64,000 nucleotides of DNA from Arthrobacter oryzae. Lineage in GTDB: Bacteria; Actinomycetota; Actinomycetes; Actinomycetales; Micrococcaceae. Below, piece after piece: positions 1-64,000 of this stretch. The stretch is taken from the NCBI RefSeq assembly GCF_003634095.1, contig NZ_RBIR01000003.1, forward strand, positions 310,001-374,000. Direction: 5' to 3'. The translations under genes and the position numbers were made by a program. Under the pieces are notes generated by a model. The model ran no database searches. It was not told where the DNA came from and was given only the letters and a program-made list of their open reading frames with translations. Every line of letters starts with the position of its first letter. Position 1 is the first letter of the stretch.

Positions 1-1258
1 GTCCTCAATGGTGGCGGCAGCCGAAGCCGCCGGCCTGCCACTGATCGAACTGCGCGGCGTGGTGCCTTTCGTGGGGGTCACCCAGGCCATTAACTCGATG
101 CTGGTCAGTGACTCGGTGTCCCAGTTGCGGCAGGCCGACGAGGCCAGTCATGCGATGGCCGTCGAGCTGGCGCACGGCGGGGGCCTGGACCGGATCCTCG
201 CCGTGCTGGCCGGCATCACCCACGCCGAAGTGACGCTGACGTCCCTTTCGGGCGCCACCCTGGCCAGCGCAGCACCGGGGCAGGCGGAGGGCGCCGAGAC
301 AGACCTCGCCGCCCTTGGGCCGCAGGAGCAGGCACATCTGATCCACATCGACGTGCCGATCCGCGGCATCCTTGCGGCGCAGCTGATGCTCCGGGTCCCG
401 GCGGCCGAGGACGAGAACCTGGCCCGCACCGCCGGGAACCGTTCGGTGGACATTCTGGCGCTGGCACTGCTGCAGCGGATGTCTCCGGGGCTGAAGGAAG
501 TCGCGGGCGCGGCCCTGCTGCGCGCGGTTGATTCCGGCAGCCAGATCTGGCGGCTCCAGCAACTGGCGTCCGCGGCCGGAATTCCGGCCGCCGCGCCGCT
601 CGTGGCTGTCGTGGTCCGCTCGAACATGCTCCAGCAGCTCCGGGCGCCCGTGGAGCAGCTGCTGTCCCGGGGGGCGCAGCCCAGCGCCACCTATGTCGAC
701 AACGCCGAGCTCCTGGCCGTGGCCGTCCTGCGCGGCGATGATCCCAGGGAAAGCCGGCGCGCACTCCTGGACGGCCTGCGGGGCCTTCCGGGCCTGGCGG
801 ATACTGTCGTTGCCCTTGGGCCGCTGGCAGCCGGAATCTCGGAAGCTCCGTGGTCCTTGTCAGAAGCCAGGCTCAGCCTGGAACTAGCGGACGCCCTGGG
901 ACAATCGCCGGCGGGACCAAAGGACCAGCCCAGCCCCGTCATCGATGCCGAGGCATTCGCCGTCGAACGCCTCGCGGTGGGAAGCCTGGACGCGGATCAA
1001 CGGCGAAAGTTCGTCCGCCAGCAGCTGGGCGCACTCCTGGATCACGATGCGCACCGCAATTCCCGGCTGCTCGGCACGCTGGCCACGTGGCTGGATTCCG
1101 GGTGCAACACGGCCCAGGCGGCCAGGGAGCTGCATGTGGAACGGCAGTCGATGCATCAACGGCTGCAACGGATCTTCGAGCTGTGCGGCGGCGACCCCCG
1201 GGGCACGGGCCGGCTGGCGGCGTTACACGTGGCCGCCCGGCTGGCACAGCTCAGGTGA
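1..1258 (+). CDS. PucR-family transcriptional regulator, 5'-truncated
   Basis: The frame is open to the first base, so the gene begins before the window. The first visible residues (AAEAAGLPLIEL, then VVPFVGVTQAINS) match the late part of the PucR N-terminal sensory domain, so roughly the first 90 residues are missing and the ATG at 8 is probably internal. The last 65 residues (SRLLGTLATWLDSGCNTAQAARELHV) form the PucR-type C-terminal helix-turn-helix. Such proteins usually control purine, amine or amino acid catabolism. It runs convergently into the IclR gene with only 13 bases between, so its targets probably lie to the left of the window. Confidence 0.9.
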   Translation, partial: SSMVAAAEAAGLPLIELRGVVPFVGVTQAINSMLVSDSVSQLRQADEASHAMAVELAHGGGLDRILAVLAGITHAEVTLTSLSGATLASAAPGQAEGAETDLAALGPQEQAHLIHIDVPIRGILAAQLMLRVPAAEDENLARTAGNRSVDILALALLQRMSPGLKEVAGAALLRAVDSGSQIWRLQQLASAAGIPAAAPLVAVVVRSNMLQQLRAPVEQLLSRGAQPSATYVDNAELLAVAVLRGDDPRESRRALLDGLRGLPGLADTVVALGPLAAGISEAPWSLSEARLSLELADALGQSPAGPKDQPSPVIDAEAFAVERLAVGSLDADQRRKFVRQQLGALLDHDAHRNSRLLGTLATWLDSGCNTAQAARELHVERQSMHQRLQRIFELCGGDPRGTGRLAALHVAARLAQLR

Positions 1259-1271
1259 GGCAGTAAGGGGG

Positions 1272-2099
1272 TCAGCCCTCGCCCCGGACGGCGCGGCCGC
1301 CCAGGCGTGTGGTGATCCTGCGGGCCGCCGTTGCGCACGCTTCCCCCAGGCTCTGCAGCCTTTCACGGGAGACGCGGAACCGGGGAGCCGAGATGAGGAC
1401 GGCCGCCACGATGTCGCCGCGGTGGTCGTAGACGGGAGCGGCGACGCCCACTTCGTCGATGGAGGATTCGCCGTAGTTGATAGCCCAACCGCGGCCCGTC
1501 ACATCCTTGAGCTTGATCTGGTAACCGTCCAGGCCGGCGTCGTCGAGTCCCGGATAGCTGATCGCTCCGCTGCGCAGCAGTGTCCGGACGCGTTCGGCCG
1601 GCTGGACGGACAGGAAGACCTGGACGGAGGCGCTCATGGCATCCGTGTAGCGGGCGCCCAGCGGGGTGGTGTGCTTGATCTGGTGGTGGCTGGCGATCTG
1701 TTCCACGCACATCGACTCGGCGCCGTTCCACACCATGAGGGCGCTGGTTTCGCCGGTCTGTTCGGTGAGTTCGCGCAGTACAGGGTAGGCCACACGCCGT
1801 TCTTCCAGTTCAGCCAGCAGCGGCCCGGCGACGGCGATCAGTCCCAGCCCCAGCCGGAAGCGGCGGCTTTCCGGGTCCCGTTCCACCAGGTGTTCCTGTT
1901 CGAAGGTGGCGAGGATCCGGGACACGGTGCTCTTGTGCAGCCCCACCCGGTTGGCGATTTCGGTGACGCCGAGCAGTGGTTCGTCGGCGGTGAACGTTCG
2001 CAGCACGGCGATGGCGTTGACTATGACGGAGGTGCCCTTGGCGTCGCCGTTTCCGGTGGTCTCGGGAGATTCTGCTGGGGTCATGGTGTCTACCATCAT
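1272..2099 (-). CDS. IclR-family transcriptional regulator
   Basis: About 275 residues with an N-terminal winged helix-turn-helix (about residues 24-80, including LLGVTEIANRVGLHKSTVSR) and a C-terminal IclR effector-binding domain (TPLGARYTDAMSASVQVFLS and later). The frame can be extended to a GTG at 2129, but that would start inside the hairpin terminator of the upstream creatinase gene; the ATG pair at 2099/2096 or the ATG at 2084 is more credible. It lies directly downstream of creatinase on the same strand. I infer that it controls the creatinase/permease operon, whose promoter region carries inverted repeats at 4921-4946. Confidence 0.93.
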   Translation of the reverse strand: MMVDTMTPAESPETTGNGDAKGTSVIVNAIAVLRTFTADEPLLGVTEIANRVGLHKSTVSRILATFEQEHLVERDPESRRFRLGLGLIAVAGPLLAELEERRVAYPVLRELTEQTGETSALMVWNGAESMCVEQIASHHQIKHTTPLGARYTDAMSASVQVFLSVQPAERVRTLLRSGAISYPGLDDAGLDGYQIKLKDVTGRGWAINYGESSIDEVGVAAPVYDHRGDIVAAVLISAPRFRVSRERLQSLGEACATAARRITTRLGGRAVRGEG

Positions 2100-2116
2100 T
2101 CCGCATGAGGGCCGAA

Positions 2117-2151
2117 AAAGCGGCGCCACGTGGGACGTGGCGCCGCTTCTT
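2117..2151 (-). terminator. Intrinsic terminator of the creatinase operon
   Basis: A 12-bp perfect stem (2120-2131 with 2135-2146, loop GGG), extended by two A:T pairs. On the minus strand the stem is followed by a five-T run. It begins about 20 bases after the creatinase stop and separates creatinase from the IclR gene, so the regulator is probably transcribed separately or by read-through. Confidence 0.85.
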
Positions 2152-2170
2152 GGCCGGTGGCGTGGACCGG

Positions 2171-3427
2171 TCAGGCGCCCACGATGTTGTACTCGGGGCC
2201 GAAGGGGAACTTCGTGATGTTCTCCGCGCCGTCCTCGCCTACCACCAGGATGTCGTGTTCACGGTAGCCGCCGGCGCCGGGCTGGCCGTCCAGGACCGTG
2301 ATCATGGGCTCCATGGACACCACCATGCCGGGCTCCAGCACGGTGTCGATGTCCTCGCGGAGTTCCAGTCCGGCTTCCCGGCCGTAGTAGTGGCTCAGGA
2401 CGCCGAAGGAGTGGCCGTAGCCGAATGTCCGGTTGGCGAGCAGGCCGTGGCCCACGTAGATCTCGTTCAGCTCGGCGGCGATGTCCTTGCAGACGGCTCC
2501 CGGCTTGATGAGTTCGAGGCCGCGCTTGTGGACTTCCACGTTGATGTTCCACAGCTCCAGGGAACGGGCGTCGGGTTCGCCGTAGAACAGGGTGCGCTCC
2601 AGTGCCGTGTAGTAGCCGGAGGTCATGGGGAAGCAGTTCAGGGACAGGATGTCGTGTTCCTGGATCTTGCGCGTGGTGGCCCAGTTGTGGGCGCCGTCGG
2701 TGTTGATGCCGGACTGGAACCAAACCCAGGTGTCACGGATTTCCGAGTCCGGGAAGGTCCGGGCGATCTCGTGGACCATGGCTTCGGTGCCGATCAGGGC
2801 GACCTCGTACTCGGTGATGCCGGCGGTGATGGCGTTGCGGATGGCCTCGCCGCCGAGGTCACCGATCCGGGCTCCGTGCTTGATGACCTCGATCTCTTCG
2901 GCCGACTTGATCATCCTCTGGCGCATGGCGGCCTGGGCCACGTCCACCAGGGTGGCCCCGGCGAAGGCCGCCTGGATCTTGTTCCGGTTGTCCAGCGGGA
3001 GTGAATCGTCCTCGACACCGAGCCGGCGGGGGTTGATGCCCCGGGTGCGGAGCGCTTCCTGGATGGCGAAGATGTAGTTGTCCCGGCGCCAGTCCGTGTA
3101 GACCACGTTGTCGCCGTAGCTGCGCCGCCACGGCATCCCGGCGTCGATGTTGGCCGTGACGGTCACGGTGTCGTCCTTGGTGACCACCATGGCGTAGGAC
3201 CGGCCGAAGTAGGTGAACAGGAAGTCGGAGTAGTACTTGATGGAGTGGTAGCTGGTCAGGACGACGGCGTCGAGGTCCTTCTCTGCCATGATCCGGCGCA
3301 GTCCGCCGAGCCGGCGTTCAAATTCGGTGTCGGAGAAGGTCAGCTTTTCCTTCTGCCCGTTGTGCAGGACTTTCAGTCGCTCCAGTTCGGCGATGGACGA
3401 GGCGTTGTCGGAAGTCGTGATGGTCAT
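2171..3427 (-). CDS. Creatinase (creatine amidinohydrolase)
   Basis: 418 residues in the M24 pita-bread fold family. It hydrolyses creatine to sarcosine and urea in the cytoplasm. Extended similarity to known creatinases is visible: TSYHSIKYYSDF, INTDGAHN, LSLNCFPM, SGYYTALERTL, FGYGHSFG, LSHYYGREAGLELREDID and GMVVSMEPM. The creatinase active-site residues (His232, Glu262 and Glu358 in the Pseudomonas putida enzyme) correspond to H247, E277 and E373 at a constant offset of 15. Unlike metal-dependent M24 aminopeptidases, creatinases need no metal. It is the second gene of a minus-strand operon after the permease at 3489. Its product sarcosine feeds the sox operon at 14-19 kb. No creatininase gene is in the window. 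Confidence 0.95.
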   Translation of the reverse strand: MTITTSDNASSIAELERLKVLHNGQKEKLTFSDTEFERRLGGLRRIMAEKDLDAVVLTSYHSIKYYSDFLFTYFGRSYAMVVTKDDTVTVTANIDAGMPWRRSYGDNVVYTDWRRDNYIFAIQEALRTRGINPRRLGVEDDSLPLDNRNKIQAAFAGATLVDVAQAAMRQRMIKSAEEIEVIKHGARIGDLGGEAIRNAITAGITEYEVALIGTEAMVHEIARTFPDSEIRDTWVWFQSGINTDGAHNWATTRKIQEHDILSLNCFPMTSGYYTALERTLFYGEPDARSLELWNINVEVHKRGLELIKPGAVCKDIAAELNEIYVGHGLLANRTFGYGHSFGVLSHYYGREAGLELREDIDTVLEPGMVVSMEPMITVLDGQPGAGGYREHDILVVGEDGAENITKFPFGPEYNIVGA

Positions 3428-3488
3428 GGTGGTGGTGCCTTTCTGCGGTTCGGTTTCTTAGGAGGGAAGAAGTGGGCGCCGGCCGCGG

Positions 3489-4898
3489 TTACTCGTGGCG
3501 CAGTGGTTCTTTGCTGGTTTCCCGGGAGAGAACGACGGCGATCAGGGAGATGGCGGCGGCGCCGGCCAGGTACCAGGCCGGGGCCAGGGGATTGGCCGTC
3601 GCGGCGATCAGCAGGGTGGCCATGAACGGCGCGGTGCCGCCGAAGAGTGCGTTGGAGAGATTGAAGCTGACGGCGAAGCCGCTGTAACGGACGCGGGTGG
3701 GGAACATTTCGGCCAGGAAGCTCGGGAGCGTGCCGTCATTGAGCGTGAGCATGCCGCCCAGCAGGATCTGGACCAGAACGATCACCAGGAAGTTCCCGGT
3801 GCCCAGCAGGGCGAAGGCCGGCACGGTGAGCACGATGAAGCTCAGCGACGCGGCGATGAGGACCTTCTTCCGTCCGTAGCGGTCCGAGAGCATTCCGGTC
3901 AGGAAGATGAACCCGATATAGGTCACCAGCGCGATGGTGGTGGCCAGGAAGGATTCGGCCGCACCAAGGCCCAGTTCCGCGGACAGATAGGTCGGCATGT
4001 AGCTGAGGATGACGTAAAACCCGACGGCGTTGAGCAGCACGGCTCCGACCGCCTTCAGCAGCAGCCGCCAGTGGCGCCGGAAGAGGCTGGATACCGGGGC
4101 CTTGATGGCCTGGTCCTCTTCGGCCAGTTCGCGGAACACCGGGGTGTCCTCCAGCTTGGTGCGGATGTAGCGTCCGATCAGGCCCATCGGGGCGGCGAGC
4201 AGGAACGGCAGACGCCATCCCCAGCTCTGCATCGCCTCGGCGCTGAGCAGGATGGTCAGCAGGCCAGCGAGCAGGGAGCCGAGCAGGAGGCCCGCGGCGG
4301 TGCTGGCCGGAACCACCGCCGCGTACAGGCCGCGCTTGTTGGCCGGCGCGTATTCCACCAGGAAGGCGGATGCCCCGGCATATTCGCCGGAGGCGGAGAA
4401 ACCCTGGACGACGCGCACCACCAGGAGAAGGATCGGGGCCCAGATGCCGATGGAGTTGAACCCCGGGATGAGGGCGATGCTGAAGGTCGCTCCGGACATG
4501 ATCAGGATTGACAGGGAAAGCGCGGTCTTGCGCCCCACCCGGTCGCCGATGTGGCCCCAGACGAAGCCGCCAAGCGGCCGCACCAGGAACGAGATGGCGA
4601 ACAGGGCGAAAGTGAGCAGGAGCGCGGTCTGGGGATTGGACTCGGGGAAGAAGACCGCGGCGATGGTTGCGGCCAGGTAGCCGTAGACGGCGTAGTCGAA
4701 CCATTCGACGAAGTTACCGATGAAGCTGGCGGCGACTACCCGCCGTCGGGTTTCCTTGCTGACTGCGGGATCGTGCCCACTTGGGGCCGCTTGGCCGCTC
4801 AACGTGGTTTGTCCGGAGGAAGTACTGCCATGCCCGCTATTCGACTCCGGGCCTGTCGGCCCCGCAAGACTGGCGGGGGAGGAAGTTTCGTTACTCAT
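3489..4898 (-). CDS. MFS permease, metabolite:H+ symporter type, probable creatine uptake
   Basis: 469 residues with 12 predicted membrane segments and MHS/ProP-like features: FIGNFVEWFDYAVYGYLAA at the first helix, GDRVGRK between helices 2 and 3, and GFSASGEYAGASAFLVEYAP. The start at 4898 is preceded by a GGTGG ribosome site; an upstream in-frame ATG at 4964 lies within the promoter and is unlikely. It precedes creatinase by 61 bases in the same operon, so creatine or a related guanidino compound or betaine is the likely cargo. That is inference from position; MHS carriers span many organic acids and zwitterions. Confidence 0.9.
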   Translation of the reverse strand: MSNETSSPASLAGPTGPESNSGHGSTSSGQTTLSGQAAPSGHDPAVSKETRRRVVAASFIGNFVEWFDYAVYGYLAATIAAVFFPESNPQTALLLTFALFAISFLVRPLGGFVWGHIGDRVGRKTALSLSILIMSGATFSIALIPGFNSIGIWAPILLLVVRVVQGFSASGEYAGASAFLVEYAPANKRGLYAAVVPASTAAGLLLGSLLAGLLTILLSAEAMQSWGWRLPFLLAAPMGLIGRYIRTKLEDTPVFRELAEEDQAIKAPVSSLFRRHWRLLLKAVGAVLLNAVGFYVILSYMPTYLSAELGLGAAESFLATTIALVTYIGFIFLTGMLSDRYGRKKVLIAASLSFIVLTVPAFALLGTGNFLVIVLVQILLGGMLTLNDGTLPSFLAEMFPTRVRYSGFAVSFNLSNALFGGTAPFMATLLIAATANPLAPAWYLAGAAAISLIAVVLSRETSKEPLRHE

Positions 4899-4920
4899 GT
4901 GTCCACCAAAGTGTTTTGGA

Positions 4921-4946
4921 GTTGCATTCACTGCAACGCTGTTGCA
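4921..4946. promoter_or_regulatory. Overlapping inverted-repeat operator, probable IclR site
   Basis: Three alternating 6-mers: GTTGCA (4921-4926), TGCAAC (4932-4937) and GTTGCA (4941-4946). They form two perfect inverted repeats that share the middle arm. The array begins just downstream of the -10 box and covers the expected start site of the permease-creatinase operon, a position suited to repression. The only regulator gene beside this operon is the IclR gene, so it is the likely ligand (inference). Confidence 0.65.
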
Positions 4947-4948
4947 CC

Positions 4949-4977
4949 AGATTATGCGTGACACAGAACACAGTCAA
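4949..4977 (-). promoter_or_regulatory. Sigma-70-type promoter of the creatine operon
   Basis: On the minus strand: TTGACT (4977-4972), a 17-base spacer, then TAATCT (4954-4949). Both hexamers are close to consensus. The predicted start is about 50 bases upstream of the permease ATG at 4898. Confidence 0.75.
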
Positions 4978-5276
4978 TGCTTTTTTGCTTCGGATCTGCG
5001 CATCAGTTTGTTGAGAAAACTCGCAGACGTCGCCCGGCGGATGCTCCGGACCAGGCCGAAGTGGTTGCACTCAGCGTGACTTGGTTGCTTGGGATACGCC
5101 GGCGCGGGCGAACTTGGGAAAAGCTTGAGCCGGGCGGCATGGCGGTTCCGCCCCGGCTGATGCGGTGGCACACTGGGCAAAACAATCGAACGACCGGGGG
5201 GTCCACGTCAGGAGATCGTCATGCGCATTCAGGCAAGAGAGCGCACGGCCGGCCGCGGCGCAGCGGGCCAGCCGTG
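4978..5276. other. Intergenic region with no recognised gene
   Basis: Part of the 612-base gap between the creatine permease and the FCD/GntR gene. Frames here are short and overlap on both strands without ribosome sites. I see no RNA gene or repeat. Confidence 0.5.
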
Positions 5277-5387
5277 ATGGCCGGGTGGGCCTATCTCCTG
5301 GCTGGAATTATGACCGTCGACTCGCTCCTGCTTGGCCTGCTCCTGCTGCACGTGAAGTGGCCGAAGCGCTGGAAGAAAAACGGCTGA
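5277..5387 (+). CDS. Possible 36-residue single-span membrane protein
   Basis: A short frame starting MAGWAYLLAGIMTVDS, continuing with LLLGLLLLHV and ending in a basic tail (KWPKRWKKNG). This hydrophobic-helix-plus-positive-tail pattern is typical of bacterial microproteins. The ribosome site is weak, and a GTG immediately upstream (5274) is an alternative start. Not recognised; it could equally be chance. It sits alone between two minus-strand genes. Confidence 0.3.
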   Translation: MAGWAYLLAGIMTVDSLLLGLLLLHVKWPKRWKKNG

Positions 5388-5510
5388 GGCTCGACGCGCT
5401 CACTGTCCGGCGACGCCCATTCGGTTCGGCGACGCGGAAAATACCTGGCGCGGCGGCTATTCGGGCGTCCGCAGGCATTTTGCGCATCGGCGGGCACGAA
5501 GAGCGTCCGG

Positions 5511-6191
5511 CTAGCCCGCGCTCTGCGCTGCCAGCCGCGCTTTGATGCGTTCAGAGGCATCGAGAAGAGATGCCTCGTTGACGGAACCGGCGGCTTGGAC
5601 GTCATTCTTCCGTGCGGCCGCGATCAAATCCTGCTGATACCTCCACAGGGAGTCATCGCCCTCAGTGTCCAGCGAACCCTGGGCACCGACGATCTTGTAC
5701 GCCCGGCAGTGCTGCCAAAGCGTGCGGATCATCTGAACCAGAACCGGGTTTCCCGCAGCTTCATAGAGGATGCTCAGCATGGCCTCGTCATGATCCAGCA
5801 GCGCAATGACCCTGCGCTCGGCAATGGCCGCCCGCATTAGCTCATATTCAGCCTGCATCCTGTCGCAGTCCTGGGCCGTGATCCGCTCGCTTCCCAGCCG
5901 CGCAGCCTCCGTCTCCAACAGCCTGCGGACGTCGTAGACATGGATCAGTTCCTCCAGCGAGAGGCTCTTCACGACGGCGCCCTTGTGCGGCTCCCGCTCG
6001 GCCAGCCCCGCTTCTTCAAGACGCCGGATCGCCTCGCGGACAGGCATGACACTCGTGCCAACCTGCTCGGCAAGATCGCGCACCCGCAACCTGGCGCCGG
6101 CCGGAAGATCGCCGTTGAGGATTGCCTCGTGAATCATCGCATAGACCTGATCAGTCAACAGGGTTGGGACTACGCGCTTGGATATGACCAC
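5511..6191 (-). CDS. GntR-family regulator, FCD subgroup
   Basis: 226 residues: N-terminal winged helix-turn-helix (about 10-75; VRDLAEQVGTSVMPVREAIRRLEEAGL) and a C-terminal all-helical FCD ligand domain (about 85-215; LLDHDEAMLSILYEAAGNP) of the type that binds a metal and small organic acids. The start is GTG, with GGGAGG some 12 bases upstream, a rather long spacing. It is divergent from the permease/oxidase/lyase/dehydrogenase cluster at 6.5-11.9 kb and presumably controls it, possibly via the palindrome at 6288-6297. Confidence 0.92.
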   Translation of the reverse strand: MVISKRVVPTLLTDQVYAMIHEAILNGDLPAGARLRVRDLAEQVGTSVMPVREAIRRLEEAGLAEREPHKGAVVKSLSLEELIHVYDVRRLLETEAARLGSERITAQDCDRMQAEYELMRAAIAERRVIALLDHDEAMLSILYEAAGNPVLVQMIRTLWQHCRAYKIVGAQGSLDTEGDDSLWRYQQDLIAAARKNDVQAAGSVNEASLLDASERIKARLAAQSAG

Positions 6192-6280
6192 AGATCAAAT
6201 ATAGCCTCCCCTCCCCCATCGGCGTCTCCCTTGCCATGCCACCGGGATTCGGATCGGAAAAAAGTTCAGATCCGCTCTTG

Positions 6281-6316
6281 TGTGATTTGTGATCACATCT
6301 TACAGTGGTTTATGTC
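6281..6316 (+). promoter_or_regulatory. Candidate promoter with TGTGATCACA palindrome
   Basis: A perfect 10-bp palindrome TGTGATCACA (6288-6297) is preceded by another TGTGAT half (6281-6286). A possible -35 (TTGTGA, 6287-6292) and -10 (TATGTC, 6311-6316) with an 18-base spacer overlap it. The palindrome would block the promoter if bound by the divergent FCD/GntR protein. TGTGA/TCACA halves also resemble CRP/GlxR sites, but their spacing here is 7 rather than 6. Confidence 0.45.
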
Positions 6317-6484
6317 ACACAAGCTGCTGACACCCCCTCCTAAGACTCGGCGGGGAAAGGTTCGCAAGTTCTACGCATACCGGTCGTTCGTTGCCGATGA
6401 CGACTGCGTCCAGCCGGGAAACGGCACCAATACTCCCCCAGGGCCCGCCAAGACCGGCCCATCCCAGTTCCGAAAGGAATGCAA

Positions 6485-7846
6485 ATGTCCCACATAGTTG
6501 ATGACGCCCCTCTCTCGTCTTTCCATAAAAAACTGGCCCTGTACTCGTCCGGGGGACCCTTCGTCGACGGCTACATCCTCAGCATTGTCGGCGTCGCGAT
6601 GATCCAGATCACCCCGCAGTTCAACCTTTCACCGTCCGAACAGGGGATGATCGGGGCAGCAGCCTTGGTGGGCATCTTTTTCGGCGCGTTCCTCGGCGGC
6701 TGGCTAACCGACAAGTTCGGCCGGCACCTGCTCTTCACGGTCGATCTCATCGCGCTGGTTGCCTGTTCCGTCGCCCAGGCGTTCGTGAACGATCCGTTCT
6801 GGTTGATCATCCTGCGGCTCCTCATCGGCTTCGCCGTGGGGGCCGACTACCCGATCGCGACCTCCTTGCTTGCCGAATTCACCCCCAAACGCTGGCGCGG
6901 CCCGATGCTGGGGGCCTTTGTCACTATGTGGTTTGTCGGTGCCGCCGTCGCCTACATCGTCGGCCAGTTCCTGCTCACGTTCGAAAACGGCTGGCGCTGG
7001 ATGCTCGCCAGCTCGGCCATCCCGGCCCTCATCATCGTCCTGCTCCGCATCGGTACCCCTGAATCGCCCCGCTGGCTGGTCAAGGTCGGCCGGCTTGAGG
7101 AGGCCGCCCAGGTGCTCAAGCGGGTCTACGGTCCGGAGGTCACGTTGGCCGACCTGCCGGAGGAAGCCGGCAGCAAGGTCGGCGTTGGTGAGCTCCTGAA
7201 GTCGGGCTATGGCAAACGCATGGCGTTCATCACCATCTTCTGGACCTGTTCAATCGTCCCCCTCTTCGCCGTCTACGCCTTCGGGCCGGCAATCCTTGGA
7301 GCCCTCAAGCTCGGCGGAGACCTGGCGCACATTGGTTCCGCCGCCATCACCGTGATGTTCCTCCTCGGCTGCCTGGTTGCCGTGTTCCTCGTCAACAAAA
7401 TGGGCCGGCGCCCCCTCATCATCCACAGCTTCCTCTGGAGCGGCCTGGCCCTCCTCGCCCTGGGACTCTTCCCCGAGGCTGATACGTGGATCATCATGTC
7501 CCTCTTCGCCGCCTACGCCCTCCTGATCGGCGGCACCCAGATCATGCAGTGGGTCTACCCCAACGAGCTGTTCCCCACCGAGGTGCGGGGATCCGCCGTC
7601 GGCCTGGCCTCGTCGCTCAGCCGCATCGGAGCCGCCACCGGAACCTACCTGGTGCCCATCGCCCTGACGACGCTCGGCATCGGAACCACCATGATCATCG
7701 CCGGAATCGTCACCCTGATCGGCATGGCCGTTTCCATGGCCTGGGCGCCGGAAACCCGCGGAATGACCTTGACCGAAGCGGCAGCCCTGCCGGGAAAACC
7801 CAAGGGAAAGGTCCGGGGGAAAGCCGCCGCTAGGGCCATCGCCTGA
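6485..7846 (+). CDS. MFS transporter, sugar or aromatic-acid porter type
   Basis: 453 residues and 12 membrane segments. MFS signatures: GGWLTDKFGRHLLF after helix 2, RLLIGFAVGADYPIATSLLAEF, GTPESPRWLV after helix 6, VNKMGRRPLI after helix 8 and WVYPNELFPTEVRGSA. The start at 6485 has AAAGGA six bases upstream; the ATG at 6479 overlaps that site and is less likely. First gene of a four-gene plus-strand cluster with oxidase, DapA-like lyase and aldehyde dehydrogenase, so it probably imports the compound they degrade. Substrate unknown. Confidence 0.92.
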   Translation: MSHIVDDAPLSSFHKKLALYSSGGPFVDGYILSIVGVAMIQITPQFNLSPSEQGMIGAAALVGIFFGAFLGGWLTDKFGRHLLFTVDLIALVACSVAQAFVNDPFWLIILRLLIGFAVGADYPIATSLLAEFTPKRWRGPMLGAFVTMWFVGAAVAYIVGQFLLTFENGWRWMLASSAIPALIIVLLRIGTPESPRWLVKVGRLEEAAQVLKRVYGPEVTLADLPEEAGSKVGVGELLKSGYGKRMAFITIFWTCSIVPLFAVYAFGPAILGALKLGGDLAHIGSAAITVMFLLGCLVAVFLVNKMGRRPLIIHSFLWSGLALLALGLFPEADTWIIMSLFAAYALLIGGTQIMQWVYPNELFPTEVRGSAVGLASSLSRIGAATGTYLVPIALTTLGIGTTMIIAGIVTLIGMAVSMAWAPETRGMTLTEAAALPGKPKGKVRGKAAARAIA

Positions 7847-7883
7847 ACGAATCAACTAGGCAACTCGAACGCAACCACTACCC

Positions 7884-7914
7884 GCGGATCCGGCCGCACA
7901 CCGGCCGGATCCGC
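7884..7914 (+). other. Intercistronic stem-loop
   Basis: A perfect 13-bp GC-rich stem (7884-7896 with 7902-7914) and a five-base loop CACAC, between the permease stop and the next start. No T run follows, so it looks like an RNA-stabilising or partial attenuation hairpin within the operon rather than a full terminator. Confidence 0.55.
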
Positions 7915-7931
7915 CACCAACCAAGAAAGTC

Positions 7932-9323
7932 ATGATCATGAAAGACGTAGTAATCGTCGGTGGCGGCCTCGCCGGACTCTCGGCAGCATGGCGCCTGCGG
8001 CACTGGGACACTGTGGTGCTGGAATCCGGAAACCGCGTGGGCGGACGGATCCGCTCGGAACGCCGGGGCGCCTACTGGCTGAACTGGGGAGGACACGTCT
8101 TCGCCGGTGCCGGATCGTCCACAGATGCCCTGCTCAATGAGGTCGGCGTGACGGCCGTTCAGATCCCCGGTTCCCTCCAGGCCTTGTCCATGAACGGCAA
8201 ATTCATCCGCAAGGGACACATCGCCACGTACCCGTTCCGGATCCCGATGTCCTTTTCATCCAGGGTGGACACCCTGCGGGCCGGACTCAAGGTGGTCAGC
8301 GGCGTCGCCAAATACACGGGCGTCGTGAGGAAGCGTGCGGGGGAATCCGGCGCTACGCGGCAGCAGCGCATCTATGACTTCGAGAACGACAGCTCGTTCC
8401 TGGACTTCATTGGAAACCTGTCGGAGGACGCTGCGGCACTATTCAAGACCACCGTCACCCGCTCAGCCGGCGACATGGACCAGATCTCTGCGGGCGCCGG
8501 CATCGGGTATTTCAGCCTGGTGCTGGGCATCGGCCAGGGACTCAGTCAGGGCATTGTCGGCGGCCCGTCCACCCTCACCGAATCGATTGCGGTCTCGCTG
8601 GGCGACCGCATCCAGCTCGGAGCCACGGTGCAGGAGGTCGTGCACAAGAAGGACTCCGTCCTCGTCCGGTACAGCCAGGGCGGCGTCGACCATGAAGTGG
8701 AAGCCCGAACCGTCGTCCTCGCAACCACCGCTAATGTGTCCCACAAAATTGGCGTCGACCTTCCGGCGGACCTACGCGGCGCACTCAGCCAGATCAAGTA
8801 CGGCCCGCATGTCAGCACCGCCTTCCTGACCAACGAGACCTCGGCGCGGCCTTGGGACGACATCTATGCCATCGCGGCCCCAAAGCGTTCGTTCGCGATC
8901 GCCCTGAACCAGGCGAGCATCGTCCGTGGTTCGGAGTCTGCGCGGAAGCCCGGGGGCAGCTTCATGACGTTCTCACCGGCCGGCCTGGGCCGTGCGCTGC
9001 TGGACAAGAGCGACGAGGAAGTCATCCAGACCCACCTCACCGACCTCGATCAGGTCCTCGGCCACGGGTTCGCGGACAGCGTCGTCGAGGCCAAGACGGA
9101 CCGGTGGAAGAATGCCTCCCCCTACTGCTTCCCCGGCCGGGCCAAGCTCCAGTCCACGCTCATGCGCGGCACCGACCGCGTCTTCCTCGCCGGAGACTAT
9201 CTCGGCACCCTCTACACCGAAAGCTCCATCACCACCGGGTTCTCGGCAGCACAGGAGGCCGCCAGCCTGCTGGCCACGCACCGCCAGGCCCCGCCCCATT
9301 CCGGCCTCTCGATCGTCGCCTGA
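7932..9323 (+). CDS. FAD-dependent amine-oxidase-like oxidoreductase
   Basis: 463 residues. The N-terminal Rossmann site DVVIVGGGLAGLSAAWRL and the following VLESGNRVGGRIRSE are the classic FAD dinucleotide motif and GG-motif of the flavin monoamine oxidase/protoporphyrinogen oxidase superfamily. The C-terminal FAD contact VFLAGDYLGTLYTESSITTGFSAA is also present. Expected chemistry is oxidation of a C-N (or C-C) bond in a small substrate using FAD. The ATG at 7938 (MKDVVIV) has better spacing from AAGAAAG and may be the true start. Neighbours are a permease, DapA-like lyase and aminoaldehyde-type dehydrogenase, suggesting amine catabolism rather than haem synthesis. Substrate unknown. Confidence 0.85.
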   Translation: MIMKDVVIVGGGLAGLSAAWRLRHWDTVVLESGNRVGGRIRSERRGAYWLNWGGHVFAGAGSSTDALLNEVGVTAVQIPGSLQALSMNGKFIRKGHIATYPFRIPMSFSSRVDTLRAGLKVVSGVAKYTGVVRKRAGESGATRQQRIYDFENDSSFLDFIGNLSEDAAALFKTTVTRSAGDMDQISAGAGIGYFSLVLGIGQGLSQGIVGGPSTLTESIAVSLGDRIQLGATVQEVVHKKDSVLVRYSQGGVDHEVEARTVVLATTANVSHKIGVDLPADLRGALSQIKYGPHVSTAFLTNETSARPWDDIYAIAAPKRSFAIALNQASIVRGSESARKPGGSFMTFSPAGLGRALLDKSDEEVIQTHLTDLDQVLGHGFADSVVEAKTDRWKNASPYCFPGRAKLQSTLMRGTDRVFLAGDYLGTLYTESSITTGFSAAQEAASLLATHRQAPPHSGLSIVA

Positions 9324-9370
9324 ACCAACCACCCCCTGCCCCAACCAGTACTGAAAAAGAGGAACCCTTC

Positions 9371-10264
9371 ATGTCCAACGACCTCCGCGGTGTCCTGACC
9401 GCACTGTCCACCCCCTTTGACCAGGACGGCGCCATCGACGTCGAGACGCTGCGGCGCATCGTCGACCGCTCCATCGACGCCGGCGTCGACGGCGTCGTGG
9501 CTGCCGGATCAACGGGCGAGGTCGGCGCCCTGTCCTCCGAGGAGCGGCTCCTGCTCATCGACACCGTCATCAGGCAGGCGAACGGGCGCGTCCCGGTCAT
9601 CGCCCAGACCGGCGCCACCTCGACGGCGGAAGCCATCCGGCTGTCGCAGGCGGCTGAGAAGGCAGGCGCGGACGTCCTGATGCTGATCACGCCGTACTAC
9701 GAGCCGTTGTCGCTGGAGGAAACAGTCACGTACATCAAGGACGTCGCCCGGTCGGTCAAGCTTCCGGTCATGCTTTACAACATCCCGGCCGTCACCGGCG
9801 TCAACCTGGATCCGGCAACGGTCCGTGCGTTGGCCGAAGAGGTGGACAACATCCGGTACATCAAGGACTCGAGCGCCAACTGGGAACAGGCGCTCCAGCT
9901 GATCCATCACCACGCGGACGTCATCGGCACCTTCATCGGGTGGGACGTTTACCTGTACAGCGCGCTCGTCGAGGGCGCGGCGGGCGTGATGGCCGGCACT
10001 GCCAACGTCGTACCGAACGAAATCGTTGCCGTCAGCCGGCTGATCGCCGACGGCGACCTCGCCGGTGCCCGTCAACTGTGGACGAAGCTGTACCCGGTCA
10101 TCGATGCCCTCCTCTCCGTGCCGTTCATCCCGGCCGTCAAGGCAGGCCTTTCCCTCCAGGGGCTTCCGGCCGGGTCACCCCGGCGCCCCACGGCGGACCT
10201 CAATGCCCAGGACCTCGCCCGGGTTCAGCACGCGCTGGCTTCCCTCTACCAGAACGTGGGGTAG
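9371..10264 (+). CDS. DapA-family (DHDPS/NAL superfamily) lyase or dehydratase
   Basis: 297 residues, a TIM-barrel class I aldolase. The Schiff-base lysine is K165 (RYIKDSSAN), the relay tyrosine Y136 (YNIPAVTG) and the carboxylate loop GSTGEVG (46-52). In true dihydrodipicolinate synthase an Arg follows YNxPS; here the equivalent position is V141, as in N-acetylneuraminate or keto-deoxy-acid members, so lysine synthesis is unlikely. GAGGAA precedes the ATG by seven bases. It probably cleaves or dehydrates a 2-keto acid, handing an aldehyde or semialdehyde to the next gene. A hydroxyproline-type route (oxidase, DapA-like deaminase, semialdehyde dehydrogenase) is one analogous logic. Confidence 0.88.
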   Translation: MSNDLRGVLTALSTPFDQDGAIDVETLRRIVDRSIDAGVDGVVAAGSTGEVGALSSEERLLLIDTVIRQANGRVPVIAQTGATSTAEAIRLSQAAEKAGADVLMLITPYYEPLSLEETVTYIKDVARSVKLPVMLYNIPAVTGVNLDPATVRALAEEVDNIRYIKDSSANWEQALQLIHHHADVIGTFIGWDVYLYSALVEGAAGVMAGTANVVPNEIVAVSRLIADGDLAGARQLWTKLYPVIDALLSVPFIPAVKAGLSLQGLPAGSPRRPTADLNAQDLARVQHALASLYQNVG

Positions 10265-10355
10265 GCGGTGGGCCACATCGGTGCGGCACCAGTCAAACGC
10301 GCAACGTTCAAAAACGCACAGTCCCGAGCAACACCCGCCCAGGGAGGCAGAACAG

Positions 10356-11864
10356 ATGTCCATCTCGGTTAACAACCCGACACAGATCCTCAGGTCCCAG
10401 GCACCCGGAAAACTCATCGCCGCCGATGAACTGGCACCTGGCCAGCACTTCGTTGACGGCGCCTTCCGGGCCGGCTCCTCCGGCGCCATCACCGACGTCG
10501 TGGACCCCTGTAACGGGGAGCGGATCACCTCAGTCGCCGACGGCACGGTCGAGGAAGTCGACACCGCGGTGGCGGCCGCCGCTGCTGCCAGGAATCACTG
10601 GGGGCAGCTCGTCCCCAAGGAACGCTCGGAAATCCTGCACCGGATCGCAGACCGCCTCAGCGAACACTCCGACCTGCTTGCCCGGATTGAATCAGCGAAC
10701 ACCGGAAAGCCGCTCATGGTCTCCAGAGACGATGTCGCAGGCACCATCGATACCTTCCGGTTCATGGCGGGCGCACTCCGCGCCACCACCTCGATGGCCG
10801 CCGGAACCTACGCTCCGGATCACCTGTCGCTGATCCTGCGGGAACCGTTAGGCGTCGTTGGTGTCGTCACCCCGTGGAATTACCCGTTGCTGATGGGGGC
10901 ATGGAAGATCGCGCCCATCCTCGCCGCAGGAAACACCCTGGTGCTGAAGCCGTCCGAGCAAACGCCGTTGACCACGCTGAAATTCGCTGAGCTTGTGGCC
11001 GACATCCTTCCGCCCGGCGTGTTCAATGTCGTCACCGGCCGCGGATCAGTCGTCGGCGCCCGGCTCTCCGAACACCCGGACGTGGACATGATTGCACTCA
11101 CCGGATCGGTGAACAGCGGCCGGGCCGTTGCCCGCGGAGCCGCCCAATCGCTCAAGCGGGTCCACCTCGAGCTTGGCGGAAAGGCTCCCGTCCTGATCTT
11201 CCCCGACGCCGACCTGCCGGCTGCCGCCGCGGCGCTGAGGACCGCCGGCTTCTGGAATTCGGGCCAGGAATGCGGGGCCGCGTGCAGGATCCTGGTGCAC
11301 GAATCCGTGGCCGAACAATTTACCGAGCTGCTGGTCCACGAAGTTAGCACTTTGATCGTCGGAGAGCCGGGCGCCGGAACGGAGATCGAAATCGGGCCCT
11401 TGACGTCAAAGGGGCACTTCGACCGCGTCGTCGGCTACCTCGAGCGTGCACAGCGCGACGGCGTCCGGGCCGCCGTCGGCGGAGGAGCGCTGGAGGGTCC
11501 GGGCTACTTTGTCGCTCCGACCGTACTGGTCAGCGTGCCCGACGGCGCCGAATGCTCCCGGGAGGAAATCTTCGGGCCCGTCGTCACCATTGAGACGTTC
11601 ACCGACGAAGAAGAAGCGATCGCCCGGGCCAACGACGTGCCGTTCGGCCTCGCCGCCTCCGTCTGGACCGAAGACGCCCGGCGCAGCCACGATGTCGCCT
11701 CGAAAATCGATGCCGGAACGGTCTGGGTGAATTCGCATCTCGTCCTCGCCAACGAAGTGCCCTGGGGCGGCTTCAAGGGATCCGGTTACGGACGGGACCT
11801 GTCCGTCTACGCCCTTGACGACTACTCCCGCACCAAGCACGTCATGCACAATCGCGGGCGCTGA
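10356..11864 (+). CDS. NAD(P)-dependent aldehyde dehydrogenase, aminoaldehyde type
   Basis: 502 residues of the ALDH superfamily: oxyanion N175 (TPWNYP), general base E272 (LELGGKAP), nucleophile C306 (NSGQECGAAC) and EEIFGPV near residue 403. The C-terminal pattern VPWGGFKGSGYGRDLS...YSRTKHVM and the GQEC context resemble gamma-aminobutyraldehyde and betaine-aldehyde dehydrogenases. GGGAGG lies eight bases before the ATG. Last gene of the cluster; it should oxidise the aldehyde made by the flavoenzyme or the DapA-like lyase to an acid. Specificity is inferred. Confidence 0.92.
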   Translation: MSISVNNPTQILRSQAPGKLIAADELAPGQHFVDGAFRAGSSGAITDVVDPCNGERITSVADGTVEEVDTAVAAAAAARNHWGQLVPKERSEILHRIADRLSEHSDLLARIESANTGKPLMVSRDDVAGTIDTFRFMAGALRATTSMAAGTYAPDHLSLILREPLGVVGVVTPWNYPLLMGAWKIAPILAAGNTLVLKPSEQTPLTTLKFAELVADILPPGVFNVVTGRGSVVGARLSEHPDVDMIALTGSVNSGRAVARGAAQSLKRVHLELGGKAPVLIFPDADLPAAAAALRTAGFWNSGQECGAACRILVHESVAEQFTELLVHEVSTLIVGEPGAGTEIEIGPLTSKGHFDRVVGYLERAQRDGVRAAVGGGALEGPGYFVAPTVLVSVPDGAECSREEIFGPVVTIETFTDEEEAIARANDVPFGLAASVWTEDARRSHDVASKIDAGTVWVNSHLVLANEVPWGGFKGSGYGRDLSVYALDDYSRTKHVMHNRGR

Positions 11865-11895
11865 CGACGCCGGGACCTCCCGCCGTCGTCCAAGT

Positions 11896-11951
11896 CGCCG
11901 GGAACGTGCGGGGTCGCCGGAAGCCTACGGCGAGCCCGCAAGTTCCCGGTG
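11896..11951. terminator. Compound hairpin between convergent genes
   Basis: Outer arms 11896-11912 and 11935-11951 match at 15 of 17 positions; an inner hairpin TCGCCG/CGGCGA (11914-11919 with 11928-11933) sits within. It lies between the aldehyde dehydrogenase and the convergent GntR gene. It could end transcripts from both sides, although there is no strong T run. Confidence 0.6.
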
Positions 11952-11971
11952 ACCTCGGCGCAAGGATCCGT

Positions 11972-12643
11972 CTAGAGGACCTTGCGGATGGTCTCCTCGA
12001 AGCTGGTGACGTGGTGCAGGGCGAGCTCGCCGGCCCTGTCCGCGTCGCCCTCGGCCACCGCCTTGAGTAGCTCCACGTGCTCGGTGATGTGGCCGCTGAC
12101 GGAGGGGACCTTGTCCAGGACCAGGCACCAGATGCGCGTGGCCAGGTTGTCGTAGCGGATCAGCGTGTCTTCCAGGTGCGGATTGGCGGCGGCCCGGTAG
12201 ATCAGGCGGTGCACCGTCAGGTCGTAACGCATCAGCTCGCGGGACTCTGCGGGGCTCGGGGCCAGTTCCGCAATGGTCTTGGCGACGTCCAGCAGTTCGC
12301 GGCGCATGGCGGCGTTGGCCCGAGTTGCCGCCCGGCGCGCCGCCAGCGGTTCCAGCAGTTCCCGGATTTCCGAGACGTCGGCCAGTTCCGTGAAATCCAC
12401 GGTGGTGGCAAAGGTTCCCCTGCGCGGATAGGAAACCACCAGGTGGTCCACTTCCAGCCGCTTGATCGCCTCGCGCACGGGGGTGCGGCCGAAGCCGAGC
12501 TCGGCGGCCAGCTGCCCGTCGTTGATGGGTTCGCCCGGCCGGATTTCGAGCATGATCAGCTTGTCGCGCAGCTGCCGGTATGCGGCCTCCGCCTGGGAGA
12601 GGGCTTCGTCCTCTGCGGGCGGCAGGACGGTGAGTGCATTCAC
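11972..12643 (-). CDS. GntR-family regulator, FCD subgroup, probable sarcosine-operon regulator
   Basis: 223 residues: winged helix-turn-helix (about 18-85; GQLAAELGFGRTPVREAIKRLEVDHLV) and an FCD domain (about 90-215; YDLTVHRLIYRAAANPHLED). The start is GTG with GGAG eight bases upstream. It is divergent from glyA-soxBDAG-sdaA-purU, and the shared intergenic region has the palindrome CTGATATATCAG, a plausible site for this protein. It probably senses a sarcosine-pathway intermediate (inference). Confidence 0.92.
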   Translation of the reverse strand: MNALTVLPPAEDEALSQAEAAYRQLRDKLIMLEIRPGEPINDGQLAAELGFGRTPVREAIKRLEVDHLVVSYPRRGTFATTVDFTELADVSEIRELLEPLAARRAATRANAAMRRELLDVAKTIAELAPSPAESRELMRYDLTVHRLIYRAAANPHLEDTLIRYDNLATRIWCLVLDKVPSVSGHITEHVELLKAVAEGDADRAGELALHHVTSFEETIRKVL

Positions 12644-12740
12644 GGCTCGGCTCCGTTTCTGGATTACAACCGGAAGCCCTGTTCCACTTGGCTCCGGCTA
12701 TTGACTCTGGTGTGATCTCAATCATACCATTGTTCACACA

Positions 12741-12752
12741 CTGATATATCAG
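12741..12752. promoter_or_regulatory. 12-bp palindrome, candidate GntR operator
   Basis: CTGATATATCAG is a perfect palindrome placed 33 bases before the glyA start and 98 bases before the GntR start. Such AT-centred dyads are typical of GntR-family sites. A TTCACA (12733-12738) and an AT-rich stretch at 12754-12770 may form the glyA promoter, which the site would overlap. Confidence 0.55.
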
Positions 12753-12785
12753 TCATAGCAATAGTGGTATTTCAAAGGAGTAACC

Positions 12786-14126
12786 GTGGTTGAGCAGTTG
12801 AACGAGCGACTTTCCGTAGTCGATCCCGAGGTGGAACAGGCCGTGGCGCGGGAACTGAAACGCCAGCAGTCCACGCTTGAAATGATTGCGTCGGAGAACT
12901 TCGCCCCCGCCGGCGTCATGGAGGCACAGGGCTCTGTGCTGACCAACAAATACGCCGAGGGCTACCCGGGCAAGCGCTACTACGGCGGCTGCGAGCACGT
13001 TGATGTGATCGAACAGCTCGCCATCGACCGGGTCACGGCCCTGTTCGGCGCCGAGTACGCGAACGTCCAGCCGCACTCCGGCGCGCAGGCCAACGCCGCC
13101 GCCATGTTTGCCCTGCTGGAACCGGGCGACACCATCATGGGCCTCGCCCTGGCGCACGGCGGCCACCTCACCCACGGGATGAAGATCAACTTCTCCGGCA
13201 AGCTCTACAACGTGGTCCCGTACCACGTGAGCGAGCACAACCACCTGGTGGACATGGCCGAGGTCGAGGCCCTGGCCCTGGAGCACCGGCCCAAGATGAT
13301 CGTGGCCGGATGGTCCGCCTACTCACGGCAGCTGGACTTCGCCGAGTTCCGCCGCATCGCCGACCTCGTGGGCGCCTACCTGATGGTGGACATGGCCCAC
13401 TTCGCCGGACTGGTCGCCGCGGGGCTTCATCCGAACCCTGTCCCCTACGCCGACGTCGTCACCACCACCACGCACAAGACCCTCGGCGGCCCGCGCGGCG
13501 GCGTGATCCTGGGCAAGGCGGAGTATGCGCGCAAAATCAACAGCGCCGTGTTCCCCGGCCAGCAGGGCGGTCCCCTGGAGCATGTGATCGCGGCCAAGGC
13601 CGTGGCGTTCAAGATCGCCGCGTCCCCCGAGTTCAAGGAACGCCAGGAACGCACGCTCGAAGGCGCCAGGATCCTCGCGTCAAGGCTCCTGAAGGACGAC
13701 GTCGCGGCGGCCGGGATCTCTGTGGTCAACGGCGGCACCGACGTGCACCTGGTCCTGGTGGACCTGCGGGACTCGGAACTGGACGGGCAGCAGGCCGAAG
13801 ACCGGCTCCACCGGATCGGCATCACCGTCAACCGCAACGCCGTCCCCTTCGATCCCCGCCCGCCCATGGTCTCCTCGGGACTGCGGATCGGCACTCCCGC
13901 CCTGGCAACCCGCGGCTTCGGTGCCGCGGAGTTCACCGAAGTGGCGGACATCATCGCCTCCGCCCTCACCTCACAGGCCCCCGGGGACGACCTGAGCGAC
14001 CAGACCGCCGCTGAACTGCGCGGACGCGTCAGCGCCCTCGCGGACCAATTCCCCCTTTACCCGCATCTCGGCACCAGCGCAGCGGCACCCGGGCTTGAGG
14101 CAGAACTGATTGGAGCAGCACAATGA
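12786..14126 (+). CDS. glyA: Serine hydroxymethyltransferase
   Basis: 446 residues, PLP fold type I. It interconverts glycine plus 5,10-methylene-THF and serine. The PLP lysine is K231 in [37 protein letters not shown] and [13 protein letters not shown] are hallmark SHMT segments. The start is GTG with AAAGGAG five bases upstream. Its stop overlaps the soxB start (ATGA), so it is translationally coupled to sarcosine oxidase: sarcosine oxidase delivers glycine and methylene-THF, which GlyA joins into serine. This is probably a catabolic copy; a housekeeping glyA may exist elsewhere. Confidence 0.97.
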
Positions 14127-15343
14127 CCACCGAACACCTGCCGGAGCACCCGGATTTCCTGTGGCGCAATCCGGACCCGAAGAAGTCCTACGACGCCGTG
14201 ATTGTCGGCGGCGGCGGACATGGTCTGGCGACGGCGTATTACCTGGCCAAGAACCACGGGATGACCAACATCGCCATCTTGGAAAAGGGCTGGCTGGCCG
14301 GCGGCAACATGGCGCGGAACACCACCATCATCCGCTCCAACTACCTTTGGGACGAGAGCGCGGCGATCTACGAGCACGCCCTGAAGCTGTGGGAAATCCT
14401 GCCGGAAGAACTCGAATACGACTTCCTGTTCAGCCAGCGCGGGGTCATGAACCTCGCCCACACCCTGGGCGACGTCCGCGAAAGTGTCCGCCGCGTCGGA
14501 GCCAACAAACTCAATGGCGTCGACGCCGAGTGGCTGGACCCGCAGCAGGTCAAGGAACTCTGCCCCATCCTGAACATCAATGACAACATCCGCTACCCCG
14601 TCATGGGCGCCACCTACCAGCCGCGCGCCGGCATCGCCAAGCACGACCACGTCGCGTGGGCGTTTGCCCGCAAATGCGATGAGCTGGGCGTGGACATCAT
14701 CCAGAACTGCGAAGTCACCGGCTTCGTCAAGGACGGGAACAAGGTGGTGGGGGTCAAGACCAACCGCGGCACCATCAACACCGAAAAGGTCGGCCTCTGC
14801 GCGGCGGGACACAGCTCCGTGCTGGCGGAAATGGCCGGGTTCCGGTTGCCCATCCAGTCCCACCCGCTCCAGGCCCTGGTGTCCGAACTCCACGAGCCCG
14901 TCCACCCCACCGTGGTCATGTCCAACCACGTCCACGTCTACGTCTCCCAGGCGCACAAGGGCGAACTGGTCATGGGCGCCGGTGTGGACTCCTACAACGG
15001 TTACGGCCAGCGCGGATCCTTCCACGTGATCGAGCACCAGATGGCCGCCGCCGTCGAACTCTTCCCGATCTTCGCCCGGGCCCACGTGCTCCGGACCTGG
15101 GGCGGGATCGTGGACACCACCCTCGACGCCTCCCCGATCGTCGGCACCACCCCGGTGGAAAACATGTTCGTCAACTGCGGTTGGGGAACCGGCGGATTCA
15201 AGGGCACGCCGGCCGCCGGGCTGACCTTCGCGCACACCATCGCCACGGGTGAACCGCACAAACTCAACAAGCCCTTTGCCCTCGAGCGCTTCGAAACCGG
15301 CGCCCTGATCGACGAACACGGCGCCGCCGCCGTGGCCCACTAG
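14123..15343 (+). CDS. soxB: Sarcosine oxidase beta subunit
   Basis: 406 residues. FAD Rossmann motif [19 protein letters not shown] (residues 23-41) and [19 protein letters not shown]. This subunit holds the FAD that oxidises sarcosine. H174 in [11 protein letters not shown] matches the region of the histidine that covalently binds FMN in heterotetrameric sarcosine oxidases (around His172-173 in known enzymes). [14 protein letters not shown] near the C-terminus is the conserved FAD contact. It overlaps glyA by four bases and is followed by soxD after 14 bases. Confidence 0.96.
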
Positions 15344-15357
15344 AGAGAGGTACGGAC

Positions 15358-15702
15358 ATGCTCCTGATTCCCTGCCCCAACTGCGGCCCCCGGGACGAAA
15401 CCGAATTCCACTACGGCGGCCAGGCCCACGTTGCCTACCCCGAAAACCCGGCAGAGCTCACGGACCGTGAATGGGCCGAGTACCTGTTCTACCGCGACAA
15501 CACCAAGGGCGCCTTCGCCGAACGCTGGCTGCACAGCACCGGCTGCCGGCAGTGGTTCAACATGCTCCGCGACACCGTCACTTATGACATCCAGGCCGTG
15601 TATCCGATGGGCCAGCCTCGCCCTGACAAGGAAAACACAGCCACGGGAACCACCGCCCCCACCGTCACCACCCCCGTCTCCCCCGAAGGAGCAATCAAAT
15701 GA
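15358..15702 (+). CDS. soxD: Sarcosine oxidase delta subunit
   Basis: 114 residues, the small zinc-binding subunit. [17 protein letters not shown] at the N-terminus and HSTGCRQWF further on supply the Cys/His ligands known from SoxD. The last 25 residues are a Thr/Pro-rich tail. AGAGAGAGG lies just upstream of the ATG; the stop overlaps the soxA start by four bases, so the subunits are made in a coupled way. Confidence 0.95.
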
Positions 15703-18668
15703 CCGCTCAGCCGCAGCCCGCGCGCCTCAGCACCGGCGGCCGGATCGACCGCAGCGTCACCTGGCGCTTCACCCTGGATGGCCGTGAGTACACGGGCCAC
15801 CCGGGCGACACCCTCGCCTCCGCCCTGCTCGCCAACGGCCAGCTCACCGCCGGCAACTCCCTGTACGAGGACCGGCCCCGCGGCATCATGTCCGCCGGCG
15901 TCGAGGAATCCAACGCCCTGGTCAAGATCGCCCCCCGGTTCCCGGGCCACGTCGCCGAATCCATGCTCCCCGCCACCACGGTATCCCTCGTGGACGGCCT
16001 CAGCGCCGAATACCTCAGCGGACTGGGCAAGCTGGACCCGGCCGAGGACCGCGCCGAGTACGACAAGAAATACGTCCACACCGACGTCCTCGTGGTCGGC
16101 GGCGGCCCCGCAGGCCTGGCCGCCGCACGCGAAGCGGTCCGTGCCGGCGCCCGGGTCATCCTCATTGACGACCAGCCCGAGCTGGGCGGCTCGCTGCTGT
16201 CCGGGTCCACCGCACCGGACCTCGCGGAGAGCATCGAAGGGATGCCTGCCCTCGACTGGGTGGCCAACGTTGAAGCCGAACTGATCTCCGCGGCCGAGTG
16301 CACGGTCCTGAACCGTACGTCCGCCTTCGGCTCCTACGACTCCAACTACGTCATCGCCGTCCAGAACCGGACAGACCACCTCCTGACCCCCGCCGCGCCC
16401 GGCGTGTCCCGGCAGCGGATCTGGCACATCCGCGCCGCGCAGGTGGTCCTGGCCCCCGGCGCACACGAGCGCCCGCTGGTCTTCGAAAACAACGACCGGC
16501 CCGGCATCATGCTCGCCTCCGCCGTCCGCACGTACCTGAACCGCTACGCCGTGGCCGCCGGTTCGCGGGTGGTCATCAGCACCACCAACGACAGCGCCTA
16601 TGCCCTGGCCGCGGACCTGAAGGCCGCCGGCGTTCGGGTCGAAGCCGTCGTGGACGCCCGTACTCAGCTGAGCGAAACCGCGGCGGCAGCCGCGGCCGCA
16701 GGGACACGGGTGCTGATCGGCAGCGCCGTCGCCAACACCGCCGCTGCCGAATCCGGCGACGGCCGGCTCGCCGGCGTCACCGTTCGGAGCATCAACGACG
16801 ACGGCGAGCTCACCTCCGGCGTCGAACAGCTCGCCTGCGACCTGCTGGCCGTCTCCGGCGGCTGGTCCCCCGTGGTGCACCTGCATTCCCAGCGCCAGGG
16901 CAAGATCCGCTGGGACGATGACCTGGCGGCATTCGTTCCCAGCAGCGTGGTCCCGAACCAGCAGGTGGCCGGTGCCGGCCGCGGCAGTTTCGAACTCGAC
17001 GACTGCATCGCGGAGGGCATCTCCGCCGGGGCAGCCGCGGTCGCCGCCGCCGGCTTCGACCCTGAGGACTCCGGCGCAGCGGTCGGTCCCTTGGTCTTTT
17101 CCGAGCCGAAGGCATCGGCCCCGACCCGCCAGCTCTGGCTGGTCCCCGGTCAGGAAGGCGGCCCGGACGACTGGCACCACCACTTCGTCGACTTCCAGCG
17201 CGACCAGTCCGTGGCCGACGTGCTCCGCTCCACCGGCGCCGGCATGCGCTCGGTGGAGCACGTCAAGCGCTACACCTCGATCAGCACCGCCAACGATCAG
17301 GGCAAGACCTCCGGGGTGAACGCGATCGGTGTCATTGCGGCGGCGCTGCGGCACGCCGGCGAGGCATCCCGGGGCATCGGAGAAATCGGAACCACCGCGT
17401 ACCGGGCGCCCTTCACCCCCGTGGCGTTCGCCGCCCTGGCCGGACGCCAGCGGGGCGAACTGTTCGACCCCGCCCGGCTCACTTCCATCCACCCGTGGCA
17501 CGTCGCGCGCGGCGCCCTCTTCGAAGACGTCGGCCAGTGGAAGCGGCCCTGGTACTACCCGCAGAACGGTGAGGACATGGACACCGCGGTCCTGCGCGAA
17601 TGTGCCGCCGTCCGGGAGTCCGTGGGCTTCATGGACGCCACCACCCTGGGCAAGATCGAGATCCGCGGCAAGGACGCGGGCGAATTCCTGAACCGCATCT
17701 ACACGAACGCGTTCAAGAAACTGGCCCCGGGCTCGGCCCGCTACGGCGTCATGTGCACCCCGGACGGGATGATCTTCGACGACGGCGTCACGCTCCGCCT
17801 GGACGAGGACCGGTTCTTCATGACCACCACCACGGGCGGAGCAGCGAAGGTCCTGGACTGGCTGGAGGAATGGCTGCAGACCGAGTGGCCCGAACTGGAC
17901 GTGCACTGCACCTCCGTGACGGAACAGTGGTCCACCATCGCCGTCGTCGGACCGAAATCCCGCGCAGTCCTCGCCAAAGTTGCCCCGGAACTGGCAGCCG
18001 ACGGCGGCCTGGACGCCGAGGCCTTCCCGTTCATGACGTTCCGCGAGACCACCCTGGCTTCCGGCGTGCAGGCCCGGGTCTGCCGGATCTCGTTCTCCGG
18101 TGAACTGGCCTACGAAATCAACGTTCCGTCCTGGTACGGACTGAGCACCTGGGAAGCGGTGGAGGCGGCCGGCGCGGAGTTCAACATCACCCCGTACGGC
18201 ACCGAAACCATGCACGTGCTGCGTGCCGAGAAGGGGTACCCGATCGTCGGCCAGGACACCGACGGCACCGTCACCCCGCAGGACGCCGGGATGGAATGGG
18301 TTGTCTCCAAGGTCAAGGACTTCATCGGCAAACGCTCCTACACCCGCAAGGACGCCGACCGCACCGATCGGAAACACCTGGTCAGCGTCCTCCCCGTGGA
18401 CGGCACGATCCGGCTTCCGGAAGGCACCCAGCTGGTGGAGCAGGGCATCACCGTCAACCCCGCCTACGGCCCCGTCCCCATGCAGGGGTTCGTGACCTCC
18501 AGCTACCACAGCGCGGCACTGGGCCGGTCGTTTGCCCTGGCCCTGATCAAGAACGGCCGCAACCGCATCGGCGAAACCCTGGTGGCCGCCGCCGGCGACC
18601 AGCTGGTGGACGTAGTCGTCGCAGAAACCGTACTTTTTGACTCTGAAGGGACCCGCAAAGATGGCTGA
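15699..18668 (+). CDS. soxA: Sarcosine oxidase alpha subunit
   Basis: 989 residues, usual length. N-terminal ferredoxin-like segment without cluster cysteines ([19 protein letters not shown]), then an NAD-binding Rossmann core ([19 protein letters not shown] at about 127-145) and, from about residue 600, a GcvT-like aminomethyltransferase domain ([16 protein letters not shown], later [19 protein letters not shown]) where THF captures the one-carbon unit as methylene-THF. Together with SoxB, D and G it makes glycine, hydrogen peroxide and methylene-THF from sarcosine. The end overlaps soxG by eight bases. Confidence 0.97.
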
Positions 18669-19296
18669 CACTGCAGCACTCGAAAATTCCAAGAAGATCC
18701 AGACCCTGAGGAAGAGTCCGGCGTCGCTCCTGGGGAAGGCTTTTGAGGCCGGATCCGTGGCGGGCACCGTGGAGCTGCGCGAGGTGCCGTTCCTGACCAT
18801 GGCGGGACTCCGGGTGGATCCCGCAGGCGAGGCCGGGGAACGGGTGGGTGCGGTGACCGGAGGCCTGCCCGCCGCTTCCGGCGAGGTCCGCGGCAGCGGC
18901 GACACCGCGGTGCTATGGCTGGGCCCGGCAGAATTCCTGCTCGTGGCCCCCGCGGAATCCCACGACAGCCTAGGCGGCGAGCTCCCGCGGGCGCTCATCG
19001 CAGCGCTGGCGGACGGCCCGGGCCAAGTGGTGGACCTCTCCGCCAACCGCACTACGCTCGAACTCTCCGGCCCCCGGGCCAGTGCCGTTCTGGAGAAGGG
19101 CTGCGCCCTGGACCTGCACCCCCGCGTCTTCAAGCCTGGAACGGCGCTGTCCACGGAAATCGGCGGCATCCCCGCCGTTCTGTGGAAAACCGCGGAGGAG
19201 ACCTACCGGGTCCTCCCGCGGGCATCCTTTGCGGAGTTCCTGGGCCGCTGGCTCCTGGACGCCATGCGCGAATATGCCTCCACCGAGGTCCCCTGA
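18661..19296 (+). CDS. soxG: Sarcosine oxidase gamma subunit
   Basis: 211 residues. The start at 18661 ([12 protein letters not shown]) lies within the last codons of soxA, with GAAGGGA upstream; an earlier ATG at 18637 is deeper inside soxA and less likely. [29 protein letters not shown] and [14 protein letters not shown] are characteristic of the SoxG family, a GcvT-like structural subunit. Its stop codon overlaps the sdaA start by one base. Confidence 0.95.
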
Positions 19297-20711
19297 TGGC
19301 GCTCAGCGTCCTTGACCTGTTTTCCGTTGGCATCGGGCCGTCCTCCTCCCACACGGTCGGCCCGATGCGGGCGGCCAAACGGTTCGCGGACGGACTGAAA
19401 GGCGACGGGCAGCTGAGCTCGACCGCCAGGGTGCAGGCCGAGCTGTTCGGTTCCCTCGGCGCCACGGGCCGGGGCCACGGTTCGGATAAAGCCGTCGTAC
19501 TGGGCCTTCAGGGCCAGGACCCCGAAAGCGTGGACACCGGCACCGCCGATGACCAGGTGGCAGCCGCTGCCCTCAATGCCGAACTCCGGATCGGCGGAGA
19601 GCACCGGGTCGACTTCAACTGGGACGAGGACGTGCTCCTGCACCGCCGCAAGTCCCTGCCGGCCCACCCCAACGGCATGACCTTCCGGGCACTGGACCAC
19701 ACCGGAACAGTGCTCCGGGAGCGCAGCTACTACTCGATCGGTGGCGGCTTCGTTGTCGACGGTAATGCCCAGGGCGCCGATCACGTGGTGGCAGATGACA
19801 CCGTGCTGCCCTACCCGTTTACGACAGCCGACGAGCTCTTGGAAATATGCCGTCTTGAGAATATGTCTGTCGCCGACGTCATGCTGGCCAACGAGCTCGT
19901 CTGGCGCAGCGAAGCCGAACTTCGGGACAAGCTGCTGGCGCTGTGGGCGGTCATGCGCCAATGCGTGGACAACGGCTGCGCTGCCGAGGGCATCCTGCCC
20001 GGCGGTTTAAACGTCAAACGGCGTGCCCCGGCGCTGTTCCGGACGCTGGCAGCATCAGCGCTCAGCGCCGAGGCGGACGCCCGGAACCCTTCGCTCGTCC
20101 ACGTGCCCGCCGACCCGCTGCTCGCCATGGAATGGGTGAACCTTTTTGCCCTGGCCGTCAACGAGGAAAACGCCGCAGGGGGCCGGATCGTGACGGCTCC
20201 CACCAACGGCGCTGCAGGCATCGTGCCGGCGGTGCTGCACTATTACGTCAAGTTTGTCCCGGGGGCCAACGACGACGGCGTGGTCCGCTTCCTCCTGGCG
20301 GCGGGCGCCGTCGGGATCCTGTTCAAGATCAATGCCTCCATCTCCGGGGCGGAGGTCGGATGCCAGGGTGAAGTCGGATCGGCCTGCTCCATGGCGGCGG
20401 CGGGACTCTGCGAAGTACTGGGCGGCACACCGGAACAGGTGGAAAACGCCGCCGAAGTGGGAATCGAGCACAACCTGGGCCTGACCTGCGACCCCGTCGG
20501 CGGGCTGGTGCAGATCCCCTGCATCGAACGCAACGCGATCGCCAGCGTCAAAGCCATCAACGCCGCACGCCTCTGCCTCCACGGGGACGGCAGCCACAAA
20601 GTCTCGCTGGACAAAGCAATCAAGACCATGCGCGAAACAGGAGCAGACATGAAAACCAAGTACAAGGAAACCTCCCGCGGAGGCCTCGCCGTGAACGTCG
20701 TGGAGTGCTGA
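19296..20711 (+). CDS. sdaA: L-serine ammonia-lyase, iron-sulfur type
   Basis: 471 residues, single-chain form with beta-type N-terminal and alpha-type C-terminal domains. It deaminates serine to pyruvate and ammonia using a [4Fe-4S] cluster. The start motif [21 protein letters not shown] and cysteines in [23 protein letters not shown] and QIPCIERNA match the cluster and active-site regions. It overlaps soxG by one base and ends just before purU. Its place here completes conversion of sarcosine carbon to pyruvate. Confidence 0.96.
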
Positions 20712-20713
20712 CC

Positions 20714-21589
20714 ATGGCCGGGAACCAGACCCCCGAAACGGTGGAGCACATCCTGACCCTGGACTGCCCGGAAACACGCGGGATAGTCCACGCCGTCTCC
20801 GGCTTCCTGCTGGACCAGGGCTGCGACATCCTGGAAAGCAAGCAGTTCGACTCCCAGCTGGACGGCCACTTCTTCATGCGGCTCCACTTCGCCTCGGCCG
20901 GAGACCAAACAACCCTGGACACGCTCCGGGAGGCCTTCGTTCCGGTCGCCGAGAAATTCGGTATGCGCTGGGAACTGCGGCGGCACGGCAGCAAGCGGCG
21001 GGTCCTGATCATGGTCTCGAAATTCGAGCACTGCCTCAACGATCTGCTGTACCGGGCCCGCACCGGAGAACTGCCCATCGAGATCGTCGGCGTCGTCTCG
21101 AACCACCCGGACCACCGGCGGACCGTCGAGTGGCACGGAATCCCCTTCTTCCATGTGCCCATCACCGCGGACACCAAGCCCGCGGCCGAACAGCGGCTCC
21201 TGGAACTGATCGACCGGATGGACGTCGAACTGGTGGTCCTGGCCCGCTACATGCAGGTTCTCAGCGACAACCTCACCCGCCAGCTGGATGGCCGCGCCAT
21301 CAACATCCACCACTCCTTCCTGCCCAGCTTCAAGGGCGCGAAGCCCTACCACCAGGCGCACGCCCGGGGCGTGAAGACTGTCGGCGCCACCGCTCACTAT
21401 GTCAACGCGGAGCTGGACGAGGGCCCGATCATCGCCCAGCAGGTGGTTGAAGTGGACCACACCTTCGGCCCGGACGATCTCGTGGCCGCCGGACGCGACA
21501 CCGAGTGCAAGGCGCTCTCCAATGCCGTCCGCTGGCACTGCGAGGGACGCGTCATCCTCCAGGGCAACAGGACGGTGGTGCTGCGCTAA
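20714..21589 (+). CDS. purU: Formyltetrahydrofolate deformylase
   Basis: 291 residues: N-terminal ACT domain (about 8-85) and C-terminal formyltransferase fold. Catalytic segment INIHHSFLPSFKGAKPYHQA and AHYVNAELDEGPI supply the Asn-His-Asp set of the family. It hydrolyses 10-formyl-THF to formate and THF. ATG at 20714 has GGAG eight bases upstream; a GTG at 20705 overlaps that site. In a sarcosine operon it would drain excess one-carbon units and return THF to SoxA. Confidence 0.95.
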   Translation: MAGNQTPETVEHILTLDCPETRGIVHAVSGFLLDQGCDILESKQFDSQLDGHFFMRLHFASAGDQTTLDTLREAFVPVAEKFGMRWELRRHGSKRRVLIMVSKFEHCLNDLLYRARTGELPIEIVGVVSNHPDHRRTVEWHGIPFFHVPITADTKPAAEQRLLELIDRMDVELVVLARYMQVLSDNLTRQLDGRAINIHHSFLPSFKGAKPYHQAHARGVKTVGATAHYVNAELDEGPIIAQQVVEVDHTFGPDDLVAAGRDTECKALSNAVRWHCEGRVILQGNRTVVLR

Positions 21590-21696
21590 GGTCCGGCAGG
21601 CTCCGGGGCCGGGCGGCCCGAAGGAGCCGCTGCCACGCTAGTCTTCAACTAGCCGTACCTGTCCGCTAACGCCCGGCCACACAGAAAACAGGCACC

Positions 21697-22953
21697 ATGA
21701 TCCCTTCCTTCGAGGACCGCGAAGCCGCCGGCGCTCCCGCCTACCTCCTGCGGGGCACCCTGCTCACGGACGGCGCTGTGACGCCCGACGCCGTCGTGGC
21801 GGTCCACGACGGCCGGATCGCTTACGCCGGACCCTGCAGCGGTTTTGACGCCGCCCGGTTCCCGGGATCGGAGGAGGTCCCGCTCCCGGCCGGAAGTTCA
21901 CTGCTTCCCGGCCTTGTTGACCTCCACTGCCATGGCGCCGCGGGCGGTGGATTTCCGACCGGTGATGACCGGGCCTGCCGGGAGGCGGTGGACTTCCTGC
22001 ACCGCAGCGGGACCACCAGCCTGCTGGCCAGTCTGGTCACCGCCCCGGGGGATGAGCTGCTGAGGTCCCTCGGCGTCCTCAAGGTCCTGGCCGCCGAGGG
22101 CCTGATCGCGGGCGTCCACTCCGAGGGGCCCTTCCTCTCCAGCGATCGGTGCGGGGCGCAGAATCCCCGTTGGCTCCGGGACCCGGATCCTGAACTGCTC
22201 CGGGATATGCTGGCGGCCGCCGGCGGGGCCCTGCAGACCATGACATACGCCCCCGAACTGCCGGGCTCGGACGAACTGCTCCGGATACTCACGGACCACG
22301 GCGTCACCCCGTCGCTGGGACACACCGACGCCGATGCCCGGCTGGCTGCCGCCTCACTGGCGGACGCAGCGGACCTCATTGGCAGGGCTGCAGCAGGCGG
22401 AGGATTCGGCGCGCAGGCCCGGCCCACGGTGACCCACCTGTTCAACGGCATGCCGCCGCTGCACCACCGGAATCCCGGACCCGTGGCCGCGTGCCTGCGG
22501 CTGGCGGCCGCGGGCACGGTGGTGGTCGAGCTCGTCGGCGACGGCGTCCACCTGGACCCGGGGACGGTCCGAATGGTGTTTGAACTGGTGGGGGCCGCGG
22601 GCATCGCGCTCGTGACGTACTCCATGGCGGCGACCGGGCTGCCCGACGGCGACTACCAGCTCGGCACCTCGGATGTGGTGGTGCACGACGGCGTGGCCAC
22701 CCTAAGGAGCAACGGGGTCCTGGCCGGGGGCACGGCGACCCTGCTGGAGGTTGTCCGCACCACCATCGCGGCGGGCGTGAGTCCTGCCGACGCCGTCATG
22801 GCGGCGACCCTGGTCCCTGCCCGTGTGCTGGGCCTGGAAGCCGAGATCGGCGGCCTCCGGGCGGGCATGCGCGCGGACGTCGTCGCCGTCGACCCCGACT
22901 TCCAACTGGTGACGGTCCTGCGTGGGGGCCAGATTTTGGACGCGCCCGCGTGA
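21697..22953 (+). CDS. N-acetylglucosamine-6-phosphate deacetylase-like protein with altered active site
   Basis: 418 residues of the NagA amidohydrolase family. Metal ligands are present: H77/H79 (DLHCHG), E143 (HSEGPFL), H209 (LGHTDA) and H247 (VTHLFNGM), and substrate contact H285 (DGVHLD). The catalytic aspartate, normally in VTDxMAATG, is replaced by Y308 (VTYSMAATG; codon TAC at 22618-22620, one base from GAC). As that residue is the general acid/base, the enzyme may be inactive or changed, unless this is a sequencing error. It follows purU by 107 bases with its own weak ribosome site and has no amino-sugar gene nearby. Confidence 0.85.
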   Translation: MIPSFEDREAAGAPAYLLRGTLLTDGAVTPDAVVAVHDGRIAYAGPCSGFDAARFPGSEEVPLPAGSSLLPGLVDLHCHGAAGGGFPTGDDRACREAVDFLHRSGTTSLLASLVTAPGDELLRSLGVLKVLAAEGLIAGVHSEGPFLSSDRCGAQNPRWLRDPDPELLRDMLAAAGGALQTMTYAPELPGSDELLRILTDHGVTPSLGHTDADARLAAASLADAADLIGRAAAGGGFGAQARPTVTHLFNGMPPLHHRNPGPVAACLRLAAAGTVVVELVGDGVHLDPGTVRMVFELVGAAGIALVTYSMAATGLPDGDYQLGTSDVVVHDGVATLRSNGVLAGGTATLLEVVRTTIAAGVSPADAVMAATLVPARVLGLEAEIGGLRAGMRADVVAVDPDFQLVTVLRGGQILDAPA

Positions 22954-23001
22954 CCCCGGTTTGAGTGAGCCCCGAACTGTCGGCACCGAGGACGGATTAG
23001 G

Positions 23002-23031
23002 GGCCAGCCCCGGGTGAGCCCGGGGCTGGCC
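23002..23031. terminator. Bidirectional terminator hairpin
   Basis: A perfect 13-bp stem (23002-23014 with 23019-23031) and loop TGAG, between the convergent NagA-like and small heat shock genes. T runs are weak on both sides. Confidence 0.75.
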
Positions 23032-23037
23032 AAGGAA

Positions 23038-23520
23038 TTACTCGCGGGTGATCGGGAGTTTGGTCGGCTTGGACTCAACCAGCGCCTGCTCCGGCAGCGG
23101 CGTACGGACTTCGAGGACGCCGTCCTTGTAACTGGCTTTGATGTCTTCCTCCTTGACATCCTGCGGCAGCGGCAGGGTGCGGAGGAATGAGCCGTAGCGG
23201 AACTCGGACCGGTAGCTGTCCTTGCCCTTCTCCTCTTTTTCTTCCTTGCGTTCGGCGCGGATTTGCAGGGCCCCGTCAACCACAGTGACGTCGATGTCCT
23301 TGTCCGGATCCAGCCCGGGCGCTTCCGCCCGGATGACAAGGGTGTTGCCCTCAACAAACTCCTCGACGCGGATCGGCATCGGCTGGTTTTCCTCCTGGAA
23401 CATCCGGTCCAACACATCCATCAGGTCCGAAGGCCGGCGGAACAGATCAAACGGACTGGTGCGGTATCTGTCCGGCCAGCGATTGGAATGAAACGGTGAC
23501 CACTTGTGCAATTCAGACAT
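23038..23520 (-). CDS. HspX-type small heat shock protein (Hsp20/alpha-crystallin)
   Basis: 160 residues with one alpha-crystallin domain (about 45-140). The core RAEAPGLDPDKDIDVTVVDG, SEFRYGSFLRTLPLP and EEDIKASYKDGVLEV closely follows the mycobacterial HspX (16-kDa antigen) pattern RAELPGVDPDKD, SEFAYGSFVRT and DDIKATYDKGIL. It acts as an ATP-independent holdase in the cytoplasm. AGGAAG is seven bases before the ATG. A DosR-like box lies about 85 bases upstream, suggesting induction by hypoxia or stasis. Confidence 0.95.
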   Translation of the reverse strand: MSELHKWSPFHSNRWPDRYRTSPFDLFRRPSDLMDVLDRMFQEENQPMPIRVEEFVEGNTLVIRAEAPGLDPDKDIDVTVVDGALQIRAERKEEKEEKGKDSYRSEFRYGSFLRTLPLPQDVKEEDIKASYKDGVLEVRTPLPEQALVESKPTKLPITRE

Positions 23521-23602
23521 GACAGAACTTCCTGTGAGTTGCTCTTGGGTGCCCGAGGCGGGCTGATAGGTCCAGTAGACGCCCGCGGGCGCGGTCCGGG
23601 CA

Positions 23603-23616
23603 GGGACTAAAGACCC
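23603..23616. promoter_or_regulatory. DosR/DevR-like box upstream of the HspX-type gene
   Basis: GGGACTAAAGACCC matches 13 of 14 positions of the DosR core GGGACTWWAGTCCC. On the minus strand, possible -10 hexamers TCTACT (23579-23574) and CCTATC (23570-23565) lie about 33-43 bases from the box centre, suitable for an activator site. The FMN reductase start is 165 bases away on the other side. Confidence 0.6.
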
Positions 23617-23780
23617 CCGGCGCGCTCATCGCGGACCCCGGTTCAGGTCGGCAGGACGGCCCACGCCGAATCCGCGAAGACCCGACTTTTAGCGCACCAA
23701 CCGCGCCCTTTGCGAGGAAGATTCAGGCCTGCCGGGTTGTTGTTCTGTATGCAGCAGCAACTTCCGGAAAGGAGCCCGCC

Positions 23781-24374
23781 ATGATTCGCATCGCTATCGT
23801 GCTCGGAAGCACCCGGCCCGGACGGCTCGGAAAGGCCGTCGCCGACTGGGTGGACTCCCGGGCAAAAGAGCGCGGCGATGCCACCTTTGACGTCCTCGAC
23901 GTCGCCGACTTCGGTCTCCCGCTTCTCGACGAGCCGCTGCCACCGTCCTTCGGCCGGTACAGCCACCCGCACACCAAGGCCTGGTCTGATGCTGTCGCCG
24001 GATTCGACGGCTACATCTTCGTCACCGGCGAGTACAACCATTCGATCCCCGGGGCGCTGAAGAACGCCCTGGACTTCCTGTACAAGGAGTGGAACAACAA
24101 GGCCGCCGGGTTCGTGGGCTACGGAAGCAGCGGCGGAATCCGCGCCGTCGAGCATTTGCGGTCGGTGGCCGGCGAGCTACAGATGGCGGACGTCCGGGCC
24201 CAGGTGGTGCTGCCCTTTGCAACGGAGTTCGAGAACTACCGTGCCTTCATTCCGACAGCGTCCGCGGAGGCGAGTCTGCAGACCCTCTTTGACCAGGTGA
24301 TCGCTTGGGCCGGGGCCCTTAAAACCCTCCGCCCGGAACGAGTCCACGGAAATGAGCCCGGCGTCGCTGCCTGA
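23781..24374 (+). CDS. NADPH-dependent FMN reductase family protein
   Basis: 197 residues, flavodoxin-like fold. The phosphate loop GSTRPGRLGKAVADW (residues 9-23) and the flavin-ring loop GEYNHSIPGALKNALD place it in the FMN reductase/quinone reductase group. It reduces flavins or quinones with NAD(P)H in the cytoplasm. GGAAAGGAG precedes the start. Divergent from the HspX-type gene, so it may share the stress box, though the box is closer to the chaperone. Confidence 0.92.
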   Translation: MIRIAIVLGSTRPGRLGKAVADWVDSRAKERGDATFDVLDVADFGLPLLDEPLPPSFGRYSHPHTKAWSDAVAGFDGYIFVTGEYNHSIPGALKNALDFLYKEWNNKAAGFVGYGSSGGIRAVEHLRSVAGELQMADVRAQVVLPFATEFENYRAFIPTASAEASLQTLFDQVIAWAGALKTLRPERVHGNEPGVAA

Positions 24375-24428
24375 CGCACTCCAGCATCCCTGAATCAGCC
24401 GGGGACGCTCAGGATGAATGCGGGACGC

Positions 24429-25265
24429 TCAGGCGGTGCTGTCCGCCCTCCGGCGCCGCCGACGGAGGGGCACAGCATCCCCGGCATGGGGTACGGGGGC
24501 GAGCGGGGCAGGTGGGGCCAGCGCAGCGGGCGGGGGTGGTTCCTGGCCCTGGCCGGAATCGGTGATCAAGACACGGACCTTGCCTCCGGCCGAGTCCCGC
24601 GCAGGGCCGCCCGCGGCGCTGCGCAGATAGTCAAGAGCCCCCTCTTCACTGAACCCGAAATCCCTCACCAGCGTCCGCAGGGCCAGGCCGGCCAGCACCC
24701 GGGAGAGCTGGGCCGAGGACAGATCTGCGCCGGCCCCCCAGTTGACGGCCAGTTGCTGGACCAAGCGCAGCGTACGGGACACCTGGCGGGCAAGGAGCGC
24801 CGTTGCGGTGATGTCGGCACTGGTGAACACATGCGGCCACGGCGCATACAGGTTCATGGCGGCACGAAAAACTTCTGCAGGAACCAACGGCACGGAGATA
24901 AGCGACCCGATTCCCTCGGCCGCGGCAGCGGCAGCATATCCGGGCCAGCGGCGTTCCAGGGCGGTGTCTCCCACGGACACGAATTCCCCGCTCCGGACCG
25001 CCATGCGGGCAGGCCCGTCGTCGAAGGAGCGCTGGGCCTCGTCCGCGGCTCGCGCGGGGGCGCCTCCGGCGGTCAGGGTTACCGGTTCCCCGGAGCCGAG
25101 AACGGTAATCGCCCAGCTGATTCCCCGGCGGGGACCGCCGACCCTGTCCACGAGCTCGCTCACGGCCTCGCTGAGGAAGGCGCCGATATCCGGATTATTG
25201 AAATGGGTTACCCAGAAAGCGGCGTGAAGATCCTGCCTTCTGTCTGTTGCAGTTCCCTGGTTCAT
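24429..25265 (-). CDS. GAF-domain protein with degenerate ANTAR-like C-terminus
   Basis: 278 residues. Residues about 20-175 form a GAF-type sensor (SFDDGPARMAVRSGEFVSVGD and SLISVPLVPAEVFRAAMNLYAPWPH are typical of actinobacterial GAF/ANTAR proteins). The following helices (LRTLVRDFGFSEEGALDYLRSAAG) keep the spacing of an ANTAR RNA-binding domain but lack the usual AKGILM motif. A Pro/Ala-rich stretch and an Arg-rich tail (LRRRRRRADSTA) follow. Target unknown. Confidence 0.8.
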   Translation of the reverse strand: MNQGTATDRRQDLHAAFWVTHFNNPDIGAFLSEAVSELVDRVGGPRRGISWAITVLGSGEPVTLTAGGAPARAADEAQRSFDDGPARMAVRSGEFVSVGDTALERRWPGYAAAAAAEGIGSLISVPLVPAEVFRAAMNLYAPWPHVFTSADITATALLARQVSRTLRLVQQLAVNWGAGADLSSAQLSRVLAGLALRTLVRDFGFSEEGALDYLRSAAGGPARDSAGGKVRVLITDSGQGQEPPPPAALAPPAPLAPVPHAGDAVPLRRRRRRADSTA

Positions 25266-25594
25266 GTTTCACGCTCAAGATCAAAGCATGCAGCTCACTG
25301 CTGAACCGATGAATTCAGCATACGTCCGCGCGGACACAGTTGCGGCGACCAATGTGCCGGCGCCGAATTTCCCTGCACGAGTGGCTCCGCGGCGGCCCAG
25401 GGCGATGTGCCGCCCTGGACCGCCTGCCCCGGCTTCAACACCAGTCGCGGAGGACCCTTCCGCCGTGGCACCACTATTTATACCCGCGTTCACCGGGCCA
25501 CAAAAGAGCCGTTGTGCCCGTAGCGGATCGCCGGCAGAACACCGCAGTGACCGCCGCGGCCGCGAACTCCATAGCACCCTCCCGGCTGGTCCGG
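25266..25594. other. Intergenic region with no recognised gene
   Basis: First part of the 608-base gap between the GAF gene and the lipoprotein gene. A 98-codon minus-strand frame (25281-25577) has no ribosome site and an atypical composition, and I do not call it. Confidence 0.5.
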
Positions 25595-25623
25595 TTGACT
25601 CGCATTTGGGCCGGGAATACGCT
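25595..25623 (+). promoter_or_regulatory. Candidate promoter upstream of the lipoprotein gene
   Basis: TTGACT (25595-25600), a 17-base spacer and TACGCT (25618-25623). It would give a transcript with a leader of about 245 bases before the lipoprotein start at 25874. Confidence 0.55.
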
Positions 25624-25632
25624 TTCTACAGG

Positions 25633-25669
25633 CGCCCCGATGCAACCCCCAATGGCATCGGGGCGTTTC
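25633..25669 (+). terminator. Hairpin with short T run at the start of a leader
   Basis: A perfect 11-bp stem (25633-25643 with 25655-25665) and 11-base loop, followed by TTT. It begins about 10 bases after the candidate -10 box, so it is either the end of another transcript or a structured 5' end of the lipoprotein mRNA. Confidence 0.5.
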
Positions 25670-25873
25670 CATGCCTTCTTCCGTCACGTCTCGTGACCGG
25701 CGCGGCAACGTCCGGCGGGAGACCAGTTCCGGACGCCTGCGGCAAGGCGGATGGCCGTGGAACACTTCCACCGCATTTCACCCGCCGCGGATGAGGTTCC
25801 CCGCCGTGTCCAGGCAGACGATGAACATGGCCGACGACGCTCGGACCGACAGTCCCGCCGGGAGGAACTTCCA

Positions 25874-26335
25874 ATGTTGAAACTCCACGCTGTCCCCCTA
25901 GCATTCATCGCACTTGGGACCACCGCCGCGCTGCTCACCGGATGCGGCCCTGCCGCTCCGCCCGCGGCCACTCCCAGTCAGACCATGACCGTCTCGAGTC
26001 CGCCTGCAAGCACGTCAGAGGTCTGCGCCGCCATCGATGCGCACGCCGCCGCCCTGGCAAATTTCAAGTCCACGCTGAAGCCGGATGCCACTATCGAGCA
26101 GGTACGTGCGGCCAAGGATCAGGTTACGAAGGCCTATGACGACCTCGTCAAGGCCGTCGGGAACCTGGCGCAGCAACGGGCGGACGCCGTTAAGGCGGCC
26201 GAGGCCAAGTTCAATGCCGCCGTCGCCGCGGTCCCTAACAACGCCACTTTGACGCAGGCAACTAATTCCCTCCGCGACGAAGCCGCGAGCGTCGAGGCCG
26301 CAATTGGTGATCTCAGGGCCGAAGTTAAATGCTAG
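25874..26335 (+). CDS. Small secreted lipoprotein of unknown function
   Basis: 153 residues. Lipoprotein signal peptide with lipobox LLTG-C at about 21-25 (TTAALLTGCGPAAPP), then a Pro/Ser/Thr linker and an alanine-rich, probably coiled-coil helical region (about 45-150) with a Cys in EVCAAID and a terminal Cys (EVKC) that could form a disulfide. GGAGGAA lies seven bases before the ATG. No recognised enzyme domain. It would be anchored to the outer face of the membrane. Confidence 0.85.
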   Translation: MLKLHAVPLAFIALGTTAALLTGCGPAAPPAATPSQTMTVSSPPASTSEVCAAIDAHAAALANFKSTLKPDATIEQVRAAKDQVTKAYDDLVKAVGNLAQQRADAVKAAEAKFNAAVAAVPNNATLTQATNSLRDEAASVEAAIGDLRAEVKC

Positions 26336-26380
26336 GACGCTGACTTGTCCGGCGGGCCGCCGATCCTGCATTTGCCCGCG

Positions 26381-27181
26381 TCAGATGCACGAATGGTCGT
26401 AGTCGAACCCTGCCGACACGTACTGGGTGATGGTGACCTTCCCGCCCGCGGTCAGCGGCGGGTCAGAGCATTTGCGTTTCGCCAGGGCGAGTGTGTTCGC
26501 TCCGGCCAGCCAACTGGGCCGGGTGTACAGGTTGCTGGAAGCCGGCACTGCTCCCACAATTTGGGTCCACTGCGTTTTGCTGGAGTAAAGGCCAACTGGG
26601 GCCCCGATGCTCGCGAAGTAGGCAGCCATCCCCTCCAGATCGGCCCGGTTCGCCGCCGTGCTGGTTGACCAACTGTTGCCGGTCTCGACATCCAGCCACC
26701 ACATATACGGGGCCGGGTTGCTTATCCCGCGGATGGTGGCGTCGTCATAAGCCTTGGCGTAGCCGTACATGTACGAGCAAGCCTCGTCGACCGATCCCGC
26801 GGTGCATTGGCCGTAGGGGTTGGCCACCGTGGTTCCCCCATAGCTGTTGCTCGTGGGCCACCACGAGCCGGCGGTTCCCGGGTTGGCGGTGTTGACATAC
26901 AGCGCGACCAAGGGCTGGCCGGTCCCGCCCGTGGAGGTGCCCGCCCAGGACAGCTGCGTCGCCAGGCACGGATTGGTGGTGTTCGCCAGGCCCTTGTTCA
27001 CGCCGACGATGCCGAAGCTCTGGCCTTTTGGCAGCGTCTTGCCGCATTGAGGCCACGACACGTCGTTGCCGGGTCCTGGAGCCACCGCTGCCTGGGCCGG
27101 CGTGCCGGCAAGCATCAGCAGGGCGCAGGCAGCTGCCGCCAGCAGCATCCGGGGACGAGAAGCAAAGGGTGTGCGGGGCAT
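26381..27181 (-). CDS. Secreted GH25-like/DUF1906-like protein
   Basis: 266 residues with a clear signal peptide (RMLLAAAACALLMLAGTPAQA, cleavage near residue 31). The mature part (NDVSWPQCG, GIVGVNKGLANTTNPCLA, YVNTANPGT, WWLDVETGNSW, APVGLYSSKTQW) matches actinobacterial secreted proteins with a glycosidase-like barrel, and the DVE acidic pair is in the expected position for GH25-type folds. It may cut peptidoglycan or another glycan, but activity is unproven. GGAAGG precedes the start. It runs convergently with the lipoprotein gene. Confidence 0.85.
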   Translation of the reverse strand: MPRTPFASRPRMLLAAAACALLMLAGTPAQAAVAPGPGNDVSWPQCGKTLPKGQSFGIVGVNKGLANTTNPCLATQLSWAGTSTGGTGQPLVALYVNTANPGTAGSWWPTSNSYGGTTVANPYGQCTAGSVDEACSYMYGYAKAYDDATIRGISNPAPYMWWLDVETGNSWSTSTAANRADLEGMAAYFASIGAPVGLYSSKTQWTQIVGAVPASSNLYTRPSWLAGANTLALAKRKCSDPPLTAGGKVTITQYVSAGFDYDHSCI

Positions 27182-27402
27182 GGTCGGCCTTCCCGTCGGT
27201 GCTGCTGGACAGTTAGGACAGCTTGGCCGCCCCGGCTGGCGGGGTCAAGGCCTCGGACGGCGCGGCACTGAACTCACAGGGTTTATGAAGTCCGGGCCGC
27301 GCGCGTCTCGCGGGGCGGCGGGGCCAGCCTGACCGCAAGGGCCGCCGACGTCGGGATGGCCGGCAGCGACACAATTGCCACCTGCGGAACAACACACGGA
27401 CA

Positions 27403-28050
27403 ATGGTCCCCATGACAGCTGTGACCCTGTTGGCGTTTGCCGGACTGTGCCTGTTGCTCTCCGTTACCCCGGGACCGGATACCTTCCTGGTGCTGCGGAT
27501 TTCGCTGCAGAGTGCCGGGGCCGGCATTGCCGCGGCGCTCGGCTCCGCCGTGGCGTCCCTGGTGTGGGCCGTTCTGGTCGGTGTGGGGCTTGCGGCCGTG
27601 CTGGAGGACTCCGCGGAAGTGTTCCGCTGGCTAAAGGTCGCAGGCGGACTGTACCTGCTGTATTTGGGGATCTCGTCGCTGATCCGGGCCCGCCGCTCAG
27701 CCGCACCTTCCGCCACCGCCGGGCACACCGCCGGCAGAAGGTACGGCCGCAGGGCAGGGTTTGGCGCCGGCGCGTTCTCAACCCTCCTCAACCCGAAGGT
27801 CGGCCTGTTCTACCTCGCCGTCGTCCCGCAATTCATCCCGCACGGCGGCAACACCTTGGAGACCTCCATGGTGCTGGGTGCCATCGAAAGCATCATCGGA
27901 TTCCTCTATTTGGTGGCCGTGTCCATCGCCGCCGCGAAGGCCATGGCCTGGCTCCAGCGCCCCCGGGTGAGCAGCTGGCTCGAACGCGGCAGCAGTGGCA
28001 TCATCGCCGCACTCGGCCTGGGTGTTTTGGCATCGAGCACCGGCTCATAG
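27403..28050 (+). CDS. LysE/RhtB-family amino acid exporter
   Basis: 215 residues, about six membrane segments. The signature SVTPGPDTFLVLRISLQSAGAG (about 17-38) and the LNPKVGLFYLAVVPQFI segment (about 128-144) are diagnostic of the family. Exports amino acids or related metabolites. The ATG at 27412 is an alternative; neither has a strong ribosome site. No operon partner. Confidence 0.92.
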   Translation: MVPMTAVTLLAFAGLCLLLSVTPGPDTFLVLRISLQSAGAGIAAALGSAVASLVWAVLVGVGLAAVLEDSAEVFRWLKVAGGLYLLYLGISSLIRARRSAAPSATAGHTAGRRYGRRAGFGAGAFSTLLNPKVGLFYLAVVPQFIPHGGNTLETSMVLGAIESIIGFLYLVAVSIAAAKAMAWLQRPRVSSWLERGSSGIIAALGLGVLASSTGS

Positions 28051-28266
28051 CGTCGGCCGCGGGCTCGGCAGCCCACTCAACGACGCGCGGTGGCGCGGCG
28101 GGGGCCGCCCTCTCCCCGGCGGCTGGATCGGTTCCCTGATCTTCGGCGGCGGCCCGGGCGACTTCTTCGATCGGCCGGCTGACAAATACCCTCCCGCCGT
28201 TTCCCGGTTTCGTCGTAACGTGTTCCGTATGGATAAGAGAGCCGAGAGGCTCAGGAGAGGCCACTG

Positions 28267-29022
28267 ATGAATGCGGACCGATCCGAGGCGGGCAAGGCCC
28301 GGACGGAGAACCACCGTGTCAGTGCCGTGCTGGCAACCCAGCTAAGCGACCTCGCCCGGGAGCTGCAGCAGGAAAACGACGTCCACGCAGTCCTCTCCGG
28401 CATCGTACATGCCGCCCTGGACCTGATCCCGGGGGTTGCGAATGCTTCCATCAGCCTCGTGACGGGTCGAAAGAAAGTTGACTCCGAAGTCGCCTCGGGA
28501 GATCTGCCACGCCTGGTCGATGCCCTGCAGAACTCCACCGGCCAGGGTCCCTGCCTGGACGCGGCCTACCACGAGCGGGTGGTTCGTGTTCCCGATCTCA
28601 GCCGGGAGGACCGCTGGCCCGCTTTCTCCCGGGGCGCCGTGAAACTCGGGGCGCGGAGCATGCTCTCCATCCAGCTGTTCGTCGAAGGCGACCGGCTCGG
28701 CGCGCTGAACCTCTACGGAGCCGAAGCGAATGCCTTCACCGACGAGTCGGAACAGGTCGGATTGCTCGTCGCTGCGCACGCCGCCGTGGCTTTTGCCGAC
28801 TCCCAGAAAATCAGCCAGCTCGGCGAAGCCCTGATATCCCGGCAGCTGATCGGGCAGGCGGAAGGCATCCTGATGGAGCGGTACAAGATCACCGCCGAGC
28901 AGGCCTTCCTCCTCCTCAGCCGCGTCAGTTCCAAGGCCAATATCAAGCTCCGGGACGTCGCCGAGCATCTCGCCAGCAGCGGAGAAATCGCCTCCCCGGG
29001 GCGCACCGCCGCCGACGGTTGA
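28267..29022 (+). CDS. GAF and ANTAR domain transcription antiterminator
   Basis: 251 residues. GAF domain about 30-175 (STGQGPCLDAAYHERVVRVPDL, SIQLFVEGDRLGALNLYG), then a full ANTAR domain about 185-240 (ISRQLIGQAEGILMERYKITAEQAF). ANTAR domains bind paired RNA hairpins and prevent termination. AGGAGAGG lies just upstream. Together with the GAF protein at 24429 the region has two members of this sensor family, one intact and one degenerate. Signal and RNA targets unknown. Confidence 0.94.
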   Translation: MNADRSEAGKARTENHRVSAVLATQLSDLARELQQENDVHAVLSGIVHAALDLIPGVANASISLVTGRKKVDSEVASGDLPRLVDALQNSTGQGPCLDAAYHERVVRVPDLSREDRWPAFSRGAVKLGARSMLSIQLFVEGDRLGALNLYGAEANAFTDESEQVGLLVAAHAAVAFADSQKISQLGEALISRQLIGQAEGILMERYKITAEQAFLLLSRVSSKANIKLRDVAEHLASSGEIASPGRTAADG

Positions 29023-29224
29023 AAGTTCCCGGCCAGCGCCGCCACCGCCCGTGCTCCTCTTCCGGCGCGTTCAGTGCTTCTTGCGGGCCTCCTGCAGGTG
29101 ACGGTCGAGCTTTTCCTCGGCTTCGCTCCGGCGGCTATGGCCTCCTGCCAGCGGCAGTGCCAGTATGTTGAAAATCAGGCTCGTGGAAGGCGCCCCCGGC
29201 TCCGGGCAGAAAGGATGCGCGGTC

Positions 29225-31891
29225 ATGACCTACATCAGCGACTTCGGCGACGTGGGACCCGGCGACGTCGCCGCGGCGGGAGGCAAGGGCGTCGGGCTGG
29301 GCGGTCTCGTTCAGGCCGGGCTGCCGGTCCCTCCCGGATTTGTGCTCACCACCGCAGCCTATGCGGAATTCATGGAAGCCAATCACCTCGGTGCCGGCAT
29401 TCATGAGCTGGCCGCCCTGTCACCGCTGGCAGCACCCCAGGACTACGAGGATGCGTCGAAGCGGATCCGCGCCCTGTTCACCCACGGAACCATGCCGGCC
29501 GCGATTGCGGCAGAACTCGCCGGCGCTTACGGGCTTCTCGGCAACGGGGATACGGCCGTGGCGGTGAGGTCCTCGGCCACCGCCGAGGACCTCACGTCGG
29601 CGAGCTTCGCCGGGCAGCAGGACACCTACCTCAATGTCCGCGGGACGGAGGCTCTCACCGCTGCCGTGACCAATTGCTGGGCTTCCCTGTGGACGGCACG
29701 CGCCATGGCCTACCGGGCCCGTGAAGGCATCGTCCCGGACGCGGTGCGCCTCGCCGTCGTGGTTCAGCAGATGGTCGACGCCGAAGCCGCCGGGGTCATG
29801 TTCACCGCCAATCCGGCCAACGGACGCCGCGACCAGATCGTGATCAGCGCGGCATGGGGCCTGGGCGAATCCGTGGTCAGCGGGACTGTCACCACTGATG
29901 ACCTCGTAGTCGAAGCGGGTACGAGCCGGGTGCTGTCGAGGCGGACAGCCGACAAGGAGGTCATGACCGTCTACGCGGACCACGGCACCCGGGAACAGCC
30001 GGTGCCTGCGGGCCGCCGACGCCAGCGCGTACTGGACGACCAGGCGGCGGCCGAGCTGGCCCGCCACGGGAGCCGGATTGCGGAGCATTTCGGGGCGCCG
30101 CAGGACATCGAGTGGGCACGGGCCGGTGGCAAGTTCTTCATCCTGCAATCCCGGCCGATCACCGCGCTGCCTGAACCGACGGCAGATGCCCCGGATACGT
30201 GGACGGTGCCCTACCCGAAGGGGCTCTACTTCCGGGCGAGCATCGTGGAGCAGTTGCCCGATCCGCTCTCGCCGCTGTTCGCCGACCTCATCGACGGCTC
30301 GGTGTCCCGGTCTCTGCGGGCCTTGATGGCCGACGCAATCGGCAAGAACGCCATCCGCGAGAACGACGTGGGGCTGCCCACCGTCAACGGCTACGCCTAT
30401 TACTACTACCGCACCTCGGCGATGTGGCGCATGACGGCCAAGTCCCTGACCGCGGTCCGCTCGCTGGCCCGCGGCAAGGCGCACATGGGAGTGGCCGGCT
30501 GGCGGGACTTTTCGCATCCGCGCTACGAGCAGGTGATCAAGGACTGGCAGGCCAGGCCAGTCCGGGAGCTCTCCGGAGCGGAACTCCTCGAAGGGGTCCA
30601 ATCGCTGCTGGATGCCGGCACCGTGTATTACACGGCCGTGCAGTCCATCATTCCGCTCGCCGCAACCAGCGAAATCTCATTCCGGATGTATTACGACAGG
30701 TTGGTTCGGCGCACCGGCGACCCGGCTGCCCAGACGTTCCTCCTCGGCTACGACAGCGAACCCATCCGGGCGGAGAAGTCGCTGTACGACCTCGCGGCCT
30801 GGGCCCGTGACGTTCCGGGACTGGCCCGGATCATCCTCGATGAACCCACGGCGGCACTGGCTGAGTCGCAGCGCACCGGGATCCCGCCGGCCGGCATGGA
30901 CCCGGCGCTGTGGCAGCAATGGCATCCCCGTTTCCAGGAGCACCTCGGCCGGTTCGGCCACGCGGTCTACAACCTGGACTTCATCACCCCTGTGCCAGCC
31001 GATGATCCGGCGCCGCTGCTCGAGACGGTGAAGTTTTACCTGCGCGGCCAGGGCAATGACCCGCACGAGCGCCAGCGGTTGTCGGCCGCCCAAAGGGAGG
31101 CTCAAACCAGCCGGACGATCGCCAGGCTTGGGCCCAACCGCAGGGCCGCATTCCTTCGGCTGCTCCGGTGGGCACAGCGTGCCGCGCCGATCCGCGAGGA
31201 TGCGCTTGCCGACGTCGGCCTGGCCTGGCCGCTGCTGCGGCGGATGCTGTTCGAACTGGGACAGCGGCTGGTTGACTCCGGTGTCATCGCCGAGCCCGCG
31301 GACGTGTTCTGGCTGCGCCACCGGGAGCTGAGGAGCGCCGTCGAATTCGGCCTCGCCGGGCCGGGCGCTCCGGCGACGGTGGCAATCACCGGAGCAGACC
31401 GGCCCGTCCGCGCCGGCGCCGTCGAGGAGCGCAAGATGCTGTGGCGGGGCCAAGCCAAAGCCGCCGCCCCGCAGCTGCTCCCCGAGAACCGATGGATGGA
31501 GCGCGCCTTCGGGTCGATGATGCCCGCAGCCTCACAGGACCAGTCCGGCGACGTCATCAAAGGCGTCGGCGCCAGCTCCGGCCGGGTCACCGCACCGGCT
31601 CGCGTCCTGAACGGGCCGGGGGATTTCGACCGGATGGTGCCCGGAGACGTCTTGGTGGCCCGGATCACCACTCCGGCGTGGACCTCGCTGTTCGCGATGG
31701 CCTCCGCCGTGGTTACCGACGTCGGCGGCCCCTTGAGCCACAGCTCGATCGTGGCCCGGGAGTACGGCATTCCGGCCGTGCTCGGCACAGGCGTCGCCAC
31801 CCAGCGGCTGACCAGCGGCCAGCGGATCCGGGTCGACGGCGACGCCGGCACCGTCACGATCGAACATCCCGCCGGTACGCAGCGTGCGTGA
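29225..31891 (+). CDS. PEP-synthase/rifampicin-phosphotransferase-like enzyme
   Basis: 888 residues. N-terminal ATP-grasp PPDK domain (about 15-320: GGKGVGLGGLVQAGLPVPPGF, AVRSSATAEDLTSASFAGQQ, QDIEWARAGGKFFILQSRPI). A long middle domain (about 330-765) follows, then a swivelling histidine domain with H839 in GGPLSHSSIVAREYGIPAV. The C-terminal PEP/pyruvate barrel of true PEP synthase is absent, so the order ATP-grasp, middle, His matches rifampicin phosphotransferase (about 867 residues). It may phosphorylate a small molecule such as an ansamycin; metabolic dikinase activity is less likely. I used ATG 29225 (AAAGGA nine bases upstream) over 29165. Confidence 0.85.
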   Translation: MTYISDFGDVGPGDVAAAGGKGVGLGGLVQAGLPVPPGFVLTTAAYAEFMEANHLGAGIHELAALSPLAAPQDYEDASKRIRALFTHGTMPAAIAAELAGAYGLLGNGDTAVAVRSSATAEDLTSASFAGQQDTYLNVRGTEALTAAVTNCWASLWTARAMAYRAREGIVPDAVRLAVVVQQMVDAEAAGVMFTANPANGRRDQIVISAAWGLGESVVSGTVTTDDLVVEAGTSRVLSRRTADKEVMTVYADHGTREQPVPAGRRRQRVLDDQAAAELARHGSRIAEHFGAPQDIEWARAGGKFFILQSRPITALPEPTADAPDTWTVPYPKGLYFRASIVEQLPDPLSPLFADLIDGSVSRSLRALMADAIGKNAIRENDVGLPTVNGYAYYYYRTSAMWRMTAKSLTAVRSLARGKAHMGVAGWRDFSHPRYEQVIKDWQARPVRELSGAELLEGVQSLLDAGTVYYTAVQSIIPLAATSEISFRMYYDRLVRRTGDPAAQTFLLGYDSEPIRAEKSLYDLAAWARDVPGLARIILDEPTAALAESQRTGIPPAGMDPALWQQWHPRFQEHLGRFGHAVYNLDFITPVPADDPAPLLETVKFYLRGQGNDPHERQRLSAAQREAQTSRTIARLGPNRRAAFLRLLRWAQRAAPIREDALADVGLAWPLLRRMLFELGQRLVDSGVIAEPADVFWLRHRELRSAVEFGLAGPGAPATVAITGADRPVRAGAVEERKMLWRGQAKAAAPQLLPENRWMERAFGSMMPAASQDQSGDVIKGVGASSGRVTAPARVLNGPGDFDRMVPGDVLVARITTPAWTSLFAMASAVVTDVGGPLSHSSIVAREYGIPAVLGTGVATQRLTSGQRIRVDGDAGTVTIEHPAGTQRA

Positions 31892-31981
31892 CCGGACCCC
31901 TTCTGTTGCGCGACAGCGACCCTCGATAGACTTGAATTGCGCCGCAGAAGACGCAAAGTTCGTTTCGGGAAAGGCACGAAC

Positions 31982-32383
31982 ATGACCGACAACAGCGACT
32001 TCGAAGACACCCCGAATGAGGCAGGGTCGGCAAAGAAGCCAGAAGAACCGGACCTGCGGGGCCGTTACGTCGAAGGAGACTATGGCAAGGCCGGGGCGCA
32101 GGGCGGCCGCCATGCGGAGGACGAGGAAGGCCAATACATCGCAGGGGACTACGGTGCGGCCGGCAGCGAAGGCGGCCTGCCCGAGCCTCTCGGAGACAAG
32201 GCCGCGGAATCTGGACGCTACGTGAAGGCCGACTACGGCGAGGCCGGCTCGGCACCTGGCCGCACCGCAGAGTCTGAAATCGGCCGGTACTCCGAGGGCG
32301 ACTACGGCGCCGACGGGACCGTGGGTCCGCTGCGGAAAGCAGCCGATCGGCCGGCGCCGCAGGATCCGGAGGATGGCAGCTGA
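31982..32383 (+). CDS. Acidic protein with four DYG repeats, unknown function
   Basis: 133 residues, strongly acidic and without hydrophobic segments, so cytoplasmic and probably disordered. Four imperfect repeats occur at about 27-38, 51-62, 78-89 and 101-109: GRYVEGDYGKAG, GQYIAGDYGAAG, GRYVKADYGEAG and GRYSEGDYG. GGGAAAGG lies about eight bases before the ATG. Not recognised. The repeated Arg-Tyr/Asp-Tyr-Gly pattern suggests a binding or phase-forming role, but nothing proves it. Confidence 0.75.
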   Translation: MTDNSDFEDTPNEAGSAKKPEEPDLRGRYVEGDYGKAGAQGGRHAEDEEGQYIAGDYGAAGSEGGLPEPLGDKAAESGRYVKADYGEAGSAPGRTAESEIGRYSEGDYGADGTVGPLRKAADRPAPQDPEDGS

Positions 32384-32425
32384 GCGCACCCCGTGCCTAG
32401 TTCGGGCTGAGGTAAGGGCGCCGGC

Positions 32426-33166
32426 TTAGACGGGCAGGTGGAAACCTCCGTTTGAGTGCAGGAGCTGGCCATTGATCCAGCCGCCGCGCTCCGAGACCAG
32501 GAAGGACACCAGATTCGCCGCGTCCCGTTGCGTGCCAAGCCGGCCCAGCGCGGTCTCGCTGCTTAGGGCTTCCCGGAGTTCCGGACCGATCCAGCCGGTG
32601 TCGACCGGGCCCGGGTTGACCAGGTTTGCGGTGATGCCAAGGTGCCCAAGTTCGCCGGCGGCCGCGATCACGATTCGATCAAGCGCGCCCTTGCTGGCCC
32701 CGTAGGGAAGGTTGTGGGTTGTGTGGTCGCTCGTCAACGCCACGATCCGGCCCAGGCCAGGACCCGACGCGTACCGCTCTGCGAACGCTTTGATCAGTAG
32801 CCAGTTCGCGCGGGTGTTGATTGCGAAATGACGGTCAAAGCTCTCGATGGACGTGTCATGAATGCTGCTGTCGACGGACTGGGCATGGCTGGAGACGAGT
32901 GCCCGGATGGGCCCCAGCTGTTCCGTGACCGCCTGCACCAACGTCTCGGGAGCCAACGGGTCTGCCAGATCGGCATCGGCGGAGAAGGTTGTGGCCCCAA
33001 GCCGGTGCAGCTCAAGAGTGAACTCATCCACAAATCCATGGTCCGGGCCGTGGTTCGCGAAGGCGATGTCCCACCCCTCAGCGGCAAGCTGGCGGGCGAT
33101 CTCGGTACCGATGGAGATGCGTCGGCCGACGCCGGTAATCAAGACGATGGGACGTTGCTTGGTCAT
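32426..33166 (-). CDS. Short-chain dehydrogenase/reductase (SDR)
   Basis: 246 residues, classical SDR. Nucleotide site ITGVGRRISIGTEIARQLA (about 10-28), catalytic Tyr and Lys in YGASKGAL (about 155-162), NPGPVDTGW and C-terminal NGQLLHSNGGFHLPV. The glycine motif is altered (GVGRRISIG instead of TGxxxGIG), as in SDRs resembling 3-oxoacyl-ACP reductase and RhlG. Substrate unknown. Single gene between the repeat protein and the PadR gene. Confidence 0.92.
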   Translation of the reverse strand: MTKQRPIVLITGVGRRISIGTEIARQLAAEGWDIAFANHGPDHGFVDEFTLELHRLGATTFSADADLADPLAPETLVQAVTEQLGPIRALVSSHAQSVDSSIHDTSIESFDRHFAINTRANWLLIKAFAERYASGPGLGRIVALTSDHTTHNLPYGASKGALDRIVIAAAGELGHLGITANLVNPGPVDTGWIGPELREALSSETALGRLGTQRDAANLVSFLVSERGGWINGQLLHSNGGFHLPV

Positions 33167-33260
33167 TCGTTGATCCTAGGGCAGAAGCCGACGTTGACCG
33201 CGGTTCTGGGCCCTCCTGGCAGGTCTCCCGCGAAGATAAGCGACCGCCAGTTTCCCCTTG

Positions 33261-33306
33261 ATCGGCGACACTCGCCGATATATCGTTAACTATCGCCGAC
33301 AGATCG
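33261..33306. promoter_or_regulatory. Repeat cluster, probable PadR operator
   Basis: ATCGGCGA-CAC-TCGCCGAT (33261-33279) is a perfect inverted repeat. CGATATATCG (33276-33285) is a perfect palindrome overlapping it. The element TCGCCGA-N4-TCG occurs at 33272-33285 and again at 33293-33306, 21 bases apart, i.e. two helical turns on one face. It lies 46-91 bases before the PadR start, as expected for autoregulation. Confidence 0.65.
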
Positions 33307-33351
33307 ACGGTTACCAGACGAAAGCAACTGACATGGAAGGACGATGCCGCT

Positions 33352-33957
33352 ATGAAAGGCATTCACGACGATAAAATCACAGTCGCCGGACCTGCGCTGG
33401 GGCGGTTTGGCCGGGGCAGGAGCCACCGCGGACCGCACGGACACGGCGGCTTCGGACCGGGCCGCGGGTTCGGGCCAGGCTTCGGCCCCGGCTTTGGACC
33501 AGGGTTTGGACCCGGCGGGTCACGGCGGGCCAGCAGGGGCGATGTTCGCTTGGCGATTCTCTCGCTCCTGGCCGAATCACCGTCCAACGGCTACGGGCTG
33601 ATCAAGACCATTGCCGATAAGACGTCAGGAGCCTGGCGTCCGAGTCCGGGTTCCGTTTACCCGACCCTGCAGCAGCTCGTTGACGAAGAGCTCATCGCGC
33701 CGGTAGGGGACGGCCGGCGCACTGAATTCACGCTCACCGACGCGGGCAAGGCTTACGTGGCCGATCACGCAGAGGAGCTGGGGAACGCGTGGAACACCGA
33801 GCCTCAGGGATCGGGCCCGGCATTTCATGAGAGCGTGGGGAAGCTCATGGGAGTCATCCACCAATTCCGCTTCTCGGCCACCGAGGAACAACGCACGGCC
33901 GCCATGGAAAAAATCGACGAAACCCGCCGGGCTCTCTACCGCATCCTCGCCGATTAG
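33352..33957 (+). CDS. PadR-family regulator with Gly-Phe-Pro-rich N-terminus
   Basis: 201 residues. The first 57 form a basic, low-complexity stretch with a repeated GFGP tetrapeptide (about 39-55). A PadR winged helix-turn-helix follows (about 62-140: RLAILSLLAESPSNGYGLIK, WRPSPGSVYPTLQQLVDEELI), with a helical dimerisation tail. PadR proteins usually repress a nearby efflux or stress gene; here no efflux pump is adjacent and the SDR gene is divergent. Probable autoregulation via 33261-33306. Confidence 0.93.
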   Translation: MKGIHDDKITVAGPALGRFGRGRSHRGPHGHGGFGPGRGFGPGFGPGFGPGFGPGGSRRASRGDVRLAILSLLAESPSNGYGLIKTIADKTSGAWRPSPGSVYPTLQQLVDEELIAPVGDGRRTEFTLTDAGKAYVADHAEELGNAWNTEPQGSGPAFHESVGKLMGVIHQFRFSATEEQRTAAMEKIDETRRALYRILAD

Positions 33958-34031
33958 CGCGGTTGTACCGGAGCCCCGCATCAGGCGCTCGAGAATTCGA
34001 AAGCCGGTGAGGGCCTTCCCGGCCGGAGCGA

Positions 34032-34475
34032 TCAGTTTGAGGCGCCGGCGCCTGCGTCAACCCTGACGTTCCGGCCGGCCGCAAGGACCTGCAGTTCCCG
34101 AAGGATCTCCAGCTGTTGGTTGTTGATGGCGATGAGCAGGTCGATCTCCTCCTTGGACTGCAGGTTGGTGTCGTGATCGTGCTTGGCCATCGCCGCGGCA
34201 ATCGCGTCCTGCCGCTTGGCCGCGATCAGAAGAATCGCCCCTTGCAGCCCGGCCAGCATTGAGAGGAAGAGATTCAACAGGATATACGGGTACGGATCCC
34301 AGGCATGGTTCGCCAATGCCAAGCTGTTGATTGCCGCCCACACGATCATGAAGGCGATGAACCCGCCGACGAACGGCCAGCTGCCCATCCCGTTCCGCAT
34401 GACATCGGCGGCCCGTTGACCCCTCGTCAGGGATTCCTTGTGGCTTTCGTGCCAGGTCTTTTGCTTATCACTCAT
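34032..34475 (-). CDS. DUF1003 membrane protein
   Basis: 147 residues. Two membrane helices (about 33-52 and 64-86; FVGGFIAFMIVWAAINSLAL and PYPYILLNLFLSMLAGLQGA) with WDPYPYILLN, the DUF1003 hallmark, then KRQDAIAAAMAKHDHDTNLQ and a cytoplasmic helical tail. Family function is not established. Divergent from the APC permease at 34644. Confidence 0.92.
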   Translation of the reverse strand: MSDKQKTWHESHKESLTRGQRAADVMRNGMGSWPFVGGFIAFMIVWAAINSLALANHAWDPYPYILLNLFLSMLAGLQGAILLIAAKRQDAIAAAMAKHDHDTNLQSKEEIDLLIAINNQQLEILRELQVLAAGRNVRVDAGAGASN

Positions 34476-34643
34476 GCCCCACCCTAGCCCGGCGCTTGGG
34501 TCTGGAGAGCCCGGAACCCGCTAGGCCAGAAGCGGCGCAAACCCCTGCTGAAACGGTGGCACACAGGGATCCGCACTAGAATTGGCCGGTTCCTGCCCTG
34601 CGTGCCGGCCCCACAGACGCCCGGCCACCGACAGAAAGACCCC

Positions 34644-36623
34644 ATGACCACCACTTCTGACCACGCCGTTCCGGCCCAGGTCGACCTGAAGCAGGGCGCC
34701 ACCCCGAGCCGCAAACCGCTGGTCCGCTGGCTGCTGGCCAACCAGGTTGCGCCGGCCGGCCCCGAGGCCCAGGAAGACCACAAGCCCAACGCCTGGTGGA
34801 AAGTCATGTGCCTGACCGGCGTCGACTATTTCTCCACCCTGTCCTACCTCCCCGGCATCGCAGCCCTGGCCGCCGGCGCGCTCTCCCCGCTGGCCACACT
34901 GCTGATCGTGGCGCTGACCCTGCTGGGCATGCTCCCCATGTACCGCCGCGTCGCCCAGGAGAGCCCGCACGGACAGGGCTCGGTTGCCATGCTGGAGAAG
35001 CTGCTGCCGTTCTGGCGCGGCAAATTCTTCGTCCTGATTCTGCTCGGGTTCGTCGCGACGTCGTGGATCATCACCATCACCCTCTCCGGTGCCGATGCCA
35101 CGGTGCACCTGCTGGAGAACCCGATGATCCCGCAGGGCCTGAAAGGCAGCGCCGTCATCATTACCGTGATCCTGCTGCTGATTCTGGGTGGGGTCTTCCT
35201 GCTCGGCTTCAACGAGGCCGTCGGCGTCGCCATCCCGCTCGTGGCCGTTTACCTGCTCCTGAACGCCGCCGTCGTCGCCGCCGGGTTTGCGCACGTCTTC
35301 TCCGACCCGTCCTTGATCGCGGGCTGGCAGGACCGGCTGCTTTCGAGTACAGGCGGCGGCCCGATGAGCCTCATTGGGCCTGCCGTCGTTGCCTTCCCGC
35401 TGCTGGTTTTGGGACTCTCCGGGTTTGAGACCGGCGTGTCCATGATGCCGCTGATCAAAGCGACCGGCGACACCCCCGCGGACGTCATGGCTTCCCGGGT
35501 CAAGAACACCCGCAAACTCCTCACGACGGCGGCTGCCATCATGAGCGTCTATCTGATGTCCACCAGCTTCCTCACCACCGTCATGATCCCGGCCAAGGAA
35601 TTCCAGGACGGGGGACAGGCCAACGGCCGCGCATTGGCGTTCCTCGCCCACGACCTCTTCGGCGCCGGGTTCGGGACCGTCTACGACATTTCCAGCGCCC
35701 TGATCCTCTGGTTCGCCGGCGCCTCCGCCATGGCCGGGCTCATCAACATCGTCCCCCGCTACCTTCCGGCCTACGGCATGGCGCCCGAATGGGGCCGGGC
35801 GGTCCGCCCGGTCGTGATCGTCTACACCGTACTGAGCGTCGGGATCACGGTCGCCTTCAACGCGGACGTCAACGCCCAGGCCGGCGCCTACGCAACCGGC
35901 ATCCTGGCCATGATGGTCTCCGGCGCGGTCGCCGTGACCGTCTCCGCGGTCCGCCGGCACAGCCGTGCAGGCACCCTCGGCTTCGGCGCCCTGACCCTGG
36001 TCCTGCTCTACGCCTTGGGTGCCAACGTCATCGAAAAGCCCGACGGCATTGCGATCTCGGCGTTCTTCATCGCCGGCATCATCGTCGTCTCGCTCATCTC
36101 CCGGGTGAAGCGCACGACCGAGCTGCGTCTGGAAACCATCGAGTTCGACGACGCCGCCAGGCAGTTCATTACCGACTCGATCGCGTTCGATGGGCAGTTG
36201 AACGTCATCGCCAACAAGCGACAGGCCGGGGACAAGGCAGAGTACGCCGACAAGGAGTACGAACAGCGCGGATTAAACCCGGTTCCGGGTCCGGCGGACG
36301 TCATCTTCCTGGAGGTGGAGATCTCCGACCCGTCCGCGTTCAGCCACGCGCTCCGGGTCGAAGGTGTCGAGGTGGACGGCTACCGGGCCCTGCGGGTGAA
36401 GTCCCCAGCGGTGCCGAACGCGATCGCCGCGGTCCTGCTGGCCCTGCGCGACTCGACCGGCACGAAGCCCCAGTGCTATTTCGAATGGGCTGAAGGCAAC
36501 CCGGTCGGCCACCTCATGCGATACCTGTTCCTGGGCAAGGGCGACACGGCCCCGCTGGTGCGTGAAATCCTGCGCACGGTGGAGCCCGACCCGGCCCTCC
36601 GGCCGGCCATCCACGTCGGCTGA
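34644..36623 (+). CDS. APC-superfamily amino acid permease with large cytosolic tail
   Basis: 659 residues. About 12 membrane segments to roughly residue 490 (LTGVDYFSTLSYLPGIAALA at helix 1, GLSGFETGVSMMPLIK in the middle), then a soluble C-terminal domain of about 165 residues (AARQFITDSIAFDGQLNVIANK and later). Resembles large actinobacterial APC permeases; cargo unknown. ATG 34644 (MTTTSDH) is preferred to 34602. Ends at a strong hairpin terminator. Confidence 0.9.
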   Translation: MTTTSDHAVPAQVDLKQGATPSRKPLVRWLLANQVAPAGPEAQEDHKPNAWWKVMCLTGVDYFSTLSYLPGIAALAAGALSPLATLLIVALTLLGMLPMYRRVAQESPHGQGSVAMLEKLLPFWRGKFFVLILLGFVATSWIITITLSGADATVHLLENPMIPQGLKGSAVIITVILLLILGGVFLLGFNEAVGVAIPLVAVYLLLNAAVVAAGFAHVFSDPSLIAGWQDRLLSSTGGGPMSLIGPAVVAFPLLVLGLSGFETGVSMMPLIKATGDTPADVMASRVKNTRKLLTTAAAIMSVYLMSTSFLTTVMIPAKEFQDGGQANGRALAFLAHDLFGAGFGTVYDISSALILWFAGASAMAGLINIVPRYLPAYGMAPEWGRAVRPVVIVYTVLSVGITVAFNADVNAQAGAYATGILAMMVSGAVAVTVSAVRRHSRAGTLGFGALTLVLLYALGANVIEKPDGIAISAFFIAGIIVVSLISRVKRTTELRLETIEFDDAARQFITDSIAFDGQLNVIANKRQAGDKAEYADKEYEQRGLNPVPGPADVIFLEVEISDPSAFSHALRVEGVEVDGYRALRVKSPAVPNAIAAVLLALRDSTGTKPQCYFEWAEGNPVGHLMRYLFLGKGDTAPLVREILRTVEPDPALRPAIHVG

Positions 36624-36648
36624 CGACCGCCGGACAGGCAACGAACGG

Positions 36649-36680
36649 CGGTGGCCCCCCGGCCAACCGGGGGGCCACCG
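36649..36680. terminator. Strong GC hairpin between convergent permease genes
   Basis: A perfect 14-bp stem (36649-36662 with 36667-36680) and loop CCAA, between the APC permease and the convergent NCS1 permease. Probably works for both directions. Confidence 0.75.
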
Positions 36681-36697
36681 CAAGCGGTCCGTCAGAA

Positions 36698-38152
36698 TTA
36701 GGGCTCGACGTGCAATTTCGCGGCAGTCTCCAGTTCGTCGGCCTGGCTCTTCGCGAGACGCCATTCCGCGGCCGTGTCGATGCGGCGGGTGAGGGCCCAG
36801 TAAATGACGGCTGAAACCGGCAGGCCGATGAACAGGGAGATATCAGCGCCGCCCATGGCCTCGGCCGCGGGACCGACGAAGAGCTTTCCGGCGGCGAAGA
36901 ACGGAATCATGACCACAAAACCCACGAGGTACGCGGTGATTCCAGGCCAACCCCAGCGTCCGTAAATGCCGTTGGGGTGGAAGATCTCCGCGATGGCGTA
37001 ATGGCCCTTGCGGACGATGAAGTAGTCGGTCAGGTTCACCGCGGTCCACGGGATGAAGAAGTACAGCACCAGGAGCAGGAAGTCGTTGAAGTTGGCGAGG
37101 AAGTCGGCGGAGGCGATGTTGGCGAAGACGAGCGAGATGGCCGCGGTGATCACGATCGTGACGATGCGGATCCGGACGGTGGGCCGGATCCGGCGCAGGC
37201 TGTCGATGGATGAGATCAGGGTCAGGGAGCCGCCATACATGTTCAGCGCCGTGACAGACACCAGTCCAAGGGCCGCAATAAACAACGCGATCGATCCGAA
37301 GCCCGGGAAGAGCTTGTCGGCAGTGTTCTGGATCGAGCTGATGGTATCGAAGCCCTCGCCGGCCGCCGCGGCGATGAAGGAGCCCAGGAACATGACCCAG
37401 ATACCGCCCAGCGCGCTCCCCCAGAACGTCCACTTGAACGTCCCGCGGCCGGATTCCGGGGGGAGATAGCGGGAGTAGTCCGAGACGTAGATGGCCCAGG
37501 AAATTTGGTAGCCGGCCGCCACGCCAAGTTGGCCCAGGAACGGCACGAGGTGGAAGTCGGCCAGGTTGAAGGCGCCGCCGGGCAGCTCAAGGTGAGTGAG
37601 CACCGCCACCGTCAGAAGCGCCAGCATGATTATCGTCAGGTAGGTCAGATAGCGCTCAAAGCCGTGGATCAGGTCATAGCCAAAGAGCGCGACGGCCGCT
37701 GCGACAATCGTGATGATCCAGAACCAGAGCGTTTCGTTTCCGAGGTGAACGGATCCGGCCACGGCCTCGCCGGCCAGGACGGTGTTGAACACGTTGAATC
37801 CCGCGTACTGCAGGTAGGCAAACAGCCACACCAACAGGGCGCCCACGTACCCGAACTGCGGACGGGACTGGATCATCTGAGGCAACCCGAGCTGCGGACC
37901 CTGAGAAGAGTGCGCAGCCATGAACAGTGTGCCCACCAGGACGCCGACTGCGATCGCGATCAATGACCAGATCAGGTTCCCGCCGGTGGTGATGCTGATG
38001 AGCCCCACCGCGAGTGTGGCTATCTGGGCGTTGCTCATAAACCACAGCGGGCCTATGTGTGAGACCTTTCCATGCCGCTCATTGAGCGGAACATAGTCGA
38101 TCGACCGGACTTCCAGTCCCCGGCCCGTCGCCGGACCCGTGGCTGTACTCAT
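36698..38152 (-). CDS. NCS1-family permease (cytosine/purine type)
   Basis: 484 residues, about 12 helices. LPQMIQSRPQFGYVGALLVW, AIYVSDYSRYLPPESGRGTF and FIPWTAVNLTDYFIVRKGHYAI are NCS1 hallmarks. Imports nucleobases, hydantoins or related heterocycles with H+ or Na+. ATG 38152 has AGGAGA seven bases upstream; the longer frame to 38353 runs into the intergenic region. Divergent from a nitrilase-superfamily hydrolase, which suggests uptake and hydrolysis of a ureido or amide compound. Confidence 0.93.
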   Translation of the reverse strand: MSTATGPATGRGLEVRSIDYVPLNERHGKVSHIGPLWFMSNAQIATLAVGLISITTGGNLIWSLIAIAVGVLVGTLFMAAHSSQGPQLGLPQMIQSRPQFGYVGALLVWLFAYLQYAGFNVFNTVLAGEAVAGSVHLGNETLWFWIITIVAAAVALFGYDLIHGFERYLTYLTIIMLALLTVAVLTHLELPGGAFNLADFHLVPFLGQLGVAAGYQISWAIYVSDYSRYLPPESGRGTFKWTFWGSALGGIWVMFLGSFIAAAAGEGFDTISSIQNTADKLFPGFGSIALFIAALGLVSVTALNMYGGSLTLISSIDSLRRIRPTVRIRIVTIVITAAISLVFANIASADFLANFNDFLLLVLYFFIPWTAVNLTDYFIVRKGHYAIAEIFHPNGIYGRWGWPGITAYLVGFVVMIPFFAAGKLFVGPAAEAMGGADISLFIGLPVSAVIYWALTRRIDTAAEWRLAKSQADELETAAKLHVEP

Positions 38153-38494
38153 GACATGTCTCCTAGTAAGTGCGATGCTGCCGGCATCGGTGCGGGATCT
38201 AAGGCCGCAGCGCCGGAAACCGCGCCGGCCCTGAGAAGCATTGAAGCGAATCACGTGCAAATCGTGGACAAGAGTAAACTCGAACCGTGCCGTCCCCTGT
38301 GGGGGATGAAAGAAAGCGTGAACGTCTTTTCCCGGAATGTCTATAGCCTGCACAGGGTGCTTCTCGGCTCCGTTGCAGGCATCAGCGGATCTTTGCCCAC
38401 ACCGGCCGCCCGGCGGACGGAACTGGAGCGGGCGTTAAGATCCGGCCCCGCCGTCGATCGCCGCCCGTCACCGCCCGTTCAAAGGTAACCGCCC
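38153..38494. other. Divergent intergenic region, NCS1 permease/nitrilase
   Basis: 342 bases. The only structure I see is a short stem TCCCC-TGTG-GGGGA at about 38293-38306. No RNA class recognised. It must hold both promoters, but no convincing hexamer pair stands out. Confidence 0.4.
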
Positions 38495-39379
38495 GTGTCC
38501 AGCCTTGCCGTTGCAGCCGTCCAGGCCCCTCCCCGCTTGATCGGTGAGCCATTCCCAGCGTTCGCAGACGAAGCAACCCGCGTCCTGGCGGAATACCCCG
38601 GAACGCAGCTGATGGTTTTTCCCGAGCTCCACCTCTTCGGCGACGGCGACCCGGACCGGCAGCGGTCCGAAGCGCTTCGGGAGGCCGCGCAGCCTCTGGA
38701 CGGGCCGCTCGTTAGTGAGCTGAGGCAACTCGCGGGAGATCTCCGGCTGTGGCTGGTCCCCGGAAGCATCTGCGAACGCGGGCCAGACGGCCAGCTGTTC
38801 AACACCTCCCTGGTTCTCTCCCCGGAGGGCGCGCTGGCAGCCAGCTACCGCAAAATCTTCCCTTGGCGCCCGTTCGAACCCTATGACCCGGGCGACAAGT
38901 TTGTGACCGTGGACCTGCCAGGATTCGGCCGGGCCGGCCTGTCCATCTGCTATGACTCGTGGTTCCCCGAGGTCACCCGCCAACTTGCCTGGATGGGGGC
39001 CGACGTCATCATCAATGTCGTCAAGACCACCACCCCGGACCGGGCCCAGGAACTGGTCCTGGCCCGCGCCAATGCCATCTTCAACCAGGTGTTCATGGTC
39101 AGCGTGAACTGTGCCGGACCCACCGGACAGGGCCGCAGCATCATCGTCGACCCCGAGGGCGCGGTGCTGTCCGAAGCCCCGGACGACTCCCCCTGCGTAC
39201 TAGCCGCACAGCTGGACATGGGACATCCGGGGCGGGTCCGTTCGGGCGGAACCGCGGGGCTGAACCGAATGTGGTCGCAGCTGCGGGCCGACGACGCCGC
39301 CATCGAGCTCCCCATCTATGGCGGCAGGATCACTCCCGCCACCTGGACGCCAGTCGCACACACCAAGAGCCAGCCGTAG
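38495..39379 (+). CDS. Carbon-nitrogen hydrolase (nitrilase superfamily)
   Basis: 294 residues. The Glu-Lys-Cys triad is visible: Glu in MVFPELHLFGDGD (about 44), Lys in SYRKIFPWRPFEPYDPG (about 124) and Cys in LSICYDSWFPEV (about 155). The SWFPE context is typical of amidase and N-carbamoyl hydrolase branches. GTG start with AAAGG about nine bases upstream. With the divergent NCS1 permease it may hydrolyse an imported amide or carbamoyl compound; specificity not readable. Confidence 0.92.
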   Translation: MSSLAVAAVQAPPRLIGEPFPAFADEATRVLAEYPGTQLMVFPELHLFGDGDPDRQRSEALREAAQPLDGPLVSELRQLAGDLRLWLVPGSICERGPDGQLFNTSLVLSPEGALAASYRKIFPWRPFEPYDPGDKFVTVDLPGFGRAGLSICYDSWFPEVTRQLAWMGADVIINVVKTTTPDRAQELVLARANAIFNQVFMVSVNCAGPTGQGRSIIVDPEGAVLSEAPDDSPCVLAAQLDMGHPGRVRSGGTAGLNRMWSQLRADDAAIELPIYGGRITPATWTPVAHTKSQP

Positions 39380-39404
39380 CCCGGCCGCGTCCACCGGAAG
39401 ACTG

Positions 39405-39419
39405 ATAGGCGTAGGCTAT
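39405..39419. promoter_or_regulatory. LysR-type operator, copy 1
   Basis: ATAG-N7-CTAT, containing the T-N11-A core of LysR sites. It lies about 95 bases before the lysR start. The same 15-bp pattern recurs at 40435-40449 before tartrate dehydrogenase. Confidence 0.6.
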
Positions 39420-39514
39420 CTATGCTTCAGCGCCGCACCACGGACGGATCCCGGGCTGCCCACGGGGACAATCCCACCGGCGTCGGAAGCCAACAAACCG
39501 GCGAAGGAGCTCGC

Positions 39515-40438
39515 GTGGACACCCGGAAGCTGAAGTATTTTCTGGCAGTTGTTGACCACGGCGGGTTCAGCCGCGCCGCTGAGCATCTGCTGATCGCCCA
39601 GCCCTCCCTGTCCCAGACCATAGCGGGTCTGGAAAAGGAGCTGGGCGTGCCGCTCTTTCACCGCATCGGGCGGCGCGCCGTGCTCAGCGAGGCGGGCAGG
39701 GAACTCGTCGGGCCGGCCAGGGTGGTCATGCGGGACCTTGATGCCGCGCAGTCCGCGGTGCAGGCGCTGCTCGGCGTGCGGAGCGGACGTCTGGACATCA
39801 TCACCATGCCCTCCCCCGGCATAGAACCTCTGACTTCCATGATCGCCGAATACACGCAGGCACATCCTTCAGTGCGGCTCAACGTCAGTGCCGCGTTCAC
39901 GCCCGAAGAGGTCATCGAATCAGTGCGCAGCGGCAGCACGGAGATCGGCCTAGCGGGATCGCCCACCCCCATCCGGGTCCCGGGCGTCCAGGTCCTGGAG
40001 CTGGAGCGTCAGCCGCTGATCCTCATCGTCAACCCCCGCGCCGATACGTTCGGCCCGGCATCAGGTATCCAGCGCGAGGACCTGGGCGGCCACCGCCTGA
40101 TTGCCAGCCAGCGAGGGTCCCTGATGCGCTGGCTGGTCGACGACGCCCTGGCCCGCGGCGTCAACACGGAGATCGTGGTGGAGGTCGCGCACCGGACCTC
40201 CATCCTGCCGCTGGTCCTGGCCGGGGTCGGCCACGCCGTGATGCCCGCGTCCTGGGCACCGCTGGCGCACACGTCAGGGCTGCGGACCCTGCTGATCGAA
40301 CCGGTGTCCCATCTGGACGTTGCCGTCCTGAGCCGGAAGGAAGACCTGACCCCTGCCGCCCGGGCATTCCTCAGCGTCGCGGAGCAGCATGCGGCGGCAC
40401 GGGGGCCGCACAATCACGCTCGCGAGCCCGATCAATAG
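39515..40438 (+). CDS. LysR-family transcriptional regulator of tartrate genes
   Basis: 307 residues: N-terminal helix-turn-helix (about 1-60; VDHGGFSRAAEHLLIAQPSLSQ) and a periplasmic-binding-like effector domain. The GTG start at 39515 has GAAGGAG five bases upstream; the longer frame from 39422 begins in the promoter. It lies just upstream of tartrate dehydrogenase, DctA and glycerate kinase, in the same direction. Two copies of ATAG-N7-CTAT (before lysR and before the dehydrogenase) support control of both. Confidence 0.92.
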   Translation: MDTRKLKYFLAVVDHGGFSRAAEHLLIAQPSLSQTIAGLEKELGVPLFHRIGRRAVLSEAGRELVGPARVVMRDLDAAQSAVQALLGVRSGRLDIITMPSPGIEPLTSMIAEYTQAHPSVRLNVSAAFTPEEVIESVRSGSTEIGLAGSPTPIRVPGVQVLELERQPLILIVNPRADTFGPASGIQREDLGGHRLIASQRGSLMRWLVDDALARGVNTEIVVEVAHRTSILPLVLAGVGHAVMPASWAPLAHTSGLRTLLIEPVSHLDVAVLSRKEDLTPAARAFLSVAEQHAAARGPHNHAREPDQ

Positions 40439-40449
40439 GCTGAACCTAT
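40435..40449. promoter_or_regulatory. LysR-type operator, copy 2
   Basis: ATAG-N7-CTAT; with flanks the arms are AATAGG and CCTATT, a perfect 6-bp dyad. It overlaps the lysR stop codon and lies about 110 bases before the tartrate dehydrogenase start. Confidence 0.65.
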
Positions 40450-40555
40450 TTCACGGATCGGATCTTGGTCTTGGACGCCGGGTAGTGCCGGACCGTCTAC
40501 TTGAAGAGGACAGGCAGTGTGACGCTGCTAACACACTCAACGAGGAGGTAGGCCC

Positions 40556-41653
40556 ATGAGCGCCACCCAGAAATTCAGCATCGCTTCCATTCCCGCCGAC
40601 GGCGTCGGCAAGGAAGTTGTCTCCGCCGGGCGCCGTGTCCTGGACGCCCTCGCACAGAATTCTGCCGGCAAGTTTGCCTTCGAATGGACCGAGTTCCCCT
40701 GGGGCTGCGGCTACTTTGAAAAGACCGGTCAGATGATGGACCCGAAAGGCTTGGAGGCCCTGAAGAACTTTGACGCCATCTATTTCGGCGCCGTCGGCTG
40801 GGAGAACGTCCCGGACCACATCAGCCTCTGGGGCCTGCGCCTGAACATAACCCAGAACTTTGACCAGTGGGCCAACATCCGCCCGGTGAAGTTCCTGCCA
40901 GGCGTCCAGTCTCCGCTTCGCAAGGCCGACCACACCGAGCTCGACTGGATCGTGGTCCGCGAAAACAGCGAAGGCGAGTACGCCGGCTTGGGCGGACGGA
41001 ACCTCAGCGGCCGCGGACCCGGCAATGAAGTGGCCCTCCAGACCGCACTGTTCACGGAAAAGGGTTGTGAGCGGATCATGCGCTTCGCCTTCGACCTCGC
41101 CCGGACCCGCACCGTGAAGAAGGTCTCCTCCGTCACCAAGTCCAACGCCCAGCAGTACGGCATGGTCCTCTGGGACGAGACGTTCCGTCGCGTGGCCATG
41201 GACTACCCGGACGTGGCAACGGAGAGCGTCCTGGTCGACGCCATGAGCGCCAAGTTCATCCTGCACCCCGAGGACCTTTCCGTCGTCGTCGCCTCGAACC
41301 TGAACGCGGACATCCTCTCGGATCTCGGCTCGGCCCTGGCCGGCAGCCTCGGCCTCGCAGCCAGCGCCAACCTGAACCCGGAACGCCGCTTCCCGTCCAT
41401 GTTCGAACCGGTCCACGGCTCGGCCCCGGACATTGCCGGCAAGGGCATCAGCAACCCGATCGGCGCGATCGCCAGCGCCGCCCTGATGCTGGACCACTTC
41501 GGCCTGCATGAGGAAGCGCGCCAGGTCGAGGCCGCCATCGAGCAGACCACGGCCGCCGGCTACCTCACGCGCGACGTCGGCGGCGACGCCAACACGGACG
41601 ACGTCACCGACGCCATCATCAAGGCCCTCACTCACACCCTGGCCGCCGTCTAG
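40556..41653 (+). CDS. Tartrate dehydrogenase/decarboxylase
   Basis: 365 residues of the beta-decarboxylating dehydrogenase family. KFSIASIPADGVGKEVV, FGAVGWENVPDHISLWGLRL, VRENSEGEYAGLGGR, VVASNLNADILSDLGSALAG and FEPVHGSAPDIAGKGISNP match tartrate dehydrogenase/D-malate dehydrogenase rather than isopropylmalate or isocitrate enzymes. NAD+-dependent; converts tartrate to oxaloglycolate or D-glycerate, or D-malate to pyruvate. ACGAGGAGG precedes the ATG. The glycerate kinase downstream supports tartrate as substrate. Confidence 0.92.
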   Translation: MSATQKFSIASIPADGVGKEVVSAGRRVLDALAQNSAGKFAFEWTEFPWGCGYFEKTGQMMDPKGLEALKNFDAIYFGAVGWENVPDHISLWGLRLNITQNFDQWANIRPVKFLPGVQSPLRKADHTELDWIVVRENSEGEYAGLGGRNLSGRGPGNEVALQTALFTEKGCERIMRFAFDLARTRTVKKVSSVTKSNAQQYGMVLWDETFRRVAMDYPDVATESVLVDAMSAKFILHPEDLSVVVASNLNADILSDLGSALAGSLGLAASANLNPERRFPSMFEPVHGSAPDIAGKGISNPIGAIASAALMLDHFGLHEEARQVEAAIEQTTAAGYLTRDVGGDANTDDVTDAIIKALTHTLAAV

Positions 41654-41782
41654 CCGCAGTCAGCCAGCAGGTCCGTCAGGCCCGGGGCGGGCGGTGCCGC
41701 GCACCGCCGCCGCCCGCCCCGACTCAGCTCCTTCATTCTTCAAGCACCACTGGCATTCACATTCCACAATGAGGTAGGAATC

Positions 41783-43270
41783 ATGGGACACACCACCACC
41801 GCAGGCAAAACCGCGGCAGCTAGAAAAACCTCCCCCAAGACACGCTGGTACAGGCAGCTGTACTTCTGGGTACTGACCGGCATCGTCCTCGGCGTTCTCG
41901 TCGGCTGGCTCGCCCCGGCCGCAGGCATCGCCCTGGAACCGATCGGCACCACGTTCGTCAACGCCATGAGAATGCTGATCGGCCCGATCGTATTCCTAAC
42001 CATCGTCGGCGGCATCGCCAGCGTCGCGGACCTGAAAAAGGTCGGCATGACAGGCTTGAAGGCCCTGACATACTTCCAGGTCGGCACCATCTTCGCACTG
42101 CTTTTCGGCCTGGTCGCCATCAACGTCTTCCGCCTCGGGGACGGTGTCAACGCCAACGCCAGCGCGATCAAGACCACGGACTCCGCGGCCAAGCTGATCG
42201 ACGCCGGAGCCCACCAAGAATGGTGGCAGTTCCTGACCCACATCATCCCCACCAGCATCGCCGCGCCCTTCGTGGAGGGCGACATCCTCCAGATCATCTT
42301 CATCGCCGTGATCTTCGGCATCGCCCTAAACGCCATGGGCAAGGTCGGCTCGCCCGTCCTGGACGGCGTTCAGCGCCTGACCGGGGTCATGTTCAAAATT
42401 CTGGGCTTCATCATGAAGGCCGCTCCTCTTGGCGCGTTCGGCGCGATGGCCTTCGCGGTCGGCAAGTACGGTGTCTCGTCGCTCTCCAGCATGGGCGGGC
42501 TGATCGCCCTCTTCTACGCCACCTCGATCCTCTTCGTCGTCGTGGTCCTCGGGTCCGTTATGGCCTTCCTGAAACTGAACATCTTCAAGATGATCCGCCA
42601 CCTCAAGGAGGAATACCTGCTCATCCTCGGCACCTCCACGGCCGAACCCGCGCTGCCGGGGCTGATGCGCAAACTCGAGCACGCCGGAGTGAAAAAGGAA
42701 ACGGTCGGGCTTGTGGTGCCCACCGGCTACAGCTTCAACCTCGACGGCGCCGCCATCTACCTCTCGCTGGCCGCCGTCTATATCGCCCAGGCCACGAACA
42801 CCAACCTGACCATCGGCCAACAGCTGGGCCTCATCGCAGTCATGCTGCTCACTTCCAAGGGCGCCGCCGGAGTCGCGGGAGGCGGCTTCATCGCCCTGAC
42901 CGCCACCCTGGCCACCCTCGGCACCATCCCCGCCGCCGGCATCATGCTTATCTTCGGCATCGACAAGTTCATGTCCGAGTGCCGTGCCCTGGTGAACTTC
43001 ACGGGCAACGCCGTCGCCACACTGTTCATCGCCTGGTGGGACCGGACGCTGGATTCGGACCGTGTCCGCCGGGTCTTCAACGGCGAAAGCGTGGAGCCGC
43101 TGCCCAGCGAGGATCCGACACCACTCGATGAGTTCACGGACATCGCCGCCGACCTGAGTGGGCACCCCCACACGGCTCCTGACCCCGACGCGCAGCACAC
43201 GGAACCTGCCGACGACGTCGACCTCCCCGCCGGGAACGGCCGCCGGCCCGCCTACTCGAAAAGCATCTGA
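41783..43270 (+). CDS. dctA: DctA-type dicarboxylate:cation symporter
   Basis: 495 residues of the DAACS family. FVNAMRMLIGPIVFLTIVGGIA, LILGTSTAEPALPGLM (serine-rich hairpin variant), VVPTGYSFNLDGAAIYLSLA and FMSECRALVNFTGNAVAT are hallmark segments. Imports C4-dicarboxylates with H+ or Na+; here tartrate or malate is likely. It has a long hydrophilic C-terminal tail (about 60 residues). Its stop is one base before the glycerate kinase start, so the two are coupled. Confidence 0.94.
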   Translation: MGHTTTAGKTAAARKTSPKTRWYRQLYFWVLTGIVLGVLVGWLAPAAGIALEPIGTTFVNAMRMLIGPIVFLTIVGGIASVADLKKVGMTGLKALTYFQVGTIFALLFGLVAINVFRLGDGVNANASAIKTTDSAAKLIDAGAHQEWWQFLTHIIPTSIAAPFVEGDILQIIFIAVIFGIALNAMGKVGSPVLDGVQRLTGVMFKILGFIMKAAPLGAFGAMAFAVGKYGVSSLSSMGGLIALFYATSILFVVVVLGSVMAFLKLNIFKMIRHLKEEYLLILGTSTAEPALPGLMRKLEHAGVKKETVGLVVPTGYSFNLDGAAIYLSLAAVYIAQATNTNLTIGQQLGLIAVMLLTSKGAAGVAGGGFIALTATLATLGTIPAAGIMLIFGIDKFMSECRALVNFTGNAVATLFIAWWDRTLDSDRVRRVFNGESVEPLPSEDPTPLDEFTDIAADLSGHPHTAPDPDAQHTEPADDVDLPAGNGRRPAYSKSI

Positions 43271-43271
43271 C

Positions 43272-44432
43272 ATGCTCACAACAACCGCCCCGGCATCCGT
43301 GCGTGCTCTCATCGCCCCGGATAAATTCAAAGGCAGCCTCACCGCCGCCGAGGTGGCGGACGCCCTGGCAGCGGGCCTCCGCTCCGCAGCCGGCTCCACC
43401 GCCACAGCCGGATCCGTCCACTGTGAACTGCTGCCCCTGGCGGACGGGGGTGACGGCAGCGTCGACGCCGCCGTCGCCTCCGGATTCACCCGGCGCAGCT
43501 ACACCGTCGCCGGGCCCACCGGCCAGCCCGTCCGGTCCAGCATCGCGTTCGACGGCGTCACGGCCGTCGTCGAGGTGGCCAACACCTGCGGCCTGGGACT
43601 CCTGCCGGGCGGAACGCCCGAGCCGCTGAACGCCTCCAGCCGCGGCTTCGGCGAGGCCGTCCTTTTCGCGCTCAGTCTCAACCCGGCCAGGATCGTTCTG
43701 GCCTTGGGCGGGAGCGCCAGCACCGACGGCGGCATGGGCATGCTTACCGCCCTGGGCTTCAGTTTCCGGGACGCCGCCGGCCGGCAGCTCTGCGGCGGCG
43801 GCCGGGCGCTGGCTCAGATCCACACCGTCGACCGGACCACACTCCCAGAACTGGCGGAAACCGAACTCATCGTCGCCAGCGACGTCCACAACCCGCTGCT
43901 CGGCACCCAAGGGGCGCCGGCCATCTTCGGCCCCCAAAAAGGCGCCGGACCGGACGACATCGCCACACTGGAGCAAGGCCTCAACCACTTCGTCGCCGCG
44001 ATGGCGGCCGCGGGATGCCCCGATGCGGCGGCGCTGGCCGAACGCGACGGGGCCGGAAGCGCCGGCGGGCTCGGCTACGCGTGCCTCCTGCTCGGGGCCA
44101 CCCAGGTCTCGGGCGCCGACTACTTCCTGGACCTGCTGGACTTCAATGCCCGCAAGGACGGTTGCAACGTCGTCATCACCGGCGAAGGCAGCCTCGACGA
44201 GCAAACCCTTGCCGGGAAACTGCCCGCCGCCGTCGCCCGGCGGTCCGGGTCGCGCCCGGTCATCGCCGTCGCCGGCCGCTCCCTCCTGCCCCAGGAACGG
44301 TGGTCCGAAATGGAACTCACCCGGGTCTACACCCTGACCGAGTACACCGACCAGGACTCGGCCAAGGACCCTGAGCTTTCCGCCGCGCTGCTCCGTCGGA
44401 TCGGGAAGGACATCGGCGCGAGCCTGCTGTAA
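43272..44432 (+). CDS. Glycerate kinase
   Basis: 386 residues, GK1 (GarK/GlxK) family. IAPDKFKGSLTAAEVADAL, LPLADGGDGSVDA, ALGGSASTDGGMGML, ASDVHNPLLG and TGEGSLDEQTLAGKLP are diagnostic. It phosphorylates glycerate to 2- or 3-phosphoglycerate, linking tartrate catabolism to glycolysis. The ATG follows the dctA stop directly and no separate ribosome site is clear, so translation is probably coupled. Confidence 0.95.
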   Translation: MLTTTAPASVRALIAPDKFKGSLTAAEVADALAAGLRSAAGSTATAGSVHCELLPLADGGDGSVDAAVASGFTRRSYTVAGPTGQPVRSSIAFDGVTAVVEVANTCGLGLLPGGTPEPLNASSRGFGEAVLFALSLNPARIVLALGGSASTDGGMGMLTALGFSFRDAAGRQLCGGGRALAQIHTVDRTTLPELAETELIVASDVHNPLLGTQGAPAIFGPQKGAGPDDIATLEQGLNHFVAAMAAAGCPDAAALAERDGAGSAGGLGYACLLLGATQVSGADYFLDLLDFNARKDGCNVVITGEGSLDEQTLAGKLPAAVARRSGSRPVIAVAGRSLLPQERWSEMELTRVYTLTEYTDQDSAKDPELSAALLRRIGKDIGASLL

Positions 44433-44497
44433 CTTTCCCACCCTGCGCGGCAGAGACGTGGACGGTAGGACGTACACATTCCAGTGACGTCTCTTCC

Positions 44498-45436
44498 TCA
44501 GTGGCGCAGGTCGAGCGCCTCAAGGAGCCGTCTGACCGAGCCGCCCAGATTCCACTCGGCAGCGAGGCGCTCAAGCTCGGCCCGCGAACTGCCGGCCACC
44601 GGGTGCAGCTGCGCGCCTGCCTCCTCGAGCGTCGGCAGGTCGAGGTCCCGCACGATCTTCACGACTGCGGGCGCTGCGGCGAGGTAGTCGGAGGCCGCGG
44701 AAAGCTTCGACCGCACGGCCGTGGACAGCCCGCTTCCGGCATCGGCGGCAGCCGCGAGCAGGCTGTCGAGCGTGCCGTACTCTCCGAGCAGCGACGCGGC
44801 GGTCTTCTCGCCGATGCCAGCCACGCCCGGCAGCCCGTCGGAGGCGTCTCCGCGGAGGGTCGCGTAGTCGGCATACTGCCCGGGCAGCACGCGATACTTG
44901 CCGACGATGACCGCGTCAGTCATGATTTCGAGGTTCTTCATGCCGCGGGCGGTGTAGATCACCCGTGCCTGACGGGCGTCGTCGACGACCTGAAAGAGGT
45001 CGCGGTCGCCCGTCACCACGTCAATCGGCAGCCGGGCGTGGCTGGCGTAGGTGCCGATGACGTCGTCGGCCTCATGTTCGGCTGCCCCGACGATGGCGAT
45101 GCCGGCGAGCCCGAGCACCCGGCGGATCATCGGAATCTGGGCCTCGAGCGCGTCCGGCACGATCTCCACATCGGGGCCGCCGGCCACCACTTCCGCGACC
45201 CGGTGCGACTTGTAGCTCGGGATGAGGGCGACCCGCCACTTCGGACGCCAATCGTCGTCCCAGCACGCAACCAGATGCGTCGCGCCGTAGTCGGTCGTCA
45301 GCCGAGCAATCATGTCGAGCAGCCCTCGAACGGCGTTGACCGGCGTGCCGTCGGGCCGGCGGATCGTGTCGGGCACGCCATAGAACGCGCGAAAGTACAG
45401 CGACGCGGTGTCGAGCAACATCAAACGGTCGGCCAT
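44498..45436 (-). CDS. 5'-3' exonuclease (FEN/PolI N-terminal type)
   Basis: 312 residues, stand-alone flap/5' exonuclease. MLLDTASLYFRAFYGVP at the N-terminus; acidic metal ligands in ACWDDDWRPKWR, EHEADDVIGTY and VVTGDRDLFQVV; helix-hairpin-helix RGDASDGLPGVAGIGEKTAASLL. Removes RNA primers or flaps. ATG 45436 has AGGA seven bases upstream; a long upstream extension of the frame is not supported. It is unrelated to the tartrate and 5-oxoproline genes on either side. Confidence 0.93.
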   Translation of the reverse strand: MADRLMLLDTASLYFRAFYGVPDTIRRPDGTPVNAVRGLLDMIARLTTDYGATHLVACWDDDWRPKWRVALIPSYKSHRVAEVVAGGPDVEIVPDALEAQIPMIRRVLGLAGIAIVGAAEHEADDVIGTYASHARLPIDVVTGDRDLFQVVDDARQARVIYTARGMKNLEIMTDAVIVGKYRVLPGQYADYATLRGDASDGLPGVAGIGEKTAASLLGEYGTLDSLLAAAADAGSGLSTAVRSKLSAASDYLAAAPAVVKIVRDLDLPTLEEAGAQLHPVAGSSRAELERLAAEWNLGGSVRRLLEALDLRH

Positions 45437-45569
45437 AACTGATCCTGACACGGATGCGCCCGCTCGGGTTGCATTCGAAAGCAGGACGGCCCCCATGACT
45501 GCCCGCGCCCCACACACCAACGGGCCGCTTCCGCACGGCGGAACGGGCCGGTGCACTCCCTTAGAGCAG

Positions 45570-47330
45570 CTAGCCGATGAGCGCCAGCACCGCTCCGGCC
45601 GTGACAACCCCGCCGGCTCCGGCGCAGACGTCCGTGACAGTGCCGTCCCGGTGCGCGGAGACCTGGGTTTCCATCTTCATGGCTTCAAGGACCACCACCG
45701 GGTCCCCTGCCGAGACCTCGGCGCCCGGCTCGACGAGCCACTTCACCACGGTCCCGGCCATGTCGGCGCACAGCTCGGCCGGGTCGGCAGCGGCGGCGCC
45801 GCCGTCGGACGCTGCTTCCAGGGACACGCCGGCGGGCAGGGGTCCGCCGGAGCGTGCCCAGCCGTCCAGCAGATCGGCCGGCAGGCCGACGGCAAGGCGT
45901 CGCCCGTCCACGTCAACCGTGATGGTGCGGCGTGCGCCGTCGGGCGCGGCGGTGCTGAAGTCCGGATCGGCGGAGATGGAGACATTGTCCGCGAAGTCGG
46001 TTTCGATCCATCGGGTGTGGATGCCCAGCCCGGTCTCGGACGTGAAGTCCGGGGATTCCAGCACGGCCCGGTGGAACGGCAGCACGGTGGCAACCCCGGT
46101 GATGCGCATTTCGGCGAGGGCCCGGCGGGCGCGGCGCAGGGCCTGCTGGCGGTCCGCGCCGGTGACGATCAGCTTCGCGAGCAGGGAGTCGAACTGCGGC
46201 GCCACGAAGGAGCCGGAGCGGACCCCGGTGTCGAGCCGGATGCCCGGGCCGGTGGGACCGGCGAACTCGCCGATGGTGCCGGGCGAGGGCAGGAAGCCGC
46301 GGCCCACGTCCTCGGCGTTGAGCCGGAATTCGAAGGCGTGCCCGCGCGGCGCAGGGTCCTCGGTCAGGCGCAGCGGCTCCCCGGCGGCGATCCGGAACTG
46401 CTCCTGGACGAGGTCGATCCCGGTGGTTTCCTCCGTGATGGGGTGCTCCACCTGCAGACGGGTGTTGACCTCGAGGAATGCCACCGTCCCGTCCGCCGCG
46501 ACCAGGAATTCCACCGTGCCGGCGCCGGAGTAGCCGGCTTCCCGGCAGACCGCCTTGGCGGCGGCGTAGATCAGTGTGGTCTGCTCCGCACTCAGGAACG
46601 GCGCGGGAGCCTCCTCAAGCAGCTTCTGGTGCCGGCGCTGCAGGGAGCAGTCGCGGGTTCCGACCACCACCACGTTGCCGTGCGCGTCCGCCAGGACCTG
46701 GGCCTCGACGTGGCGGGGACGGTCCAGGTAGCGCTCCACGAAGCACTCACCGCGGCCGAAGGCGGCCACGGCTTCACGGACGGCCGAATCGAAGGCTTCC
46801 TCCACCTCGTCCAGAGCCCGGACCACTTTCATGCCGCGCCCGCCGCCGCCGAAAGCTGCCTTGATGGCGATGGGGAGGCCATGCTGCTCGGCGAAGGCGC
46901 GGGCCTCGGCGGCCGTGTCCACCGGACCGTCGCTGCCGGCGACCAGTGGCGCGCCGGCCCTCACGGCAGCGTCGCGGGCGGTGATCTTGTTGCCGAGCAG
47001 CCGGATCGCGTCCGGGCTGGGGCCGATCCAGGTCAGCCCGGCGGCCTGGACGGCCTGGGCGAAGTCGGCGTTCTCGGAGAGGAATCCGTAGCCGGGGTGG
47101 ACCGCGTCGGCTCCGGACTCGGCCGCCACGGCGAGGAGCTTGGGAATGTTCAGGTAGGTGTCTGCGGGTGAGTTGCCGTTCAGGCTGAACGCTTCGTCCG
47201 CGGCGGAGACGTGCAGGGCATCGGCGTCGATGTCGGCGTACACGGCGACGGACGCCAGCTGGGCGTCGTCGCAGGCCCGGGCTATACGGACCGCGATTTC
47301 TCCGCGGTTGGCGATCAGGACCTTGCGCAT
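45570..47330 (-). CDS. Biotin carboxylase with fused biotin carrier domain
   Basis: 586 residues. Biotin carboxylase residues about 1-445 ([47 protein letters not shown]), then a C-terminal biotinyl domain with carrier lysine K552 in LEAMKMETQ. It carboxylates biotin with ATP and bicarbonate. No acyl-CoA carboxyltransferase lies nearby; instead its start overlaps the end of the PxpBC fusion, whose two folds form the carboxyltransferase part of urea carboxylase. It may therefore serve a split urea-carboxylase-like enzyme. Usual annotation would be acetyl/propionyl-CoA carboxylase alpha chain. Confidence 0.92.
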
Positions 47331-49045
47331 CAGTTACTCACTTCTTCGTCGGGGGTGGCGTGTTCGGTGCCGGCAGGCTCGGGGGTGGCGTCGGGGCTGG
47401 CCGGCGCCAGGTTCGGGTCGGATTCGGTCCAGCGGAAGCGGATCCTGCCGCCGATGGGGACCTGCGCGGCGAGGTCCAGCTGGGTGTCAACCACGACCGC
47501 GATGACCGGGTAGCCGCCGGTGACCGGATGGTCGGCCAGGAAGAGCACGGGCAGGCCCTCCGGCGGGATCTGGACGGCGCCGGCGACGGTGCCTTCGCTG
47601 GCCAGCTCGCCCTGGCGGCTGCGCTGCAGCGGGGTCCCGTCCAGGCGCATGCCGACCCGGTTGGACTGCGGCAGAACGGACCAGTCCTGGCCGGTGAAGG
47701 CGTCCAGGGCGGCCTGATCGAACCAGTCCGCGCGGGGGCCGGGGACGACGTCGAGGACGGTCACGCCGGTCCCCGGGTATTCCGGCTGCAGTTCGGGATG
47801 GCCAACGACGCCGGATTCGGCCTCTCCGCCGGCGGCAAGAACCTGCCCGGCAGCCAGAGGCGCGGGACCGATCCCGGACATCGTGTCTGTGGAGCGGCTG
47901 CCGAGTACCGGGGCGGTGTCCACCCCGCCCCGGACTGCGAGGTAGCTGCGGAAACCGCTGTGCGGCGCACCCAGGCTGAGTGTTTCGCCGTCGAGGAGCG
48001 CGAACGGGGTGGCCATCGGCACGGTGCGGTGCCGGGTGTCCCCGGCGCTGTCGGGCGCCGACTCGATGGTCAGTCTCGACGGCGCCCCGGCGACGGCGAG
48101 AACCTGGTCCCGCACCGCACGGACCTTGAGTCCACCGGCGACGGTCTCGACGGCGGCGGCCGACGTCGCGTTCCCGACCAGGCGGTTGGCCCGGCGCAGC
48201 GAGGCCCGGTCCAGCGCACCGGCGGCGGAGACGCCGAGGCCGGAGTGGCCGTGCCGGCCGAGATCCTGGACCAGGCTCAGCATGCCCGGCGAGACAATCC
48301 GGAGTCCGGAGGTCACGTCCTGTCCGGCCGGTTCCGGCGCGCCGGGTTCCTCGACTGACCGTCCGGCCAGCGTGACTGCGGCCCGGACGGGACGGAACTG
48401 TACCCGGTGGCCGGGGGCAGCCAGGGCAGGCTGGTCCCGGTCCAGGTCCCACATCCGGGCATCGGTTCGCCCGATCAGCTGCCAGCCGCCCGGGGACCGG
48501 CGCGGGTACACGGCCGAGTAGTTGCCGGCCAGCGCCACGGAGCCTGCGGGGACGGCAGTGCGCGGCGAGCCGCGGCGGGGCACTTCCAGCTGCTGGTTCT
48601 CCCCCACCATGTAGCCGAATCCGGGCGCGAAGCCGGCAAACGCCACGGTCCAGACCTGGCCGGAATGGGCGGCGATGACGCCCTCGGCTCCCAGGCCGGT
48701 GAGCCGGCCGACTTCGGCGAGGTCCTCGCCGTCGTACACGGTGTCGATCACCACCAGCTCGCCGCCGCGCTGCACGGGAGCGGTCAGGTCGAGCTGCAGG
48801 AGCCGGGCGGCGATGCGCCGGGCCGAGGCCGGGGAATCGGCCTTGACCAGGACGGTCTCGGCCGCGGCCAGGATGTCCAGCTGCCCGGGAAGGGGCTTTT
48901 CGAGCAGCAGCGCCTGCAGCGCCAGGACGTCCTGGGTCCCGGAGAGCTCGGCGAGGACCGCGCGCGTTCCCACGGCCCGCACGGCGCGGACCTTGCGGGC
49001 CGTGTCCTTTTGAACTGCCAGGGTTTCCATTGCTGTCTCCATCAT
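47330..49045 (-). CDS. Fused PxpB-PxpC (5-oxoprolinase/urea amidolyase family)
   Basis: 571 residues. N-terminal half (about 18-225) is the PxpB/KipI fold ([32 protein letters not shown]); C-terminal half (about 245-545) is the PxpC/KipA fold ([42 protein letters not shown]). In most bacteria these are two proteins that, with PxpA, hydrolyse 5-oxoproline to glutamate using ATP. The same pair of folds makes the carboxyltransferase domain of urea carboxylase. It lies in an operon with biotin carboxylase, MFS permease and pxpA. The start may be M1 or M6. Confidence 0.92.
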
Positions 49046-49076
49046 TGCCGCCGTTTTCTGGGAAGGTCCGTGCCGC

Positions 49077-50414
49077 TCAGGCGTGGGCTTCCTGCAGGAG
49101 CCGCTCTTCTTCCTCGGTGTGGGGGTTCCGTCCGATGACCAGACCGATCACTGTCACGACGGCGGCGACGGCCAGGTACGCGGCGATGATGTACCAGTTG
49201 CCGGTCGCGGCGTAGAGGGCGGTGAAGATCAGCGGTGCCACGGCGCCGCCGATCACACCGGCGAGGGTGTAGGCCAGCGAGCTGCCGGCGTAGCGCAGGC
49301 GGGCCGGGAATTGCTCGGTAATGAAGGCGGCCTGCGGGCCGTACATGAAGGCGTGGAACGCGAGCCCGATCACGACGCCGATGGTCAGCATGAGCACCGA
49401 CTTGCCCTGGATCATGAGGAAGAAGAGGGGTATGTACAGGGCGGTACCGACAGTGGCGATGCCGTAGACCAGCCGGCGGTTGAAGCGGTCGGTAAGGGCC
49501 CCGGCGGCGGGGATCAGCACCAGCTGGAAGGCGGAGCCGATCAGGATGGCGCCGAGGACGTTGCCCGTGGTCATGCCCAGTTGCTTGGTGGCGTAGAGGG
49601 CAATGAAAACCGTGAAGAGGGAGTAGAGCACGTCGGGGCAGATGCGGGACAGGGCGGCGGCCACGAGGGCGCGGGGTTCCTTGGTGAAGACCTCCTTGAT
49701 GGGGGCCTTGGGCGCCTCGCCGTGGGCCTGGATGGCCTTGAAGACGGGGGTTTCCTCGAGCTTGAGCCGGATCAGGAGGCCGAAGACCACCAGCACGGCG
49801 GAGGCGAGGAAGGCCACGCGCCAGCCCCAGGAAAGGAAGGCCTCGGTGCTGAGGGTCGCGGCGAGAAGGGCCAGGACGCCGTTGGCCATCAGGTTGCCCG
49901 CCGGCGGGCCGATCTGGGCAGCCGAGGACCAGAAGCCGCGCTTGCGGGCATTGCCGAATTCGCTGGAGAGCAGGACGGCTCCGCCCCATTCGCCGCCGAC
50001 GCCGATCCCCTGCGCCAGGCGCAGCAGGACCAGGATGGCCGGGGCGGCGACACCGATGGCCGCGTAGTCCGGCAGCACACCTATGAGCACGGTGGCGACG
50101 CCGATCAGCATGAGGGTGACCACCAGGACGTGCTTGCGGCCGATCTTGTCGCCGAGCCGGCCGAAGATCACGCCGCCGATGGGGCGGGCCAGGTAGCCGA
50201 CCGCGAAGGTGGAGAAGGAGAGCAGCAGGCCGACCAGCTCATCGCCAACGGGGAAGAAGATCTTGGGGAAGATCAGCGCCGAGGCCACGGAGTAGATCGC
50301 GAAGTCGTAGTATTCCAGCGACGTGCCGGTCAGGCTGGCGATGTACGCCTTGAGAGCGCCGGGCGGCAGCTTCCTCTTGCTGGCGGCCGGAGCGGCCTGC
50401 TGCGGTGTGGTCAT
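49077..50414 (-). CDS. MFS permease, metabolite:H+ symporter type, in the 5-oxoproline operon
   Basis: 445 residues, 12 membrane segments. SLTGTSLEYYDFAIYSVASA at helix 1, GRLGDKIGRKHVLVVTL between helices 2 and 3, GIGVGGEWGGAVLLSSEF and FITEQFPARLRYAGSS are MHS signatures. It lies between pxpA and pxpBC, so 5-oxoproline (or the true substrate of the operon) is the likely cargo; this is inference. It is distinct from the creatine-operon permease at 3489. Confidence 0.92.
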   Translation of the reverse strand: MTTPQQAAPAASKRKLPPGALKAYIASLTGTSLEYYDFAIYSVASALIFPKIFFPVGDELVGLLLSFSTFAVGYLARPIGGVIFGRLGDKIGRKHVLVVTLMLIGVATVLIGVLPDYAAIGVAAPAILVLLRLAQGIGVGGEWGGAVLLSSEFGNARKRGFWSSAAQIGPPAGNLMANGVLALLAATLSTEAFLSWGWRVAFLASAVLVVFGLLIRLKLEETPVFKAIQAHGEAPKAPIKEVFTKEPRALVAAALSRICPDVLYSLFTVFIALYATKQLGMTTGNVLGAILIGSAFQLVLIPAAGALTDRFNRRLVYGIATVGTALYIPLFFLMIQGKSVLMLTIGVVIGLAFHAFMYGPQAAFITEQFPARLRYAGSSLAYTLAGVIGGAVAPLIFTALYAATGNWYIIAAYLAVAAVVTVIGLVIGRNPHTEEEERLLQEAHA

Positions 50415-50499
50415 GATTTTCCTCCAGGTGTGCGGGGGTGCTGCCTGTTGCTTGGTGTGTGCAGTGGTGGGGTGTGCCGCGGATCAGCCGTAAACGGGC

Positions 50500-51258
50500 T
50501 TAGACGAACGCGGCGGTTTCGATCCCGGCGGCGGTGAGCGCAGCGCGGACGGCAGCGGCCATGGTGACGGCTCCTGGCGAGTCGCCGTGCACGCAGATAC
50601 TCTCGGCGCGGATTTTCAGGATGGAGCCGTCGATTGTGCGGACGGCGGAGTCGGTGGCCATCCGCAGGACATGCTCGGTGACTTCTGCGTGGTCGTGCAG
50701 CACGGCTCCGGGGAACGTGCGGGAGACCAGCGTGCCGTCCGGGTTGTAGGCACGGTCAGCGAAGGCTTCCGTGACGGCCCTGAGCCCGGCGGCCTCGGCC
50801 AGGCGCAGCACCTCGGAGCCAGGGAGGCCCAGGATCGGCAGGTTCGGGTCCACCGATTTCACGGCGTCGACGACGGCCCGCGCCTGGGCGGTGTGCGACA
50901 CGATCGCGTTGTAGAGTCCGCCGTGCGGCTTGACGTAGGTGACCTTGCCGCCCTCGGCCGCGGCCAGCGCCTGCAGCGCACCGATCTGGTAGACGACGTC
51001 GTCCGCCAGTTCGCCCGGATCGATGTCCAGGAACCGGCGGCCGAAGCCTGCGAGGTCGCGGTAGCCGACGTGTGCGCCGATCCTGACGCCGGCGGTGACG
51101 GCCTCGCGGCAGGTCCGGCGGATCACGCTGGGGTCGCCGGCATGGAATCCGCACGCCACGTTGGCGCTGGAGACGGAGCGGAACATCGCCAGATCGTCGC
51201 CCAGCGTCCAGCGTCCATACGACTCGCCGACGTCGCTGTTCAGGTCGATCGTTGCCAT
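50500..51258 (-). CDS. pxpA: 5-oxoprolinase subunit A (LamB/YcsF family)
   Basis: 252 residues. [72 protein letters not shown] and [11 protein letters not shown] are family hallmarks, with the Asp, His and Lys residues expected at the active site. It acts with PxpB and PxpC in ATP-dependent 5-oxoproline cleavage. ATG 51258 has GAGG six bases upstream; the ATG at 51270 is an alternative. First gene of the minus-strand operon. Confidence 0.94.
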
Positions 51259-51333
51259 TGTGATCCTCATCTCATGGTTGTGCCCTTCTAGGATGCACCA
51301 AAAGTTCAGATTGTTCAACGATCCTTCAATCCC

Positions 51334-51351
51334 ACGATGTGACGATCGTGT
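51334..51351. promoter_or_regulatory. Inverted repeat, candidate GntR operator of the 5-oxoproline operon
   Basis: CACGAT-N6-ATCGTG in the 105-base divergent region between pxpA and the GntR gene, only 12 bases before the GntR start. A second weak dyad (TTGTTCAACGATCCTTCAA) lies at about 51313-51331. Confidence 0.5.
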
Positions 51352-51363
51352 AAATTCTGGAGT

Positions 51364-52125
51364 ATGACCAGCTCCGAATCGGGATCCCGAGTCCTTTCCG
51401 CCAGGCAGCAAACAGCAGCGCCCGGAGCCGCGGCAGGGAACAAGCGCGATGCCGGAGCTGGTGCCGCGCTGGGCGCGGCGGCCCGGCTGCGCGTGGCGGT
51501 TCCGTCCGTGGCGGACCGGGTGGCGGCAGAACTGCGCCTGCAGCTGGCCGAGGGGCTGCTGCTGCCGGGAGCCCGGCTCACGGAATCGACCATCGCGGAG
51601 GACCTGGGCGTCTCCCGGAACACGGTCCGGGAGGCCTTCGCCGAGCTGGCGGCCGAACGCCTCGTGGTCCGCCACCCGAACCGGGGCGTCTTCGTGGCCA
51701 GCCTCGAGCCCGGCGACATCCACGACGTCTACGCCGTGCGCCGCGCCATCGAGGTGAGCGCCATCCGCGGCGGCGGCAGCCCCGAACGGGTGGCAGCGGT
51801 CCGAGCGGCGGTGGAGGAAGGCAAGGCCGCGGCCGCCGCCGACGACGAAGAAGGCCTAGGCAACGCCAACCAGCATTTCCACGGCGCGATCGTGGCCCTG
51901 GCCGGCAGCCGGCGGCTGGACACGATCATGGCCCAGGTCCTGGCCGAGATGCGGCTCTTCTTCCACAAGGCCACCCTGGACGCGCACTTCTACCGGGGCT
52001 GGTTGGCGGACAACGAGGAAATCTGCGCGGCCTTGGAAGCCGGAGACCCGGGCCGCGCCGGAGACCTTCTGCTGGCCTATCTGGACCGTTCAGAGGAACG
52101 CCAGTCAGCGGTGCACGCGGAGTAA
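51364..52125 (+). CDS. GntR-family regulator, FCD subgroup
   Basis: 253 residues. An unusual Ala/Gly-rich N-terminal extension of about 40 residues precedes the winged helix-turn-helix (about 45-110; [23 protein letters not shown]), then an FCD domain ([21 protein letters not shown]). Divergent from the pxp/biotin carboxylase operon, so it probably regulates that operon. An internal start after the extension cannot be excluded. Confidence 0.9.
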
Positions 52126-52156
52126 CGCACGCCCGGCCGGTGAAGCCCCGGCGGCG

Positions 52157-53209
52157 CTACGCGCCCGGCACGGCTGCGGGCACGGGCACGCAGCCGCACG
52201 ACGCGCGGAGGACCAGGTCCACGGGGAAGGTCCGGTTCCGAGTGGGAGACACACCGTCGAAGTCGATGAGCGCCTCCACGGCAGCCTCGGCCATGGCCTG
52301 CACAGGCTGCGCGACCGTGCTCAGCGGCGGCCAGCTGTACTCCGCCTCGGCCGAGCCGTCGAAGGAGAAGACCGCCAGGTCCTCGGGGACGCGCAGGCCG
52401 GCCTCGGACACCGCGCGCAGCAGCCCCACCGCCTGCAGGTCGGAACTGACAAACACGGCGGTGGGCCGGTCCGCGGCCGCGACCAGCCGCTGCCCGGCCC
52501 GGTAGCCGCCCTGCCGGTCAAAGTTGCAACGCAGAATAGGCCCTTCCGGGAGGCCCGCCTCCGCGAGGCCCTGCTGCCACCCGACCTCGCGGCCATCGAG
52601 ATCATTGCCGGAGTTCATGCCCATGACCAGCGCGATGTTGCGGTGGCCGTGGCCCACCAGGTGCTCGACGGCCCGCCGGGAGCCTTCCTGCAGCTCCACG
52701 CCCACCGAGTTGAAGCCCGGCACCTCGGTGCTGTGGTTAAGCAGCACGGCGGGAATCTCCGAATGCTCCAGCTCGGTCAGATCGGGTTCGAACAGCACGC
52801 TGGAGAGGAAGACCCCGTCCACCCGGCGGCTGGCGAGATTCCTGACCTGCCGGCGCTCATTGGCCGCCGATCCGCCCGAGTTGGCCAGCAGCAGGGCGTA
52901 ACCGCGCGCGGCTGCGGCTTCCTCCACGGCGCGGGCCAGGGTGGCGAAGAAGGGGTTGGTGGTGTCCGGGACCACCATGCCGAGCATCTCGCTGGAGCCC
53001 AGTTTCAGTGCCCTCGCCGCGGCGTTCGGCCGGTACCCGAGGGCGCTGATGGCCTCCCGGACCTTCGCGGCGGTCACCGGGGAAACCCGTTTGGGGCCGC
53101 CGTTCACTACATAACTGACGACGGCGGTGCTGACGCCGGCCAGCCTGGCCACGTCTTTGCGGGTGATCGTGGGCCTGGCGGAGGTGGGCGAGTGTGGCAC
53201 AGTGACCAT
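52157..53209 (-). CDS. LacI-family regulator of alpha-galactoside genes
   Basis: 350 residues: LacI helix-turn-helix at about 12-60 (TITRKDVARLAGVSTAVVSY) and a sugar-binding core (MLGMVVPDTTNPFFATLARAVE, RRVDGVFLSSVLFEP, VFSFDGSAEAEYSWPPLSTV). The ATG at 53209 lies one base after the Gfo/Idh stop, so the pair is co-transcribed and coupled. The paired TACTCGwGT sites in the 54.5 kb divergent promoter region are its likely targets. Effector is probably an alpha-galactoside or galactose. Confidence 0.93.
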   Translation of the reverse strand: MVTVPHSPTSARPTITRKDVARLAGVSTAVVSYVVNGGPKRVSPVTAAKVREAISALGYRPNAAARALKLGSSEMLGMVVPDTTNPFFATLARAVEEAAAARGYALLLANSGGSAANERRQVRNLASRRVDGVFLSSVLFEPDLTELEHSEIPAVLLNHSTEVPGFNSVGVELQEGSRRAVEHLVGHGHRNIALVMGMNSGNDLDGREVGWQQGLAEAGLPEGPILRCNFDRQGGYRAGQRLVAAADRPTAVFVSSDLQAVGLLRAVSEAGLRVPEDLAVFSFDGSAEAEYSWPPLSTVAQPVQAMAEAAVEALIDFDGVSPTRNRTFPVDLVLRASCGCVPVPAAVPGA

Positions 53210-53210
53210 G

Positions 53211-54503
53211 CTACCGCCGGGCTTTGCCGGCAAAGCCTTCCCCTTCAGATCCTTCCCCGCAGGGTCCTTCTCGGTGGGGCCCTTCCGCGCCGGATCCCGC
53301 CGACAACCTGGCCGGCGCGTCGCCGTGGTCCGGCACGGGCAGCCGCTCGCCGCCGCGGAGGGCGGACTCGTGCGCCACGATCCCCGGGAGGGTGTAGCGG
53401 GCGGCTTCCCAGGCATTGACGGGCGGGAGCGTGCCGGTGTCAACGGCGGTGGCGAAGTCATCCACCAGGAAGTGATGGCTGCCCTCGTGCCCGTTGTGAA
53501 GTCCGCGGAACTCGGCGGGGAGCCGGCCGGCGTCGTGCACGGCGGCCAGCCCGGAGCTGAACGCGTCCCGCAGGGCAGGTGCGACACCGGCCAGCGCCGG
53601 ATCGTCGGCGCCGAGCGTGGCCGCGGTGGCCAGTTCGGCGCTGACGTCGGTCACGGACTCCTTGTCCTGCCACACGCTGACGGTGGCCAGCTGCTCGAAG
53701 CTGGCGTCGGTGCCGAAGTACCGGAAGCGGCTTTCGCGCAGGTGGGAGGGGTAGCCGACGCGGCGCATCTCGTTAATGCGCATGGACCCGCCGGTGGAGA
53801 GCTCGAACAGCGCGGTGGCATTGGAGAAGTCGTTGCCGAACATGCTGACGTCCTTGTCGAACACGCCGTCGCCGCGGTCGTCGGGGACGCCAATGCAGCT
53901 GACGCTGACGGCATGGCCGCCGATCGCGCCCAGCACGCCGCCGGTGGAGTGGGTCGGGTACAGCATCGGCGGGTAGCTGGCGGTGCGCTTCCAGTCCTCC
54001 CCGCCGCTGTACTGGTAGGCCTCGTAGAAGCCGAGATCCATATCGTGGACGTAGTCGCCCTCGGCATAGAAGATGCGGCCGAAGGCGCCTTCGGCCTTGC
54101 GCTTGCGGGCATAGACGGTGGCCGGGTTGTAGTAGCTTGTCTCGCCCATCATGTAGGTCAGGCCCGTCTCCCGGACGGCGTCGATGATCCGGGCGATTTC
54201 GTCCTCGGTGACGGCCATCGGCACTGCCGAGTACACATGCTTGCCCGCCCGGAGCGCCTGGAGCACCAGCGGTCCGTGCGTCCAGCGCTGGGTGAAGATC
54301 GCCACGGCGTCGAGGCCGCCGTCGAGCATGGCCTCGAAGCTGGGATAGGTCCCGGCCAGGCCGAGCCGGGCCCGGAGGGCCTCGGCCCGTTCCGGGAGGA
54401 CGTCGGTGACATGGACCTCAGAAATCGCGGGATGGGCGTCGAAGAGTTTGGCGAAGGCGCCTGCGAACTGCCCGGCGCCAACAATGCCTAGTGAGAACGT
54501 CAT
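53211..54503 (-). CDS. Gfo/Idh/MocA-family sugar oxidoreductase
   Basis: 430 residues. N-terminal Rossmann fold (SLGIVGAGQFAGAFAKLFDA, about 3-22) with the family motif AGKHVYSAVPMAVTEDE, then an alpha/beta substrate domain (MGETSYYNPA, EGDYVHDMDL). NAD(P)-dependent oxidation or epimerisation of a sugar or inositol. The last 35 residues are a Gly/Glu-rich tail encoded by 15-bp tandem repeats (53236-53295). ATG 54503 is chosen over 54596 because the latter lies inside the promoter region; no strong ribosome site is seen. Divergent from the ABC importer. Confidence 0.9.
   Translation of the reverse strand: MTFSLGIVGAGQFAGAFAKLFDAHPAISEVHVTDVLPERAEALRARLGLAGTYPSFEAMLDGGLDAVAIFTQRWTHGPLVLQALRAGKHVYSAVPMAVTEDEIARIIDAVRETGLTYMMGETSYYNPATVYARKRKAEGAFGRIFYAEGDYVHDMDLGFYEAYQYSGGEDWKRTASYPPMLYPTHSTGGVLGAIGGHAVSVSCIGVPDDRGDGVFDKDVSMFGNDFSNATALFELSTGGSMRINEMRRVGYPSHLRESRFRYFGTDASFEQLATVSVWQDKESVTDVSAELATAATLGADDPALAGVAPALRDAFSSGLAAVHDAGRLPAEFRGLHNGHEGSHHFLVDDFATAVDTGTLPPVNAWEAARYTLPGIVAHESALRGGERLPVPDHGDAPARLSAGSGAEGPHREGPCGEGSEGEGFAGKARR
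53236..53295. repeat. 15-bp tandem repeat at the Gfo/Idh-LacI junction
   Basis: Four degenerate 15-bp units, with CCTTC at 53236, 53251, 53266 and 53281 (GAAGG on the coding strand). They lie in the last codons of the Gfo/Idh gene and just upstream of lacI, where the GAAGG units resemble ribosome sites. Confidence 0.7.
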
Positions 54504-54527
54504 GCACGCAAGTTTCACATCCGTTTC

Positions 54528-54614
54528 TACTCGAGTCAATACCTGATGGTGAGCGAAATTTTTCCGCCCGGAAACATAAAAGAAATGGTTGCGCATTAGA
54601 AAGTTACTCGTGTA
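54528..54614. promoter_or_regulatory. Paired LacI-type operators
   Basis: TACTCGAGT (54528-54536; ACTCGAGT is palindromic) and TACTCGTGT (54606-54614), eight of nine bases identical, 78 bases apart. A possible -10 TAGATT at 54614-54619 abuts the second site. One lies before each of the divergent units, which suits coordinated repression, perhaps by looping. Confidence 0.5.
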
Positions 54615-54674
54615 GATTCAAGCCTCAGTTGTAATCCACGTCACAGCATCCACGTAACTGCGGAGGAACCACCA

Positions 54675-55631
54675 ATGACCACCACAACTGCCCGCGGAGC
54701 CGTTCCGGCCCGCAAGGCGAGCGGCACGGGACCGGGCAGCGCTGCCCCCCGCGCCCGGCGCCGACCCCGCAGCGACCTGAGGGTCGCCCTCTTCTTCATC
54801 GCCCCGGCCATGCTCGGCTTCGTGGTCTTCTACCTGGTGCCGAGCATCCGGGGCCTCTACCTGAGCTTCACCGAATACAACATCCTCGGCACACCGAAGT
54901 GGATCGGCGGCGCCAACTACGCGGCCATCGCCAAGGACCCGCTGTTCTGGAACGCGCTGGGCGTCACCACCGAGTACGTGCTGATCAACATCGTGCTGCA
55001 GACGGCGCTGGCCCTCGGCCTGGCCCTCCTGATGCACCGGGTCGCCAAGTCGACCTTTATCCGCGGCAGCCTGCTGCTGCCCTACCTGATGGCCAACGTC
55101 ATCGCCGCGCTCCTGTGGTTCTGGCTGCTGGACTACCAGATCGGCATCGTCAACAACCTCATCGACGCCATGGGACTGCCCCGGATCGCCTTCTTCGGCA
55201 ACGAGGAATGGGCCATCCCCACCCAGGCCCTGATTAATACCTGGCGCCACATGGGCTACACGGCCCTGTTGATTTTCGCCGGCCTCCAGGCCATCCCGCA
55301 GCACCTGTACGAGGTCGCCAACCTGGACGGCGCCTCACCCTTCCAGACCTTCCGGAAGATCACCATGCCGCTGCTCCGGCCCGTCATCGTGCTGGTCCTG
55401 GTGGTCACCGTCATCGGCTCGTTCCAGGTCTTCGACACCGTCGCCGTCACCACCCAGGGCGGCCCGATCAACGCCAGCCGCGTCCTGCAGTACTACATCT
55501 ATCAGCGTGCCTTCACGGAATCCGACTTCGGTTACGGCTCGGCCCTCGCTGTCATCCTCTTCGTCATCCTCGCCTTGGTGGCCTTCATCCAGATGAAGTT
55601 CCTCAGGGGCAACGAGTCGGACCTGGACTAA
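54675..55631 (+). CDS. ABC sugar transporter permease, MalF type
   Basis: 318 residues, about six membrane segments after a basic 35-residue N-terminus. The EAA loop is YEVANLDGASPFQTFRKITMPLL (about 217-239). LFFIAPAMLGFVVFYLVPSI marks helix 1. With the next gene it forms the membrane channel of a CUT1 importer. GGAGGAA precedes the ATG. No ATPase gene is in the locus, so a shared MsiK-type ATPase is probably used. Confidence 0.94.
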   Translation: MTTTTARGAVPARKASGTGPGSAAPRARRRPRSDLRVALFFIAPAMLGFVVFYLVPSIRGLYLSFTEYNILGTPKWIGGANYAAIAKDPLFWNALGVTTEYVLINIVLQTALALGLALLMHRVAKSTFIRGSLLLPYLMANVIAALLWFWLLDYQIGIVNNLIDAMGLPRIAFFGNEEWAIPTQALINTWRHMGYTALLIFAGLQAIPQHLYEVANLDGASPFQTFRKITMPLLRPVIVLVLVVTVIGSFQVFDTVAVTTQGGPINASRVLQYYIYQRAFTESDFGYGSALAVILFVILALVAFIQMKFLRGNESDLD

Positions 55632-55642
55632 GGAGTCCCAGC

Positions 55643-56554
55643 ATGACTACTGCCACATCAGCCATTCCCGCCCGGTCACGCCGCCTCAACTGGCGCCGCG
55701 CCGGAGCCTGGGCCCTCGTGGTCCTTGCGGTCGCGGTCTCGATACTGCCCTTCTACTGGGTGCTCCGGACGTCGCTGTCATCCAACAGCGCACTGGCTTC
55801 CAACGCCTCCAACCTCTTGCCGGCCGACTTCAACCTCGGCGCGTACAAGCGGGTCTTCGGCCTCCAGACGGCCCAGGAGTCCATGGCGGAGGGCGGCTCC
55901 GGGGCCAAGATCGATTTCTGGATCTACCTGCGCAACACCGTCATCTTCTCCGCGGTCACCACCGCCGGCGCGGTCTTCTTCAGCTCCATGGCCGCCTATG
56001 CCTTCTCCCGGCTGCGCTGGCGGGGCCGGAACGCCGTCTTCAGCCTCTTCCTGGCCACCATGATGGTGCCGCCGATCTTCACCGCCCTGCCCAACTTCCT
56101 GCTCATCAAGAACCTCGGCCTCCTGAACACCATGCTTGGCATGGTGCTGCCCTACCTCTTCATGACCCCGTTCGCGATCTTCTTCCTGCGGCAGTTCTTC
56201 CTGAACATGTCCCGCGAAGTCGAGGAGGCGGCCATGCTCGACGGCGCCAAGCACCTGCGCATCTTCTTCCAGATTGTGCTGCCCAACGCCGCGGCACCGA
56301 TCGCCACCCTGGCGCTTCTGACGTTCATCGGGCAGTGGAATGAATACTTCTGGCCGCTGCTGGTCGGCAACCAGGACAACGTCCGCGTGCTCACTGTCGG
56401 CCTGGGCGTCTTCAAGTCCCAGTCACCCCAGGGTGCGCCGGACTGGTCCGGCCTCATGGCCGCCACCCTCATCTCTGCCCTGCCGGTCCTTCTGCTCTTC
56501 GTCGCCTTCGGCAAGAGGATCGTCAACTCCATCGGCTTCTCCGGAATCAAGTAA
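55643..56554 (+). CDS. ABC sugar transporter permease, MalG type
   Basis: 303 residues, six membrane segments. The EAA loop is VEEAAMLDGAKHLRIFFQIV (about 193-212). Second channel subunit of the CUT1 importer. The start is 11 bases after the first permease stop, with AAGGAG upstream. Followed by a 104-base spacer containing 14-15-bp repeats and then the binding-protein gene. Confidence 0.94.
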   Translation: MTTATSAIPARSRRLNWRRAGAWALVVLAVAVSILPFYWVLRTSLSSNSALASNASNLLPADFNLGAYKRVFGLQTAQESMAEGGSGAKIDFWIYLRNTVIFSAVTTAGAVFFSSMAAYAFSRLRWRGRNAVFSLFLATMMVPPIFTALPNFLLIKNLGLLNTMLGMVLPYLFMTPFAIFFLRQFFLNMSREVEEAAMLDGAKHLRIFFQIVLPNAAAPIATLALLTFIGQWNEYFWPLLVGNQDNVRVLTVGLGVFKSQSPQGAPDWSGLMAATLISALPVLLLFVAFGKRIVNSIGFSGIK

Positions 56555-56597
56555 GCCCCACCCAGAAACCCCGTGCTGGACGTTTCAGCCGCGCCCC

Positions 56598-56655
56598 ATC
56601 CCAAAAGACACCATCCCAAAGACACCATCCCGAAAAACAGAGTCCCGAAAGGACC
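56598..56655. repeat. 14-15-bp tandem repeat before the binding-protein gene
   Basis: Four units beginning at 56598, 56613, 56627 and 56642, each with rTCCCrAAA. The last unit (TCCCGAAAGGACC) supplies the ribosome site of the next gene. Confidence 0.7.
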
Positions 56656-56658
56656 CCC

Positions 56659-58023
56659 ATGTACACGAAAGCAACCGGCAAGAAAGCAGTCGGCGCCCTC
56701 GCCGCCGCGGCCGCCGCTGTCCTCGCCCTCTCCGCCTGCGGAAGCGGCGGAGGCGCCTCGGGCGAGGAAGCCAAGGGCGAGATCAGCTACTGGCTTTGGG
56801 ACGCCAATCAGCTTCCGGCCTACCAGCAGTGCGCTGATAACTTCCACACAGCCAATCCGGACATCACCGTCAAGATCACCCAGCGCGGCTGGGACGATTA
56901 CTGGAGCACCCTGACGAACGGGTTCGTCGCCGGCACCGCCCCGGACGTCTTCACCGACCACCTCGCCAAGTACCCCGAATTCGCCAAGACCGGCCAGCTC
57001 CTGGCCCTGGACGACGCCGTCGCCAATGACCACGTCGACGTCACCAAGTACAACAAGGGCCTGGCCGACCTCTGGGTGGGCGAGGACGGCAAGCGCTACG
57101 GTCTCCCGAAGGACTGGGACACGATCTCCCTGTTCTACAACAAGAAGCTCACCGGCGCCGCCGGCGTCACCGATAGCCAGATGAAGGCGCTGACCTGGAA
57201 CCCGCAGGACGGCGGCACTTATGAAAAGGCGATCGCGCACCTGACCGTCGACAAGAACGGCAAGCGCGGGGACGAGCCCGGCTTCGACAAGACGAACGTG
57301 GCCGTCTACGGCCTCGGCCTGAACAGCTCAGGCTCCGGCCAGGGCCAGACCGAGTGGAGCTACCTAACCGGCACCACCGGGTGGACGCACACGGACAAGA
57401 ACCCGTGGGGCACACACTTCAACTACGACGACCCCAAGTTCCAGGCGTCCATCGCCTGGTTCGCCAGCCTGTCAGAAAAGGGCTACATGCCCAAGCTGGA
57501 GACCACCGTGGGTGCGAGCATGGCGGACACCTTCGCCGCCGGTAAATCGGTGATCAACGCCCACGGTTCATGGATGATCGGCCAGTACACGGGCTACAAG
57601 GGAGTCAATGTCGGAATTGCCCCGACCCCCACCGGCCCCGACGGCAAGCGCGCCTCCATGTTCAACGGTCTGGCCGACTCCGTCTGGGCCGGCACAAAGA
57701 AGCCCGCCGCCGCCGTGAAGTTCGCCGAGTACCTGGGCTCCGCCGCCTGCCAGGACGTCGTGGCCTCCAAGGCCGTGGTGTTCCCCGCCATCAAATCCTC
57801 CTCGGACAAGGCTGAGGCCGCCTTCAAGGCCAAGGGCGTCGACGTCACCCCCTTCACCCAGCAAGTCAAGGAGGACACCACCTTCCTGTTCCCCATCGCG
57901 GACAAGGCGGCCAAGGTGGACGGCATCATGAAGCCGGCCATGGATGCCGTGGTCTCGGGCAAGCAGCCGGCCAGTTCCCTCTCCCAGGCCAACGACCAGG
58001 TCAACTCCCTTTTCAACAAATAG
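56659..58023 (+). CDS. Sugar-binding lipoprotein of the ABC importer
   Basis: 454 residues, CUT1 solute-binding family. Lipobox LSA-C at about 24-27 (VLALSACGSGGG). NPDITVKITQRGWDDYWSTL, FVAGTAPDVFTDHLAKYPEFA and GAAGVTDSQMKALTW are typical of oligosaccharide-binding proteins. It binds the sugar outside the cell, presumably an alpha-galactoside such as melibiose or raffinose given the GH36 gene downstream. Unusually for CUT1 operons it is encoded after both permeases. Short tandem repeats flank the gene on both sides. Confidence 0.94.
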   Translation: MYTKATGKKAVGALAAAAAAVLALSACGSGGGASGEEAKGEISYWLWDANQLPAYQQCADNFHTANPDITVKITQRGWDDYWSTLTNGFVAGTAPDVFTDHLAKYPEFAKTGQLLALDDAVANDHVDVTKYNKGLADLWVGEDGKRYGLPKDWDTISLFYNKKLTGAAGVTDSQMKALTWNPQDGGTYEKAIAHLTVDKNGKRGDEPGFDKTNVAVYGLGLNSSGSGQGQTEWSYLTGTTGWTHTDKNPWGTHFNYDDPKFQASIAWFASLSEKGYMPKLETTVGASMADTFAAGKSVINAHGSWMIGQYTGYKGVNVGIAPTPTGPDGKRASMFNGLADSVWAGTKKPAAAVKFAEYLGSAACQDVVASKAVVFPAIKSSSDKAEAAFKAKGVDVTPFTQQVKEDTTFLFPIADKAAKVDGIMKPAMDAVVSGKQPASSLSQANDQVNSLFNK

Positions 58024-58074
58024 GCCCGTTCAACAAATAGACCTGGTCAGCAAATAGACCTGTTCGGCAAGTAA
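58014..58074. repeat. 17-bp tandem repeat across the binding-protein stop codon
   Basis: Four units at 58014, 58031, 58048 and 58065, each beginning CrrCAArTAr. The first holds the true stop. Because 17 is not a multiple of three, the first three TAG codons fall in three different frames. Confidence 0.8.
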
Positions 58075-58182
58075 GCCCCTGGAGCCGCAGCCGACCGCAA
58101 CGGCGGCGCCCGGTGCGCGGGATCCCCATCCCGGATCCCGCGCACCAGCACCTGACTTCCGCACTACTGAAAGCGAATCCCC

Positions 58183-60348
58183 ATGCACCCCGTGCACCTG
58201 CGTTCTGCCGGCACCAGCCTCCTGCTGGCTTTCGACTCCGGCGAAGCCGAGATCGTCCATTGGGGCGCCGACCTCGGCGACCACCTCCCCGATCTGGCGA
58301 TCATCCGCGGGCCGGTCACTCACTCCGCCCTCGACATCCCGGTCACCGCCGGGCTGCTCCCGCAGGCCTCCTCCGGCTGGGCCGGGCGGCCCGGGCTGCG
58401 CGGGCACCGGAGCGCCGACGGCCTCCCGGGTCGGGACTTCTCGCCGGCCCTGCGGGTGGTTTCCGCCGAGGTGCTCGACGGCGGCCGCGGGGTCATCATC
58501 ATCCACCGGGACGCCGACGCCGGTCTCGAGGTCCGCTCCGAGCTCACCCTTCACCCGGGCGGCCTGCTGGAGCTGGCGCACACGCTCACCAATAGCGGCA
58601 CGGCCGCCTACCAGCTCGAGGAACTGGCCTCGGTATTGCCGGTGCCCCGGGACGCCACGGAACTGCTCGACCTCACCGGACGCTGGTGCCGCGAAAAGCA
58701 CCCGCAGCGGCACGCCATCCAGCAGGGCACCTGGGTCCGCACCGGCAGGCACGGCCGCACCGGCCACGACTCGTCACTGCTTGTGGCCGCCGGGACCGCG
58801 GGCTTCTCCAACCGCGGCGGCCAGGTCTGGGCCACGCATTTCGGCTGGAGCGGCAACCACGAGCAATACCTCGACAGCCTTAGCAACGGCCGGAGCATGC
58901 TCGGCGCCGCGGAGCTGCTCGGCTCCGGCGAAGTGGTGCTCCAGCCCGGCACAAGCTACCGGACGCCGCCGCTCTTCGCCGCCTACTCCGGCCGCGGCCT
59001 GGACGGCATCACCGAGGCCTTCTATGACTGGTTCCGGGCCCGGCCGCAGCACGTGGACACCACATCCGGGCGCGTACGCCCGGTGGTGCTCAACACGTGG
59101 GAGGCCGTGTATTTTGACCACCGCCTCGAACCCCTGCTCGAATTGGCCGATGCGGCCGCCGGGCTCGGCGTCGAACGCTTTGTCCTGGACGATGGCTGGT
59201 TCCGCGGCCGCCGAGACGACCACGCGGGCCTCGGCGACTGGTACGTCGACGAGGGCCTGTGGCCCGACGGCCTCACCCCGCTGATCGAGGCCGTCACCGG
59301 CCACGGCATGGAATTCGGCCTGTGGGTGGAGCCGGAGATGGTCAACCTGGACTCCGACGTCGCCCGCGAGCACCCGGACTGGGTGGTCGGCCCGTCAGCG
59401 CTCTCCTACAAGGACGGCGGCCGGCTCCCGCACACGTGGCGCCATCAGCATGTCCTGGACCTCGCCAACCCGGAGGCCTGGCAGTACATCTACGACCGCC
59501 TCGACGCCCTGCTGCGCGAGAACACCATCAGCTACCTCAAGTGGGACCAGAACCGCGACCTCACCGAGCACGGCCGCGGCGGCCGCCCGTCCGTCCACGA
59601 CCAGACACTCGCCGCCTACCGTCTCTTCGACGCGCTCAAGGCAGCCCACCCGAACGTGGAGATCGAAAGCTGCTCCTCCGGCGGGGGTCGGGTGGATCTC
59701 GGCATCCTGCAGCGCACCGACCGGGTCTGGGCCTCGGACTGCAACGACGCGCTGGAACGCCAGACCATCCAGCGATGGACCCAGGCAGTTCTTCCCCCCG
59801 AACTCGTCGGAGCGCACATCGGCCCCACCACCTCGCACACCACGGCCCGCACCCACGACATCTCCTTCCGCGCCATCACGGCCCTCTTCGGCCATTTCGG
59901 CATGGAATGGGACATCCGCGCCGCCACGGACGAGGAGCGGGCCACGCTGAGCCGGGCAATCGCGCTCTACAAGCGCCACCGCGCACTGATCCACTCTGGC
60001 AAGCGCGTGAACGCCGACACCGCCGAGCCCACCCTGAGTGTCCACGGTGTGGTGGCGCACGACGCCGGCGAGGCCCTGTTCGCGGCCGTGTCCCTGGCGT
60101 CCGCCCCGGCCGAGGTCCCCGGACTGGCCTCGCTGCCGGGCCTTGACCCGAAGCGCACCTACCGAGTCCGGGCGGAGCTGCCGACACCCCTCGACGGCGA
60201 TTACGCGCACACTTTCACCCAGGTCCAGCCGCCCGCCTGGCTGGAAGACGGAGCCGTCGCGTCCGGCGCCTTCCTCCAGCATGTCGGCCTGCCCCTTCCG
60301 GCCCTGAACCCGGAGCACGCCCTGCTTCTGCACGTCCAGGCCGTCTGA
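58183..60348 (+). CDS. Alpha-galactosidase, GH36
   Basis: 721 residues: N-terminal beta-sandwich (about 1-290), then a TIM barrel (VLDDGWFRGRRDDHAGLGDW, GLWVEPEMVNLDSD). Nucleophile D455 in SYLKWDQNRD and acid/base region around D519 in WASDCNDALER; ESCSSGGGRVD matches the family. It releases galactose from alpha-1,6-linked sugars. No signal peptide, so it acts in the cytoplasm on imported oligosaccharides. It follows the binding-protein gene and precedes galT. Confidence 0.96.
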   Translation: MHPVHLRSAGTSLLLAFDSGEAEIVHWGADLGDHLPDLAIIRGPVTHSALDIPVTAGLLPQASSGWAGRPGLRGHRSADGLPGRDFSPALRVVSAEVLDGGRGVIIIHRDADAGLEVRSELTLHPGGLLELAHTLTNSGTAAYQLEELASVLPVPRDATELLDLTGRWCREKHPQRHAIQQGTWVRTGRHGRTGHDSSLLVAAGTAGFSNRGGQVWATHFGWSGNHEQYLDSLSNGRSMLGAAELLGSGEVVLQPGTSYRTPPLFAAYSGRGLDGITEAFYDWFRARPQHVDTTSGRVRPVVLNTWEAVYFDHRLEPLLELADAAAGLGVERFVLDDGWFRGRRDDHAGLGDWYVDEGLWPDGLTPLIEAVTGHGMEFGLWVEPEMVNLDSDVAREHPDWVVGPSALSYKDGGRLPHTWRHQHVLDLANPEAWQYIYDRLDALLRENTISYLKWDQNRDLTEHGRGGRPSVHDQTLAAYRLFDALKAAHPNVEIESCSSGGGRVDLGILQRTDRVWASDCNDALERQTIQRWTQAVLPPELVGAHIGPTTSHTTARTHDISFRAITALFGHFGMEWDIRAATDEERATLSRAIALYKRHRALIHSGKRVNADTAEPTLSVHGVVAHDAGEALFAAVSLASAPAEVPGLASLPGLDPKRTYRVRAELPTPLDGDYAHTFTQVQPPAWLEDGAVASGAFLQHVGLPLPALNPEHALLLHVQAV

Positions 60349-60398
60349 CCGCTGACTTCGGACCGGCATAGCCTGTCCCCATCCCTGAAGGAATCGCC

Positions 60399-61538
60399 AT
60401 GACCAGCATCCTTGGCCGCGTTGACGCCCCGGCGTCGGTGTCCGCGGTGACCAGCACGCGCCTCGCCGACGGGCGCGAGCTCCTGTATTTTGACGACACC
60501 GCACACCCCCTGCGACGCCCGTCCAGGGACCGCCGGGAGCTTCCCGAACGCGGCCCGTCCGGAGAAATCCGGTACGACGCGCTGACCGGGGAATGGGTGG
60601 CGGTCGCCGCGCACCGGCAGCACAGGACGCACCTGCCGCCGGCGGACGAGTGCCCGCTGTGCCCGAGCACCGACGCGCGGCCGTCGGAGATCCCGGCCGC
60701 GGACTACGACGTCGCCGTGTTCGAAAATCGCTTCCCCTCGCTCGGTCCGGACTTCGCCGCGGCCCCGGCCGCGCCGGGCTGGGGCAGCCGCGGGCTGGCT
60801 GGCGGCCGGTGCGAGGTGGTGGCCTTCACGCCCGAGCACACGGGGACGTTCGCCGCGCTCAGCACCAGGCGTGTGCGCACCGTGATCGATGCCTGGGCGC
60901 ACCGGACGGAGGCGCTCAGCGCCCTGCCCGGCGTGGCACAGGTGTTCTGCTTCGAAAACCGCGGCCAGGACATCGGCGTGACCCTGCATCACCCGCACGG
61001 CCAGATCTACGCCTACCCGTATGTCACGCCCCGGGCCGCGGTAATGGCCGCGGCCGCCGGGCGGTTCCATGAGGCAGCGGGCGGGACGGCCACCCTGACC
61101 GGGAGCATCGTGGCCAGTGAACGGGCCGACGGCGACCGGATGGTGATGGAGGGCGAGTTCTTTAGCGCCTACGTGCCGTTCGCCGCGCGCTGGCCGCTGG
61201 AAATCCATCTGGTGCCGCACCGCCAGGTTCCGGACCTGGCGGCGTTGACCGGCGCCGAACGTGACGAGCTCGCCGTCCTCTATCCGGACCTGCTGGGCAG
61301 GCTCGACGCACTCTATGGCAGCCCGACGCCGTACATCAGCGCCTGGCACCAGGCACCCCTTGACCCGGTGCTCCGCCGGTCCGGGAACCTGCACCTGCAG
61401 CTCACCTCGCCCCGGCGGGCCGCGGACAAACTCAAGTTCCTGGCCGGCTCCGAGGCCGCCATGGGCGCCTTCATCAATGACACCACCCCCGAAGAGGTCG
61501 CGGCCCGGCTCCGCGACGCCAGGACAGGAACGGCATGA
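60399..61538 (+). CDS. galT: Galactose-1-phosphate uridylyltransferase
   Basis: 379 residues. Catalytic histidine H200 in TLHHPHGQIYAYP; EIRYDALTGEWVAVAAHRQ and FENRFPSL in the N-terminal half; LEIHLVPHRQVPDLAAL in the C-terminal half. The C-x-x-C pair in ADECPLCPSTDA is a structural metal site in this family. It exchanges UMP between UDP-glucose and galactose-1-phosphate. GAAGGAA precedes the ATG; the stop overlaps the galK start (ATGA). Confidence 0.95.
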   Translation: MTSILGRVDAPASVSAVTSTRLADGRELLYFDDTAHPLRRPSRDRRELPERGPSGEIRYDALTGEWVAVAAHRQHRTHLPPADECPLCPSTDARPSEIPAADYDVAVFENRFPSLGPDFAAAPAAPGWGSRGLAGGRCEVVAFTPEHTGTFAALSTRRVRTVIDAWAHRTEALSALPGVAQVFCFENRGQDIGVTLHHPHGQIYAYPYVTPRAAVMAAAAGRFHEAAGGTATLTGSIVASERADGDRMVMEGEFFSAYVPFAARWPLEIHLVPHRQVPDLAALTGAERDELAVLYPDLLGRLDALYGSPTPYISAWHQAPLDPVLRRSGNLHLQLTSPRRAADKLKFLAGSEAAMGAFINDTTPEEVAARLRDARTGTA

Positions 61539-62707
61539 CCACCACCGACACCACAGGAACGGCCCTGGCGGACGCGCCGGCCAGCGCCTTCGCCGAACAC
61601 TTCGGCCGCGACGCCGACGGCGTGTGGCAGGCGCCGGGGCGGGTCAACCTGATCGGCGAGCACACCGACTACAACGACGGCCTCGTCCTGCCGTTCGCCA
61701 TCAACCGCACCACCACCGTGGCCGTGGCGGCCCGGGCGGACCGCACCGTGCGGCTAATGTCATCCTTCGGCGACGCGGAAGCGGTGGCCTTCGAGCTCGA
61801 CACGTTCACCCCGGACCAGGCGGCCGGCTGGTCCGCGTACCCGGCCGGTGTGGCGTGGGAGCTGGAACGCGCCGGCATCACGGTCCCGGGTTTTGACCTG
61901 TTCGTGTCCTCCAACGTCCCGGTCGGGGCCGGGCTGTCCTCCTCCGCCGCCCTGGAATGCGCCGTCGCCCTGGCGCTGTCCGACCTCACGGGGGCCGGCC
62001 TGGCCCGCGCAGACCTGGCGGCCATCGGGCGGCGCGCCGAAAACAACGTGGTCGGCGCCCCCACCGGCATCATGGACCAGTCCGCCTCGATGCTCGGCAC
62101 CAAAGATTGCGCCGTCTACCTGGACTGCCGCGATCTCACCTCCCGCCCGGTGCCGCTCGGTTTGGAGGAGTCCGGACTGGTCTGCCTCGTGATCGACACG
62201 AAGGTCTCGCACGCCCACGCCACCGGCGGGTACGCCGACCGCCGGTCCGCCTGCCTCCGGGGCGCCCGGGCCATGGGCGTCGGCGCCCTCCGCGACCTCG
62301 CGGCCGCCGACCTGCCCCGGGCCGAGCGCCTCCTGGACGACGTGACCTTCCGCCGGGTCCGGCACATCGTCACGGAGAACGACCGGGTCGCCCGGACCGC
62401 GGATCTGCTCGCAGCCCGCGGGCCGCTGGCCATCGGGGAACTGCTGGACGCCAGCCACCGCTCCATGCGGGACGACTTCGAGATCTCCTGCCCTGAACTG
62501 AACCTCGCTGTTGACACGGCCCGCGCCAACGGGGCCATCGGAGCCCGGATGACAGGCGGTGGGTTCGGCGGGTCCGCCATCGCCCTGGTTCCTGCGGACG
62601 ACGCCGATCGGGTCCGGTCGGCGGTCCTTGCCGGCTTCGCCGGACGGGGGCTGCGGACACCGGACGTCTTCGCGGTGCTGCCGGCGGAGGGGGCTCGGCG
62701 GCTGTGA
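61535..62707 (+). CDS. galK: Galactokinase
   Basis: 390 residues, GHMP kinase. Signature GRVNLIGEHTDYNDG (about 35-49), ATP loop VPVGAGLSSSAALE (about 128-141) and C-terminal ARMTGGGFGGSAIAL (about 338-352). Phosphorylates galactose released by the GH36 enzyme. It overlaps galT by four bases and ends 10 bases from the convergent nickel permease gene. No galE in the window. Confidence 0.96.
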   Translation: MTTTDTTGTALADAPASAFAEHFGRDADGVWQAPGRVNLIGEHTDYNDGLVLPFAINRTTTVAVAARADRTVRLMSSFGDAEAVAFELDTFTPDQAAGWSAYPAGVAWELERAGITVPGFDLFVSSNVPVGAGLSSSAALECAVALALSDLTGAGLARADLAAIGRRAENNVVGAPTGIMDQSASMLGTKDCAVYLDCRDLTSRPVPLGLEESGLVCLVIDTKVSHAHATGGYADRRSACLRGARAMGVGALRDLAAADLPRAERLLDDVTFRRVRHIVTENDRVARTADLLAARGPLAIGELLDASHRSMRDDFEISCPELNLAVDTARANGAIGARMTGGGFGGSAIALVPADDADRVRSAVLAGFAGRGLRTPDVFAVLPAEGARRL

Positions 62708-62716
62708 TCAGCGCCC

Positions 62717-63763
62717 CTAACGGGTGCCTTCGGACGCCCGGCCGTGCAGCGCGGCCGCAGCCCAGACGGACACCAGCAGCGCCACGAGCAACAGACCGGC
62801 GTCGCCCAGGTCCACGGACCCGAGCCAGCTGGTCAGCGGATCGTCAAGACCGAACACCTCATGCGCGGTACCGCCCAGGGTGATAACCGCAATGAAGAGG
62901 GCGGACACCGCAGAAATGCCGGTAATGACCGCGTTGAAGCCGAGTTTGCGCCGCGGATCCGTCAGGGCGGAGCGGTACATGCGCATCATCGCCACGCCGT
63001 TGATGGTGTCGCACAGCGTCATGGCGGCAGCGAAGGCCAGCGGAAGCGCCAGCAGGGCGAGCGGGGAAACGCCGGCCAGCGAGGCCGCCGTCGCCATGAC
63101 CAACAGCCCGATCGTGGTGGCGGTATCGAAGCCCAGCCCGAACAGGAACCCGATCACGTAGATGTTCCGGGGATGTTGGACCCGGGCCAGCGGACGCGCG
63201 AGCAGCCGGGCCACGAATCCCTGCGTGGCCAGGTCCTCGTGCGAGATCGTGGCACCGTTGCGCGCCTCGCGGTAGAACGTGAGCGTGCGGACGAAGGCGG
63301 CGCCGTTGAAGGCGCCCATGGCCAGCAGGAACAGCCCCGACACCCCGCTGCCGATGATGCCGAGCAGCAGGTTTCCTGGCGTCCCCTCGGCCATGAGACT
63401 CCCCACCAGTGAAGCACCCGCCACCACAAGCACCCCGGCCAGGATCACCACGGAACTATGGCCCAGGCTAAACGCGAAGCCCACGCTCACCGGATGGCGG
63501 TGCTCGGCCGCGAACTTACGCGTGGAATTGTCGATCGCGGCGAGGTGATCCCAGTCGTAGCTGTGCTTCACGCCCGCAAAATATGCGGTCAGCACAAGTC
63601 CGATGGTCAGCGGTTGTCCGCCCCCGGCCGCCCCAACAGCCAGGAGCACGACGGTGGCAGCGTGCAGTGCGGCCACCGCACCGAAGGTCACCAGCAGCCG
63701 CGTCTTCAGCGGCAGGTGCGCCCGCTCACGGTAGAGCCTGTGCAGCGCTGTCATCTGTTCCAT
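62717..63763 (-). CDS. NiCoT-family nickel/cobalt permease
   Basis: 348 residues, about eight membrane segments. The family metal motif HX4DH is present as KHSYDWDHLAAIDNSTRK (about 66-83), slightly different from the common RHAxDADH form. FLFGLGFDTATTIGLL and LPLAFAAAMTLCDTINGVAMM are the other two signatures. High-affinity Ni2+ (or Co2+) uptake. It lies directly downstream of a gene that looks like ureD, so nickel supply to urease is the likely role. Confidence 0.93.
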   Translation of the reverse strand: MEQMTALHRLYRERAHLPLKTRLLVTFGAVAALHAATVVLLAVGAAGGGQPLTIGLVLTAYFAGVKHSYDWDHLAAIDNSTRKFAAEHRHPVSVGFAFSLGHSSVVILAGVLVVAGASLVGSLMAEGTPGNLLLGIIGSGVSGLFLLAMGAFNGAAFVRTLTFYREARNGATISHEDLATQGFVARLLARPLARVQHPRNIYVIGFLFGLGFDTATTIGLLVMATAASLAGVSPLALLALPLAFAAAMTLCDTINGVAMMRMYRSALTDPRRKLGFNAVITGISAVSALFIAVITLGGTAHEVFGLDDPLTSWLGSVDLGDAGLLLVALLVSVWAAAALHGRASEGTR

Positions 63764-63771
63764 GGTGGCCG

Positions 63772-64000
63772 TTAGTACTTCCTCAGGTCCAGGGGATCCT
63801 GCCCATACCAGCGCTTTCGCAGCAGTGCGCTGGCTGCCCCCAGAACCCGCCTGAGTTCCTCCGTGCTGTCTGAGAGCGACCTCAGCACTAGCCCGGCCGT
63901 ACCCAGCATGGCGGCCGTGAGCGAAATCCCGGTATGGGCGCCGAAACCGGCAGTGCTCGCGTGCAGCTCGTCAGCCAGGGCCTGGTCCACCCGCGGGTCC
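63772..64000 (-). CDS. Probable urease accessory protein UreD, C-terminal part
   Basis: The minus-strand frame is open to the window edge, so only the last 76 residues are visible; the GTG at 63990 is probably internal. HTGISLTAAMLGTAGLVLRS, TEELRRVLGAASALLRKRW and a short basic C-terminus resemble the end of UreD/UreH, which helps insert nickel into urease. It sits eight bases from a nickel permease gene. With creatinase producing urea at the other end of the window, this is coherent, but the fragment is short. Confidence 0.6.
   Translation of the reverse strand, partial: DPRVDQALADELHASTAGFGAHTGISLTAAMLGTAGLVLRSLSDSTEELRRVLGAASALLRKRWYGQDPLDLRKY

Follow-up and report, generated by a model that had tools for sequence, protein, structure and literature searches.

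The locus described here probably encodes a two-component, biotin-dependent 5-oxoprolinase, expressed from an operon putatively inducible by 5-oxoproline, a compound that commonly arises from the breakdown of glutamate. This is the explanation that best accounts for the evidence gathered from a stretch of 64,000 nucleotides of DNA from the soil bacterium Arthrobacter oryzae (the window) and from related loci, and it suggests that 5-oxoproline ring opening in these bacteria may run on biotin-carried CO2. As shown in Table 1, a row of genes on the minus strand encodes PxpA, an MFS permease, a fused PxpB-PxpC and a protein combining biotin carboxylase and biotin carrier (BC-BCCP). An earlier sequence-only reading had placed the permease and pxpA in one operon with a BC-BCCP gene that carries Lys552 in an EAMKM motif and overlaps the end of the fused pxpB-pxpC by one base, and we recovered all of these features. 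A divergent GntR/FCD gene, with a 5-oxoproline-type operator between it and pxpA, comes in addition to what that reading had reported.

Table 1. Features of the putative 5-oxoprolinase locus (positions in the window).
Feature	Position	Strand	Evidence
pxpA (LamB/YcsF), 252 aa	50500..51258	-	LamB_YcsF 339 bits; NF003814 372 bits, cut-off 226
MFS permease, metabolite:H+ symporter type	49077..50414	-	TIGR00883 405.1 bits, under cut-off 443.45
Fused PxpB-PxpC, 571 aa	47330..49045	-	Pfam: CT_C_D then CT_A_B
BC-BCCP (biotin carboxylase + biotin carrier), 586 aa	45570..47330	-	Pfam: Biotin_carb_N / CPSase_L_D2 / Biotin_carb_C / Biotin_lipoyl
Codon of biotin-accepting Lys552 (EAMKM)	45675..45677	-	Sequence
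TGATG stop/start overlap, pxpBC / BC-BCCP	47328..47332	-	TGA and ATG share one base, AACTGATGCGC
Codon of PxpB Arg157, at the place of urea carboxylase Lys1605 (K. lactis numbering)	48575..48577	-	Alignments
PxpR-like operator AGATTGTTCAACGATCC	51308..51324	.	2 mismatches to proven C. glutamicum site
Divergent GntR/FCD regulator, candidate PxpR-like	51364..52125	+	Domain search; 38% identity to Klebsiella plasmid GntR

Judging from its residues, the BC-BCCP of the window possesses both an intact biotin carboxylase active site and a biotin-accepting lysine. Nine catalytic positions (E. coli numbering) are intact, none of them being conserved in fewer than 103 of 106 aligned rows, and the biotin site reads EAMK or ESMK in 96 of 99. 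As for its neighbor, an AlphaFold model of PxpB-PxpC (mean pLDDT 89.5) found its best PDB matches in TTHA0988, M. smegmatis 3MML, E. coli YbgJK and K. lactis urea amidolyase. The protein encoded next to BC-BCCP is thus predicted to adopt the carboxyltransferase fold of urea carboxylase, and it lacks the Lys of that enzyme. The fused protein scored below the cut-offs of the NCBI equivalog models for PxpB (TIGR00370, 116.2 vs 145.55) and PxpC (PxpC_5OPro, 191.9 vs 500), and passed only the broad domain model TIGR00724 (253.8 vs 230.2); homology and fold are clear. The urea carboxylase model TIGR02712, matched by two genes rather than one chain, gave 522.6 and 150.8 bits, below its cut-off of 1303.85. 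PxpA belongs to the standard subfamily, passing the NF003814 cut-off.

We surveyed 181 loci carrying a CT_A_B gene, one of them being the window, and labeled them F (window-type BC beside pxpBC, 105 loci), FUS (all parts in one frame, 2), N (no BC neighbor, 58), S (12) or U (4). One F label was false, because what L171 holds is a conventional acetyl-CoA carboxylase pair encoded on the opposite strand; this leaves 104 F loci. The 58 N loci include four long ORFs grouping with urea carboxylases (L142, L150, L157 and L162) and three contigs that end behind pxpBC, at 49 nt (L231), 3.4 kb (L077) and 4.2 kb (L100); 21 matched places from the phylum search stand outside the survey. From at least 590 candidates, the best 80 were taken as the named loci, so that shares among them are not frequencies and proteobacteria with unfused PxpB and PxpC are under-sampled. 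Within these best 80, BC-BCCP lies beside pxpBC in 71, comprising 30 from Actinomycetota and 41 from proteobacteria (13 alpha, 14 beta and 14 gamma), and every fused proteobacterial PxpBC (41/41) comes with a BC gene. Among the plasmid matches listed, 37 accessions appeared in both top-60 lists; BC lies within 100 nt of pxpBC in 36 of them and 1474 nt away in the remaining one. Fisher tests, which disregard kinship, carry no weight in this account.

The stop/start overlap pointed out by the sequence-only reading recurs as well: for the 99 F loci with a placeable start, it spans four bases in 36, one base in 7 and eight bases in 7. In two related genomes (L123 and L124), PxpB-PxpC-BC-BCCP form a single open frame of about 1148 and 1165 codons, maintained across linkers that differ in length, which favors a true fusion. 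The frame is weaker as proof of fusion because both genomes keep an in-frame GTG where BC used to start, with a GAGAGG 6 nt ahead of it, so that BC may also be made alone. A chance neighborhood of BC-BCCP and pxpBC is ruled out by its recurrence over two phyla.

Could the association nevertheless be catalytically irrelevant? In an ordinary, biotin-independent PxpABC, PxpBC would phosphorylate 5-oxoproline and PxpA would open the ring, with BC-BCCP binding as a dispensable accessory. We consider this unlikely, although it is the rival that survives best. Phosphorylation by PxpB plus PxpC is the mechanism assumed in print, and C. glutamicum uses its pxpTABC cluster to grow on 5-oxoproline. Niehaus reportedly reconstituted 5-oxoprolinase in vitro in 2017 with no proteins other than PxpA, PxpB and PxpC of B. 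subtilis. Furthermore, the PxpBC tree implies at least 15 changes of the BC label, by gain or loss, in Actinomycetota (L231 left out of the count), nine of them forced by starred branches, and L102 retains a decayed BC remnant behind pxpBC. Also speaking against the biotin-dependent reading are two Frigoribacterium loci (L211 and L216), where the Asn/Arg of BC are altered and the frame includes no carrier.

The active site of PxpB also bears on this alternative. Lys1605 of the K. lactis enzyme is described, in passages of PMC5770610, as the proposed general base of urea carboxylase. In our alignments the corresponding residue is Lys in 4/4 urea carboxylases vs Arg157 in the window, and Arg in 105/105 F, 2/2 FUS and 53/54 N rows (the last one being a gap). 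Since F and N rows share the same residue, the PxpB site shows no adaptation to carboxybiotin, and we gave up looking to this site for a sign that biotin is used. On the other side of the balance stand the pairing in all 41 fused proteobacterial rows (from the best 80 of at least 590) and in 36 of 37 plasmids (among the matches listed), the single open frame in two genomes, and the conservation of BC catalytic residues and biotin site. Moreover, actinomycete genomes devoid of the gene retain an AccA3-type protein that could take its place: among the 26 N loci whose PxpBC is fused, 18 were tested at the genome level, and each held a single BC-BCCP of the window's kind, AccA3-like (58-62%), vs two in six F/FUS genomes.

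The nature of the substrate is suggested by the control region. Using the PxpR operator proven in C. glutamicum as the reference site, we found a match between pxpA and the divergent gntR (0.02 expected), so the window seems to contain a 5-oxoproline-type control region, made of a candidate operator and an adjoining regulator gene. Over 201 aa, the GntR resembles its counterpart in such an operon on a Klebsiella plasmid. Such operators occur at 81/105 F and 2/2 FUS loci (83/107) vs 8/58 N, 0/12 S and 0/4 U, and in 80/105 F and 2/2 FUS they precede the start of a pxpA, gntR, permease or pxpB gene by no more than 300 nt. PxpT-type transporters are found at 47/105 F loci vs 2/58 N; the window has its MFS permease in place of any PxpT relative. 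Elsewhere in the genome, a search for a eukaryote-type 5-oxoprolinase (PF02538) gave 0 matches. In one plasmid operon, a gene of the D-glutamate cyclase family (PF07286) sits between pxpA and pxpBC.

The operator and the PxpT-type transporters indicate that the substrate is most likely 5-oxoproline rather than urea. For the lineage of the window we reject urea, because this lineage lacks the urea carboxylase Lys and has a 5-oxoproline-type operator; hence, of the lactam or ureido substrates envisaged by the sequence-only reading, 5-oxoproline gains from the operator and from PxpT, and urea does not stand. It is also improbable that the same two-protein biotin enzyme acts on some other compound (urea, hydantoin-like ureides, 2-pyrrolidone or 5-oxo-D-proline), with 5-oxo-L-proline merely an inducer or a relative of the substrate. 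The fold shared with urea carboxylase would agree with this, and the PF07286 gene, present in 44/105 F loci (also in 7/58 N and 3/12 S), would fit the D-isomer; the PxpR operator, the PxpT transporter, the standard subfamily of PxpA and the missing Lys all speak against it.

The genome contains four full BC genes and two Carboxyl_trans genes, both of the latter on contig C4 and none on contig C3, which holds the window, in keeping with the earlier remark that the window lacks an acyl-CoA carboxyltransferase. One of the other three BC genes is part of a pyruvate-carboxylase-like frame, one has a Carboxyl_trans gene as its neighbor and one is 12 kb from the other Carboxyl_trans gene; with these accounted for, the BC of the window is left over, and the genome has no spare acyl-CoA carboxyltransferase for it. 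Pairing with such a subunit encoded elsewhere, which the sequence-only reading had named as part of its refuting case, finds both candidates with nearer partners. Sequence identity is a weak mark of a pxp-linked BC, given that BC-BCCPs on plasmids of Streptomyces (a genus outside the ten among the PxpBC plasmid matches listed) are 64-66% identical to that of the window, vs 61-66% for pxp-linked proteobacterial ones; in genome G001 the pxp-linked BC (60%) is no nearer than AccA3 (60%). PDB entry 9YX5 ('Structure of the long chain acyl-CoA carboxylase complex from Mycobacterium smegmatis with MSMEG_0435-MSMEG_0436 bound') contains AccA3, a BC-BCCP homologue, and both Pxp chains. That BC-BCCP is an acyl-CoA carboxylase alpha subunit, a passenger in the operon whose AccD-type partner is encoded elsewhere, is very improbable: its 58% identity to the AccA3-type subunit of the same genome, the equally good Streptomyces matches and an AccA3 clade arising inside the F rows of the BC tree (which took in 42 of 104) would suit it, against which stand the nearer partners, the separate clade of 16 Micrococcaceae AccA3 rows (support 99), the linkage to pxpBC over two phyla and 9YX5.

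We conclude that BC-BCCP and PxpBC most likely constitute one two-protein biotin enzyme, as the sequence-only reading had proposed for the coupled genes; adjacency in two phyla, the one-frame genomes, 9YX5 and the lack of a spare carboxyltransferase all point this way. That reading is thus borne out in part: the partnership is strongly supported, with carboxyl transfer as its putative chemistry. BC-BCCP, whose domains and residues are in place, would use ATP and bicarbonate to form carboxybiotin on Lys552, and the swinging BCCP arm would deliver it to PxpB-PxpC, with its predicted carboxyltransferase fold. There the lactam of 5-oxoproline would be activated, most simply by N- or O-carboxylation, and PxpA would open the activated ring to yield glutamate with loss of CO2. 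In Actinomycetota with no dedicated BC gene, 9YX5 suggests that the general subunit AccA3 may substitute. By analogy with C. glutamicum, 5-oxoproline would turn the operon on through the GntR protein at its PxpR-type operator. Our search, which left most subscription journals outside, found no paper on a biotin-dependent 5-oxoprolinase. If the proposal is true, carboxybiotin represents a second mechanism beside the assumed phosphorylation, biotin enzymes extend to lactam opening, the mycobacterial entry 9YX5 acquires a reason, and it could be explained why the classical Pseudomonas enzyme is built of 64 + 51 kDa subunits.

According to passages of PMC8453981, the two-component 5-oxoprolinase of Pseudomonas putida studied by Meister consists of component A, a hexamer of 64 + 51 kDa dimers, and component B of 82 kDa; these passages name no genes and do not mention biotin. 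As they describe it, a two-subunit, 5-oxoproline-dependent ATPase acts with a separate ring-opening component, as proposed here. At eight Pseudomonas loci, BC-BCCP (60.5-62.1 kDa) and PxpBC (55.6-60.0 kDa) come near the component A sizes, although 51 kDa is less than all eight PxpBC values, and it would take about three PxpA chains (that of the window has 26 kDa) to reach the size of component B. We therefore put forward only tentatively, as a joint proposal with less than an even chance, that component A is BC-BCCP plus PxpBC, assembled in the alpha6beta6 style of acyl-CoA carboxylases and carboxylating rather than phosphorylating the lactam, and that Actinomycetota lacking the dedicated gene share AccA3 between fatty acid synthesis and 5-oxoproline breakdown.

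With the PxpABC systems of B. subtilis, E. coli and C. glutamicum the window shares PxpA, PxpB and PxpC, and with the last also a GntR regulator and operator; it differs in the fusion of PxpB to PxpC, in the dedicated, overlapping BC-BCCP gene and in an MFS permease replacing the NRAMP-type PxpT. Unlike acyl-CoA carboxylases of the AccA3/AccD type, the operon has no Carboxyl_trans partner. Urea carboxylase and urea amidolyase (K. lactis, PDB 3VA7 and 5I8I; TIGR02712) have BC, BCCP and the carboxyltransferase fold in common with it, whereas the window has two proteins, PxpB before PxpC, Arg for Lys and PxpA in the operon. The Arg seen in all PxpB examined from the window's lineage argues against a plain urea carboxylase copy, as do the gains or losses of the BC gene, at least 15 in Actinomycetota; of the earlier label 'split urea carboxylase', the shared fold stands, Arg157 speaks against the rest, and the label better suits the Lys-bearing lineage S (pxpA, BC, pxpB, pxpC). 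The latter, represented by seven Micrococcaceae loci (L074, L079, L080, L084, L085, L088 and L092), has biotin parts beside pxpB and pxpC as in the window, but PxpB and PxpC are unfused, the Lys is of the urea carboxylase type, the PxpR operator is lacking, and L080 and L085 show a small separate carrier. The complex in 9YX5 uses the shared AccA3, and pxpBC has no adjoining BC in the two Mycobacterium loci read (L243 and L249, the M. smegmatis locus lying outside); like the gene pair of the window, it brings together an AccA3-type BC-BCCP with PxpC and PxpB.

The gene names given in the sequence-only reading agree with the Pfam and NCBIfam results (see table). Fused pxpB-pxpC and the gene for the biotin carboxylase and biotin carrier protein (BC-BCCP) have one base in common, within TGATG. 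The operon is immediately followed, in the same orientation, by a 5'-3' exonuclease gene (DNA polymerase I N-terminal type), whose longest frame overlaps the end of the BC gene; its true start is probably further in.

The operon and adjoining features in window coordinates
Feature	Position	Strand	Remark
Exonuclease gene	44498-45607	minus	
BC-BCCP gene	47330-45570	minus	
Fused pxpB-pxpC	49045-47330	minus	
MFS permease	50414-49077	minus	
pxpA	51258-50500	minus	
Candidate PxpR-like operator	51308-51324		between pxpA and the gntR gene
GntR/FCD gene	51364-52125		divergent from pxpA

The genome (4.31 Mb, with Arthrobacter as nearest relatives in trees and hits) carries one PxpBC, two pxpA genes and, by genome search, no Hydantoinase_B-type 5-oxoprolinase gene. 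The second pxpA (L268, G000:C3:149550-150266) is about 210 kb from the operon, in a genome that has no second PxpBC. The genome further encodes four full biotin carboxylases and two acyl-CoA carboxyltransferases. One biotin carboxylase (contig position C4:330467) adjoins the carboxyltransferase at C4:328897, behind which is an acyl-CoA dehydrogenase-like frame recognised by eye; the other carboxyltransferase (C4:249805) is 12 kb from a gene of the AccA3 type, the general acyl-CoA carboxylase subunit (C4:236306); and the biotin carboxylase on contig C8 is in a 1135-codon frame, pyruvate carboxylase-like by eye. A partner carboxyltransferase encoded elsewhere had been named as a point to check, and the window's BC turned out to be the sole one of the four left without such a partner.

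The survey covered 181 loci with a CT_A_B gene (the PxpC domain): 67 from a family sample (57 of 61 genomes with the family), 33 from a phylum sample (49 of 198 genomes; 21 phylum places outside the set), 80 named loci, which were the best 80 hits from GTDB genomes, and the window. As assigned by script, a BC-BCCP of the window's type stood beside pxpBC (class F) in 32 family, 1 phylum and 71 of the best-80 named loci, plus the window, and all parts formed a single open frame (FUS) in two family loci. No BC was found, over a stretch of mostly 6-7 kb per side, in 25 family, 24 phylum and 9 of the best-80 named loci (N); a nearby BC was of another type (S) in 7, 5 and 0, and the gene was a urea carboxylase (U) in 1, 3 and 0, respectively. 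The lone phylum-sample F locus, L171, was a false label: its two genes are those of an acetyl-CoA carboxylase and lie on the opposite strand. Among the best-80 named loci, the 71 in class F comprised 30 from Actinomycetes (one, L178, with broken frames) and 13, 14 and 14 from alpha-, beta- and gammaproteobacteria. PxpB and PxpC were fused in 103/105 F, 26/58 N and 0/12 S loci. At the limits used, relatives of PxpBC and of BC were present in 208 and 214 plasmid records, respectively; in 36 of the 37 accessions common to both top-60 lists, BC lay within 100 nt of PxpBC on the same strand (1474 nt in the other). Klebsiella contributed 98 of the 208 records. On its plasmid NZ_CP012994.1 (L269), the gene row is GntR, NRAMP transporter, pxpA, D-glutamate cyclase, fused pxpBC and BC-BCCP; at least one other Klebsiella record (L270) carries pcp with pxpA and separate pxpB and pxpC genes, and the stretch examined contains no BC.

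A partnership of PxpBC and BC-BCCP is well supported. The neighbourhood survey that the sequence-only reading had proposed revealed that, among the 99 F loci with a placeable start, stop and start codons overlap by 4, 8 or 1 bases in 50. In two loci of the same genus, L123 and L124, PxpB, PxpC, BC and BCCP form a single stop-free frame (about 1148 and 1165 codons), in which the Pro/Ala/Ser-rich linker varies in length without breaking the frame; BC could also be translated alone there, because an internal GTG is preceded by GAGAGG. The strongest piece of evidence is PDB 9YX5 (released 2025-11-26), which by its title, 'Structure of the long chain acyl-CoA carboxylase complex from Mycobacterium smegmatis with MSMEG_0435-MSMEG_0436 bound', and its chain names contains AccA3 and both Pxp chains; our literature search found no paper behind it. 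The AccA3 sequence of this entry is the best PDB match of the window's BC-BCCP (5e-230).

As to the substrate, PMC13274462 reports that the GntR repressor PxpR of C. glutamicum binds 5-oxoproline (KD 726 nM) and represses pxpTABC at AGATTGTTCAACAATCT, alteration or deletion of which raised reporter expression 6.5-fold. The window's candidate operator is AGATTGTTCAACGATCC, with 0.02 matches of the kind expected by chance in the whole window. With up to 3 mismatches and anywhere in the locus, the operator occurred in 81/105 F, 2/2 FUS, 8/58 N, 0/12 S and 0/4 U loci, against 1 hit in 60 loci for letter-shuffled sequences. In 80 F, 2 FUS and 6 N loci it was located in the 300 nt preceding the start of pxpA, gntR, a permease gene or pxpB, and these positions count slightly in favour of the biotin reading. 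A relative of the NRAMP-type transporter PxpT, searched with the protein of the Klebsiella plasmid operon, was present in 47/105 F, 1/2 FUS and 2/58 N loci (the window's operon has the MFS permease in its place), and a D-glutamate cyclase family gene in 44/105 F, 1/2 FUS, 7/58 N and 3/12 S loci. Given this distribution, the biotin-linked operon most probably belongs with 5-oxoproline, perhaps including its D form.

The enzyme had been proposed to be a split, two-protein relative of urea carboxylase. A relationship is predicted by fold: PxpBC as modelled by AlphaFold (mean pLDDT 89.5) matches TTHA0988 (Z 39), M. smegmatis 3MML and E. coli YbgJK, and also the K. lactis urea amidolyase in its carboxyltransferase part (Z 34, with 310 residues at 3.8 A). 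Identity with urea carboxylase, however, did not hold. In the K. lactis enzyme, Lys1605 probably serves as the general base, and kcat drops about tenfold in the K1605A mutant (PMC5770610). The aligned PxpB residue, 157, is Lys in 4/4 urea carboxylases and 9/12 S rows but Arg in 105/105 F, 2/2 FUS and 53/54 N rows (one gap), which argues that the window's lineage is not a urea carboxylase; since F and N rows have the same Arg, the residue is alike with and without BC.

The BC gene has come and gone repeatedly. On a tree of 131 fused PxpBC, at least 15 gains or losses were counted, 9 of them forced by starred branches, and all in Actinomycetota (64 rows with BC, 25 without, one not counted); BC was present in 41/41 Pseudomonadota rows, drawn from the best 80 hits. 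At L102:7858-9069, behind a pxpBC of the window's family, a broken BC (55% identity over 103 residues, 37% over 289) represents a loss under way, which counts slightly against the biotin reading. In an Arthrobacter MAG (L173), pxpA, gntR and the operator accompany a PxpBC that shares 80-82% identity with that of the window, but the 6 kb that follow lack a BC gene; either this close relative has recently lost or rearranged it, or the assembly is at fault. We prefer the reading that AccA3 can stand in for BC in Actinomycetota, while proteobacteria, in which AccB and AccC are separate, cannot spare the dedicated subunit. Each of 18 genomes tested (from the 26 N loci with fused PxpBC) had a single BC-BCCP of the window's kind, AccA3-like at 58-62%; six F or FUS control genomes had two each. 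The title and chain names of 9YX5 also hint at AccA3 as the stand-in. The other reading, that BC is dispensable, is favoured at least for the B. subtilis lineage, whose PxpABC was reportedly reconstituted without BC.

In two Frigoribacterium loci (L211, L216), Gly and Ala replace the catalytic Asn and Arg of the BC next to pxpBC, and its frame contains no biotin carrier; this subunit has apparently decayed or changed.

On the BC tree, which included 42 of 104 F rows, the window's BC grouped with other pxp-linked BCs of Actinomycetota, and 16 AccA3 rows of Micrococcaceae formed one clade (support 99). The F rows were not a clean clade: AccA3 arises within them, L132, L211 and L216 fall outside, and several forks are unsettled. 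Over the whole protein and among the matches listed, identity to the window's BC was 61-66% for proteobacterial plasmid pxp-linked BCs and 64-66% for Streptomyces plasmid BC-BCCPs, against 58% for the genome's own AccA3, so that identity alone cannot separate the two kinds; the Streptomyces values count slightly against the biotin reading.

A second biotin-linked cassette, with another BC, unfused PxpB and PxpC, and PxpA nearby, occurs in L074, L079, L080, L084, L085, L088 and L092, and also in L144 and L146; in L080, L085 and L144 a small carrier protein bearing an FYR-type motif was seen. The PxpB of this cassette carries the Lys-Tyr pair of urea carboxylase and the PxpR operator is absent, and it is this cassette that, judged by its genes, would deserve the name 'split urea-carboxylase-like enzyme'. 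Long open frames with a CT_A_B domain in L142, L150, L157 and L162 (640-793 codons) group with urea carboxylases, with no BC or PxpA match nearby.

Among known systems, the window's PxpA belongs to the PxpA family by NCBIfam, PxpB and PxpC are relatives under the NCBI equivalog cut-offs, and on two counts the enzyme falls outside urea carboxylase. A biotin-dependent 5-oxoprolinase did not turn up in print in our literature search; two-gene bacterial relatives of the urea carboxylase CT domain are mentioned, without function, by Lombard and Moreira (PMC3199775). The P. putida two-component 5-oxoprolinase, as described in PMC8453981, has an 82 kDa component B and a component A that is a hexamer of 64 + 51 kDa dimers with oxoproline-dependent ATPase activity. 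In eight Pseudomonas loci of the survey (none from P. putida), with gene starts placed at the closest Met upstream or at the frame's open end, BC-BCCP is 60.5-62.1 kDa and PxpBC 55.6-60.0 kDa, whereas the separate M. smegmatis and E. coli proteins in the PDB are 210-228 (PxpB) and 294-318 (PxpC) residues long. In its chain sizes and its hexamer-of-dimers build, component A is closer to a BC-BCCP/PxpBC enzyme than to PxpB + PxpC, although its 51 kDa chain is below all eight PxpBC masses; judged by size alone, the two may be the same enzyme. The window's system would work like a biotin carboxylase joined to the prokaryotic 5-oxoprolinase, its chemistry being predicted from the genes.
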